Shown: positions 1 through 31,488 of the stretch, one piece after another
Layout of the letters: each line of letters opens with the position of its first letter
Position numbering within the stretch: position 1 is the first letter of the stretch
IMG/VR virus record: IMGVR_UViG_3300042293_000272
Coordinates: 1-31,488 of that record
DNA: 31,488 nt
Strand: one strand, 5' to 3'
Source: a virus
Made by a program: the position numbers and the translations under genes
The notes under the pieces: model-generated
The model's input: only the letters and a program-made list of their open reading frames with translations
Told to the model about the DNA's origin: nothing
Databases searched by the model: none

Positions 1-243
1 GTATGATGAACAAAGCGAGATTGAATTTAAGGATTTTTTCGCTAGTGATTTAAGTGCTGATCAACAGAAAATTATTACAATGGTTTCAAATGGTGAAAGC
101 TATCAAGCCATCGTAACCGCAATTGATAAAGGTGCTTCATTTGTAACTAAGCAATTAATCGACCTAGAGGCAAAAGGAATGATAAAGGGGTGGGAAGTGA
201 CAAGCAAGGGGAATGATAATAAAGCTTCAAATTTTGAAGTTGT
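1..243. repeat. Terminal overlap of the contig (copy 1; copy 2 at 31246-31488)
   Basis: Bases 1-126 are identical to 31246-31371. Bases 127-243 align without gaps to 31372-31488 with 15 substitutions, 13 of them silent in the portal reading frame. The two changed residues are D/E and N/K. The reading frame is continuous through the junction, so the overlap marks a circular map of about 31,245 bp. The divergent half means the two contig ends come from slightly different relatives of the same phage. An exact physical terminal repeat would not diverge in this way. Confidence 0.93.
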
Positions 244-502
244 TTATAAATATGCTTTAAGAGATGAATTAAGTGGCCCCGTATTAATTGCAACGTCAAG
301 AGATTTCTGCGTACAAATGATTGAAGCTAATAAAATCTTTTCAAGAGAAGAAATAAATAAAGTAGGGGAGCAAGCGCAAAACAAAGGGCTTGTAGAAGAT
401 TCAAATATATGGAGGTATAGAGGTGGGGCATGGCAAAGAGCTGGGGTTACATTACCTGCTTGCCGTCACGTATGGAGACAACAATTAATTAAAAAGAAAT
501 AA
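2..502 (+). CDS. Portal protein, C-terminal part (5' end lies at the other end of the window)
   Basis: This is the last 166 codons of the gene that starts at 29888. Codons are in phase from base 2, and the joined product is about 619 residues. An ATG at 80 is only an internal methionine. The segment begins with a helical stretch (SADQQKIITMV, then KQLIDLEAKGMIKGW) that looks like a small winged-helix fold. It ends in a basic tail with the motif CRHVWRQQ. Cys-Arg-His tails of this kind are familiar from phage head proteins fused to or near Mu gpF-like domains, but I cannot assign that domain firmly. The connector gene starts 1 bp downstream. The portal assignment rests on the N-terminal part of the gene. 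Confidence 0.85.
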   Translation, partial: YDEQSEIEFKDFFASDLSADQQKIITMVSNGESYQAIVTAIDKGASFVTKQLIDLEAKGMIKGWEVTSKGNDNKASNFEVVYKYALRDELSGPVLIATSRDFCVQMIEANKIFSREEINKVGEQAQNKGLVEDSNIWRYRGGAWQRAGVTLPACRHVWRQQLIKKK

Positions 503-503
503 T

Positions 504-1031
504 ATGGAAGCTTTTTTAATTTCAACTTACAATTTAAAAAATTTAGGTTTTATTTCGCAAAATGTAGACGATACTTTATTGTCAACAATAATCATAAGGG
601 TTCAGGACACAATGATTGAACCAATTTTAGGAACGTCACTTTTTAAAAGATTGCTTACAGGAATAACCGCAAACAATTTGACCGCAAACGAAATAATTTT
701 GTTGAATGAATATATTACTCCAACTATTGTAGCGGCTTGCGATGTTAGGGCGGTCAAACAAACTACCTACGAAATAAGAAATAAAACAACGGGTAAAAAC
801 AATGATGAAAATATAAATTCAGTATCGGAATCGGAATCGGTACGCCTAGAAGATACACTTAGAAAAGATTTTGAATTTTACCGAAAAAGATGTATAAATT
901 ATTTAAGTGAGAATGCTACTTTATATCCTTTATATTATACCTTTGCACAGATGCAAGGTTGGATATGTGACGAGAACAATACAATAACCCCTGATAAAGG
1001 GTCAACGAGTACGAATATATATTTTATATGA
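504..1031 (+). CDS. Head-tail connector protein (DUF6712-like)
   Basis: This 175-residue protein has the N-terminal pattern of Bacteroidetes-phage connectors: an STYNLKNLGFI-like opening, then a helix with QDTMIEPILGTSLFKRLL. Family members form the ring under the portal that completes the head and starts the neck. The predicted fold is all-helical, with aromatic-rich helices (DFEFYRKRCINYL) near the C-terminus. It starts 1 bp after the portal stop and overlaps the next gene by 4 bp, as expected for a portal-connector-terminator series. I recognise the family by pattern, not by alignment. Confidence 0.72.
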   Translation: MEAFLISTYNLKNLGFISQNVDDTLLSTIIIRVQDTMIEPILGTSLFKRLLTGITANNLTANEIILLNEYITPTIVAACDVRAVKQTTYEIRNKTTGKNNDENINSVSESESVRLEDTLRKDFEFYRKRCINYLSENATLYPLYYTFAQMQGWICDENNTITPDKGSTSTNIYFI

Positions 1032-1714
1032 TTTTTAGTATCAATCAATTATCAAATGAATTAAAGGTTTTGAGCAACGCTCATTATCAATTAAATTCTT
1101 TTTTCTTTGGTAGTTTTTTGGATGCCATTCAGGATAGGTCTTTAAAATATCCTTTGATGAGTGTAGATTATCAAAGCGGTCAATTAAAAGCTTCAGGGAA
1201 TAGCTTAAATCTGTTTATTGTAATTGCTGATAAACAATATAAAGACAATAGCAACTTAATAGATGTGATTAGTGACACTATGCAAGTAGCTCGTGACCTT
1301 TACAACGTATTTACAAAATCAAGCCATTGGCAACAAATTTTAAGAGTAGATTCTGCAAACATTAATAAGTTCATTGAGAAGGGTGCGGATTTTTGCGCTG
1401 GTCACATTCTTAATTTAGGTGTGACTTTAAGAGATACAAATGGAATATGTGGATTACCTATTGAAAATTATGATTTGGCTGCTCCGATACAAGGTTCAAC
1501 AATCGTGATTAATACAACTGATAAATATTTCGTTTTTGAGCAATTAACATTATCGACTACGTGGGTAGTTAACCATAATTTAAACAAGCATTGCGTTGTT
1601 TTGGTAACCGATGAAACAGGAGAACCTATCGAGGTGGACGTTGATTATACAAATAACAACCAAGTAATAATAAATCTAAACATAGCAGGCAAAGGCTTTG
1701 TTTATTGTAATTAG
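1028..1714 (+). CDS. Neck / tail-terminator-like protein with a C-terminal fibre-type beta domain
   Basis: This 228-residue protein appears to have two parts. Residues 1 to about 160 (LNSFFFGSFLDAI, YPLMSVDY, then alternating strands and helices) resemble neck or tail-terminator proteins that cap the tail tube. Residues about 175-228 (WVVNHNLNKHCVVLVTDE, then V-V-Y-N-N-V-I repeats) match the short beta domain with an HNL-K signature often seen at the ends of phage tail-fibre proteins. Its place between the connector and the fibre genes fits either a terminator or a fibre adaptor. The ATG overlaps the connector stop by 4 bp. Confidence 0.5.
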   Translation: MIFSINQLSNELKVLSNAHYQLNSFFFGSFLDAIQDRSLKYPLMSVDYQSGQLKASGNSLNLFIVIADKQYKDNSNLIDVISDTMQVARDLYNVFTKSSHWQQILRVDSANINKFIEKGADFCAGHILNLGVTLRDTNGICGLPIENYDLAAPIQGSTIVINTTDKYFVFEQLTLSTTWVVNHNLNKHCVVLVTDETGEPIEVDVDYTNNNQVIINLNIAGKGFVYCN

Positions 1715-1735
1715 TAACTAATAAATAAATATAAA

Positions 1736-3136
1736 ATGAGTAAAGAAAAAAAGTTTTTTGTAGACATTAATTTACAAAGCCAAAAATTAGTAAATGCGGT
1801 TATCGGTACTAACTCCGACATGACAAAACAAGGTGCTATTCGTTACAACGGGAGCGACCTTGAGTATTATGATGGAACTGCGGTTCGCGCGTTGGCAACT
1901 GCTGCTGATTTAGCTGCATTAAATGCTGAAATCGGTATTGATTTAGCTGAATTGTCGGAGCAGGTTTCCTCAATGCTTTCTAACATTGATCCAGTAGCTT
2001 TAGATTCATTTACCGAATTATTAGCTGCGTTTCAATCTGCTGATAGCTCTTTATCTACAACAATTAGCAACCTTTCAACTGCTTCAACTTCGGCTATCAA
2101 TGCTGAAACTGCGAGAGCAACTGCAGCTGAAGGTGTATTGACTACAAATTTAGCAACTGAAGTATCTAACAGAACAAGTGCTGTATCTTCTGAAGCAACT
2201 GCTAGAGAAAATGCGGATACTACGTTACAATCAAACATCACAACTGAAGCTAATTCAAGAAGTGCTGCGGATACGACATTACAAACGAACATAACGAACG
2301 AAGCAACTGCTAGAGCGGCTGCGGATACAACGTTAACAACTAACTTGAATGCTGAAATTTCAAGAGCTACTGCAGCGGAGGCAACCTTAACAAGTGCTGT
2401 AAGTTCTGAAGCGGCAACTAGAGCGTCTGCGGATACTACTTTGACAAATGCAATATCAACTGTTGCTGGTAACTTAGCTTCTGAAATCACTGCTGCAAGA
2501 GCTGCTGAAGTTGCTTTAGGTATTCGTGTTGATAATGTATTATCTAATATTGATGCTGCTGCACTTGACTCATTAACTGAATTACTTGCTGCTTTTCAAA
2601 CTGCTGATGGTTCTTTAACCGCTGCAATTAGTTCACTTGCAAGCGCACAAACTTCTGCATTAAATGCTGAGATTGCTCGTGCTACTGCTGCTGAAGCAAC
2701 TTTGACTTCTGGAGCTTCTACAATTGCTGCTAACCTTGCAACTGAAATCACAAACAGAACAGATGCGGTTAGTGCTGCAAATGCTTCTATTTCTGCTGAA
2801 GCTTCAAGAGCTACAAGTGCTGAAGGTGTTTTAACAAGTGCAATTGCTGCTGAACAAGCTAGAGCTGAAGCTGCTGAAGCTACTGAAATTGCTGCTAGAA
2901 ATACTGCAATCGCTGCTGAGAAAACAAATTACACTATTGCTACAAACGCATGGACTGCTGAAGGTTCACATTACAAGCATACTTCTTCTAATCCATTTAG
3001 TGCGGATGCAACAGGTCACTTTTTAGTAAGTGGTGAAAATGCTGATTTTTCTTACGAAGTTACAAACTCAAACTTTATTGTTTATTCTAACTTTATTCCT
3101 AGCGCTTCAGTTAAATGTGCTTTCAAAAAGTTTTAA
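1736..3136 (+). CDS. Tail fibre / structural protein with 18-residue coiled-coil repeats
   Basis: This is a 466-residue Ala/Thr/Ser/Glu-rich protein. Residues 1-25 carry a short anchor (KFFVDINLQSQKLVNAV) that recurs at the N-terminus of the protein at 3196. Residues 82-105 (NIDPVALDSFTELLAAFQ) and 269-292 (NIDAAALDSLTELLAAFQ) are a duplicated module known from phage fibre proteins. Between them lie tandem 18-residue helical repeats, each with R-x-x-A-D/E-T/A-T-L, clearest over 153-242. Residues about 400-466 are a non-repetitive, probably beta-rich tip. It is most likely a trimeric fibre with a long coiled shaft. A terminator-like hairpin follows it. Confidence 0.78.
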   Translation: MSKEKKFFVDINLQSQKLVNAVIGTNSDMTKQGAIRYNGSDLEYYDGTAVRALATAADLAALNAEIGIDLAELSEQVSSMLSNIDPVALDSFTELLAAFQSADSSLSTTISNLSTASTSAINAETARATAAEGVLTTNLATEVSNRTSAVSSEATARENADTTLQSNITTEANSRSAADTTLQTNITNEATARAAADTTLTTNLNAEISRATAAEATLTSAVSSEAATRASADTTLTNAISTVAGNLASEITAARAAEVALGIRVDNVLSNIDAAALDSLTELLAAFQTADGSLTAAISSLASAQTSALNAEIARATAAEATLTSGASTIAANLATEITNRTDAVSAANASISAEASRATSAEGVLTSAIAAEQARAEAAEATEIAARNTAIAAEKTNYTIATNAWTAEGSHYKHTSSNPFSADATGHFLVSGENADFSYEVTNSNFIVYSNFIPSASVKCAFKKF

Positions 3137-3158
3137 GTTAAATTTAATTATTAATTTA

Positions 3159-3183
3159 GGGGATTGAAATATATCCCCTTTTT
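3159..3183 (+). terminator. Intrinsic terminator after the coiled-coil fibre gene
   Basis: GGGGAT at 3159-3164 pairs with ATCCCC at 3173-3178 around an 8-base loop, followed by five T at 3179-3183. It sits 22 bp after one fibre stop codon and 13 bp before the next gene. It may only reduce read-through, since no promoter is evident before 3196. Confidence 0.7.
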
Positions 3184-3195
3184 AAAAAAACACAA

Positions 3196-3576
3196 ATGGC
3201 AGCAATCGAAAGAAAAATTTACGTAGATTATAACCTACAAAACAATAAATTATCAAATGTTCACGCTGATTTATTCAACGTTGGTATTTCAAGAAAATCA
3301 ATTAATTACGCTCTTCAGGCTACTGATAATTACAAGGTAATCGAGATGAATGTAGCTAGTGCAAATACTGTTACTATTTCTGCAAGTGTTTTTTCTGCAG
3401 GTAATCAAGTAGTAGTGGAGCAATACGGAGCTGGTCAAACATCTTTCGTAGCAGGTTCTGGAATGACTTTGAGAAGTGATTCAGGAAAATTGAAGATTAG
3501 CGCACAATATGGAGCTTGTACAATTGTTTTCAAAAGTGCAAGTGAAGCAACTATTTACGGAAATTTAACAGCTTAA
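3196..3576 (+). CDS. Small tail-fibre protein, anchor plus beta tip domain
   Basis: This 126-residue protein opens with the same type of anchor as the gene at 1736 (KIYVDYNLQNNKLSNV). Residues about 33-126 form a beta domain (VIEMNVASANTVTISASVF, YGAGQTSFVAGSGMTLRSD, KLKISAQYG). The same domain is at the C-terminus of the next protein (3581-4750), with roughly two thirds of residues shared by eye. It is common in phage fibre and spike proteins. The gene looks like a minimal fibre made of attachment module plus tip. Its exact location on the tail is not visible from the sequence. Confidence 0.7.
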   Translation: MAAIERKIYVDYNLQNNKLSNVHADLFNVGISRKSINYALQATDNYKVIEMNVASANTVTISASVFSAGNQVVVEQYGAGQTSFVAGSGMTLRSDSGKLKISAQYGACTIVFKSASEATIYGNLTA

Positions 3577-3580
3577 GAAA

Positions 3581-4750
3581 ATGGCATATAAAGTATTTGC
3601 AAAAGGTAACTATCTGATATTACAAGATACGATTACGAATGAATTTTTTGAGGATGCGAAAGCAAATGTACTTGTAAGAAAATTACTTGCTGCAGATACT
3701 TCTTATTCATTTACTTTCAAAGGTGGAACGCCACAAATAAACAACGTGGCTTTAGCAGACCTTAAACAATTTGATGGAACAGCTTGGGCTTCGGCTGCAG
3801 CTTTTGAAACTTTTATTTTCTCAAATACGGGTTTTAATCCAGTTAGTCAGGAGCAACTAACGGATGTACAAACTGCTCTAAACAATCTACAAGTTCAAAG
3901 TGGTGTATCTTCCTTTAACTTAGATCCCATCCTTTCAATTCAAAATAATCCACAAACTCCAAATGTAGGGGATAGATACTTAGTTGGTTTAATTCCGACG
4001 GGTGATTGGGTAGGTAAAGAAAACTATTTAGCTGAAGGCAACGGGACAGGGTGGATTTATACTACGCCATTGAATGACATGATTATCGTTGATACTTCGA
4101 CCGATATAACTTTTCGTTATAACGGAACAGAATGGAAACAGTGGGGAGCTTCAAGTATTTTGCAAAATGGTAATAGGTTATCGGCTGCAATGAATATTGG
4201 AACGAATGATAATTTTGCAGTTACTTTTAAGAGTAATAATTTAACAAGATTATCTATTGGAACAACTACAATTATTAACTATTTGGTTACTCGTTTTAAT
4301 TCAGAAACAGCAAGTACTTTAGTTTATTTAGATGCTTCAAAAAATTTAAAAAGTTTATCAACTGCAACTTACCCAGACATTACAGAACTTAGTTATGTTA
4401 AGGGTGCAACGTCAAGCGTTCAATCTCAACTAAATGCTAAGTCACCTCTAAATGTTACATTAGACCGCAAAACAGCGTCTTATACCTTAGTAGCTGGAGA
4501 CAATGGCAAGTTAATTGAAATGAACGTTGCAAGTGCCAATACTTTAACTGTTGATGCAAGTTTATTTAGTGCTGGAAATCAAGTTTTGATATCTCAATAT
4601 GGAGCGGGACAAACATCATTTGTCGCTGGTGCAGGAATGACACTACGGAGCGATGGGGGAAAATTGAAAATCGGAAATCAATATTCTTTAGCAACTTTAA
4701 TATTTATAAGCGCAACCGAAGCGTATTTAACAGGAAACTTAATATTATGA
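3581..4750 (+). CDS. Tail fibre protein with C-terminal beta tip domain
   Basis: This is a 389-residue structural protein. Residues about 105-185 contain a segment (SIQNNPQTPNVGDRYLVG, WIYTTPLNDMIIVD, TDITFRYNGTEWKQW) of the type used in phage fibre proteins to describe a sheet-like sheath. Residues 293-389 repeat the tip domain of the preceding gene (YGAGQTSFVAGAGMTLRSD). Just before it, LSYVKGATSSVQSQLNAKS is a typical short trimerisation helix before a fibre tip. It starts 4 bp after the previous stop and overlaps the next gene by 4 bp. Confidence 0.72.
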   Translation: MAYKVFAKGNYLILQDTITNEFFEDAKANVLVRKLLAADTSYSFTFKGGTPQINNVALADLKQFDGTAWASAAAFETFIFSNTGFNPVSQEQLTDVQTALNNLQVQSGVSSFNLDPILSIQNNPQTPNVGDRYLVGLIPTGDWVGKENYLAEGNGTGWIYTTPLNDMIIVDTSTDITFRYNGTEWKQWGASSILQNGNRLSAAMNIGTNDNFAVTFKSNNLTRLSIGTTTIINYLVTRFNSETASTLVYLDASKNLKSLSTATYPDITELSYVKGATSSVQSQLNAKSPLNVTLDRKTASYTLVAGDNGKLIEMNVASANTLTVDASLFSAGNQVLISQYGAGQTSFVAGAGMTLRSDGGKLKIGNQYSLATLIFISATEAYLTGNLIL

Positions 4751-5547
4751 TATTATCTACACATGGAATAATTGGGAGCAGTGTAACGGTTGCAAGTGGT
4801 GACGCTGATGCACTTGCTTTTTTTACCGCTGCAGGCATTACCGACACAAATCAAAAAAGCGCAGTTAACACTTTAGTAACTGATTTAAAAGCGGCTAACA
4901 TTTGGACTAAAATGAAAGCTCTTTATCCTTTTGTTGGTGGTACAGCAGCGCAACATAGATTTAATTTAAAAGACCCAAGACCATTAAATGCAGCTTTCTA
5001 TTTGGATTTTATGGGTGGTATGACTCATAGTACTTTAGGTATTGTTCCAAACGGTACTACTTCATATGCAGATACTAAATTAAATCCAACTGGAACATTA
5101 TCACTAAATAGTGCCCATATCTCAGCATATATAAATGATTATGGAAGTGGTATATTAATAGGTAGTGACCAAACGTATAGATTTTGGATATCACCTAGAT
5201 TTGGTGGATCTAATGAAAGGAGTGCTATTTTCATAAATGAAAGTACATTTAATTATGGCGTATCTTCAACAAATAAAGGTTTGTGGTTGGGTAGTAGAAT
5301 AAATTCATCATTTACCAAATTATACAACAATTCAACAGTTTACTCAAACCCATCATTTGCGTCGGTAGCTTTGGAAAATGGTAAAATTTTTATTGGTGCA
5401 AGAGCAGGTTCTCCAACAACAGCTGATTCATATTTTAATAAACCGATTAGTTTTTCATCAATCGGAGACGGTTTAACAGATACAGAAACAGCTAACTTCT
5501 ACACTGCAGTACAAGCATATCAAACTACACTAGGTAGAAACGTATAA
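4747..5547 (+). CDS. Putative receptor-binding tail protein (lectin-like)
   Basis: This 266-residue protein begins with a helical segment (DADALAFFTAAGIT, then AVNTLVTDLKAANIWTKM) and YPFVGGTAAQHRFNLKDPR, a combination I recognise from fibre proteins of Bacteroidetes phages. The rest (from about residue 85) is rich in Gly, Ser, Asn and aromatic residues with alternating strands, consistent with a concanavalin-like carbohydrate-binding fold. The last 25 residues return to helix (TDTETANFYTAVQAYQTTL). As the last fibre gene before lysis it is a good candidate for the host-range determinant. The lectin assignment is inference. Confidence 0.6.
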   Translation: MILSTHGIIGSSVTVASGDADALAFFTAAGITDTNQKSAVNTLVTDLKAANIWTKMKALYPFVGGTAAQHRFNLKDPRPLNAAFYLDFMGGMTHSTLGIVPNGTTSYADTKLNPTGTLSLNSAHISAYINDYGSGILIGSDQTYRFWISPRFGGSNERSAIFINESTFNYGVSSTNKGLWLGSRINSSFTKLYNNSTVYSNPSFASVALENGKIFIGARAGSPTTADSYFNKPISFSSIGDGLTDTETANFYTAVQAYQTTLGRNV

Positions 5548-5566
5548 CCTTAACTCATTAAAACAC

Positions 5567-5785
5567 ATGGAAAACGTATACAAATTAACAGAAACACAAA
5601 AAGACCTTTTAATTGGTCAAACTTGGGACGGAGTTCAATACTTTAATCCAACTCAAGATGCAGATGGCAATTGGTTTATTTCAAATGAAGAAGTAAACGG
5701 ATGTACACACGAAAGTGTGAATGAATGGATACACGAATTACAAGAAATTGATTATAATCCAATTATCCATGAAACATTTATTTAA
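5567..5785 (+). CDS. Small conserved-type phage protein between fibres and lysis genes
   Basis: This 72-residue acidic protein (MENVYKLTETQKDLLIGQ at the N-terminus, ESVNEWIHELQEID near the C-terminus) has no membrane segment or signal peptide. Small proteins of this kind often sit between fibre and holin genes in Bacteroidetes phages, where they may act as chaperones or minor tail parts. I cannot name a function. Its last 17 bases overlap the holin-like gene. Confidence 0.55.
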   Translation: MENVYKLTETQKDLLIGQTWDGVQYFNPTQDADGNWFISNEEVNGCTHESVNEWIHELQEIDYNPIIHETFI

Positions 5786-5960
5786 TCGTTGGAATAGTCC
5801 AACGCCTAACTTTTGGCTTAAAGTTCAAAAGATAGGAATAGTTGCAGGAAGTTTGGGAGTGGTGTTAATCGCTCCCCCTTTTGGCATGGCTGTATTTGGC
5901 GGTTACTTAATAGCTGGAGGTTCAATAATTAGCGTCCTCTCACAATTAACAATAAAATGA
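5769..5960 (+). CDS. Holin-like small membrane protein
   Basis: The chosen ATG at 5769 gives 63 residues. An upstream ATG at 5721 would add 16 residues lying wholly inside the preceding gene. The start MKHLFNRWNSPTPNFWLKVQ is polar and basic. It is followed by two closely spaced hydrophobic stretches (IVAGSLGVVLIAPP and MAVFGGYLIAGGSIISVLSQL), which fits a two-helix holin that permeabilises the inner membrane. It lies directly before a coiled-coil membrane protein and a cell-wall hydrolase and overlaps the next gene by 4 bp. Confidence 0.65.
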   Translation: MKHLFNRWNSPTPNFWLKVQKIGIVAGSLGVVLIAPPFGMAVFGGYLIAGGSIISVLSQLTIK

Positions 5961-6226
5961 AAATGGAAATGTATAATTATATTTTGACTGGCTTGATTGC
6001 TATAATTTCATACTTTTTAAAAGTTGTAATAACTGAACATAAAGAAATGCAAAGAGAGGTCGTGGAACTTAGAAATAAAGTAGACCTCACACACCAAGCT
6101 TCGGAAATAAAGATACATAACATTGAAAAAGACCTTCAAAATAGTCTTAAAGATTTAAACAAAAAAATAGACCATTTGACAACTTGCATAGATAAACTTT
6201 TTGAAATAAGCAGACAAAAAAACTAA
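5957..6226 (+). CDS. Membrane-anchored coiled-coil lysis protein (XhlA/spanin-like)
   Basis: This 89-residue protein has one N-terminal hydrophobic helix (YNILTGLIAIISYFLKVVI type, residues about 6-25). A long charged coiled coil follows (EMQREVVELRNKVDLTHQ, then DLQNSLKDLNKKIDHL). The architecture matches XhlA-type hemolysin/holin helpers and also inner-membrane spanins. No lipobox-bearing outer-membrane partner was seen. The gene sits between holin and hydrolase genes, so a lysis role is well supported by context, while the exact class is open. Confidence 0.6.
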   Translation: MKMEMYNYILTGLIAIISYFLKVVITEHKEMQREVVELRNKVDLTHQASEIKIHNIEKDLQNSLKDLNKKIDHLTTCIDKLFEISRQKN

Positions 6227-6232
6227 ATAACC

Positions 6233-6811
6233 ATGGTACGTAATTACACTGATTTAGAAATAATAAACAGAATAAGAGGGCTGAAATCTTTTAAAGGCTT
6301 TCCACTTCAAAGGTACATAGTTGGCATTAGATCAAACGAAGATAAAACAAACACGCCTGATGATAAATTTTACATTTTTGAAGGGGAGCGTTTTATTACA
6401 ATGACAACAGGCACAACTAATCCTGGTTCTCCAATTTTAGAAGGTGGGTTTCTTAAATACAACAAAGTAGGTGCGGCGGTTGTGAAAGCAAACGAGTGTT
6501 ATTATGACCTTTGGAAACATGGCTATCACATGGGAAAAATGGAAGCACTTGTACAAGTCAATCCTATTATCGTTTATCGTGACGGAGATAAAGATGGTAA
6601 AAGCGAAGAAATAGGCACACCAATAACGGGGCTTTATGGTATCAATTTTCACACGATGGATTATAACAGATTTTCAAAAGAGATTAAAACAAACATAGGA
6701 AATTGGTCCGCAGGATGCCAAGTGGTTAATGACTGCGAAAAATTTTATCAATTGATCCCTACTTTTCGTACTCAGAAATATGTTACTTATTTTTTATTGC
6801 AAGAATTTTAA
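6233..6811 (+). CDS. Putative cell-wall hydrolase / endolysin (L,D-transpeptidase-like motif)
   Basis: This 192-residue protein has GLYGINFHTMDYN around residues 133-145 (H140) and NWSAGCQVVND at 157-167 (S159, C162). The His plus S-x-G-C arrangement recalls the catalytic core of YkuD-type L,D-transpeptidases. Related proteins are common as lysis enzymes in Bacteroidetes phages. It has no signal peptide, so release through the upstream holin is expected. It is the last gene before a new promoter and closes the late transcription unit. The enzymatic bond specificity cannot be read from the sequence. Confidence 0.62.
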   Translation: MVRNYTDLEIINRIRGLKSFKGFPLQRYIVGIRSNEDKTNTPDDKFYIFEGERFITMTTGTTNPGSPILEGGFLKYNKVGAAVVKANECYYDLWKHGYHMGKMEALVQVNPIIVYRDGDKDGKSEEIGTPITGLYGINFHTMDYNRFSKEIKTNIGNWSAGCQVVNDCEKFYQLIPTFRTQKYVTYFLLQEF

Positions 6812-6818
6812 ATAAAAG

Positions 6819-6849
6819 TTTGGTTATTAGTTTTAATTGTGTATATTTG
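6819..6849 (+). promoter_or_regulatory. Bacteroidetes-type promoter of the small early-gene operon
   Basis: TTTG at 6819-6822 and TATATTTG at 6842-6849 are separated by exactly 19 bp, matching the Bacteroidetes primary sigma pattern TTTG-N19-TAnnTTTG. Transcription should start near 6855, giving a short A-rich leader that ends in GAAACC just before the ATG at 6880. Confidence 0.82.
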
Positions 6850-6879
6850 TAATAGATATAACAATTAAAACTAGAAACC

Positions 6880-7062
6880 ATGAGAGACTTTAATTTTCAA
6901 ATGCAAGGGTATGGAGCTTATAAAGTTCAATACACCTCCCCAAAGACTGGCAAAACTTGGAGCAAAATAATTACCGACATGCAGGTAATTGATGCTACAA
7001 AAAACGCAAATAAGCCAAAAATCAAAGATATTAAGGAACTTATTAGAATAGTTAAATCATGA
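6880..7062 (+). CDS. Small basic protein, first gene of the early operon
   Basis: This 60-residue basic protein contains YGAYKVQYTSPKTGKTW, a two-strand beta-hairpin-like segment, and a Lys-rich helical C-terminus (IKDIKELIRIVKS). I do not recognise a family. Being first behind a consensus promoter suggests early expression, for example as a host-takeover or nucleic-acid-binding protein, but that is inference. The leader (ACAATTAAAACTAGAAACC) resembles those before 13663 and 13807. Confidence 0.7.
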   Translation: MRDFNFQMQGYGAYKVQYTSPKTGKTWSKIITDMQVIDATKNANKPKIKDIKELIRIVKS

Positions 7063-7208
7063 GTAATCCTGAAAAACTAATATGCTTTTTACTGGTTGTA
7101 ATAAGTGCATTAATTGGCTATATGATTGACGGATTTTATTTGTCTTTTATTGCCGTAATTGGTTTAATATTAATCTTTTCAATACTTTCAGAAAATGACG
7201 AAAACTAA
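7059..7208 (+). CDS. Small two-helix membrane protein
   Basis: This 49-residue ORF starts at an ATG overlapping the previous stop (ATGA). The N-terminus is short and polar (MSNPEK). Two hydrophobic helices follow (about residues 7-23 and 27-43), joined by a short turn with MIDG, and the tail is acidic (SENDEN). It overlaps the next gene by 14 bp. Coupled starts on both sides support it as a real gene. Function unknown. Confidence 0.6.
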   Translation: MSNPEKLICFLLVVISALIGYMIDGFYLSFIAVIGLILIFSILSENDEN

Positions 7209-7533
7209 TAGAATTTATTCAAAGATTTTTGGCTATGAAACGCCCGTTTACTTCTCCGATAGTGAGTTAACTTTTAACTTCCTGAATGAATGCGAGCTAA
7301 CTTGTTCTTCAAATGAAATGCAAGTACATTTAATTATCGAAGATGGCGAGGTTTTTTCAAGTGAAGGGGATTTTCTTTGTTTTGTAACTGATTTAGAACT
7401 ATTTCAAGACTTTGAAGAAAAAAACAAATGTGAAAAGTGCATGGACACAGGTTACATTAGAGCTACAATAGACTTTAATTTACAAGAAAAAAGGATAGAG
7501 TGTGAATGTGATAAACACTTTAAGTATGTTTAA
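7195..7533 (+). CDS. Small early protein with a Cys-rich zinc-binding-like tail
   Basis: This 112-residue protein has an N-terminal part (residues 1-80) that is acidic and strand-rich. The C-terminal part carries CEKCMDTGYIR, then ECECDKH: a CxxC and a CxC plus His spaced about 20 residues apart, a likely zinc site of the kind seen in DnaJ-like or treble-clef knuckles. It has no enzyme motif. It belongs to a run of overlapping small genes. I do not recognise the family. Confidence 0.6.
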   Translation: MTKTNRIYSKIFGYETPVYFSDSELTFNFLNECELTCSSNEMQVHLIIEDGEVFSSEGDFLCFVTDLELFQDFEEKNKCEKCMDTGYIRATIDFNLQEKRIECECDKHFKYV

Positions 7534-7732
7534 ATGCGAATTAAGAGCTATAGAGGAGCTTAAAAGGGAGAAACAAAGGAATATAGAGCTTGCGTCTATT
7601 GGTTCAATCCTAGGGCATAAAAACGAACCTTATTATGAGGGTGAAGATATAGAGTTTAAGCATCCAAGATTCTTAAGTGATTTAAGCCCTTCCGAACAAA
7701 AGATTTATAACAGCATAAAATTAAGAACATGA
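7526..7732 (+). CDS. Small early protein of unknown function
   Basis: The ATG at 7526 gives 68 residues (MFKCELRAIEELKREKQ...). A GTG at 7502 is further upstream but lies deeper inside the preceding gene, so the ATG overlapping the previous stop by 8 bp is preferred. The N-terminal half is a charged helix, and the rest contains YYEGEDIEFKHPRFLSDL and SPSEQKIYNSIK. No motif is recognised. It overlaps the next gene by 4 bp. Confidence 0.55.
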   Translation: MFKCELRAIEELKREKQRNIELASIGSILGHKNEPYYEGEDIEFKHPRFLSDLSPSEQKIYNSIKLRT

Positions 7733-7968
7733 CAAATTTTAAAGACAAAAACGGGGTTGAAATACTGATTGACGACGTGGTATTTGAACGCGTGCATGAT
7801 GCTTGCGAAGTTAACCAAGAGCTAATTATATTTTCTAAAATCAAAGAAATAAAAGGGCGGTTCTTTTTGTTAACTGCTGGCTATGACTACTCAAACACAC
7901 CGATTAGCGAAATCATAACACTAGAAGAAAATCATTTAAACATTGAAGTATTAACTGAACTACGATGA
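7729..7968 (+). CDS. Small beta-rich early protein of unknown function
   Basis: This 79-residue protein opens with FKDKNGVEILIDDVVFER, which looks like the start of an SH3-like or KOW-like barrel common in small phage proteins (a D-x-x-G-x-x-I-x-x-G/D-D pattern). Strands IIFSKIKEI and RFFLLTAGYDY follow. No catalytic residues stand out. Translation is coupled to both neighbours by ATGA overlaps. The barrel suggestion is inference. Confidence 0.6.
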   Translation: MTNFKDKNGVEILIDDVVFERVHDACEVNQELIIFSKIKEIKGRFFLLTAGYDYSNTPISEIITLEENHLNIEVLTELR

Positions 7969-8210
7969 AAGCAAGAGATAAAGCAAAAGAGTTAGTAGAT
8001 ACATATTTAGATATTGAACACTACAACAATCTTAATTTAGATTTATTTTGCGATGAATGTGGAATGAGTGATAAAGCTGCTAAGCTATGTGCATTAATAG
8101 CAGTTAATGAGATAATTCATAGCAATCCCCACTCTAATCCATTTAATACAAATGTAGAATCAACAATGAGTTACTGGCAAGACGTTAAACACGAAATAAA
8201 AAAGCTATGA
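7965..8210 (+). CDS. Small helical early protein of unknown function
   Basis: This 81-residue protein is predicted largely helical, containing KAKELVDTYLDIEHY, KAAKLCALIAVNEIIHSNP and a Trp-containing C-terminus (MSYWQDVKHEIKKL). Proteins with this N-terminal helix and an AAxNEII-like core are seen repeatedly in Bacteroidetes phages and prophages, without a known role. It overlaps its neighbours by 4 bp on both sides. Confidence 0.6.
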   Translation: MKARDKAKELVDTYLDIEHYNNLNLDLFCDECGMSDKAAKLCALIAVNEIIHSNPHSNPFNTNVESTMSYWQDVKHEIKKL

Positions 8211-8431
8211 AACGTTGCTTTACTTGCCGATTTAATTATCCTTTGTTTATGTATAGCTTAGATGCGTCTAAATACAAGATAAAAGCAAATATGGGGAGAA
8301 CTATCGAATGTCGGTTATGTGCGCTTAAACGTAACCTAAACAACAAAGGATTTACGCATAGGATAGATGGTAAATTTACTTTTACAGAAGCCAATAAAAA
8401 ACAAATAATAATTAATTTTTTTAAACCATGA
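8207..8431 (+). CDS. Small zinc-ribbon-type protein
   Basis: This 74-residue basic protein has CFTC at residues 4-7 and CRLC near residues 43-46, about 35 residues apart. The pattern suggests a single zinc ribbon, with intervening F-Y-P-L-F and K-rich segments that could bind nucleic acid. The spacing is reminiscent of the zinc site of endonuclease VII-like proteins, but no nuclease residues can be identified, so I would not call it an enzyme. It has ATGA overlaps on both sides. Confidence 0.6.
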   Translation: MKRCFTCRFNYPLFMYSLDASKYKIKANMGRTIECRLCALKRNLNNKGFTHRIDGKFTFTEANKKQIIINFFKP

Positions 8432-8664
8432 AAAATACTAACCAAGTATTCTGGACGATGAAGGACGGAACACAAATAGATGTTGATACAATGGATCTAA
8501 ATCATTTAAGAAATACTTTAAAAATGATTATTAGAAATATAGAAGCAAAAAGAACAAAGCTTACCCATCTACATGGAGAAATAGCACAACAAATGTATGA
8601 TCAAATGATAGAGGAAGAATTTAGTAGTGATAGTGACTATGAAATTTTTATTGGTGAATTATAA
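8428..8664 (+). CDS. Small coiled-coil early protein, last gene before the terminator
   Basis: In this 78-residue protein the first third is a possible beta-hairpin (VFWTMKDGTQIDVDTMDL). The rest is a charged helix (LRNTLKMIIRNIEAKRTK) and an acidic tail (EEEFSSDSDYEIF). It ends 30 bp before a strong intrinsic terminator, marking the end of the small-gene operon. No family recognised. Confidence 0.6.
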   Translation: MKNTNQVFWTMKDGTQIDVDTMDLNHLRNTLKMIIRNIEAKRTKLTHLHGEIAQQMYDQMIEEEFSSDSDYEIFIGEL

Positions 8665-8694
8665 TTACTAACTTTACACCTCATGGTTTAGGTT

Positions 8695-8729
8695 CTGCGC
8701 TGCTCGAAAGGGTGGCGCAGTTTTTTTTT
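8695..8729 (+). terminator. Strong intrinsic terminator with a GAAA tetraloop
   Basis: CTGCGCTGCTC (8695-8705) pairs with GGGTGGCGCAG (8710-8720) over 11 positions, including three G-U pairs, around a GAAA tetraloop (8706-8709). Nine T follow (8721-8729). This is the most stable hairpin noticed in the window and ends the operon that begins at 6880. A TAACTTTA box at 8670-8677 with TTG upstream could also make this the 3' end of a small RNA, which is speculation. Confidence 0.88.
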
Positions 8730-8733
8730 GGGT

Positions 8734-9019
8734 GAAAATATAGGGATGTATAAGGGAGGTATAAGGAAGGATTTTTTGTAAGTACTTAAAAATCAATTAG
8801 GTTAGGGATATAGGGGTAAAAAGGAACTACTTTGATATTCCTACAAATAAAAAAATAAAAAAAGTATTTATATATATATTTTTATTATTTCTTAAATATT
8901 ATAACTTTTATCTTATAATCCCTATACCTTTTGTTGTAAGTCAATAGTAGTAAGACCTGAGAGGTATAAGGTAGAACTAAATTCTATCCACTACCTATCT
9001 TATATCCCTATACCTTTTT
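8734..9019. other. Putative replication origin: iteron-like repeats flanking an AT-rich core
   Basis: This gene-free stretch carries repeats with the core TATAGGGATnTATAAG in both orientations. One + strand copy lies at 8735-8754 and a weaker one at 8803-8823. Two - strand copies (read on + as TATCTTATA then CCCTATACCTTTT) lie at 8909-8932 and 8996-9018. Extra GGTATAAGG boxes occur at 8759-8767 and 8963-8971. The inverted clusters flank a segment of almost pure A/T (about 8843-8916) that could unwind. The position directly before the primase-helicase gene supports an origin or a Rep-binding control region. No experimental proof can be seen. Confidence 0.55.
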
Positions 9020-9035
9020 AAAAAATAAAAAATGT

Positions 9036-9064
9036 GTTGTATATTAAAATTATTTGTATATTTG
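9036..9064 (+). promoter_or_regulatory. Bacteroidetes-type promoter of the replication operon
   Basis: TATATTTG at 9057-9064 matches the TAnnTTTG box exactly. A GTTG at 9036-9039 lies 17 bp upstream, slightly short of the ideal 19. Predicted start near 9069-9071, just at the first hairpin of the folded leader. Confidence 0.68.
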
Positions 9065-9070
9065 TGCATC

Positions 9071-9155
9071 GAAGCGTGGAAACTTCATAAAGAAATTTTT
9101 TTAAAAGCTACTCAAAAAAAGGTTATTCCACGCACCTTTTTAGAGTGGCTTTTTT
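9071..9155 (+). ncRNA. Structured 5' leader with predicted kissing loops, before the primase-helicase gene
   Basis: Hairpin 1 is GAAG (9071-9074) with CTTC (9083-9086) and an 8-base loop, CGTGGAAA. Hairpin 2 has an 11-bp lower stem, 9103-9113 with 9143-9153 (one G-U), and an 8-bp upper stem, 9116-9123 with 9134-9141. Its 10-base loop is TATTCCACGC (9124-9133). Loop 1 bases 9075-9081 are fully complementary to loop 2 bases 9126-9132, giving a possible 7-bp loop-loop helix. The lower stem of hairpin 2 runs into a T stretch (9150-9155), so it could act as an attenuator 18 bp before the ATG at 9174. I know no named RNA family that it matches. Confidence 0.6.
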
Positions 9156-9173
9156 CATTTAAAAAAAAATAGT

Positions 9174-11306
9174 ATGATTAGCTATTGGAAAACAGTTAAG
9201 GATGTAAATAATCCTACAGAAGAAACTACTATTGATATTTTTATTGATAGGGTTAAGAATGGTTATTGGCGTGAATTAATAGCACCGATACGAAATGAAA
9301 AGGACAAAGAAAAACAAAAGCCTTTTAAAGCTAAATTACCAGCGGTAACAATTGGTGGGAGCTTTAAAGAACGAAACGAAAAATCTTTATTAGCACATAG
9401 TGGATTTATGTGTGTGGATATAGATAATTTTTCCGATAATACAGCACTAATAAACGATCCGTATACATATTGCTGCATGAAGTCGGTCGGTGGTAATGGT
9501 TTTGCCGTAATAGTTAAAGTAAATCCTGACAAACACAAAGATTGTTATAGATGGATAGAAAAATACTATCTAACAAAGTTTGGGATACTAGTAGATTCCG
9601 CTCCAAAAAATGTAGCAAGTGCAAGGTTTATTACTTTTGATGAAGATTTATATGTAAATACTAAATCTAAGAAAGTACAAACTTTAATAGACAAGCCTTT
9701 AAGACCAAAATCGCTGGCTATAATAGTACCAAGTACCGAAGTTGGAGAATTAGTTGACCAAGTACAAACAAACGTCTTAGAAGAGTATAACGATTGGTTA
9801 AGTTTTGGATTATCTTGTGTTGAAACATTTAACGAGGATGGCAGATCATACTTTCACAAAATGAGTAGTTTGTCTTCAAAGTACGACGCTAATATTTGTG
9901 ATAAAAATTATGATTATTTATTAAAAAGAAAAGGACAAGGAATAACAGCAGGAACTTTTTATTTTTATTTAAAACAAGCGGGTGCGGATATTTCTAAATA
10001 TGCAGCTAATAAGACCGTAAACGAAATTGCTTTAAATAAAAGGATTGGAGTTTCTAAAAGTGAATCGGCTATTGAACTTTCTAAAAAACAAAATTTAACT
10101 ATTGAGGAGGCAAAGGAATTAGTAGATGAAATTTACGAGAGAAACGATATAGATGTAAGACATCAAACGGGTACGGAAAATATAATTATTAATGTTTCAA
10201 ATTTTATATTTAAACAACATCAATTAAAAAAAAATATAATAACTCATAAGTACGAAATAGATAATAAAGAAATGCAAAAAGAACATTTTAACTCTTTGTA
10301 TTTAAAAGCTCGTATGACATTTGATGACAACGCAGTTACGTATGATTTAATAGAAAGAATAATTATGTCCGAAGCTACTTTGGAATTTAATCCTATTCAT
10401 CAATATATTGAAGCCAATAAGCACAGAAAAACAGATGGTAATATTGAAAAAATGATTAATACTATTGATACTCGTAGCTCAATGAAAAAAACATGGATAC
10501 GAAAATGGCTTATTTCAATTATTGCTTGCTACGATGGATATCCTGTACGTTCTGTTTTATGTTTGACGGGCGGTCAAAATACGGGTAAAACTGAATGGTT
10601 TAGAAGATTATTACCAGCAGGACTTCAAAAGTATTACGCTGAGTCAAATATGGATAAAGGTAAAGACGATGAACTTTTGATGTGTGAAAAATTGATTGTT
10701 TTGGACGATGAAATGGGAGGTAAATCTAAACAGGACGAAAAAAGATTTAAAGAACTAACTTCTAAAAATTTCTTTTCACTACGCGCTCCTTATGGTAGGC
10801 ATAACGAAGATTTTAAAAGATTAGCTTTATTATGCGGAACGACAAACGACAAAGCAGTAATTAATGACCCAACGGGTAACACACGTATATTACCTATTGA
10901 AGTAGATACTATTGATCATGACTTGTATAATTCAATTGATAAGGATGAATTATTTATGGAGCTATATAGAATGTACACTACGGGCGTTCAATGGCAACTT
11001 GACAAGGATGAGATTAGTATCTTAATGGAAGTTTCACAAGAATTTGAAACTATACCTTTTGAAAAGGAATTAATACTTAGATTTTTTGAAGTTCCAACAG
11101 AAGACGAAGCTTATCTCTTAATGACAGCAACAGCAATTAAAGACGTTATAGAGTGTAATTCTAAACAAAAAATAATGTCAATGAAAAACTTTGGCACTAT
11201 GTTAAAAAAGATTTTTGGCGACCAGGTGCAAAAGAAAGACGGATGGAAATATAAGGTAAAAGAAAAATATGGACTTAAAGATGAAACAAAATCATGGATA
11301 GAATAA
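9174..11306 (+). CDS. Replicative primase-helicase (BT4734-like PrimPol N-terminus, VirE-type SF3 helicase)
   Basis: This 710-residue protein has three parts. Residues 1 to about 165 form a primase-polymerase-like domain: CVDIDNF with D82 and D84 as metal ligands, a G-N-G-F segment at 107-110 and H121. Residues about 200-275 resemble a primase C-terminal helical domain (EEYNDWLSFGLSCVETF). Residues about 390-640 are a VirE-type helicase with Walker A GGQNTGKT (466-473), Walker B LIVLDDE (507-513), a sensor segment (LLCGTTND) and GNTRILPIEV. Such proteins prime and unwind DNA at phage and plasmid origins. A structured leader and an iteron-like region lie just upstream, consistent with it acting there. 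It is followed by replication and recombination genes. Confidence 0.88.
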   Translation: MISYWKTVKDVNNPTEETTIDIFIDRVKNGYWRELIAPIRNEKDKEKQKPFKAKLPAVTIGGSFKERNEKSLLAHSGFMCVDIDNFSDNTALINDPYTYCCMKSVGGNGFAVIVKVNPDKHKDCYRWIEKYYLTKFGILVDSAPKNVASARFITFDEDLYVNTKSKKVQTLIDKPLRPKSLAIIVPSTEVGELVDQVQTNVLEEYNDWLSFGLSCVETFNEDGRSYFHKMSSLSSKYDANICDKNYDYLLKRKGQGITAGTFYFYLKQAGADISKYAANKTVNEIALNKRIGVSKSESAIELSKKQNLTIEEAKELVDEIYERNDIDVRHQTGTENIIINVSNFIFKQHQLKKNIITHKYEIDNKEMQKEHFNSLYLKARMTFDDNAVTYDLIERIIMSEATLEFNPIHQYIEANKHRKTDGNIEKMINTIDTRSSMKKTWIRKWLISIIACYDGYPVRSVLCLTGGQNTGKTEWFRRLLPAGLQKYYAESNMDKGKDDELLMCEKLIVLDDEMGGKSKQDEKRFKELTSKNFFSLRAPYGRHNEDFKRLALLCGTTNDKAVINDPTGNTRILPIEVDTIDHDLYNSIDKDELFMELYRMYTTGVQWQLDKDEISILMEVSQEFETIPFEKELILRFFEVPTEDEAYLLMTATAIKDVIECNSKQKIMSMKNFGTMLKKIFGDQVQKKDGWKYKVKEKYGLKDETKSWIE

Positions 11307-11322
11307 ATAAAAAAATAGAAAT

Positions 11323-11886
11323 ATGAATTTAGGAAAGTTTGATTGTAGCACTGGATTAATAAATACTCTTTATAACGATGTTAAAGCTAATATTTCAGTT
11401 AGAACATCTACGATAAAAGATATGTTATTAGTCGACAAGCTACAAAAAGAAAATAGTTATGCAGTAGGATTTATTCAAAAGACTATATGGGAAGATTATG
11501 TATGGGGTGGTAAACGTAATTTTATAGTATTAATTTGCGAAGCTAATAACGATGCTGTTGGCTATGTTTTAATAACTCCAGCAAGAGGGAGTTATAGATA
11601 TGCTAAAATTCAACAAATAGCTGTTAGAAACGATGCGCGTAGGTTATATTATGGAAAAGCATTAATAGAAGTATGTAGAGATTTTTGCGAAACATTTGCA
11701 CGTGTTGGTTTTACATTAAGATGCAGAACCGATTTAGATAGTAATTACTTTTGGAAAAGTTTAGGCTTTGAGAAGTATGGAGTTTGGGAAAAAGGTAAAA
11801 TTAATCATGTTGGATTTAAAGCAAGTGACGACATAAACCTTTGGAAAATTGAACTAAATAAAAACATTTTATTATTAGACTTATGA
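11323..11886 (+). CDS. GNAT-fold acetyltransferase-like protein in the replication operon
   Basis: This 187-residue protein shows a GNAT core: strand KIQQIAVRND (95-104), then RRLYYGKALIEVCRDF (106-121), which contains the acetyl-CoA pyrophosphate loop around G111-K112-A113. SNYFWKSLGFEKYGVW (140-155) is the usual C-terminal GNAT strand-helix. The first residue of the R/Q-x-x-G-x-G/A motif is Leu here. The gene sits between the primase-helicase and an SF2 helicase and overlaps the latter by 4 bp. Phage GNAT-fold proteins include Mom-type DNA base modifiers, so a role on DNA is possible but not shown. The substrate is unknown. Confidence 0.75.
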   Translation: MNLGKFDCSTGLINTLYNDVKANISVRTSTIKDMLLVDKLQKENSYAVGFIQKTIWEDYVWGGKRNFIVLICEANNDAVGYVLITPARGSYRYAKIQQIAVRNDARRLYYGKALIEVCRDFCETFARVGFTLRCRTDLDSNYFWKSLGFEKYGVWEKGKINHVGFKASDDINLWKIELNKNILLLDL

Positions 11887-13289
11887 TAAATTTAAGAGAT
11901 TACCAAGAGAAATACATTAAGGAACTAAGAAATAGTTTTGTAAAAGGAAATAAAAAAGTAGTATTATGCGCACCTACGGGAGCTGGTAAAACTATTATGT
12001 TTTCCTATATGACTAGAACTAGCTTTACAAAAGGGAACAAAGTCTTAATTCTTACGGATCGAAAAGAATTATTTTCACAGTCGGATAGTGTGCTTTCAAA
12101 ACTAAATTTAACGCCACAACTAATTAAGCCAAATGAAAAGGTAGACTTTAATGAATCTCTTTTTGTTGGTATGATTCAAACTATTATGCGCAGGATAGAT
12201 TTATTAAAAGATTGGATAAATACTTTAGATTTAATTATTATTGATGAAGCGCATAAATCTATATTTGATAATTTATTTGAATACGTAAATGAAAAAACTT
12301 ATATAATAGGTGCGACAGCTACACCATTTAGAGAAGGTAAACAACTTTCTTTATCTCAGTTTTATACTGATATTATTCAAGTCATAGACACTCCCGAATT
12401 AATAAATAAAGGTAATTTATCAAAGCCTGTTTCTTATGGTGTTAAAATCGACCTTAAAGGTGTAAAAACTAAAGGGGGAGATTACGATGAAAAAAGTTTA
12501 GCGGATAAATATTCAGAAATAAAATTATTTCATGGGGTGTATGATAATTATACTAGAATTTGCAATGGAAAAAAGGCATTAATTTTTTGTCCTAACATTG
12601 ATTCATCAAAGGAATTAGTTGAATCGTTTGTTGAAAAAGGTCTCCCAGCAATGCACGTAGATTGTTACATGAATAATCGTGATGAAATAATAGAATGGTT
12701 TCAAAATACACCGGGAGCAATTTTGTCTAACTACGGAATTTTAACAACGGGTTTTGATTGTCCTAGTATTGAAGTAGTGATATTATACAGGGCAACAAAG
12801 TCTTTACCTTTATTTCTGCAAATGGTGGGACGTGGATCACGTGTTACAAATGAAAAAAATAAATTTACAATATTAGATTTTGGTAATAACATTAGACAGC
12901 ACAACTATTGGGAGGAGCCGAGAACATGGTCGCTAATTAAAAAAGAAAAAAAAGAAGGTGCAGCACCAATTAAAGAATGTAAATGTGGTTATTTGCTTTA
13001 TGCCTCAATCATGGAATGTCCTGAGTGCGGTCATATATTTGAAAAATCTACAGATGAAAAAGAAAAAGATATTATAGTTGAACTTCAGGAACTTTCAAAA
13101 ACTAGGTTAAATAATATAATCGCAAAAGCAAATTTTAAAGAATTAGAATTAATAGCAATAGCAAAAGGATATAATAAAAATTGGATATTTCATCAATTGA
13201 AAAGCCCAAATGATTTTAGGGAATATGGAAAGTATAAAGGATTTAAAAAAGGTTGGGCAGAAATGCAAATTTTAAAAAGAATAGTATGA
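11883..13289 (+). CDS. SF2 DNA helicase (DEAH box) with C-terminal zinc knuckle
   Basis: In this 468-residue protein the superfamily 2 motifs are in order: Walker A APTGAGKT (30-37), DEAH (121-124), GATATP (143-148), ALIFCPN (232-238), TTGFDCP (288-294) and QMVGRGSR (313-320). After the second RecA lobe comes a Cys cluster, C366, C368, C379 and C382, likely one zinc site. The remaining 85 residues are helical and basic. It probably remodels replication or recombination intermediates. The VRR-NUC nuclease gene starts inside its stop codon, so the two may act together. Confidence 0.9.
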   Translation: MINLRDYQEKYIKELRNSFVKGNKKVVLCAPTGAGKTIMFSYMTRTSFTKGNKVLILTDRKELFSQSDSVLSKLNLTPQLIKPNEKVDFNESLFVGMIQTIMRRIDLLKDWINTLDLIIIDEAHKSIFDNLFEYVNEKTYIIGATATPFREGKQLSLSQFYTDIIQVIDTPELINKGNLSKPVSYGVKIDLKGVKTKGGDYDEKSLADKYSEIKLFHGVYDNYTRICNGKKALIFCPNIDSSKELVESFVEKGLPAMHVDCYMNNRDEIIEWFQNTPGAILSNYGILTTGFDCPSIEVVILYRATKSLPLFLQMVGRGSRVTNEKNKFTILDFGNNIRQHNYWEEPRTWSLIKKEKKEGAAPIKECKCGYLLYASIMECPECGHIFEKSTDEKEKDIIVELQELSKTRLNNIIAKANFKELELIAIAKGYNKNWIFHQLKSPNDFREYGKYKGFKKGWAEMQILKRIV

Positions 13290-13627
13290 AGACAGAAGAC
13301 AAAATTCAGCAGGAAATAGTAATGTGGTATCGTAATACTTATTGCTTAAAACATCATAATCCAAGAAATATAATTTTTTCAGTGCCTAACGATTCAAAGG
13401 ATGTAAAAGAACAAATGAGAAAGATAGCAACGGGCTTGTATGCTGGGGTTTCTGATTTAATTTGCATCCATTTTGGCAAAGTGTTATTTATCGAGGTTAA
13501 AGCTGAGAAAGGAGTTCAATCACAAAGACAAAAAGATTTTCAAATGCTTGTAGAAGCCCAAGGTTTCAAATATTATTTAGTTAATAATTTAAATAATTTT
13601 AAAGAAATAGTTTGTTATCAATTATAA
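13286..13627 (+). CDS. VRR-NUC domain nuclease
   Basis: The ATG at 13286 overlaps the helicase stop (ATGA) and gives 113 residues. A start 33 bp upstream would lie inside the helicase gene and is disfavoured. The PD-(D/E)xK-type core is visible: GVSDLIC (D57), FIEVKAEKG (E70, K72), then QSQRQKDF with Q78 and Q82, plus E10 in the first helix. Stand-alone VRR-NUC proteins are small phage Holliday-junction or structure-specific nucleases. The length is normal for the family, and pairing with an SF2 helicase is common in phages. Confidence 0.88.
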   Translation: MKTEDKIQQEIVMWYRNTYCLKHHNPRNIIFSVPNDSKDVKEQMRKIATGLYAGVSDLICIHFGKVLFIEVKAEKGVQSQRQKDFQMLVEAQGFKYYLVNNLNNFKEIVCYQL

Positions 13628-13640
13628 ATAGTTATATTTG
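13611..13640 (+). promoter_or_regulatory. Bacteroidetes-type promoter before the recombination genes
   Basis: TTTG at 13611-13614 and TATATTTG at 13633-13640 are spaced by 18 bp. The promoter lies over the end of the nuclease gene and should start transcription near 13646, giving a short A-rich leader to the ATG at 13663. Confidence 0.78.
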
Positions 13641-13662
13641 TATATAACTAATAATTAAAACC

Positions 13663-13794
13663 ATGAAAGCAAGAATTAAAGTAAAAAACAGATTTACATT
13701 CCCAACTTACACTGTAATGATTGGAAGTGAAGTAATCCAAGGATTTTATTCAAGAGCAGAAGCAACTGCATTTAGAAATGATTTAAACAAATAA
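13663..13794 (+). CDS. Very small basic protein behind an internal promoter
   Basis: This 43-residue ORF begins MKARIKVKNRF and ends RAEATAFRNDLNK. The composition (basic strand-rich start, Y-T-V-M-I-G-S-E-V-I-Q-G-F core, helical end) looks like a tiny beta-beta-alpha fold. It is supported by the promoter at 13611-13640, by an A-rich leader ending in AAAACC before the ATG, and by filling an otherwise empty gap. Function unknown. Confidence 0.6.
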   Translation: MKARIKVKNRFTFPTYTVMIGSEVIQGFYSRAEATAFRNDLNK

Positions 13795-13806
13795 AACCGA
13801 GAAACC

Positions 13807-14034
13807 ATGAAGGAATACTTTGAATTCCAAACAGAAATGAAAGCACTAATTAAAAAAAGTGGCTTTATTCACGATGAGGTTAAAGCACTTGTACATTTAC
13901 ACGCTTTAAAGATTGAAGCTAAAAAAAATAAAGAGTATAATTTATTACCATCAACAGAAGGCATATATTATTTTAAAGCTTCAATACAATTATACGACTT
14001 AACTATTTACGAAATAAACCTAAATTCATTATGA
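13807..14034 (+). CDS. Small protein upstream of the Erf recombinase
   Basis: This 75-residue protein is helical in the first half (FQTEMKALIKKSGFIHDEVK, then LVHLHALKIEAKK), with a strand-rich end (IYYFKASIQLYDLTIYEI). The leader ends in GAAACC like that of 6880. It overlaps the Erf gene by 4 bp, so it belongs to the recombination operon. No family recognised. Confidence 0.6.
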   Translation: MKEYFEFQTEMKALIKKSGFIHDEVKALVHLHALKIEAKKNKEYNLLPSTEGIYYFKASIQLYDLTIYEINLNSL

Positions 14035-14558
14035 AAAATTTATACAAATCGTTGGCTAACTTTCAGCAGGAAGTGCCAACAATACACAAAGCAACACAAG
14101 GTTTTGGATATACCTATGCAGACCTTACAGCTATCTACAAAGTAATTAATCCATTGATGAAAAAAAATGGATTAGGATTTACTCAATTGCTTCAAGACAA
14201 TAAAATGGTTACTATCGTTTTTCACATTGAAAGCGGTGAAACAATTGAAAGTAGAACAGACATACCAATGAATGTACAACTTAAAGGTATGAATGATTTC
14301 CAGGTAATGGGGAGTGCTATTACTTATTTGCGACGCTATAGTTTATCAAGTGTTTTGGGTTTAGTAACCGACAAAGATACGGATGCTGGCGGTGAACAAG
14401 TAAGCAAGCCAAAAGATGAACGTGAAATATTAACCAATGACCGTTTTGAAAAGGCAGTTGACAAAATCCGAAACAAACAATACACGATCGAAGAACTGAA
14501 AGCAAAATTTAAGTTGAACACAGCTCAAGAGGGAGCGTTATTACTAATTGAACTATGA
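14031..14558 (+). CDS. erf: Erf-family single-strand annealing protein
   Basis: This 175-residue protein matches the ERF superfamily: LANFQQEVPTIHKATQ and YTYADLTAIYKVINPLMKKN at the N-terminus, GSAITYLRRYSLSSVLGL at about residues 97-114, and the acidic TDKDTDAGG just after. ERF proteins anneal complementary single strands in phage recombination and genome circularisation. The C-terminal 45 residues form a charged variable tail. A YqaJ-like exonuclease gene follows two positions downstream, the usual partner. Confidence 0.9.
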   Translation: MKNLYKSLANFQQEVPTIHKATQGFGYTYADLTAIYKVINPLMKKNGLGFTQLLQDNKMVTIVFHIESGETIESRTDIPMNVQLKGMNDFQVMGSAITYLRRYSLSSVLGLVTDKDTDAGGEQVSKPKDEREILTNDRFEKAVDKIRNKQYTIEELKAKFKLNTAQEGALLLIEL

Positions 14559-14746
14559 GTCTTTACTTAATTATTTTAGCAACTTATTGGATTATTTTAT
14601 TAATTTTTTTAATATCAATCAATCCAAAGTTGCCTACAGGACCAACACGAATAATCAGGAATTGGAACGAAGGCTTATTTATCTTCGGGTGGTTAAGCTT
14701 TCTATTTTCCGCAGTACTTACATTTTTAATTCAATCATTATGTTAA
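14555..14746 (+). CDS. Small two-helix membrane protein inside the recombination operon
   Basis: This 63-residue protein has hydrophobic helices at about residues 3-20 (LYLIILATYWIILLIFLI) and 44-61 (FIFGWLSFLFSAVLTFLI), separated by a polar loop with PTGPTRIIRNWNEG. The ATG overlaps the Erf stop by 4 bp, and the stop overlaps the exonuclease start by 7 bp. This coupling supports translation. Its role is unknown; superinfection exclusion is one possibility, without evidence here. Confidence 0.6.
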   Translation: MSLYLIILATYWIILLIFLISINPKLPTGPTRIIRNWNEGLFIFGWLSFLFSAVLTFLIQSLC

Positions 14747-15360
14747 TCAGATGTTCATCACTGCCGAAAATTTGCACCGCTTCAAAAGTGAAAGGGTCAC
14801 TTAGCGAAACTGCAAAGAGCTATATTAAAACAATAGCTAAACAAGACTTCTACGGCTACGAAAGCGAGCTAAACAATAAGTATGTCAAGAAAGGCATTGA
14901 ATGCGAAGACGCAGGCATATCACTTTATAACAGCGTGTTTTTTACGTCACACGAAAAGAACAAAGAAAGAAAGTCTACTGCAATCATTACAGGGGAGTGC
15001 GACATTTATACTCCTGAGTTAATCATTGACATTAAGTGTTCATGGTCTTTTGAAACGTTTCCTGCAACTAGCGAGGACATAACATTGAAGGACTACGAAT
15101 ATCAACTTAGGGGCTATATGTACCTTTACGATGTCAATAGTGCGGAGCTTGCTTATTGCATGGTAGACACTCCAGACCATTTAATTGGCTATGACAACGT
15201 GCAAATCCATAAAACAATTAATGCACCTATTGAAAGCTTAGTAACTACTTTGAGAATTGAAAGGAATGAAAAGTTAGAGGAAGAAATGATTGAGAAGGTA
15301 CACATGGCACATGAATTTTACAACGAGTATATTAACAATTTAAATTTAAAAAACAAATGA
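14740..15360 (+). CDS. YqaJ-like / lambda-exonuclease-type nuclease
   Basis: The ATG at 14740 gives 206 residues. The frame is open back to 14548, but the extra residues would cover the whole membrane-protein gene and are unrelated to the family. Visible PD-(D/E)xK features are KKGIECEDAGISLY (E54, E56), TGECDIYTP with D88, IIDIKCSW with D97 and K99 (D-x-K instead of E-x-K), and YEYQLRGYMYLY (119-130). The last is a typical YqaJ helix whose Gln is conserved. It should resect double-stranded DNA 5' to 3' and hand single strands to the Erf protein encoded 182 bp upstream. Confidence 0.85.
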   Translation: MLIRCSSLPKICTASKVKGSLSETAKSYIKTIAKQDFYGYESELNNKYVKKGIECEDAGISLYNSVFFTSHEKNKERKSTAIITGECDIYTPELIIDIKCSWSFETFPATSEDITLKDYEYQLRGYMYLYDVNSAELAYCMVDTPDHLIGYDNVQIHKTINAPIESLVTTLRIERNEKLEEEMIEKVHMAHEFYNEYINNLNLKNK

Positions 15361-15521
15361 ATAAAGAAACAAAAGAGAAAGCTGAAACTTTGTTGAGCCA
15401 GTTTCCAACAAGAGAAGCGGCTATTGAGACAGCAAAGGTAATGGAGAAGGGCTTCAGGAAGTATTTAACAATCTGGACGAATGTCCGCAAATACATTGAG
15501 CAACATGAAAAACATAATTGA
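15357..15521 (+). CDS. Small helical protein of unknown function
   Basis: This 54-residue, highly charged ORF starts at the ATG overlapping the exonuclease stop (ATGA). Helices KETKEKAETLLSQF and AAIETAKVMEKGFRKYL end in IWTNVRKYIEQHEKHN. It overlaps the next small gene by 17 bp. Operon position and coupling support it. No family recognised. Confidence 0.55.
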   Translation: MNKETKEKAETLLSQFPTREAAIETAKVMEKGFRKYLTIWTNVRKYIEQHEKHN

Positions 15522-15657
15522 TTTTAAAGATATTAACTTTGAGGTTATTGCTTCACATTTGAAGTACAACCGCAAAAGTTATAAGAAACAAAAGCTTGTT
15601 GAAAAAGCCTTTGAGTTAGCAAATGAAGTATTAATAAACAAACAAAAAGAACAATGA
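15505..15657 (+). CDS. Small basic helical protein of unknown function
   Basis: This 50-residue ORF reads MKNIIDFKDINFEVIASHL, then a Lys-rich helix (YNRKSYKKQKLVEKAF) and a polar tail. It starts inside the previous ORF and overlaps the DUF3127-like gene by 4 bp. It is short, but coupling at both ends and normal base use suggest a real gene. Function unknown. Confidence 0.5.
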   Translation: MKNIIDFKDINFEVIASHLKYNRKSYKKQKLVEKAFELANEVLINKQKEQ

Positions 15658-15947
15658 AAAATGAACTAAAATTTACCGGGATTATTACTAATATCCTTGA
15701 TGTTATCCAAGTGGGTAACATAAAAAAAATTGAATTTATTGTAACTGAAGAAGTAGCGCAATACCCTCAAAGTGTTAAATTTTCAATTTACGGGGACGAG
15801 AAAGTAGATAAGTTTGTGAAGTACAATAAGCTTAATGCAAGTGTTGAGGTATCGTTTAACTTCCGCACAACTGAATGGAACGATAAGCATTTTACAAGCA
15901 TTGAAGCATGGAAAGTTTTTAAAGCTGAAACAGCAGAACCTTTTTAG
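15654..15947 (+). CDS. DUF3127-like OB-fold protein (probable ssDNA-binding)
   Basis: In this 97-residue protein five strands are apparent: LKFTGIITNILDV, IKKIEFIVTEE, QSVKFSIYGD, SVEVSFNFRTTEW and FTSIEAWKVF. The YPQSVKFSIYGDEKVD segment is characteristic of DUF3127 proteins, which have an OB fold and are thought to bind single-stranded DNA in phage replication. The C-terminus is acidic (ETAEPF) like that of SSB proteins, which often recruit partners. It ends the recombination operon, directly before the attC-like hairpin. Confidence 0.75.
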   Translation: MKNELKFTGIITNILDVIQVGNIKKIEFIVTEEVAQYPQSVKFSIYGDEKVDKFVKYNKLNASVEVSFNFRTTEWNDKHFTSIEAWKVFKAETAEPF

Positions 15948-15949
15948 TT

Positions 15950-16020
15950 AACGTTTTGCAACTAAGTGATGAAGCCTAATCAATATGTACGTTTGGCTTT
16001 ATCTCTTAGATGCTGTTAGC
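15950..16020. other. Long imperfect hairpin resembling an integron attC site
   Basis: Immediately after the OB-protein stop, 15968-15976 pairs with 15995-16003 (9 bp, one G-U), 15962-15966 with 16005-16009, and 15958-15960 with 16011-16013. Single mismatches separate the blocks and the loop is 18 bases. Outside lie TTAAC (15950-15954) and GTTA (16015-16018), equivalent to the outer AAC...GTT boxes of attC sites. The outer boxes deviate from strict RYYYAAC/GTTRRRY, so attC is a hypothesis. A terminator is less likely because no T run follows directly. The mismatched, folded single-strand design is what integron recombination sites use. Confidence 0.42.
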
Positions 16021-16048
16021 ACCAGTTTTTAATTTTAAATTTAATAAT

Positions 16049-16198
16049 ATGTCAGAAGAAGAAGAATATCTTTCAATGATAGAGGATGAAGATGATGAGG
16101 GATTTGATGATTCAATAGAATTATGCAGATGCTGTAATGCTTATCATAAGACAATAGATGATTGTGATATTGATGATTTTGAAGAAAGTTTTACTTAA
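16049..16198 (+). CDS. Small very acidic Cys-containing protein (cassette gene 1)
   Basis: The ATG at 16049 gives 49 residues (MSEEEEYLSMIEDEDDEG...). An upstream ATG at 16010 lies in the hairpin and is disfavoured. About 40 percent of residues are Asp or Glu. CRCCNAYH and a later Cys (DDCDIDD) could bind a metal. The composition is unlike its neighbours and could mimic DNA charge, as some anti-defence proteins do, but this is inference. It lies inside the inverted-repeat cassette. Confidence 0.5.
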   Translation: MSEEEEYLSMIEDEDDEGFDDSIELCRCCNAYHKTIDDCDIDDFEESFT

Positions 16199-16209
16199 AA
16201 TAAAATAAT

Positions 16210-16473
16210 ATGATAAAATGGATTGAAAGATATAGTTTCACGGATGAATCTGATGAAATGGGAAGATGGGCAAGAATGGGGACAGTTAGCGGAATAACAA
16301 TTTGTTGGATTACAAAAGTAAAACATAAATATTGTACACACATGTATCTACCAACAAGACTTAGTGATTCGCCACATGAAGTTAAAGTATTAGATACTTT
16401 TGAAGAAGCTAAAGAATTTGCATACAATAAGCTAAGGGAATTTGAAGTTAAATTCAACGGTTCTGCTTGTTAA
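16210..16473 (+). CDS. Small hypothetical protein (cassette gene 2)
   Basis: This 87-residue protein (MIKWIERYSFTDESDEMGRW at the start) has strands GTVSGITICWITKV and HMYLPTRLS and a C-terminal helix TFEEAKEFAYNKLREFEVKF. It starts 11 bp after the previous stop, behind an A-rich leader, and ends 1 bp before the right inverted repeat. Small orphan proteins of this size are typical cassette cargo. No family recognised. Confidence 0.6.
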   Translation: MIKWIERYSFTDESDEMGRWARMGTVSGITICWITKVKHKYCTHMYLPTRLSDSPHEVKVLDTFEEAKEFAYNKLREFEVKFNGSAC

Positions 16474-16490
16474 TTGGTGCTAACAAGAAT

Positions 16491-16524
16491 ATATACGCAA
16501 CTATATTAAATTAGTTGCGTATAT
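16491..16524. repeat. Perfect 13-bp inverted repeat between the cassette and the next gene
   Basis: ATATACGCAACTA (16491-16503) and TAGTTGCGTATAT (16512-16524) are perfect complements around TATTAAAT. The hairpin lies 5 bp after the right cassette repeat and 25 bp before the ATG at 16549. It could be an operator, a weak terminator (no T run beyond TTT) or the folded arms of a second, degenerate attC-like site. The word GCAACTA also occurs in the hairpin at 15950-16020. Confidence 0.7.
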
Positions 16525-16548
16525 TTAACCAATTAAAAAATAAAAATC

Positions 16549-16710
16549 ATGCAAGAAAAAATTGACGAATTAAAAAAAAAGTTAACGGGTAACTTATACG
16601 ATGACATGGATATTCATAACGAAATCTACGAGATCAAAAAACAAATGAATCCCGAAATAGTTAGTAATCCACAATTAGACCAGGACGAGTGCGAAGCTTG
16701 TGGGTCTTAA
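16549..16710 (+). CDS. Small acidic helical protein with terminal CxxC
   Basis: This 53-residue ORF is a helical, charged N-terminus (MQEKIDELKKKLTGNLY, then DIHNEIYEIKKQMNPE) with an acidic tail DQDECEACGS at the very end. The CxxC so close to the terminus suggests metal binding or a redox site only in a complex. It lies between the 13-bp palindrome and the tRNA promoter. It is likely a real gene given the A-rich leader and exact fit in the gap. Function unknown. Confidence 0.55.
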   Translation: MQEKIDELKKKLTGNLYDDMDIHNEIYEIKKQMNPEIVSNPQLDQDECEACGS

Positions 16711-16728
16711 TTTTTTATAGTACATTTG
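16698..16728 (+). promoter_or_regulatory. Promoter of the tRNA gene and downstream packaging genes
   Basis: TTG at 16698-16700 and TACATTTG at 16721-16728 are separated by 20 bp and match the Bacteroidetes consensus. The predicted start, about 16734-16736, coincides with the first base of the tRNA, so little or no 5' leader would need trimming. Confidence 0.75.
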
Positions 16729-16735
16729 TGCTATT

Positions 16736-16809
16736 GGGGGATTAGCTCAGATGGCTAGAGCGACTGCCTTGCACGCAGTAGGTCAACGGTTCGACTCCGT
16801 TATTCTCCA
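16736..16809 (+). tRNA. tRNA-Ala (anticodon UGC)
   Basis: It has a complete cloverleaf. The acceptor stem is 16736-16742 with 16802-16808, the D stem 16745-16748 with 16758-16761, the anticodon stem 16763-16767 with 16775-16779, and the T stem 16785-16789 with 16797-16801 around TTCGACT. The anticodon is TGC at 16770-16772. G3-U70 in the acceptor stem is the classical alanine identity pair, and the discriminator base is A (16809). CCA is not encoded, as is usual in Bacteroidetes. The sequence closely resembles cellular flavobacterial tRNA-Ala, suggesting capture from a host. Confidence 0.95.
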
Positions 16810-16812
16810 CTT

Positions 16813-17058
16813 ATGATAAATATAATTATTACGTCTTTGTTTGTCACTTATATGCTAAGAGATGAGCTAAACATTGGATACTACTTAAGGAAGTGGCTAG
16901 GCATTCGTATATCAAAACCTATTAAGGTGCTTGACTGCTTACCTTGCTTTTCATTTTGGATTAGTATTTTGGTAAGCATTTGTTTTTTACAATTATCTTT
17001 CGCACCTTTGTTTGTATTTGTATTTGGAAAAATTTATGAAACTATCGAAAAACGCTAA
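16813..17058 (+). CDS. Small membrane protein between tRNA and terminase genes
   Basis: This 81-residue protein has hydrophobic segments at about residues 2-16 (INIIITSLFVTYML) and 47-73 (FWISILVSICFLQLSFAPLF), with a central conserved-looking KVLDCLPCFSFW. Proteins with an LDC-PCFSFW motif occur in other Bacteroidetes phages near the packaging genes, function unknown. It starts 3 bp after the tRNA, so both are likely on one transcript. Confidence 0.65.
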   Translation: MINIIITSLFVTYMLRDELNIGYYLRKWLGIRISKPIKVLDCLPCFSFWISILVSICFLQLSFAPLFVFVFGKIYETIEKR

Positions 17059-17245
17059 AGAAAGCTGGCAAGCAATTAAAGTAAAAGTGCTAAAAGGGGA
17101 TTTAGATTATACGACAACTGAAAAGCTACAGATACAAGAAGTTTATGCAGAGCTAACTGGTTACGTTGCTCAAGTGAATGGATGCCAAGGATGCTTAAGA
17201 GATGTAATTCAATGTTTAATAAACAATTACAATGTCAAAAAATAA
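17036..17245 (+). CDS. Small protein with CxxC, upstream of terminase
   Basis: The ATG at 17036 gives 69 residues (MKLSKNAKESWQAIKVK...). An earlier in-frame ATG at 17012 lies deeper in the membrane-protein gene. It is mostly helical, with VNGCQGCLRDVIQCLINN near the C-terminus (three Cys). It overlaps the genes on both sides by 23 and 14 bp. It could be a helper of the terminase small subunit by position only. No family recognised. Confidence 0.58.
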   Translation: MKLSKNAKESWQAIKVKVLKGDLDYTTTEKLQIQEVYAELTGYVAQVNGCQGCLRDVIQCLINNYNVKK

Positions 17246-17654
17246 ATATATAGAAACACCTGAAAAACTACTAGATTTATGGGAGGAGTATAAAGGATAT
17301 GTAAAAGCTAATCCTAGACTTATATACCAATTGGATAGGGCAGGCCGTTTAGTTCCAGTTCCTCACGAAATACCATTAACTCAACAAAGATTTGAGGTAT
17401 ATGTTAAGCAAAAATACGGTTGGACAATAGGGCAGTATTTTGATAATCAAGATAAATTATACAACGATTATATTGCTATCTGTTCACATATAAGAATGGA
17501 AAGACAAGCGGATCAGATTGAGGGGGGTATGGTAGGTCAATATAATGCTAGTATTACTCAACGATTAAATGGACTAGTTGATAAACAAGAACACAAAACA
17601 ATTCAAGAACAACCATTGTTTCCAGATGTTCAAGAGAACGACCGCGATCAATAA
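17232..17654 (+). CDS. terS: Terminase small subunit
   Basis: This 140-residue protein has the pattern of small terminases in Bacteroidetes phages: YIETPEKLLDLWEEYKGYVK at the N-terminus, HEIPLTQQRFEVYVKQKYGW as a helix-turn-helix-like segment, and DYIAICSHIRMERQADQIEGG as the oligomerisation helix. The end, NASITQRLNGLVDKQE, is also typical. It recognises the packaging site and regulates the large subunit, whose gene starts within its last 29 bp. Confidence 0.85.
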   Translation: MSKNKYIETPEKLLDLWEEYKGYVKANPRLIYQLDRAGRLVPVPHEIPLTQQRFEVYVKQKYGWTIGQYFDNQDKLYNDYIAICSHIRMERQADQIEGGMVGQYNASITQRLNGLVDKQEHKTIQEQPLFPDVQENDRDQ

Positions 17655-18798
17655 AATACTTACTTTAAAAAAGTTTGTAAGAGGTGTTCAGGGTGGCACT
17701 TCAGCTGGAAAAACATTTGGTATACTACCTATTCTTATTAATAAATGTACACAACAAGCTTTATTAGAAGTTAGTGTTGTTGCTGAATCTATTCCTCATC
17801 TTAAGAGGGGAGCTATGAAAGATTTTAAAAAAATCATGACATTAACAAATAGATGGTTTGATGAAAGATGGAACGCTTCGGATTATAAATATACTTTTGG
17901 TAATGGGTCACAAATAGAATTCTTTTCAGCTGATAATGATGCTAAATTAAGAGGTGCAAGGCGTGATATTCTATACATGAATGAGTGTAATAACATGACA
18001 TTTCACTCATACACTGAATTAGCTTCACGAACTAAGCAATGTATTTATTTGGATTGGAATCCAACCAATGCGTTTTGGTTTCATACCGATTTAAAAGATG
18101 ATAGTGACGTTGATTTTTTAACGATAAATTATTTAGATAATGAATCATGTCCTGAAAGTGCTAAGAGCTTTATTGAGAAAGCTAAAATAAAATCGTTAAC
18201 TTCAGAATATTGGCGCAATTGGTATAATGTTTATGGACTTGGTGAAATTGGTTCATTGCAAGGTGTTGTGTTTAATGATTGGCAACAAGTGGACATGATA
18301 CCTATTGAATCCAAGTTAGTGGCTTATGGTTGTGATTTTGGTTATTCAAACGATCCAACTACAATCACTGCTATTTATCAATACAATAATTTATATTATT
18401 ACGATGAATTGATTTATCAAACAGGATTAACGAATAACGAAATAGCGAAATTGTTTAGAGCAAAAGGGGGCTTAAATGATGTCTATATTTATGCTGATAG
18501 TGCTGAGCCCAAAAGTATTCAAGAGTTAAAAAACTTTGGTTTAAATATTCGACCTGCTGAAAAAGGAAGGGATAGTATAATGTTTGGAATTCAAAGAATG
18601 CAAGAAAACAAATTTTTTGTAACTTCGCAAAGTGTTAATTTAATAAAAGAACTTAGAATGTACACTTGGGATACTGATAGGTCAGGCGCAAAACTAAACA
18701 AGCCTATTGATGCCTATAACCATTGCATTGACGGGATCAGATATTATTTTACTAGCAAAGATAAATATAGCGGTAAATATTACATAGACAAAATATGA
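17626..18798 (+). CDS. terL: Terminase large subunit
   Basis: The ATG at 17626 gives 390 residues (MFKRTTAINKILTLKKFVRG). This is the usual start for the family, whereas an ATG at 17578 would add 16 residues read from the small-subunit gene. The ATPase shows Walker A GGTSAGKT (23-30) and Walker B ILYMNE (115-120, catalytic E120). The RNase H-like nuclease shows CDFGYSNDPT (D237), IYADSAEP (D291) and DAYNHCIDGIRY (D362, D369). It cuts and translocates concatemeric DNA into heads. It overlaps the tail-assembly gene by 4 bp. Confidence 0.94.
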   Translation: MFKRTTAINKILTLKKFVRGVQGGTSAGKTFGILPILINKCTQQALLEVSVVAESIPHLKRGAMKDFKKIMTLTNRWFDERWNASDYKYTFGNGSQIEFFSADNDAKLRGARRDILYMNECNNMTFHSYTELASRTKQCIYLDWNPTNAFWFHTDLKDDSDVDFLTINYLDNESCPESAKSFIEKAKIKSLTSEYWRNWYNVYGLGEIGSLQGVVFNDWQQVDMIPIESKLVAYGCDFGYSNDPTTITAIYQYNNLYYYDELIYQTGLTNNEIAKLFRAKGGLNDVYIYADSAEPKSIQELKNFGLNIRPAEKGRDSIMFGIQRMQENKFFVTSQSVNLIKELRMYTWDTDRSGAKLNKPIDAYNHCIDGIRYYFTSKDKYSGKYYIDKI

Positions 18799-19382
18799 AA
18801 ATAAAAGTACCTAAAACCATCAATGATTTAAGGATTAAACACATTGATATATTGAACGATGAAAAGTATAGAGGTGAAGATATTGACTTAGATACTATCG
18901 TTAATTTTGTCTCTGGAATAACAGGTGAACGTTTAGATAAAATTAAGCAAGTAGACAAAGAAGACCTTTACAAAGTTTTTTATTATTGCATTGATTTATT
19001 TGATGGCTTTAAGATTACCGACCCAAAGAAAATAATAACAATAGAGGGCTTGGATTATAAGTTGGTTGATCCAATGAAAGTTGGTATAGGTTGGCACATT
19101 GATATTTCTAAAAGTGACTTTGAAAAGAACCCTGCATTACTAGCCGCTTCATGTTACTTGCCTGTACAATGCAAACACTATGGAGAAACAGATGAGTATT
19201 CCAATATCAAGTACCCAAGGTTTGAACGTGCTGAAATATTTAATAGTCACATGGACTTACCAACTTACTTGAACGTGCTTACTTTTTTTTTTCTCGAATC
19301 AATGAAACAAATGAAAAGGCATACGGTCCTCCAAAAGAGGGAGCTAAGGAAAATACAAACCTTTGGCTTTGGGAGCAATTAA
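18795..19382 (+). CDS. Tail-assembly chaperone, unshifted (short) product
   Basis: This is 195 residues in frame 0. Residues 1 to about 165 have a plausible fold (TINDLRIKHIDILND, DLDTIVNFVSGITGERLDKI, KVGIGWHIDISKSDFEKNP). Such N-terminal halves are followed by a frameshifted half in phages with long tails. After the T run at 19283-19292 frame 0 continues for only 30 residues of unusual composition (MKQMKRHTVLQKRELRKIQ). These look like an out-of-frame extension that ends by chance. Confidence 0.7.
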   Translation: MKIKVPKTINDLRIKHIDILNDEKYRGEDIDLDTIVNFVSGITGERLDKIKQVDKEDLYKVFYYCIDLFDGFKITDPKKIITIEGLDYKLVDPMKVGIGWHIDISKSDFEKNPALLAASCYLPVQCKHYGETDEYSNIKYPRFERAEIFNSHMDLPTYLNVLTFFFLESMKQMKRHTVLQKRELRKIQTFGFGSN

Positions 19383-19516
19383 TCGACATGATTTCAAAAG
19401 AATACAGAATGAGTTGGGACGATGTGACTAAATTAAATATCTTTACATTTAATCATTACGTAAATTTTCTTAACTTTAAAGCCAAAGAACAAATAAGGAA
19501 TATAAAACGTGGGTAG
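18795..19516 (+). CDS. Tail-assembly chaperone, -1 frameshifted (long) product
   Basis: A run of ten T (19283-19292) provides a T-TTT-TTT slippery site. One -1 step moves into a frame open to TAG at 19514-19516, giving about 240 residues. The added 74 residues are protein-like: AYGPPKEGAKENTNLWLWEQ, then MSWDDVTKLNIFTFNHYVN and a basic end. The next gene's GTG start overlaps this stop (GTGGGTAG), which fits a translated frame. A -1 shift joining two tail-assembly products (lambda G/GT type) is widely conserved. A T-count error in assembly would give the same picture, so the shift should be treated as likely, not proven. Confidence 0.7.
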
Positions 19517-20066
19517 CTTAGACTTAGATAATTTTAGAAATGCGGATGATGTCCTTAAAAATAAGGATGGTTCTGCACTTGAATTATTGGTTAGTGACTT
19601 AGTCGATAATCTAATTATTGACATGAGAAAAGAAATGGTTAGGCTTAAGATTAATGCAAGTTTGCAATTAGCTCAATCGTTGCAAGTAAAGGAAGAGCCA
19701 ACAAATGTAGATGGCTTGCTAACTATTGAAGCCGAAGCAAATCACTATTGGAAGTATATCAACTACGGTGTAAATGGTATTTTATTCGATAGGGGAGCGC
19801 CAACACATGGCAAGGGATTGGATACTGGTGTAAGCTTTAAACAAGCTATCGATATGTGGATTACTGAAAAGGGCGTTGAAGTTCCTGAAGATTTGGAACG
19901 TGACGAATATATATTTTTAATAATAAATAAGATTAGAAACTATGGTCAAGCACCGAGACCTTTCTATGACAATGTAGTAACTGATAAAAGAATTAAACAG
20001 ATGAGTAAAGAGATAAGTTTTGTTTTAGGCAAATCAATAAAAACAGCGATTAAAAAACCTAATTAG
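19509..20066 (+). CDS. Neck/tail-completion-like protein (HK97 gp10-like)
   Basis: This 185-residue protein uses a GTG start overlapping the stop of the frameshifted chaperone frame. YWKYINYGVNGILFDRGAP and FKQAIDMWITEKGVEVP followed by IINKIRNYGQAPRPFYDNVV match the pattern of HK97-gp10-type proteins, which attach tails to heads. The last helix (IKQMSKEISFVLGKSIKTAI) is also typical. Its place after the chaperone and before large tail proteins fits a tail-completion role. A later ATG would remove the acidic N-terminal helix. Confidence 0.62.
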   Translation: MGSLDLDNFRNADDVLKNKDGSALELLVSDLVDNLIIDMRKEMVRLKINASLQLAQSLQVKEEPTNVDGLLTIEAEANHYWKYINYGVNGILFDRGAPTHGKGLDTGVSFKQAIDMWITEKGVEVPEDLERDEYIFLIINKIRNYGQAPRPFYDNVVTDKRIKQMSKEISFVLGKSIKTAIKKPN

Positions 20067-20068
20067 AA

Positions 20069-21271
20069 ATGGCTTTAACAATAACACAAACACCGCAAGC
20101 TTACACTCCTTCCGATAATCAAGTGCTTTATGCTTGGATATGGAATAACGTAGCAAATCAAAGTAAATTAAGTTTTCTAGTTGAAATATTTGTAAACAAT
20201 GCAAGCATAGCAAATGTAGAAGTCTTTAACGATTTCAATGCCTCAACAAATTCTTATGGTCACATTGATATTAGTGACTATGTAAAGTCTTACGTTAATA
20301 AAAGTAAAATCAATCAAAGTAGTTTTGTTGCTTTAAGTGGAAATACTGCGAGCGTTTATATAAAAGTAAAAGCAAAGTATTACGATTCAACTACATTGAC
20401 GTTTTCAGCAGTCACAACGGGAGCGACAAAGGTAATATTCAAATCATGCTTAAGTGCCTACGATTTTAATGCTTACGATAGTGTTAAGTATTCAGCTATT
20501 TCAGCAGCAAGCAAGGGTTTATTTATGACTGATAATAACAATATTACTTTCAATGCTTCAAGTGAGGTGTATTTAAATTTCATCAATCCTTCAGGAGCTA
20601 CAAAGGTTATTGATATACAGATGAAAAATGCAGCCGGTGCAATAATTGATACAAGGTCAAGTGGGTTTATTCTTGTTGGTATGCTAACAATAAAAATAAG
20701 CGCAGCGAGTTTAATTGCTTTGGGTTTTTCTGTTCAAAATGTGGCGGTCAATATGCGAAGCTTAAATGTGTACGTGCGTAACGATTCAACAGATGACACT
20801 TGCACCGAAATAAAAACATTAACTTTACAATTAACAGATTGCGACAAAACACAAACATCGGTACAATGGCTTAATAGGTTTGGGGCCTATGATAATTTTA
20901 TATTTACTCATAACAATATTTATTCAGCAACCATTCAGGATAAAACTTTTCAATCTTATTTAGGGGCCTGGAATGCTGACACAAATACGTACAACTATTC
21001 AACTCAAAATACGGGTGTTCAATCGTATCAAAAAAACATTATTAAAAAAATACAAATAGTAAGTGGATGGCTTAAGGCTTATGAACAGAATTACTTGGTG
21101 CAAATTTATGAAAGTCCATTAGTGTACATGATGGAAGGGTTGTATATTTACAAGAATATTATTATCAATAATTCAACCTACCAACTTAAACAGGACTTGT
21201 ATAATGATGAGTTATTTAACGAAATACTAGATGTAACTTTACCACACCAATCTAAAAGCGTGACATTATGA
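20069..21271 (+). CDS. Baseplate/tail structural protein
   Basis: This 400-residue beta-rich protein opens ALTITQTPQAYTPSDNQV and contains TSVQWLNRFGAYDNFIFTHN near residue 265-285. That motif (WLNR-G-YDNF) recurs in a family of distal-tail proteins of Bacteroidetes phages. The C-terminal 60 residues (YLVQIYESPLVYM, TYQLKQDLYNDELF) are strand-helix mixed. It starts 2 bp after the previous gene and overlaps the next large tail gene by 4 bp. A role in the tail tip is inferred from family pattern and position. Confidence 0.65.
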   Translation: MALTITQTPQAYTPSDNQVLYAWIWNNVANQSKLSFLVEIFVNNASIANVEVFNDFNASTNSYGHIDISDYVKSYVNKSKINQSSFVALSGNTASVYIKVKAKYYDSTTLTFSAVTTGATKVIFKSCLSAYDFNAYDSVKYSAISAASKGLFMTDNNNITFNASSEVYLNFINPSGATKVIDIQMKNAAGAIIDTRSSGFILVGMLTIKISAASLIALGFSVQNVAVNMRSLNVYVRNDSTDDTCTEIKTLTLQLTDCDKTQTSVQWLNRFGAYDNFIFTHNNIYSATIQDKTFQSYLGAWNADTNTYNYSTQNTGVQSYQKNIIKKIQIVSGWLKAYEQNYLVQIYESPLVYMMEGLYIYKNIIINNSTYQLKQDLYNDELFNEILDVTLPHQSKSVTL

Positions 21272-23424
21272 GTTCAAAGTTACTTGTAAATAATTATCTA
21301 ATTGACTTGTCGAATGATGTGGCGGTTCCTATTACTTTCTCGGTTGCGGATGTGAAACAACCTCAAAGCAGAACAAGATCATTCAGTAAATCAATTGACA
21401 TTCCCGGCACTTCAAATAACTTAAGGTTTTTCACTTCGGCATTTGGATTGGCTACTGATGGAACGGGGAATGAGTTTACAATTTTCAATCCTTCATTAAA
21501 AGCACCTTGCAATTATTTCAAAGATGACTTGTTAATATTTTCAGGTCAACTTCAATTAACGAACGTAAAAAAAGTAAATGGTGATTATTCATTCAGTTGC
21601 ATTCTTTATTCCAATATCGTAGATTATTTTGCTGAATTAAAAAACAAGAAATTAAGCGAGTTAGGGTGGGGAGAGTATAACCATAACTTGAATGCTTTAA
21701 ATATTACAAAGAGTTGGGATAGTACAATTAAAATAAATGGCACTTCAGTTAATAATTTTGACAGCAAAGGCGGTAAAAGTCCAAAGGGAAAAGGATACGT
21801 TTATCCACTTATTAACTATGGTTACCCAACACCATTAAACACGAATGTTTACAAGGTTACTGATTTGATTCCTTATGTTTATGCGAGGGAATGTTTGACA
21901 AAGATTTTTAAATTCATAGGATTAACGATTAACAATTTAGATACTGATTTTATAAATACCTTAGATTTCAAAAGGTTGATTTATGGTTCTTCAGGTGGGG
22001 AAAAATTAAGGATTAGCACAGCTGAAAAAGCGGCTAGGCGTTTGGAGTTAACAAACATTTATGAGGGTGTAAAGGTTTTGCCTTCTCAGTATTATTACTA
22101 TTTTTTTGTAAATTACGTTTTACAAGGGAATTTATTAAAAGGTACGTTTATACCATCAACCAATAAAACAACAATACAAAATGGAGTTATAACTATTCCT
22201 GCAACAGGGAAGTATAATTTAAGTTACACAACAAAATACAAGGTAACTTCTGCAACTAATTTAAATGTAAATGATTTTTCAAAGATTCTTATTTATAGAA
22301 ATGGAATTATTATAAACACAGCCCCCTTTGGAATTACTAAAACAAACAACGAAATAACAATTTCTTTTAATACCGATATTGATTGCTCTATTTCGGATAA
22401 AATAGAATTAAAGTTTTTATTATCTTTAGAAGTTACACCTGATAATTTGACCGTTTACAATTTGAACTATGATTTTTACGATGGTACTTTAACAGTAAAC
22501 GCTATTGATGGAGTAATAACAGATGAATCTATTATTGAAGTAGGTACCTTGCTTCCTGATATTACTTGTTCTGAGTTTTTGAGTGGCATTATATCAATGT
22601 TCAATCTTTACATAACAGATGCAATAGATAGCAAGGTAAGCATTTATACTATTAATGAATATTATGGTAAAGATTATAAGAACTATTTAGACTGGACGAA
22701 TAAAGTTGATCATAGCAAAGAAATAATTATTAATTCAGCTTCATTGATTGAGGGGAAAAATTATCAGTTTAAATGGAGTGCTGAAAAGGATTACTATAAT
22801 GACTTGTATTTAAAAGCTAGTAAAAAAACTTTTGGGAATTTTAATTATGAAGTTGAAGACACTTTTAAGACGGGGGATAAAGTTTGGCAGTTGCCATTTG
22901 CTCAATACGTACCCGTTAATATGAATGGCTTAGTAATCCCTCAAATATATACTATTGACAATGGGGCCGCAAAGACTTACAAGGGTAAAGGATTACTTAC
23001 ATTTTACAATGGCTTGTATATTGGTCAAGTTGTAATACGAAAAGATAATTTAACATTAGATACTACCTATCAAAACTATCCTCTTGTTCATCATTTTAAT
23101 TTTGAAATAAATGATACTCTTTTAACTTTTCCAAAGTGGGATTTACATTTTGAAACTAGAGAGGTTCGTTTTGATAAAATAGATAAAGTACCGACATTAA
23201 ATTTATTCAATAGGTTTCACGAAAAAAACATAAAAGAAATTACAAGCAAAAGTTCTAAGCTAATTGAAATATATATTAAATTAACGAGCAAAGAAATTTT
23301 AAGCATTGATTTTAAAAAACTAATCATGATTGAGGGTGTGCTTTACAAGTTGAATTTAATTAGTGATTTTGATTCCGATGCTTATGAAAGTACGAAAGTT
23401 GAACTATTAAAATTCATACCATAA
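21268..23424 (+). CDS. Large tail-tip/baseplate hub-like protein
   Basis: This 718-residue protein has an N-terminal region (SKLLVNNYLIDLSNDVAVP, then SRTRSFSKSIDIPGTSNN) typical of a hub-like structural family of Bacteroidetes phages. There follow strand-rich segments, one long linker-like insert around residues 270-400, and a second globular part (YNDLYLKASKKTFGNFNYEV). It shares no lytic motif with tail-tip peptidases. With the preceding protein it probably forms the tail tip that carries receptor-binding proteins. Confidence 0.65.
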   Translation: MSSKLLVNNYLIDLSNDVAVPITFSVADVKQPQSRTRSFSKSIDIPGTSNNLRFFTSAFGLATDGTGNEFTIFNPSLKAPCNYFKDDLLIFSGQLQLTNVKKVNGDYSFSCILYSNIVDYFAELKNKKLSELGWGEYNHNLNALNITKSWDSTIKINGTSVNNFDSKGGKSPKGKGYVYPLINYGYPTPLNTNVYKVTDLIPYVYARECLTKIFKFIGLTINNLDTDFINTLDFKRLIYGSSGGEKLRISTAEKAARRLELTNIYEGVKVLPSQYYYYFFVNYVLQGNLLKGTFIPSTNKTTIQNGVITIPATGKYNLSYTTKYKVTSATNLNVNDFSKILIYRNGIIINTAPFGITKTNNEITISFNTDIDCSISDKIELKFLLSLEVTPDNLTVYNLNYDFYDGTLTVNAIDGVITDESIIEVGTLLPDITCSEFLSGIISMFNLYITDAIDSKVSIYTINEYYGKDYKNYLDWTNKVDHSKEIIINSASLIEGKNYQFKWSAEKDYYNDLYLKASKKTFGNFNYEVEDTFKTGDKVWQLPFAQYVPVNMNGLVIPQIYTIDNGAAKTYKGKGLLTFYNGLYIGQVVIRKDNLTLDTTYQNYPLVHHFNFEINDTLLTFPKWDLHFETREVRFDKIDKVPTLNLFNRFHEKNIKEITSKSSKLIEIYIKLTSKEILSIDFKKLIMIEGVLYKLNLISDFDSDAYESTKVELLKFIP

Positions 23425-23972
23425 TGGCAGTACCGTTAATATACGATATAGAAGTAACTGATTTGTATATCCTACAAAGCTATCAAATTGTGCCAAACAT
23501 TCCTTGGTCTTTGACAAATGTACTTACCGAAGCTAACGACAAAGAGTGGGGATATTTTAACACAGAACAAATAAAAGATTTGCAAGGTGCTGGAGCTTAC
23601 GCAGCAAATGCTGTAAGTGTTGGTTTTTATTTACCTTCACTTTTAGAGCTTCAAAAGTTGTATGATTTCGATAGTTCTTATTTTGTAAACGGTGGGCTTT
23701 GGTCTTCTGAAGAAGAAAGCTTAACGAGTGCTTATTATTTGGATTCAAATGGCACGATTCAAATAGCTTTAAAAAGTGATACAACGATTGACGTTTCATC
23801 CATGCGAAGATTGTCAATAGTTGTGACTTCAACGATTGCAGAGTTACCATACCAGTCAAAGAATGCTGATATTATTTATGGCGGTTCTAATTCAATAGAT
23901 GAGGACGTTTATAAAATGCTAGGCGGCAAAAATGGAATAAGTAAAAATTCAAATATATTAAGAGATGAGTGA
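23424..23972 (+). CDS. Tail protein with DUF1566 (C-type-lectin-like) domain
   Basis: This 182-residue protein has a core at about 65-135 showing the DUF1566 pattern: FYLPSLLELQKLY (68-80), GLWSSEEESLTSAYYLDSNG (91-110) and MRRLSIVV (127-134). This fold is related to C-type lectin and formylglycine-enzyme domains and often displays variable ligand-binding surfaces at phage tail tips. No reverse transcriptase or template repeat was seen, so it is not a diversity-generating target here. Its start overlaps the preceding stop by a single base. Confidence 0.7.
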   Translation: MAVPLIYDIEVTDLYILQSYQIVPNIPWSLTNVLTEANDKEWGYFNTEQIKDLQGAGAYAANAVSVGFYLPSLLELQKLYDFDSSYFVNGGLWSSEEESLTSAYYLDSNGTIQIALKSDTTIDVSSMRRLSIVVTSTIAELPYQSKNADIIYGGSNSIDEDVYKMLGGKNGISKNSNILRDE

Positions 23973-24615
23973 TGAAACTAGAAGAATAATATTAAAACAT
24001 GGGACAGGCGTTCCTACTATTCCAACTTCAAACGATCATAGAGATGGCACATGGATAGCTACTGATATTTATCCGTATGAAATTTACGTTGATGGAGTGA
24101 CGGGTTTGATGTACATTAATTCAGGGGGGTTAATAAACGAAATCATAACTGATTTGGGTACAAAAACTTTTGCTACTTATAACGACATTCAGAACCAAAC
24201 TGCAGCGGTCATAAACACTGGCTATGCGGTGAAGTTTAGAACCTTAAATTTATCTAGTGGCATAAGTGTTGTGACTGATACTAAAATAACTTTACAGAAT
24301 GCTGGCTTTTATAATTTGTCAATTGATTTACAGTTTTTAAACACCGATAATCAAGAGCATGATGCGAATGTATGGATTAAAAAAAACGGTACAAATATTG
24401 TTTCTAGTAATGGAGTGGCTAGTATTCCTGCAACGCATGGAGGGATTCATGGTCATAGTTTATTTACAAAGAACTTTTTAATTCAAGGCGTTGCAACTGA
24501 TTATTTCGAGGTGTTTTTTAGTGTTACAAATACACTTGTATCTTTGGCTTATTATGCTGCTGCGAGTCCTTCACCATCTACACCTTCAGCTCAATTCACT
24601 ATAAACCAACTTTAA
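23965..24615 (+). CDS. Receptor-binding/tip protein with C1q/TNF-like beta domain
   Basis: This 216-residue protein starts with RRIILKHGTGVPTIPTSNDH, a short adaptor common at the N-terminus of phage tip proteins. Residues about 75-216 form a jelly-roll-like domain: GFYNLSIDLQFLN, DANVWIKKNGTNIVSS, TDYFEVFFSVTNTLVSL and a final AQFTINQL strand. C1q-like folds of this kind form trimers at fibre tips. It lies just before the tape measure gene, 3 bp apart. Confidence 0.62.
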   Translation: MSDETRRIILKHGTGVPTIPTSNDHRDGTWIATDIYPYEIYVDGVTGLMYINSGGLINEIITDLGTKTFATYNDIQNQTAAVINTGYAVKFRTLNLSSGISVVTDTKITLQNAGFYNLSIDLQFLNTDNQEHDANVWIKKNGTNIVSSNGVASIPATHGGIHGHSLFTKNFLIQGVATDYFEVFFSVTNTLVSLAYYAAASPSPSTPSAQFTINQL

Positions 24616-24618
24616 GAA

Positions 24619-26796
24619 ATGGAAACTATTATATTTGATGTAAAAGTAAATACCAACAACGCTGCTACTGATGTTAAAAAAGTAGGGGATAGTGTTAAGG
24701 GGTTAAAGTCTGAAGGGGAGAATGCTGGCAAGTCGTTTACTAATTTACGTACTGAATTAAAAAAGTTAAATATTCAGCTTCAGAATTTAGATCCTGCAAG
24801 CGAAGCCTTTAAGGTTGCGTCTAATAGAGCTGGTGAAATTAAAATGGCTATGCGAGATGTTGGGGATGCAATATCCGATGCCGACCCTGAGAAGTCATTT
24901 GGTAAATTTGTGAGGGGAGCGCAGGCCGCTGCAAATGGGTTTCAAATAGTGACCGCCGCTCAAGGGTTGTTTGGTACTGAAAGCAAAAAGACTCAAGAAG
25001 CTCTTTTAAAAGTTCAATCTGCAATGGCATTAACTCAAGGTTTAGGTCAATTTAAAGAGATGAAGAACGATTTAATGGACGTTGCCTCATCAATTAAAAA
25101 TGGAGTCGTTAAGGCTTTTGCTAGTTTGTCGGTTGCTCAAATGGCTTCGGCTGCTGAAACAGGTACTTTGACTTTTTTACAAAGAGGTTATGCCCTAGCG
25201 GTCGGAACGTCAACGGGAGCAATGAAAGCCTTTAGAATTGCTTTAGTATCAACTGGTATTGGTGCTTTGGTTGTTGGAATAGGCATATTAGTTGGTAAAA
25301 TGATGGAGTTTATGGGTGCGGCGGATGCGGCTACTCGTGCAAATGATAGGTTAAATGTTTCACTTGAAAGGCAAGAAAAAGCAATGGATAGGGCAAAAAC
25401 AAAACTTCAAAGTAAAGTTGAACATGATATAAAAATGGCTGAGTTAGCTGGCAAATCTGCAAAGGAACAAAACGATATTAGAGAAAAGGGATTAAAAGAT
25501 GAAATGGAAATAAATTCAAAATTAATAAAAATAAATGAAGAAGCTGCAAAAACGAAAAGAAATAAAGAAATTGCAGCTATGGTAGATGATGACAAAGAAA
25601 CTGCGGCTAAATTAAGGGGAGAAATTGAAACTGCAAATACAAAGATAAGAGTTAACAAAGATGCAAATGAAAAGCTAAGATATAGTGTAATTGAAAACAA
25701 TGCACAATTAAAAAAAGATGCTTCCGATGCTGCAAAAGAAAAGGCAAAAGAATTGAAAGCTCAAAATGAACAAGCGGCAAAACAAAATGAACAAGCGAAA
25801 AAAGAAAAGAAAGCTGCAAACGAACAGAATGCAAAAGACCAACTAGAACTAGAACGAAAAGTTATTGATTTAACTTTGGCTAATGTTGTTGATGCTAATT
25901 TAAGGGAGCAACTTATTTTAAAAGAAAAACACAAAAGGGAACTTGAAGACTTAAAAACTCAGTACGGTAAGAAAAAAGAATTTATAGAACTTGAAAAGCA
26001 ATTAAAAATATCACAAAATAAAGAACTTGAAAAAATTGAAAATCAAGCAAGGGATAAAAAAACTGCTGGGTTAATTGCTGATTTTGATGCTAATGAAATG
26101 GCAAGTAATAATAGAGCAAAAGCACAAATAGAGAATGATATTAGAATACTAGAGAAAAACTTTCAGGACACGCAAGCTAAAAAACTAGAACTTGAAACTT
26201 TGGACTTTGAACAAAAGAAAGCCGCTGCAATTGGTAATAATGCTGAACTTATTGCGATAGGAGCACAACACGCTCTTAATGTAGAGGCAATTACTGAAGA
26301 GTCAAAGAATAGACAAATACAAATTGATCAAGCTTTGTTTGATGCAAAATTAGAACTTGCTAATAGTATAGGTAATATCTTTGGAGCTATATCTGGACTG
26401 TTTGAAAAAAACATAGCAGCACAAAAAGCCTTCGCAATTGCTGAACTTGCTATTAATACCGCTACTGCATACGTGAAAGGATTGGCTATTGCTCAAAGTG
26501 CTTCAATACAAACAAGCCCTTTTGCTTTTCCTTTATTCTACGCTTCACAAGTGGGAGCTATTTTAAATGCAGTTGGAAAAGCAAAAAGCATTTTGAAAGC
26601 TGGTCCAAGTGTTTCAGCTCCGACAATACCAAGTGCAACAAAAGGTGGTGGCGGTACAAACAATGCAATTACCGATAATAATCAAGGAGAGCAAACTTCG
26701 CAAAATGTTATTAAAGTAGTGGTTTTGGATTCCGACATAACCAAGCAACAGCAACAAACAACGAAGGTAAAAGCTGTAAGTACAATAATTGGATAA
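24619..26796 (+). CDS. Tail length tape measure protein
   Basis: This 725-residue protein starts VKVNTNNAATDVKKVGDSVK, as in other tape measure proteins of Bacteroidetes phages. There is one hydrophobic segment at about 207-228 (IALVSTGIGALVVGIGILVG), a very charged coiled coil over about 240-560, and a second hydrophobic patch near 610-660 (FAIAELAINTATAYVKGLAI). At 0.15 nm per residue the length predicts a tail of about 110 nm, consistent with a siphovirus. No peptidase or lysozyme motif is visible. Confidence 0.8.
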   Translation: METIIFDVKVNTNNAATDVKKVGDSVKGLKSEGENAGKSFTNLRTELKKLNIQLQNLDPASEAFKVASNRAGEIKMAMRDVGDAISDADPEKSFGKFVRGAQAAANGFQIVTAAQGLFGTESKKTQEALLKVQSAMALTQGLGQFKEMKNDLMDVASSIKNGVVKAFASLSVAQMASAAETGTLTFLQRGYALAVGTSTGAMKAFRIALVSTGIGALVVGIGILVGKMMEFMGAADAATRANDRLNVSLERQEKAMDRAKTKLQSKVEHDIKMAELAGKSAKEQNDIREKGLKDEMEINSKLIKINEEAAKTKRNKEIAAMVDDDKETAAKLRGEIETANTKIRVNKDANEKLRYSVIENNAQLKKDASDAAKEKAKELKAQNEQAAKQNEQAKKEKKAANEQNAKDQLELERKVIDLTLANVVDANLREQLILKEKHKRELEDLKTQYGKKKEFIELEKQLKISQNKELEKIENQARDKKTAGLIADFDANEMASNNRAKAQIENDIRILEKNFQDTQAKKLELETLDFEQKKAAAIGNNAELIAIGAQHALNVEAITEESKNRQIQIDQALFDAKLELANSIGNIFGAISGLFEKNIAAQKAFAIAELAINTATAYVKGLAIAQSASIQTSPFAFPLFYASQVGAILNAVGKAKSILKAGPSVSAPTIPSATKGGGGTNNAITDNNQGEQTSQNVIKVVVLDSDITKQQQQTTKVKAVSTIIG

Positions 26797-26851
26797 AAAA
26801 AATAAAAATAAATTTGTTTATATTAAAAATTTTATTATTAACTTTGGATTT

Positions 26852-27376
26852 ATGTTACCATTCTACGAATTAATAATTGATGACAGTAAGGAAAGCGGTG
26901 TTGACTTCAACTCGCTAGTAGAATATCCTGCTCATCAAAAAAACTTTATAGCATTCAACAAGAATGAAAAAAGGTATTATTTCAATGAAGAAAAAAAAAT
27001 AGTGTTCGGTGTTATGATGGCGGCTAATTTACCAATTTTCAGAAACAGTCCATTTGACCACTACGTTGTGTTTAAGCCTGAAACGATTTCACAAATAAGA
27101 ACTAAATTCCATAAGCTAGGATTTAAAGATAATGTGAATGCCGAACACAACAAAAAAGTAAATGATGTAAGAATGATTAAAAGTTTTATTCTTACTGATT
27201 TAAAATTAATGCCTGAAGGTTTTGAGAAACAAAATATAAATATCGGCTCATGGTTTGGAGCGTACAAGATAGATAGCCCTGCCATTTGGTCGAAGATAAA
27301 AAAAGGTGAATTCAATGGCTTCTCAGTTGAGGGGTGGTTTGAAAAAAAAGAATTGCAACTAAAAAAAAATAAATAA
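26852..27376 (+). CDS. XkdF-like prohead protease
   Basis: The ATG at 26852 gives 174 residues. A TTG at 26789 would prepend a Lys-rich segment with no family resemblance. Visible pattern: VVFGVMMAANLPIFR-type segment (50-64), HYVVFKPETIS (70-80), NAEHN with H99, KSFIL with S111, and GAYKIDSPAIWSKIKKGEFN followed by GFSVEGWFE (155-163). This is the XkdF (S78-type) serine protease family that matures the head shell, with H99 and S111 as candidate catalytic residues. TAACTTTG at 26839-26846 with an upstream TTTG 22 bp away is only a weak promoter candidate. Scaffold and capsid genes follow. Confidence 0.78.
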   Translation: MLPFYELIIDDSKESGVDFNSLVEYPAHQKNFIAFNKNEKRYYFNEEKKIVFGVMMAANLPIFRNSPFDHYVVFKPETISQIRTKFHKLGFKDNVNAEHNKKVNDVRMIKSFILTDLKLMPEGFEKQNINIGSWFGAYKIDSPAIWSKIKKGEFNGFSVEGWFEKKELQLKKNK

Positions 27377-27378
27377 AT

Positions 27379-27867
27379 ATGAAAAAAACAATTTGGGAAT
27401 TGATGGGATTTTCGTCTGAAGATGAAAAAATCGAAATTGTATTTTCTGAAGTTAGCACGGTTGATGGTGTTGTATTAAGCTACGAGGGTGATTTTGTAGT
27501 AGGCACACTTTTGACAGTAACTGCTGAAGATGGTACAATGATGCCTGCTCCTGCTGGTCCGCACCAAGTGGATGTTGAAGGAGTGATTAAAATGATTGAA
27601 CTTGATGAGTTAGGAGCAATCCTATCGATTGAAGATGTAATTGAAGAAGAGCCGATGTCTGAAGAAACAAACACAACAGAAGAGGTGATGAGCCAAGTTG
27701 CTGAAGTGTTAAAAGTATCTCTGGAAGACATCAACGCTCGATTTACAGCATTGGAAAACGAACTAAAAACTTTGAAAGAAATCAAAGAAAGTAAATTTAA
27801 AAACGAAACAAAAAAAGTAACTGAAGAAAAGGCTTTGTCTATTTCTGAAATTTTAAAAAATAAATAA
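27379..27867 (+). CDS. Head scaffolding protein
   Basis: This 162-residue acidic protein has a globular N-terminal half (VVLSYEGDFVVGTLLTV, APAGPHQVDVEGVIKMIEL). There follow an acidic linker (EEEPMSEETNTTEEV) and a C-terminal coiled coil (ARFTALENELKTLKEIKESK). The last residues (ALSISEILKNK) are a typical capsid-binding tail. Its position between protease and major capsid genes and this layout indicate a scaffold that is cleaved out after shell assembly. Confidence 0.78.
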   Translation: MKKTIWELMGFSSEDEKIEIVFSEVSTVDGVVLSYEGDFVVGTLLTVTAEDGTMMPAPAGPHQVDVEGVIKMIELDELGAILSIEDVIEEEPMSEETNTTEEVMSQVAEVLKVSLEDINARFTALENELKTLKEIKESKFKNETKKVTEEKALSISEILKNK

Positions 27868-27869
27868 AA

Positions 27870-28838
27870 ATGGGAAAATTTGAAAAAACATTAAAAGAAA
27901 AATTTGGTATCAACGTAGCTGGATTAGCGGCTTGGACTGATAACACTTTACCAAACATTGAAAGTGATTTAATTGCTAACTCTGATTTTTTATCTATGCT
28001 TTCTTTGGAAACAGGATTAAAAGGAACTAGAGAAATAGCTTTACTTTCTATGAGTGTGCCTTTGAAAGCGAAAGCGGCTTGTACTCCTTCACCTGATGGT
28101 TCTGTTGTATTGACTAAAAAGAACTTGTCAACAGTGCCATTATACCAAGGTGTGACGTTTTGTAATGAGTCTTTAAATTCTACAATGTATCAAGTGTTAA
28201 ACACTTTGGGAATGAAAATGCAAAATGGTCAATTGCCTGCAGATTTAGAGGTTATTGTAATGTCTTATTTACTTAAGATGTCACAAAAGAAAGCTCAAGA
28301 TTTAGTTTGGTTAGGTGTCACTACTTCTGGAAATCCTGATTTAGTTCATTTTAACGGATTGATTAAACAATTTTTAGACGATGCTGCAATTTTGAAAACA
28401 ACTACTACTTACGCAACTATTGATTCAACAAATGCTTATTCTGCTGCGGTTGAGGTTTACAAAGCTATTCCTGCTGATTTATTAGATTCAGGTAAAGAAG
28501 TTGCAATATTTACAGGACGTACTGAAGCTTTAAACATTTTAGCTCAATACAATGCGGCTAATCCTTACACTCAAATTACACCTGAAAACATCGGAGGATC
28601 TTTGAAATTCTTATTGCCTTTGACAAATATTTATGTTCAAACAGTACCTCAATTAAATGGTTTAAATTTGATTTATGCTTTTGCTCCTTCATATGTTTTT
28701 CTAGGTGTTGATTCTCCAGAAGACCAATCGTTTGATGTTAAATACAACGATTATACTGAAGAACTAAAAGCTGAAGCTTCATTCAGATTGGGTGTAACTT
28801 ATGTTTTTCCACAATATATCGTAAAACTTAAGAAATAA
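27870..28838 (+). CDS. Major capsid protein
   Basis: This 322-residue protein begins with a short helical region (MGKFEKTLKEKFGINVAGLA). The rest is mixed alpha/beta, including GVTFCNESLNSTMYQVLN, VYKAIPADLLDSGKEVAIFTG and a C-terminal FRLGVTYVFPQYIVKLKK strand. Order (protease, scaffold, capsid), size and the ADLLDSGKEVAIFTG segment are as expected for an HK97-fold shell protein in this phage group. The stop overlaps the next start by one base. Confidence 0.83.
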   Translation: MGKFEKTLKEKFGINVAGLAAWTDNTLPNIESDLIANSDFLSMLSLETGLKGTREIALLSMSVPLKAKAACTPSPDGSVVLTKKNLSTVPLYQGVTFCNESLNSTMYQVLNTLGMKMQNGQLPADLEVIVMSYLLKMSQKKAQDLVWLGVTTSGNPDLVHFNGLIKQFLDDAAILKTTTTYATIDSTNAYSAAVEVYKAIPADLLDSGKEVAIFTGRTEALNILAQYNAANPYTQITPENIGGSLKFLLPLTNIYVQTVPQLNGLNLIYAFAPSYVFLGVDSPEDQSFDVKYNDYTEELKAEASFRLGVTYVFPQYIVKLKK

Positions 28839-29347
28839 TGGCGTGTGAAGTAATCTCAGGATTCAATAACGGCAGTGCTTGTGATTCACAAGCTGGGGTT
28901 AAACAGTGGTATGTTGCCTCAACTGCTAATATTGTAACAATTGAAGTAGTGGCGGGAGCTGTTAATTCAATAACTATGGTGGCAACAAAGAAATTTTATC
29001 CAATCACTTTGGATATGCAACAATCTTTCTTTAATGACCAAGCTATCGGATCGCGTGAAAATGCTTCTTATGCTCGTGAACAATCCGCAACGATGAAATT
29101 AGCTGGTAATACTGCTAGTGATATAGTTGCACTTGAGGACATGGGAAGAGGAAGAGTAACTTTAATCGCTGCTTTGCAAGACGGCACTTATGAAGTACTA
29201 GGTGTTAAAAATGGAATGAAAATGCTGGAAAACAGAACATCTGGTCAAGCAATGGAAGATTTTAATGGTAACGAGCTTGTTTTTTCAGGTAAAGAACCAT
29301 CAAAAGCTCCTAAAATTGTTATTGCTAAGATAACTCCACTATTATAA
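28838..29347 (+). CDS. Structural protein after the capsid gene (possible tail tube)
   Basis: This 169-residue beta-rich protein contains KFYPITLDMQQSFFNDQA, then SYAREQSATMKLAG and DGTYEVLGVKNGMKM, ending in GKEPSKAPKIVIAKITPLL. The layout (two sheets with a Glu/Gly-rich loop) is compatible with a tail-tube subunit, which no other gene here supplies clearly, but a head decoration protein is equally possible. A strong terminator follows at 29368, as is usual after highly expressed virion genes. Confidence 0.5.
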   Translation: MACEVISGFNNGSACDSQAGVKQWYVASTANIVTIEVVAGAVNSITMVATKKFYPITLDMQQSFFNDQAIGSRENASYAREQSATMKLAGNTASDIVALEDMGRGRVTLIAALQDGTYEVLGVKNGMKMLENRTSGQAMEDFNGNELVFSGKEPSKAPKIVIAKITPLL

Positions 29348-29367
29348 TTAGTATTAATTCATTAAGA

Positions 29368-29391
29368 GGGGTTTAAAAAGCCCCTTTTTTT
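29368..29391 (+). terminator. Intrinsic terminator behind the capsid genes
   Basis: GGGG at 29368-29371 pairs with CCCC at 29381-29384 around TTTAAAAAG, followed by seven T (29385-29391). It is in the gap between 29347 and 29403 and probably limits expression of the portal and neck genes relative to the capsid gene. Confidence 0.75.
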
Positions 29392-29402
29392 ATACTTAAA
29401 AT

Positions 29403-29597
29403 ATGGAATATAAAGACAATTATAAAAATAATTTTGCTTACTTTTATAAGATTAAAGAATATGTACTTTGTAATGAAGAAAATAAAGAATTTTTATTTAA
29501 TTTAGCACCTGAAATCTTCGTTGAAAATGATGACAATAATACAAAAAGTACAATCAAATCAAATTTGCCTGACACTTCAGGAGAAGACAACGAGTAA
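29403..29597 (+). CDS. Small acidic protein between capsid and portal modules
   Basis: This 64-residue protein has an N-terminal helix rich in Tyr and Asn (MEYKDNYKNNFAYFYKIKEY). The end is very acidic (PEIFVENDDNN, SNLPDTSGEDNE) and overlaps about 70 bp with the next gene in another frame. It could be a minor neck part or an assembly factor. It is the only coding option in this gap, but the long overlap lowers certainty. Confidence 0.5.
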   Translation: MEYKDNYKNNFAYFYKIKEYVLCNEENKEFLFNLAPEIFVENDDNNTKSTIKSNLPDTSGEDNE

Positions 29598-29895
29598 TAT
29601 ACCAAAAAATTATTTATTTAGGTTTATTTCAGAGCAAAATAGAGTTGAATATAAATGTTATTTAAACGACATTTCTATTTCGCCATCACGATTTAACCTA
29701 TTTAATTTTATTGAGTCAACAAATTTGACATTAAAACTTGGGGATTACATTTTGAAGGTGTATCAAATGCCAAACGGAGGGAGTGTTGACTATACTATTG
29801 GTAATCTTTGCGAAATAACAAAATGTAAGGTAATAACAACTCCAACTTCAACAAGTGCTTATAATGCTATAATAACATCGCAGATTTATGATTGA
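29527..29895 (+). CDS. Neck/structural protein upstream of the portal
   Basis: The ATG at 29527 gives 122 residues. A TTG six bases upstream is a less likely start. It is beta-rich: LFRFISEQNRVEYKCYLND, FIESTNLTLKLGDYILKVYQ and a Thr/Ser-rich end. Proteins with a short F-x-F opening and an LGDYILKVYQ-like core accompany portal genes in related phages. It overlaps the previous gene by 71 bp and the portal by 8 bp. Confidence 0.55.
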   Translation: MMTIIQKVQSNQICLTLQEKTTSNIPKNYLFRFISEQNRVEYKCYLNDISISPSRFNLFNFIESTNLTLKLGDYILKVYQMPNGGSVDYTIGNLCEITKCKVITTPTSTSAYNAIITSQIYD

Positions 29896-31488
29896 AAGAA
29901 TTGATTTTAGGGAGGCACACATTCCAGAACCTATTGAAATAACGGGAAAAAACGAATGGATTTCTTGGGGTTCGGATAATTTGTATGCACAATTTTTGAT
30001 AGGTTTGTATTATAACTCAAGTATTCATGGTGGGATAATAAACTCGAAAACAAAATACATTTTTTCGGATGGTATAGATTATAAGGGTACTGATTTACAA
30101 AAGTGGGAGCTAATCAAAAAGAATGGCAACGCTCCTTATTCCTTTAATGAGATAGCGGCATTTTGTGTAAAAGACTTTGAGTTGTTGGATACCTTTTGCG
30201 TCTTATTTAGATTGAATCCAATTAGTAAATTTTACGATATGCACCATGTGAGTGCTGAACTTGTAAGAATTGGCGAAGATCAAGAATACTTTTTTTATTC
30301 AGAAAATTGGAAGGACAGATTACAAACATTTGAAAAAACTGGCTACAAAAAAATAAAAAACATAAACGATTTTCAACGTGGGGATAAAGAGGTCATGCTT
30401 TATGTTTCATCAAAGGCAAAGCAATTTCAGATGTCTACTGGAAAATTAACAAAAAACACATATCCAATAGTAAGCTACTCGGGTGCGATTAGTTCAATAA
30501 TGGCTAGTATTGAAATGAATCAATTTAGTTACTTTGAAGCGGTGAACTCATTTAAAAGTGGCACATTAATATCGGTAAACAATGGCGTGCCAAACTCGGA
30601 GGATGAACGCAAACATATTTTAAAAGAATTAAAAGAGGGTGCAACTGCTAAAAATAACCAAGGTGGTATAACAGTAATGTTTTCGGATGGTAAAGAACGT
30701 GAACCTACAATTTCGCAAATCAACAGTAACGATATGCCACAAAGATACTTGTTAGCAAAAGAATCAATCGTTGACGATATTATGGTAGGTCATTCAGTTA
30801 TTTCACCGTCTTTATTTGGAATTAAAACACCCGGTCAACTTGGTGGGGGTGCTGAGTTAGAAACTGCTTATTCTTTGTTCATTACCAACTATGCTGGTGA
30901 AAGACAAAAAACAATTATTGACGCCTTTATGTATGCTGAATATTTGCTAAATGATTTTTCGGGTGATTTATTTTTTATTGATAAACCTTTGAAGTTAACT
31001 GCTGGCAATTTAGAGAATACGGTATCTAAAAAAATAGCTGATTTAAATCCATTGATTGCGCAAGCTGTAATTTCTAAGCTCACAACAAATGAACTTCGTG
31101 CAATGGCTGGCTTGCCTTCAATAATTAATGGAGATGTAATTGCAAGTTCATTTCAAGAAAACTTTTCAGATGTTTTCAATTTATTTGATGGCTACGGTAG
31201 GGATGCTTCAGATTATGAAGTTGTAAAAGAACGTGTACAAGACGAGTATGATGAACAAAGCGAGATTGAATTTAAGGATTTTTTCGCTAGTGATTTAAGT
31301 GCTGATCAACAGAAAATTATTACAATGGTTTCAAATGGTGAAAGCTATCAAGCCATCGTAACCGCAATTGACAAGGGTGCTTCATTTGTGACTAAACAAT
31401 TAATTGACCTTGAAGCAAAAGGAATGATTAAGGGGTGGGAAGTTACTAGCAAAGGGAATGAAAATAAAGCTTCAAAATTTGAGGTCGT
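29888..31488 (+). CDS. Portal protein, N-terminal 533 residues (continues at 2-502)
   Basis: The ATG overlaps the previous stop by 8 bp (ATGATTGA). The opening (RIDFREAHIPEPIEITGKN, then WISWGSDNLYAQFLIGLYY) and the central ISPSLFGIKTPGQLGGGAEL match a portal family of Bacteroidetes phages. Other family landmarks are GGIINSKTKYIFSDGIDY and DIMVGHSVISPS. The ring of portal subunits is the DNA entry vertex. The reading frame runs into the window's end at the same point in the protein as base 243 of the window, so the full protein is about 619 residues. Just before the junction, DFFASDLSADQQKIITM begins the winged-helix-like C-terminal part. Confidence 0.86.
   Translation, partial: MIERIDFREAHIPEPIEITGKNEWISWGSDNLYAQFLIGLYYNSSIHGGIINSKTKYIFSDGIDYKGTDLQKWELIKKNGNAPYSFNEIAAFCVKDFELLDTFCVLFRLNPISKFYDMHHVSAELVRIGEDQEYFFYSENWKDRLQTFEKTGYKKIKNINDFQRGDKEVMLYVSSKAKQFQMSTGKLTKNTYPIVSYSGAISSIMASIEMNQFSYFEAVNSFKSGTLISVNNGVPNSEDERKHILKELKEGATAKNNQGGITVMFSDGKEREPTISQINSNDMPQRYLLAKESIVDDIMVGHSVISPSLFGIKTPGQLGGGAELETAYSLFITNYAGERQKTIIDAFMYAEYLLNDFSGDLFFIDKPLKLTAGNLENTVSKKIADLNPLIAQAVISKLTTNELRAMAGLPSIINGDVIASSFQENFSDVFNLFDGYGRDASDYEVVKERVQDEYDEQSEIEFKDFFASDLSADQQKIITMVSNGESYQAIVTAIDKGASFVTKQLIDLEAKGMIKGWEVTSKGNENKASKFEV
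31246..31488. repeat. Terminal overlap of the contig (copy 2; copy 1 at 1-243)
   Basis: This copy corresponds base for base to 1-243. It is identical over the first 126 bases and differs at 15 of the last 117. The start of divergence (copy 1 base 127, copy 2 base 31372) is inside the portal gene's C-terminal segment. The frame is intact in both copies. Confidence 0.93.

Follow-up and report, generated by a model that had tools for sequence, protein, structure and literature searches.

In pT181-type attenuators, a loop–loop contact with a separate antisense RNA decides whether a terminator forms, and HEARO/IscB omega RNAs are structured RNAs that adjoin HNH endonuclease genes. The phage P4 immunity leader carries seqA, the CI RNA and seqC in that order before the replication genes, and in Gifsy-1 a promoter-proximal terminator yields the short RNA IsrK while read-through yields the mRNA (PMC4825925).

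Here we analyse a leader RNA of about 90 bases that often heads the replication and homing-nuclease operons of Bacteroidetes-type phages, whose early gene control is poorly known. Judged from its sequence and that of its relatives, it looks like an undescribed on/off switch for early genes. The starting point was an uncultured virus record of 31,488 bases, referred to below as the window. As we propose for this leader, a loop–loop contact would decide terminator formation as in pT181-type attenuators, but here the RNA's own 5′ hairpin would serve as the partner and there is no antisense promoter. Like HEARO and omega RNA, the leader is a structured RNA that adjoins HNH endonuclease genes. However, the nucleases here are of the NUMOD4-HNH or GIY-YIG (T5orf172) kind and the leader also precedes primases; identity with HEARO/omega RNA was rejected, as there is no Rfam match.

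With IsrK the leader shares the logic of a promoter-proximal terminator that gives a short RNA and of read-through that gives an mRNA, and its short RNA could reach the start region of that mRNA. It differs in having no sequence or Rfam match and a different host phylum, and in that trans action is here only hypothetical. With the P4 immunity leader and P1-type C4 RNA it has in common that it is untranslated, lies before replication genes, combines short complementary segments within a single transcript, would terminate prematurely and, in a subclass only, has an A-B-C order. Unlike them, it contains its own intrinsic terminator, the loop of which supplies the complementary strand; it pairs through kissing loops of 6–9 nt, was not seen in prophages here and matches no Rfam model (P4 details in part from PMC4825925).

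Searches against Rfam 15 (4227 models) passed the gathering threshold for tRNA only, with weak sub-threshold matches at chance level, and we found no description of such a kissing-loop leader in the literature. The suggestion that this RNA is undescribed, made in an earlier sequence-only reading of the window, is supported by the negative Rfam result. A conserved scaffold with variable, self-matching loops before unrelated replication systems and homing nucleases would constitute a general early-gene switch, and its orthogonal loop pairs would provide a naturally occurring set of attenuators distinguished by their pairing words alone. Because the leader is also present in cultured Flavobacterium phages, it is directly testable.

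Architecture of the leader in the window

The window virus likely infects Flavobacteriales, as its terminase is 53% identical to terminases of Flavobacterium psychrophilum phages and relatives of its primase occur in Cellulophaga, Nonlabens and Flavobacterium phages. A search for the primase in genome contigs returned no relatives. The leader lies on the + strand in a gap (8665–9173) that is bounded upstream by a gene with its own terminator and downstream by the primase-helicase gene (9174–11306, +). This first gene 3′ of the leader has BT4734-like_N, PriCT_2 and VapE-like matches in Pfam and a PHROGs match to DNA primase at 7e-108. The leader stands at the head of the replication operon, where the sequence-only reading had placed it.

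The promoter is of Bacteroidetes type (9037–9064, +), with TTG at 9037–9039, a 17-nt spacer and the −7 box TATATTTG at 9057–9064, which is kept in homologues. The box fits the Flavobacterium consensus TTTG/TAnnTTTG, in which the G of the box lies at −5 (PMC6847099). Transcription is therefore predicted to start near 9069, so that hairpin 1 would begin about 2 nt from the 5′ end of the RNA. Hairpin 1 (9071–9086, +) consists of GAAG (9071–9074), the 8-nt loop CGTGGAAA (9075–9082) and CTTC (9083–9086). An A/U-rich linker with the recurring motif AAGAAAUU (9087–9102, +) leads to hairpin 2 (9103–9155, +), a two-part intrinsic terminator. Its 11 + 8 = 19 pairs span 9103–9153 and enclose a small internal loop and the 10-nt loop TATTCCACGC (9124–9133), and its 3′ side ends in a T run (9150–9155).

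The first 7 nt of loop 1, CGTGGAA (strand A, 9075–9081, +), are exactly complementary to TTCCACG in the terminator loop (strand B, 9126–9132, +), and the match extends to 8 bp if G9074 frays. The assignment of both strands draws on the fold, on word counts and on the covariation described below. Two hairpins behind the promoter, a 7-nt loop complementarity and a 19-bp terminator stem had all been claimed from the sequence, and each is exactly as claimed. The limits given for the element, 9071–9155, capture the hairpins correctly, but the unit starts at the promoter box, 14 nt earlier.

The terminated RNA is predicted to be about 87–90 nt long, nearly all of it made up of the two hairpins and the linker. 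None of 200 dinucleotide shuffles folds as well (z = −3.1). The two loop sites are the only places in the window where the 8-mer GCGTGGAA and its complement are found, once each, and a search of the window genome for further copies of the loop words as a trans target found none outside the leader except single 7-mers. In terms of sequence architecture, a stable hairpin with a U run is present between promoter and start codon, as in an intrinsic terminator or attenuator.

Loop pairing in close and divergent homologues

Among the seven viral primase relatives found first, L003 has the leader in the same place and is the nearest relative to carry it. Its loops read CGTGAGA/TCTCACG versus CGTGGAA/TTCCACG in the window, so two base pairs are changed on both sides and both changes are compensated. 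DNA patterns in which stem 1 was fixed and loop 2 free, and then loop 1 free too, yielded about 16 additional records with the full unit, including the loop pairs CCTGAGAA/TTCTCAGG and CCTGGAA/TTCCAGG. About 10 of the 27 viral pattern matches (for example L021–L024 and L026–L030) were set aside as chance matches with neither terminator nor loop complementarity.

In an alignment of 11 sequences (A2), the seven kissing pairs are paired in 100% of cells, and three of them have both sides changed. Over the whole structure, double-change cells number 23; shuffles give 7.8, and sliding the partners leaves no more than 4. Both halves of the terminator stem covary, whereas stem 1 is invariant in this first group. 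Covarying stems, together with the 19-bp stem and T run, support the earlier proposal of an attenuator-type terminator.

The leader is also found in the cultured Flavobacterium phages mumin6-4 (two copies) and filifjonk9-1; blastn for further leader types among cultured phages gave nothing. By blastn, the filifjonk9-1 leader matches the second mumin6-4 copy at 91% identity. Its loop 1 reads GTGAGACG where mumin6-4 has GTGGAACG, and loop 2 carries the matching change. The pair repeats the GGAA/GAGA swap seen in both loops when the window is set against L003, independently and in a clearly different leader type. Loop alleles thus differ between near-identical leaders in both pairs, and the complementary changes in the two hairpin loops are compensated, as expected of a kissing loop. 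In the closest pairs the excess of loop changes is striking (4/14 versus 2/68 for the window and L003), which raised the possibility of diversifying selection on the loops. We do not claim it because the whole set does not show it: overall, loop positions diverge no faster than the rest (0.19 versus 0.18).

More divergent members were recovered with a covariance model (R1) built without the kissing pairs. Its weaker matches lie in L008, L007/G006, two more copies in G019, a second copy in L011, and L002. In each member found in this way the loop word is unrelated and stem 1 differs, yet the loops are complementary, and the divergent pairs read GTGGAAG/CTTCCAC, AGTACAG/CTGTACT, GGGCAG/CTGCCC, GTAGTGC/GCACTAC, TCGGAA/TTCCGA and GTGGTAG/CTACCAC. 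Uncompensated loop changes in homologues had been named as the observation that would speak against a loop–loop contact; homologues found without using complementarity gave the opposite outcome, which supports the contact.

We also scanned DNA flanking the genes for relatives of a VirE-type primase, a DnaB-like ATPase and a primase-helicase-like protein without a Pfam match, replication proteins of three unrelated types, using a descriptor that combines the promoter box, a hairpin and a terminator hairpin with a complementary loop. Matches inside open frames or without a start codon behind them were dropped. Over all pattern, covariance-model, blastn and descriptor searches, the family comes to 28 distinct leader types, which between them carry 27 loop words and about 21 different stem-1 pairs. 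In every member, loop 1 and the terminator loop are complementary over 6–9 nt, independent of sequence. Accepted members score 23–33. Dinucleotide shuffles of 1.6 Mb gave six descriptor matches, the best at 21, and a score of 23 came up once in two shuffled rounds of the primase set; there could be a chance match among the lowest-scoring members (23–24).

The strongest single test of the loop pairing is a scan that is blind to complementarity. It returned 33 distinct promoter–hairpin–terminator leaders with a two-peaked distribution of loop–loop pairing, and at least six contiguous pairs are present in 16, compared to about 0.8 expected from permuted loops. The linker is also shared, in that a motif of the AAGA(A/C/T) type occurs in 21 of the 28 distinct linkers, where shuffles predict about 7; it is possibly a protein site, or a strand that docks into a helix groove. 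A leader peptide seen by eye in the GAAG type (GTG-NNN-ACT-TCA-TAA) is not kept in other types and was discarded. The leaders form a genuine kissing-loop RNA family of Bacteroidetes-type phages, with repeated compensation between the loops and no counterpart in Rfam.

Probable attenuation and competing readings

Sequence comparison identifies a recurring unit of host-type promoter, 5′ hairpin, A/U linker and intrinsic terminator, with the first gene of a replication operon, or a free-standing homing nuclease, directly behind it. The likeliest job of such a unit would be attenuation, and we lean towards the view that the element is a promoter-proximal, cis-acting kissing-loop attenuator. Prefix folding with RNAfold, a secondary-structure method that cannot score the kissing contact itself and gives no rates, assigned a loop 1:loop 2 pairing probability of 0.86–1.0 in every member tested, from RNA cut just behind loop 2 until the 3′ arm emerges, and in the full RNA the terminator wins (nested P 0–0.14). 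This modelled pattern reads as the signature of a co-transcriptional choice. A true loop–loop contact appears to be favoured over two exclusive folds, since stem 1 with its 7–10-nt loop is kept despite sequence change.

Under the attenuation model, hairpin 1 would form as the polymerase leaves the promoter, and loop 1 would capture the emerging terminator loop at a point when the terminator's 3′ arm has yet to appear. Capture would delay or block terminator closure and allow the polymerase to read through. If loop 1 were occupied, or if there were time for the 3′ arm to invade, the terminator would close and release the RNA of about 90 nt. We infer this direction of control; because the geometry allows the loops to kiss while the terminator is closed, the contact might just as well promote termination, or it could be relevant to RNA stability alone. 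Nothing was found that would flip the predicted switch, whether a ligand, a protein or a trans RNA. Differences among loops would allow several copies in one phage to avoid cross-pairing. In G019, the loop pairs of the three copies are mutually incompatible (contiguous pairs 8/2/2, 2/7/4 and 2/4/7), and copies that pair only with themselves argue for cis action that avoids cross-talk.

Alternatively, the terminated RNA of about 90 nt could be a trans regulator, like the CI RNA of phage P4 or IsrK of Gifsy-1. Its loop 2 would pair with loop 1 of nascent leaders and, where the read-through mRNA has a start-codon copy, with that copy too. The outcome would be autoregulation, or immunity to phages that share the loops. 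We regard this as unlikely. Strands A and B (loop 1 and loop 2) are present in all members, and in 5 of the 28 types a further copy of loop 1, C, lies immediately before the start codon (AGTACAG, ATGCAG, CGTCGAA, GGGCAG and ACGGTYAA). Four of these types have at least six Watson–Crick pairs, a count reached in 0 of 2000 permutations. Because the copy adjoins the start codon, loop 2 could also cover the translation start in these types, and their order A-B-C-replication genes is like the P4 order seqA-CI-seqC-replication genes (PMC4825925). The differing loop alleles of near-identical leaders (window/L003 and mumin/filifjonk) are likewise consistent with trans action.

Counter to this, most types have no C copy, the window included, the loops are already paired in cis, and loop positions overall do not diverge faster than the rest. 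Nor was a prophage in need of immunity seen in two scans that were biased to the GAAG type: among 84,980 bacterial genomes no pattern match passed the leader descriptor, and among 296 Bacteroidota genomes R1 gave one weak match without the architecture. In a further form of trans action, which we also regard as unlikely, the self-complementary loop pairs may be diversifying specificity tags of an RNA switch that is widespread in Bacteroidetes phages. The terminated leader RNA would then sense its own copy number in trans and shut down the replication genes only of phages with the same loop word, making up an immunity or superinfection system of lytic phages that consists of RNA alone and is also carried by homing nucleases.

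It is doubtful that the RNA is just a small terminated RNA of great stability whose loops kiss each other, or a strong terminator at an operon boundary, with kissing that protects the molecule and no regulation of the gene behind. The layout would suit such a role, as only about 2 nt precede hairpin 1 at the predicted 5′ end, the 3′ end is made by the terminator and nearly all of the RNA is structured. However, a strong promoter followed at once by a terminator with no gene between would have little point unless read-through matters, and in nearly all members the next start codon follows within a few to a few dozen nucleotides.

A DNA-level inverted repeat, with two repressor operator half-sites that fall in hairpin loops by chance, would also lead us to expect matched change of both copies. 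It is very improbable, as the two stems whose loops hold the words covary independently, loop 1 measures 7–10 nt, and the words differ between copies within one genome. We give almost no weight to a replication primer or ColE1-like copy-number control by antisense RNA: the iteron-like repeats at 8737–9014 suggest an origin adjoining the leader, but an antisense −7 box (TAHHTTTG) faces into 0 of the 28 leaders (8 of 109 in the control), which leaves no sign of a ColE1/pT181-type countertranscript, members also precede nuclease genes away from replication genes, and L005 and L006 keep the repeats without the leader. The copy-number switch envisaged in the sequence-only reading remains a conjecture, given the members that stand before HNH and GIY-YIG nuclease genes, which have no part in replication, and the lack of a leader in these two close relatives.

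Genes and repeats around the leaders

As first or early genes, VirE/BT4734 primases stand behind the leaders of the window, L003, L019 and L123, and a Prim-Pol/DUF3987 protein behind that of L032. The L010 leader is followed by DUF6291 proteins and then a DnaB-like ATPase, and that of L199 by helicase-methylase genes. In L002, L012, L015, L016 and L025 it is followed by NUMOD4-HNH nucleases, often with a primase or helicase next. A subgroup with the linker AAGAACTTTT, comprising both L066 copies, L177 and L179, lies directly before NUMOD4-HNH or GIY-YIG (T5orf172) nucleases and apart from the primase; mumin6-4 copy 1 is similar with another linker. Free-standing genes of these two nuclease kinds with a kissing-loop leader of their own were seen at L177 3983, L179 10116, L066 591 and 3701, and L072 11160, where the T run nearly touches the start codon.

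The leader is not universal: among 80 VirE loci, a large share of them truncated, a credible match came from only about 7. In L005 and L006, whose primases are 87–90% identical, the promoter is present and the leader is replaced by another small gene. Because such close relatives do without it, the leader is, on this comparison, dispensable for the replication operon.

Several minor features were also noted. In the window, a second strong terminator at 8695–8720 (stem CTGCGCTGC.., T9 tail) closes the upstream operon. The A/T-rich stretch at 8737–9014 contains iteron-like repeats of ATCCCTATACC and its complement, with five matches (at most two mismatches) in 280 bp, and also carries AGGTATAAGG twice. 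These repeats are partly kept in L003, L005 and L006 and are possibly a replication origin. Directly behind leaders of the A-B-C subclass, at L007 2826 and L215 5440, are tiny genes that begin MKKVVVVVVLTTLSSC and are lipoprotein-like by eye.
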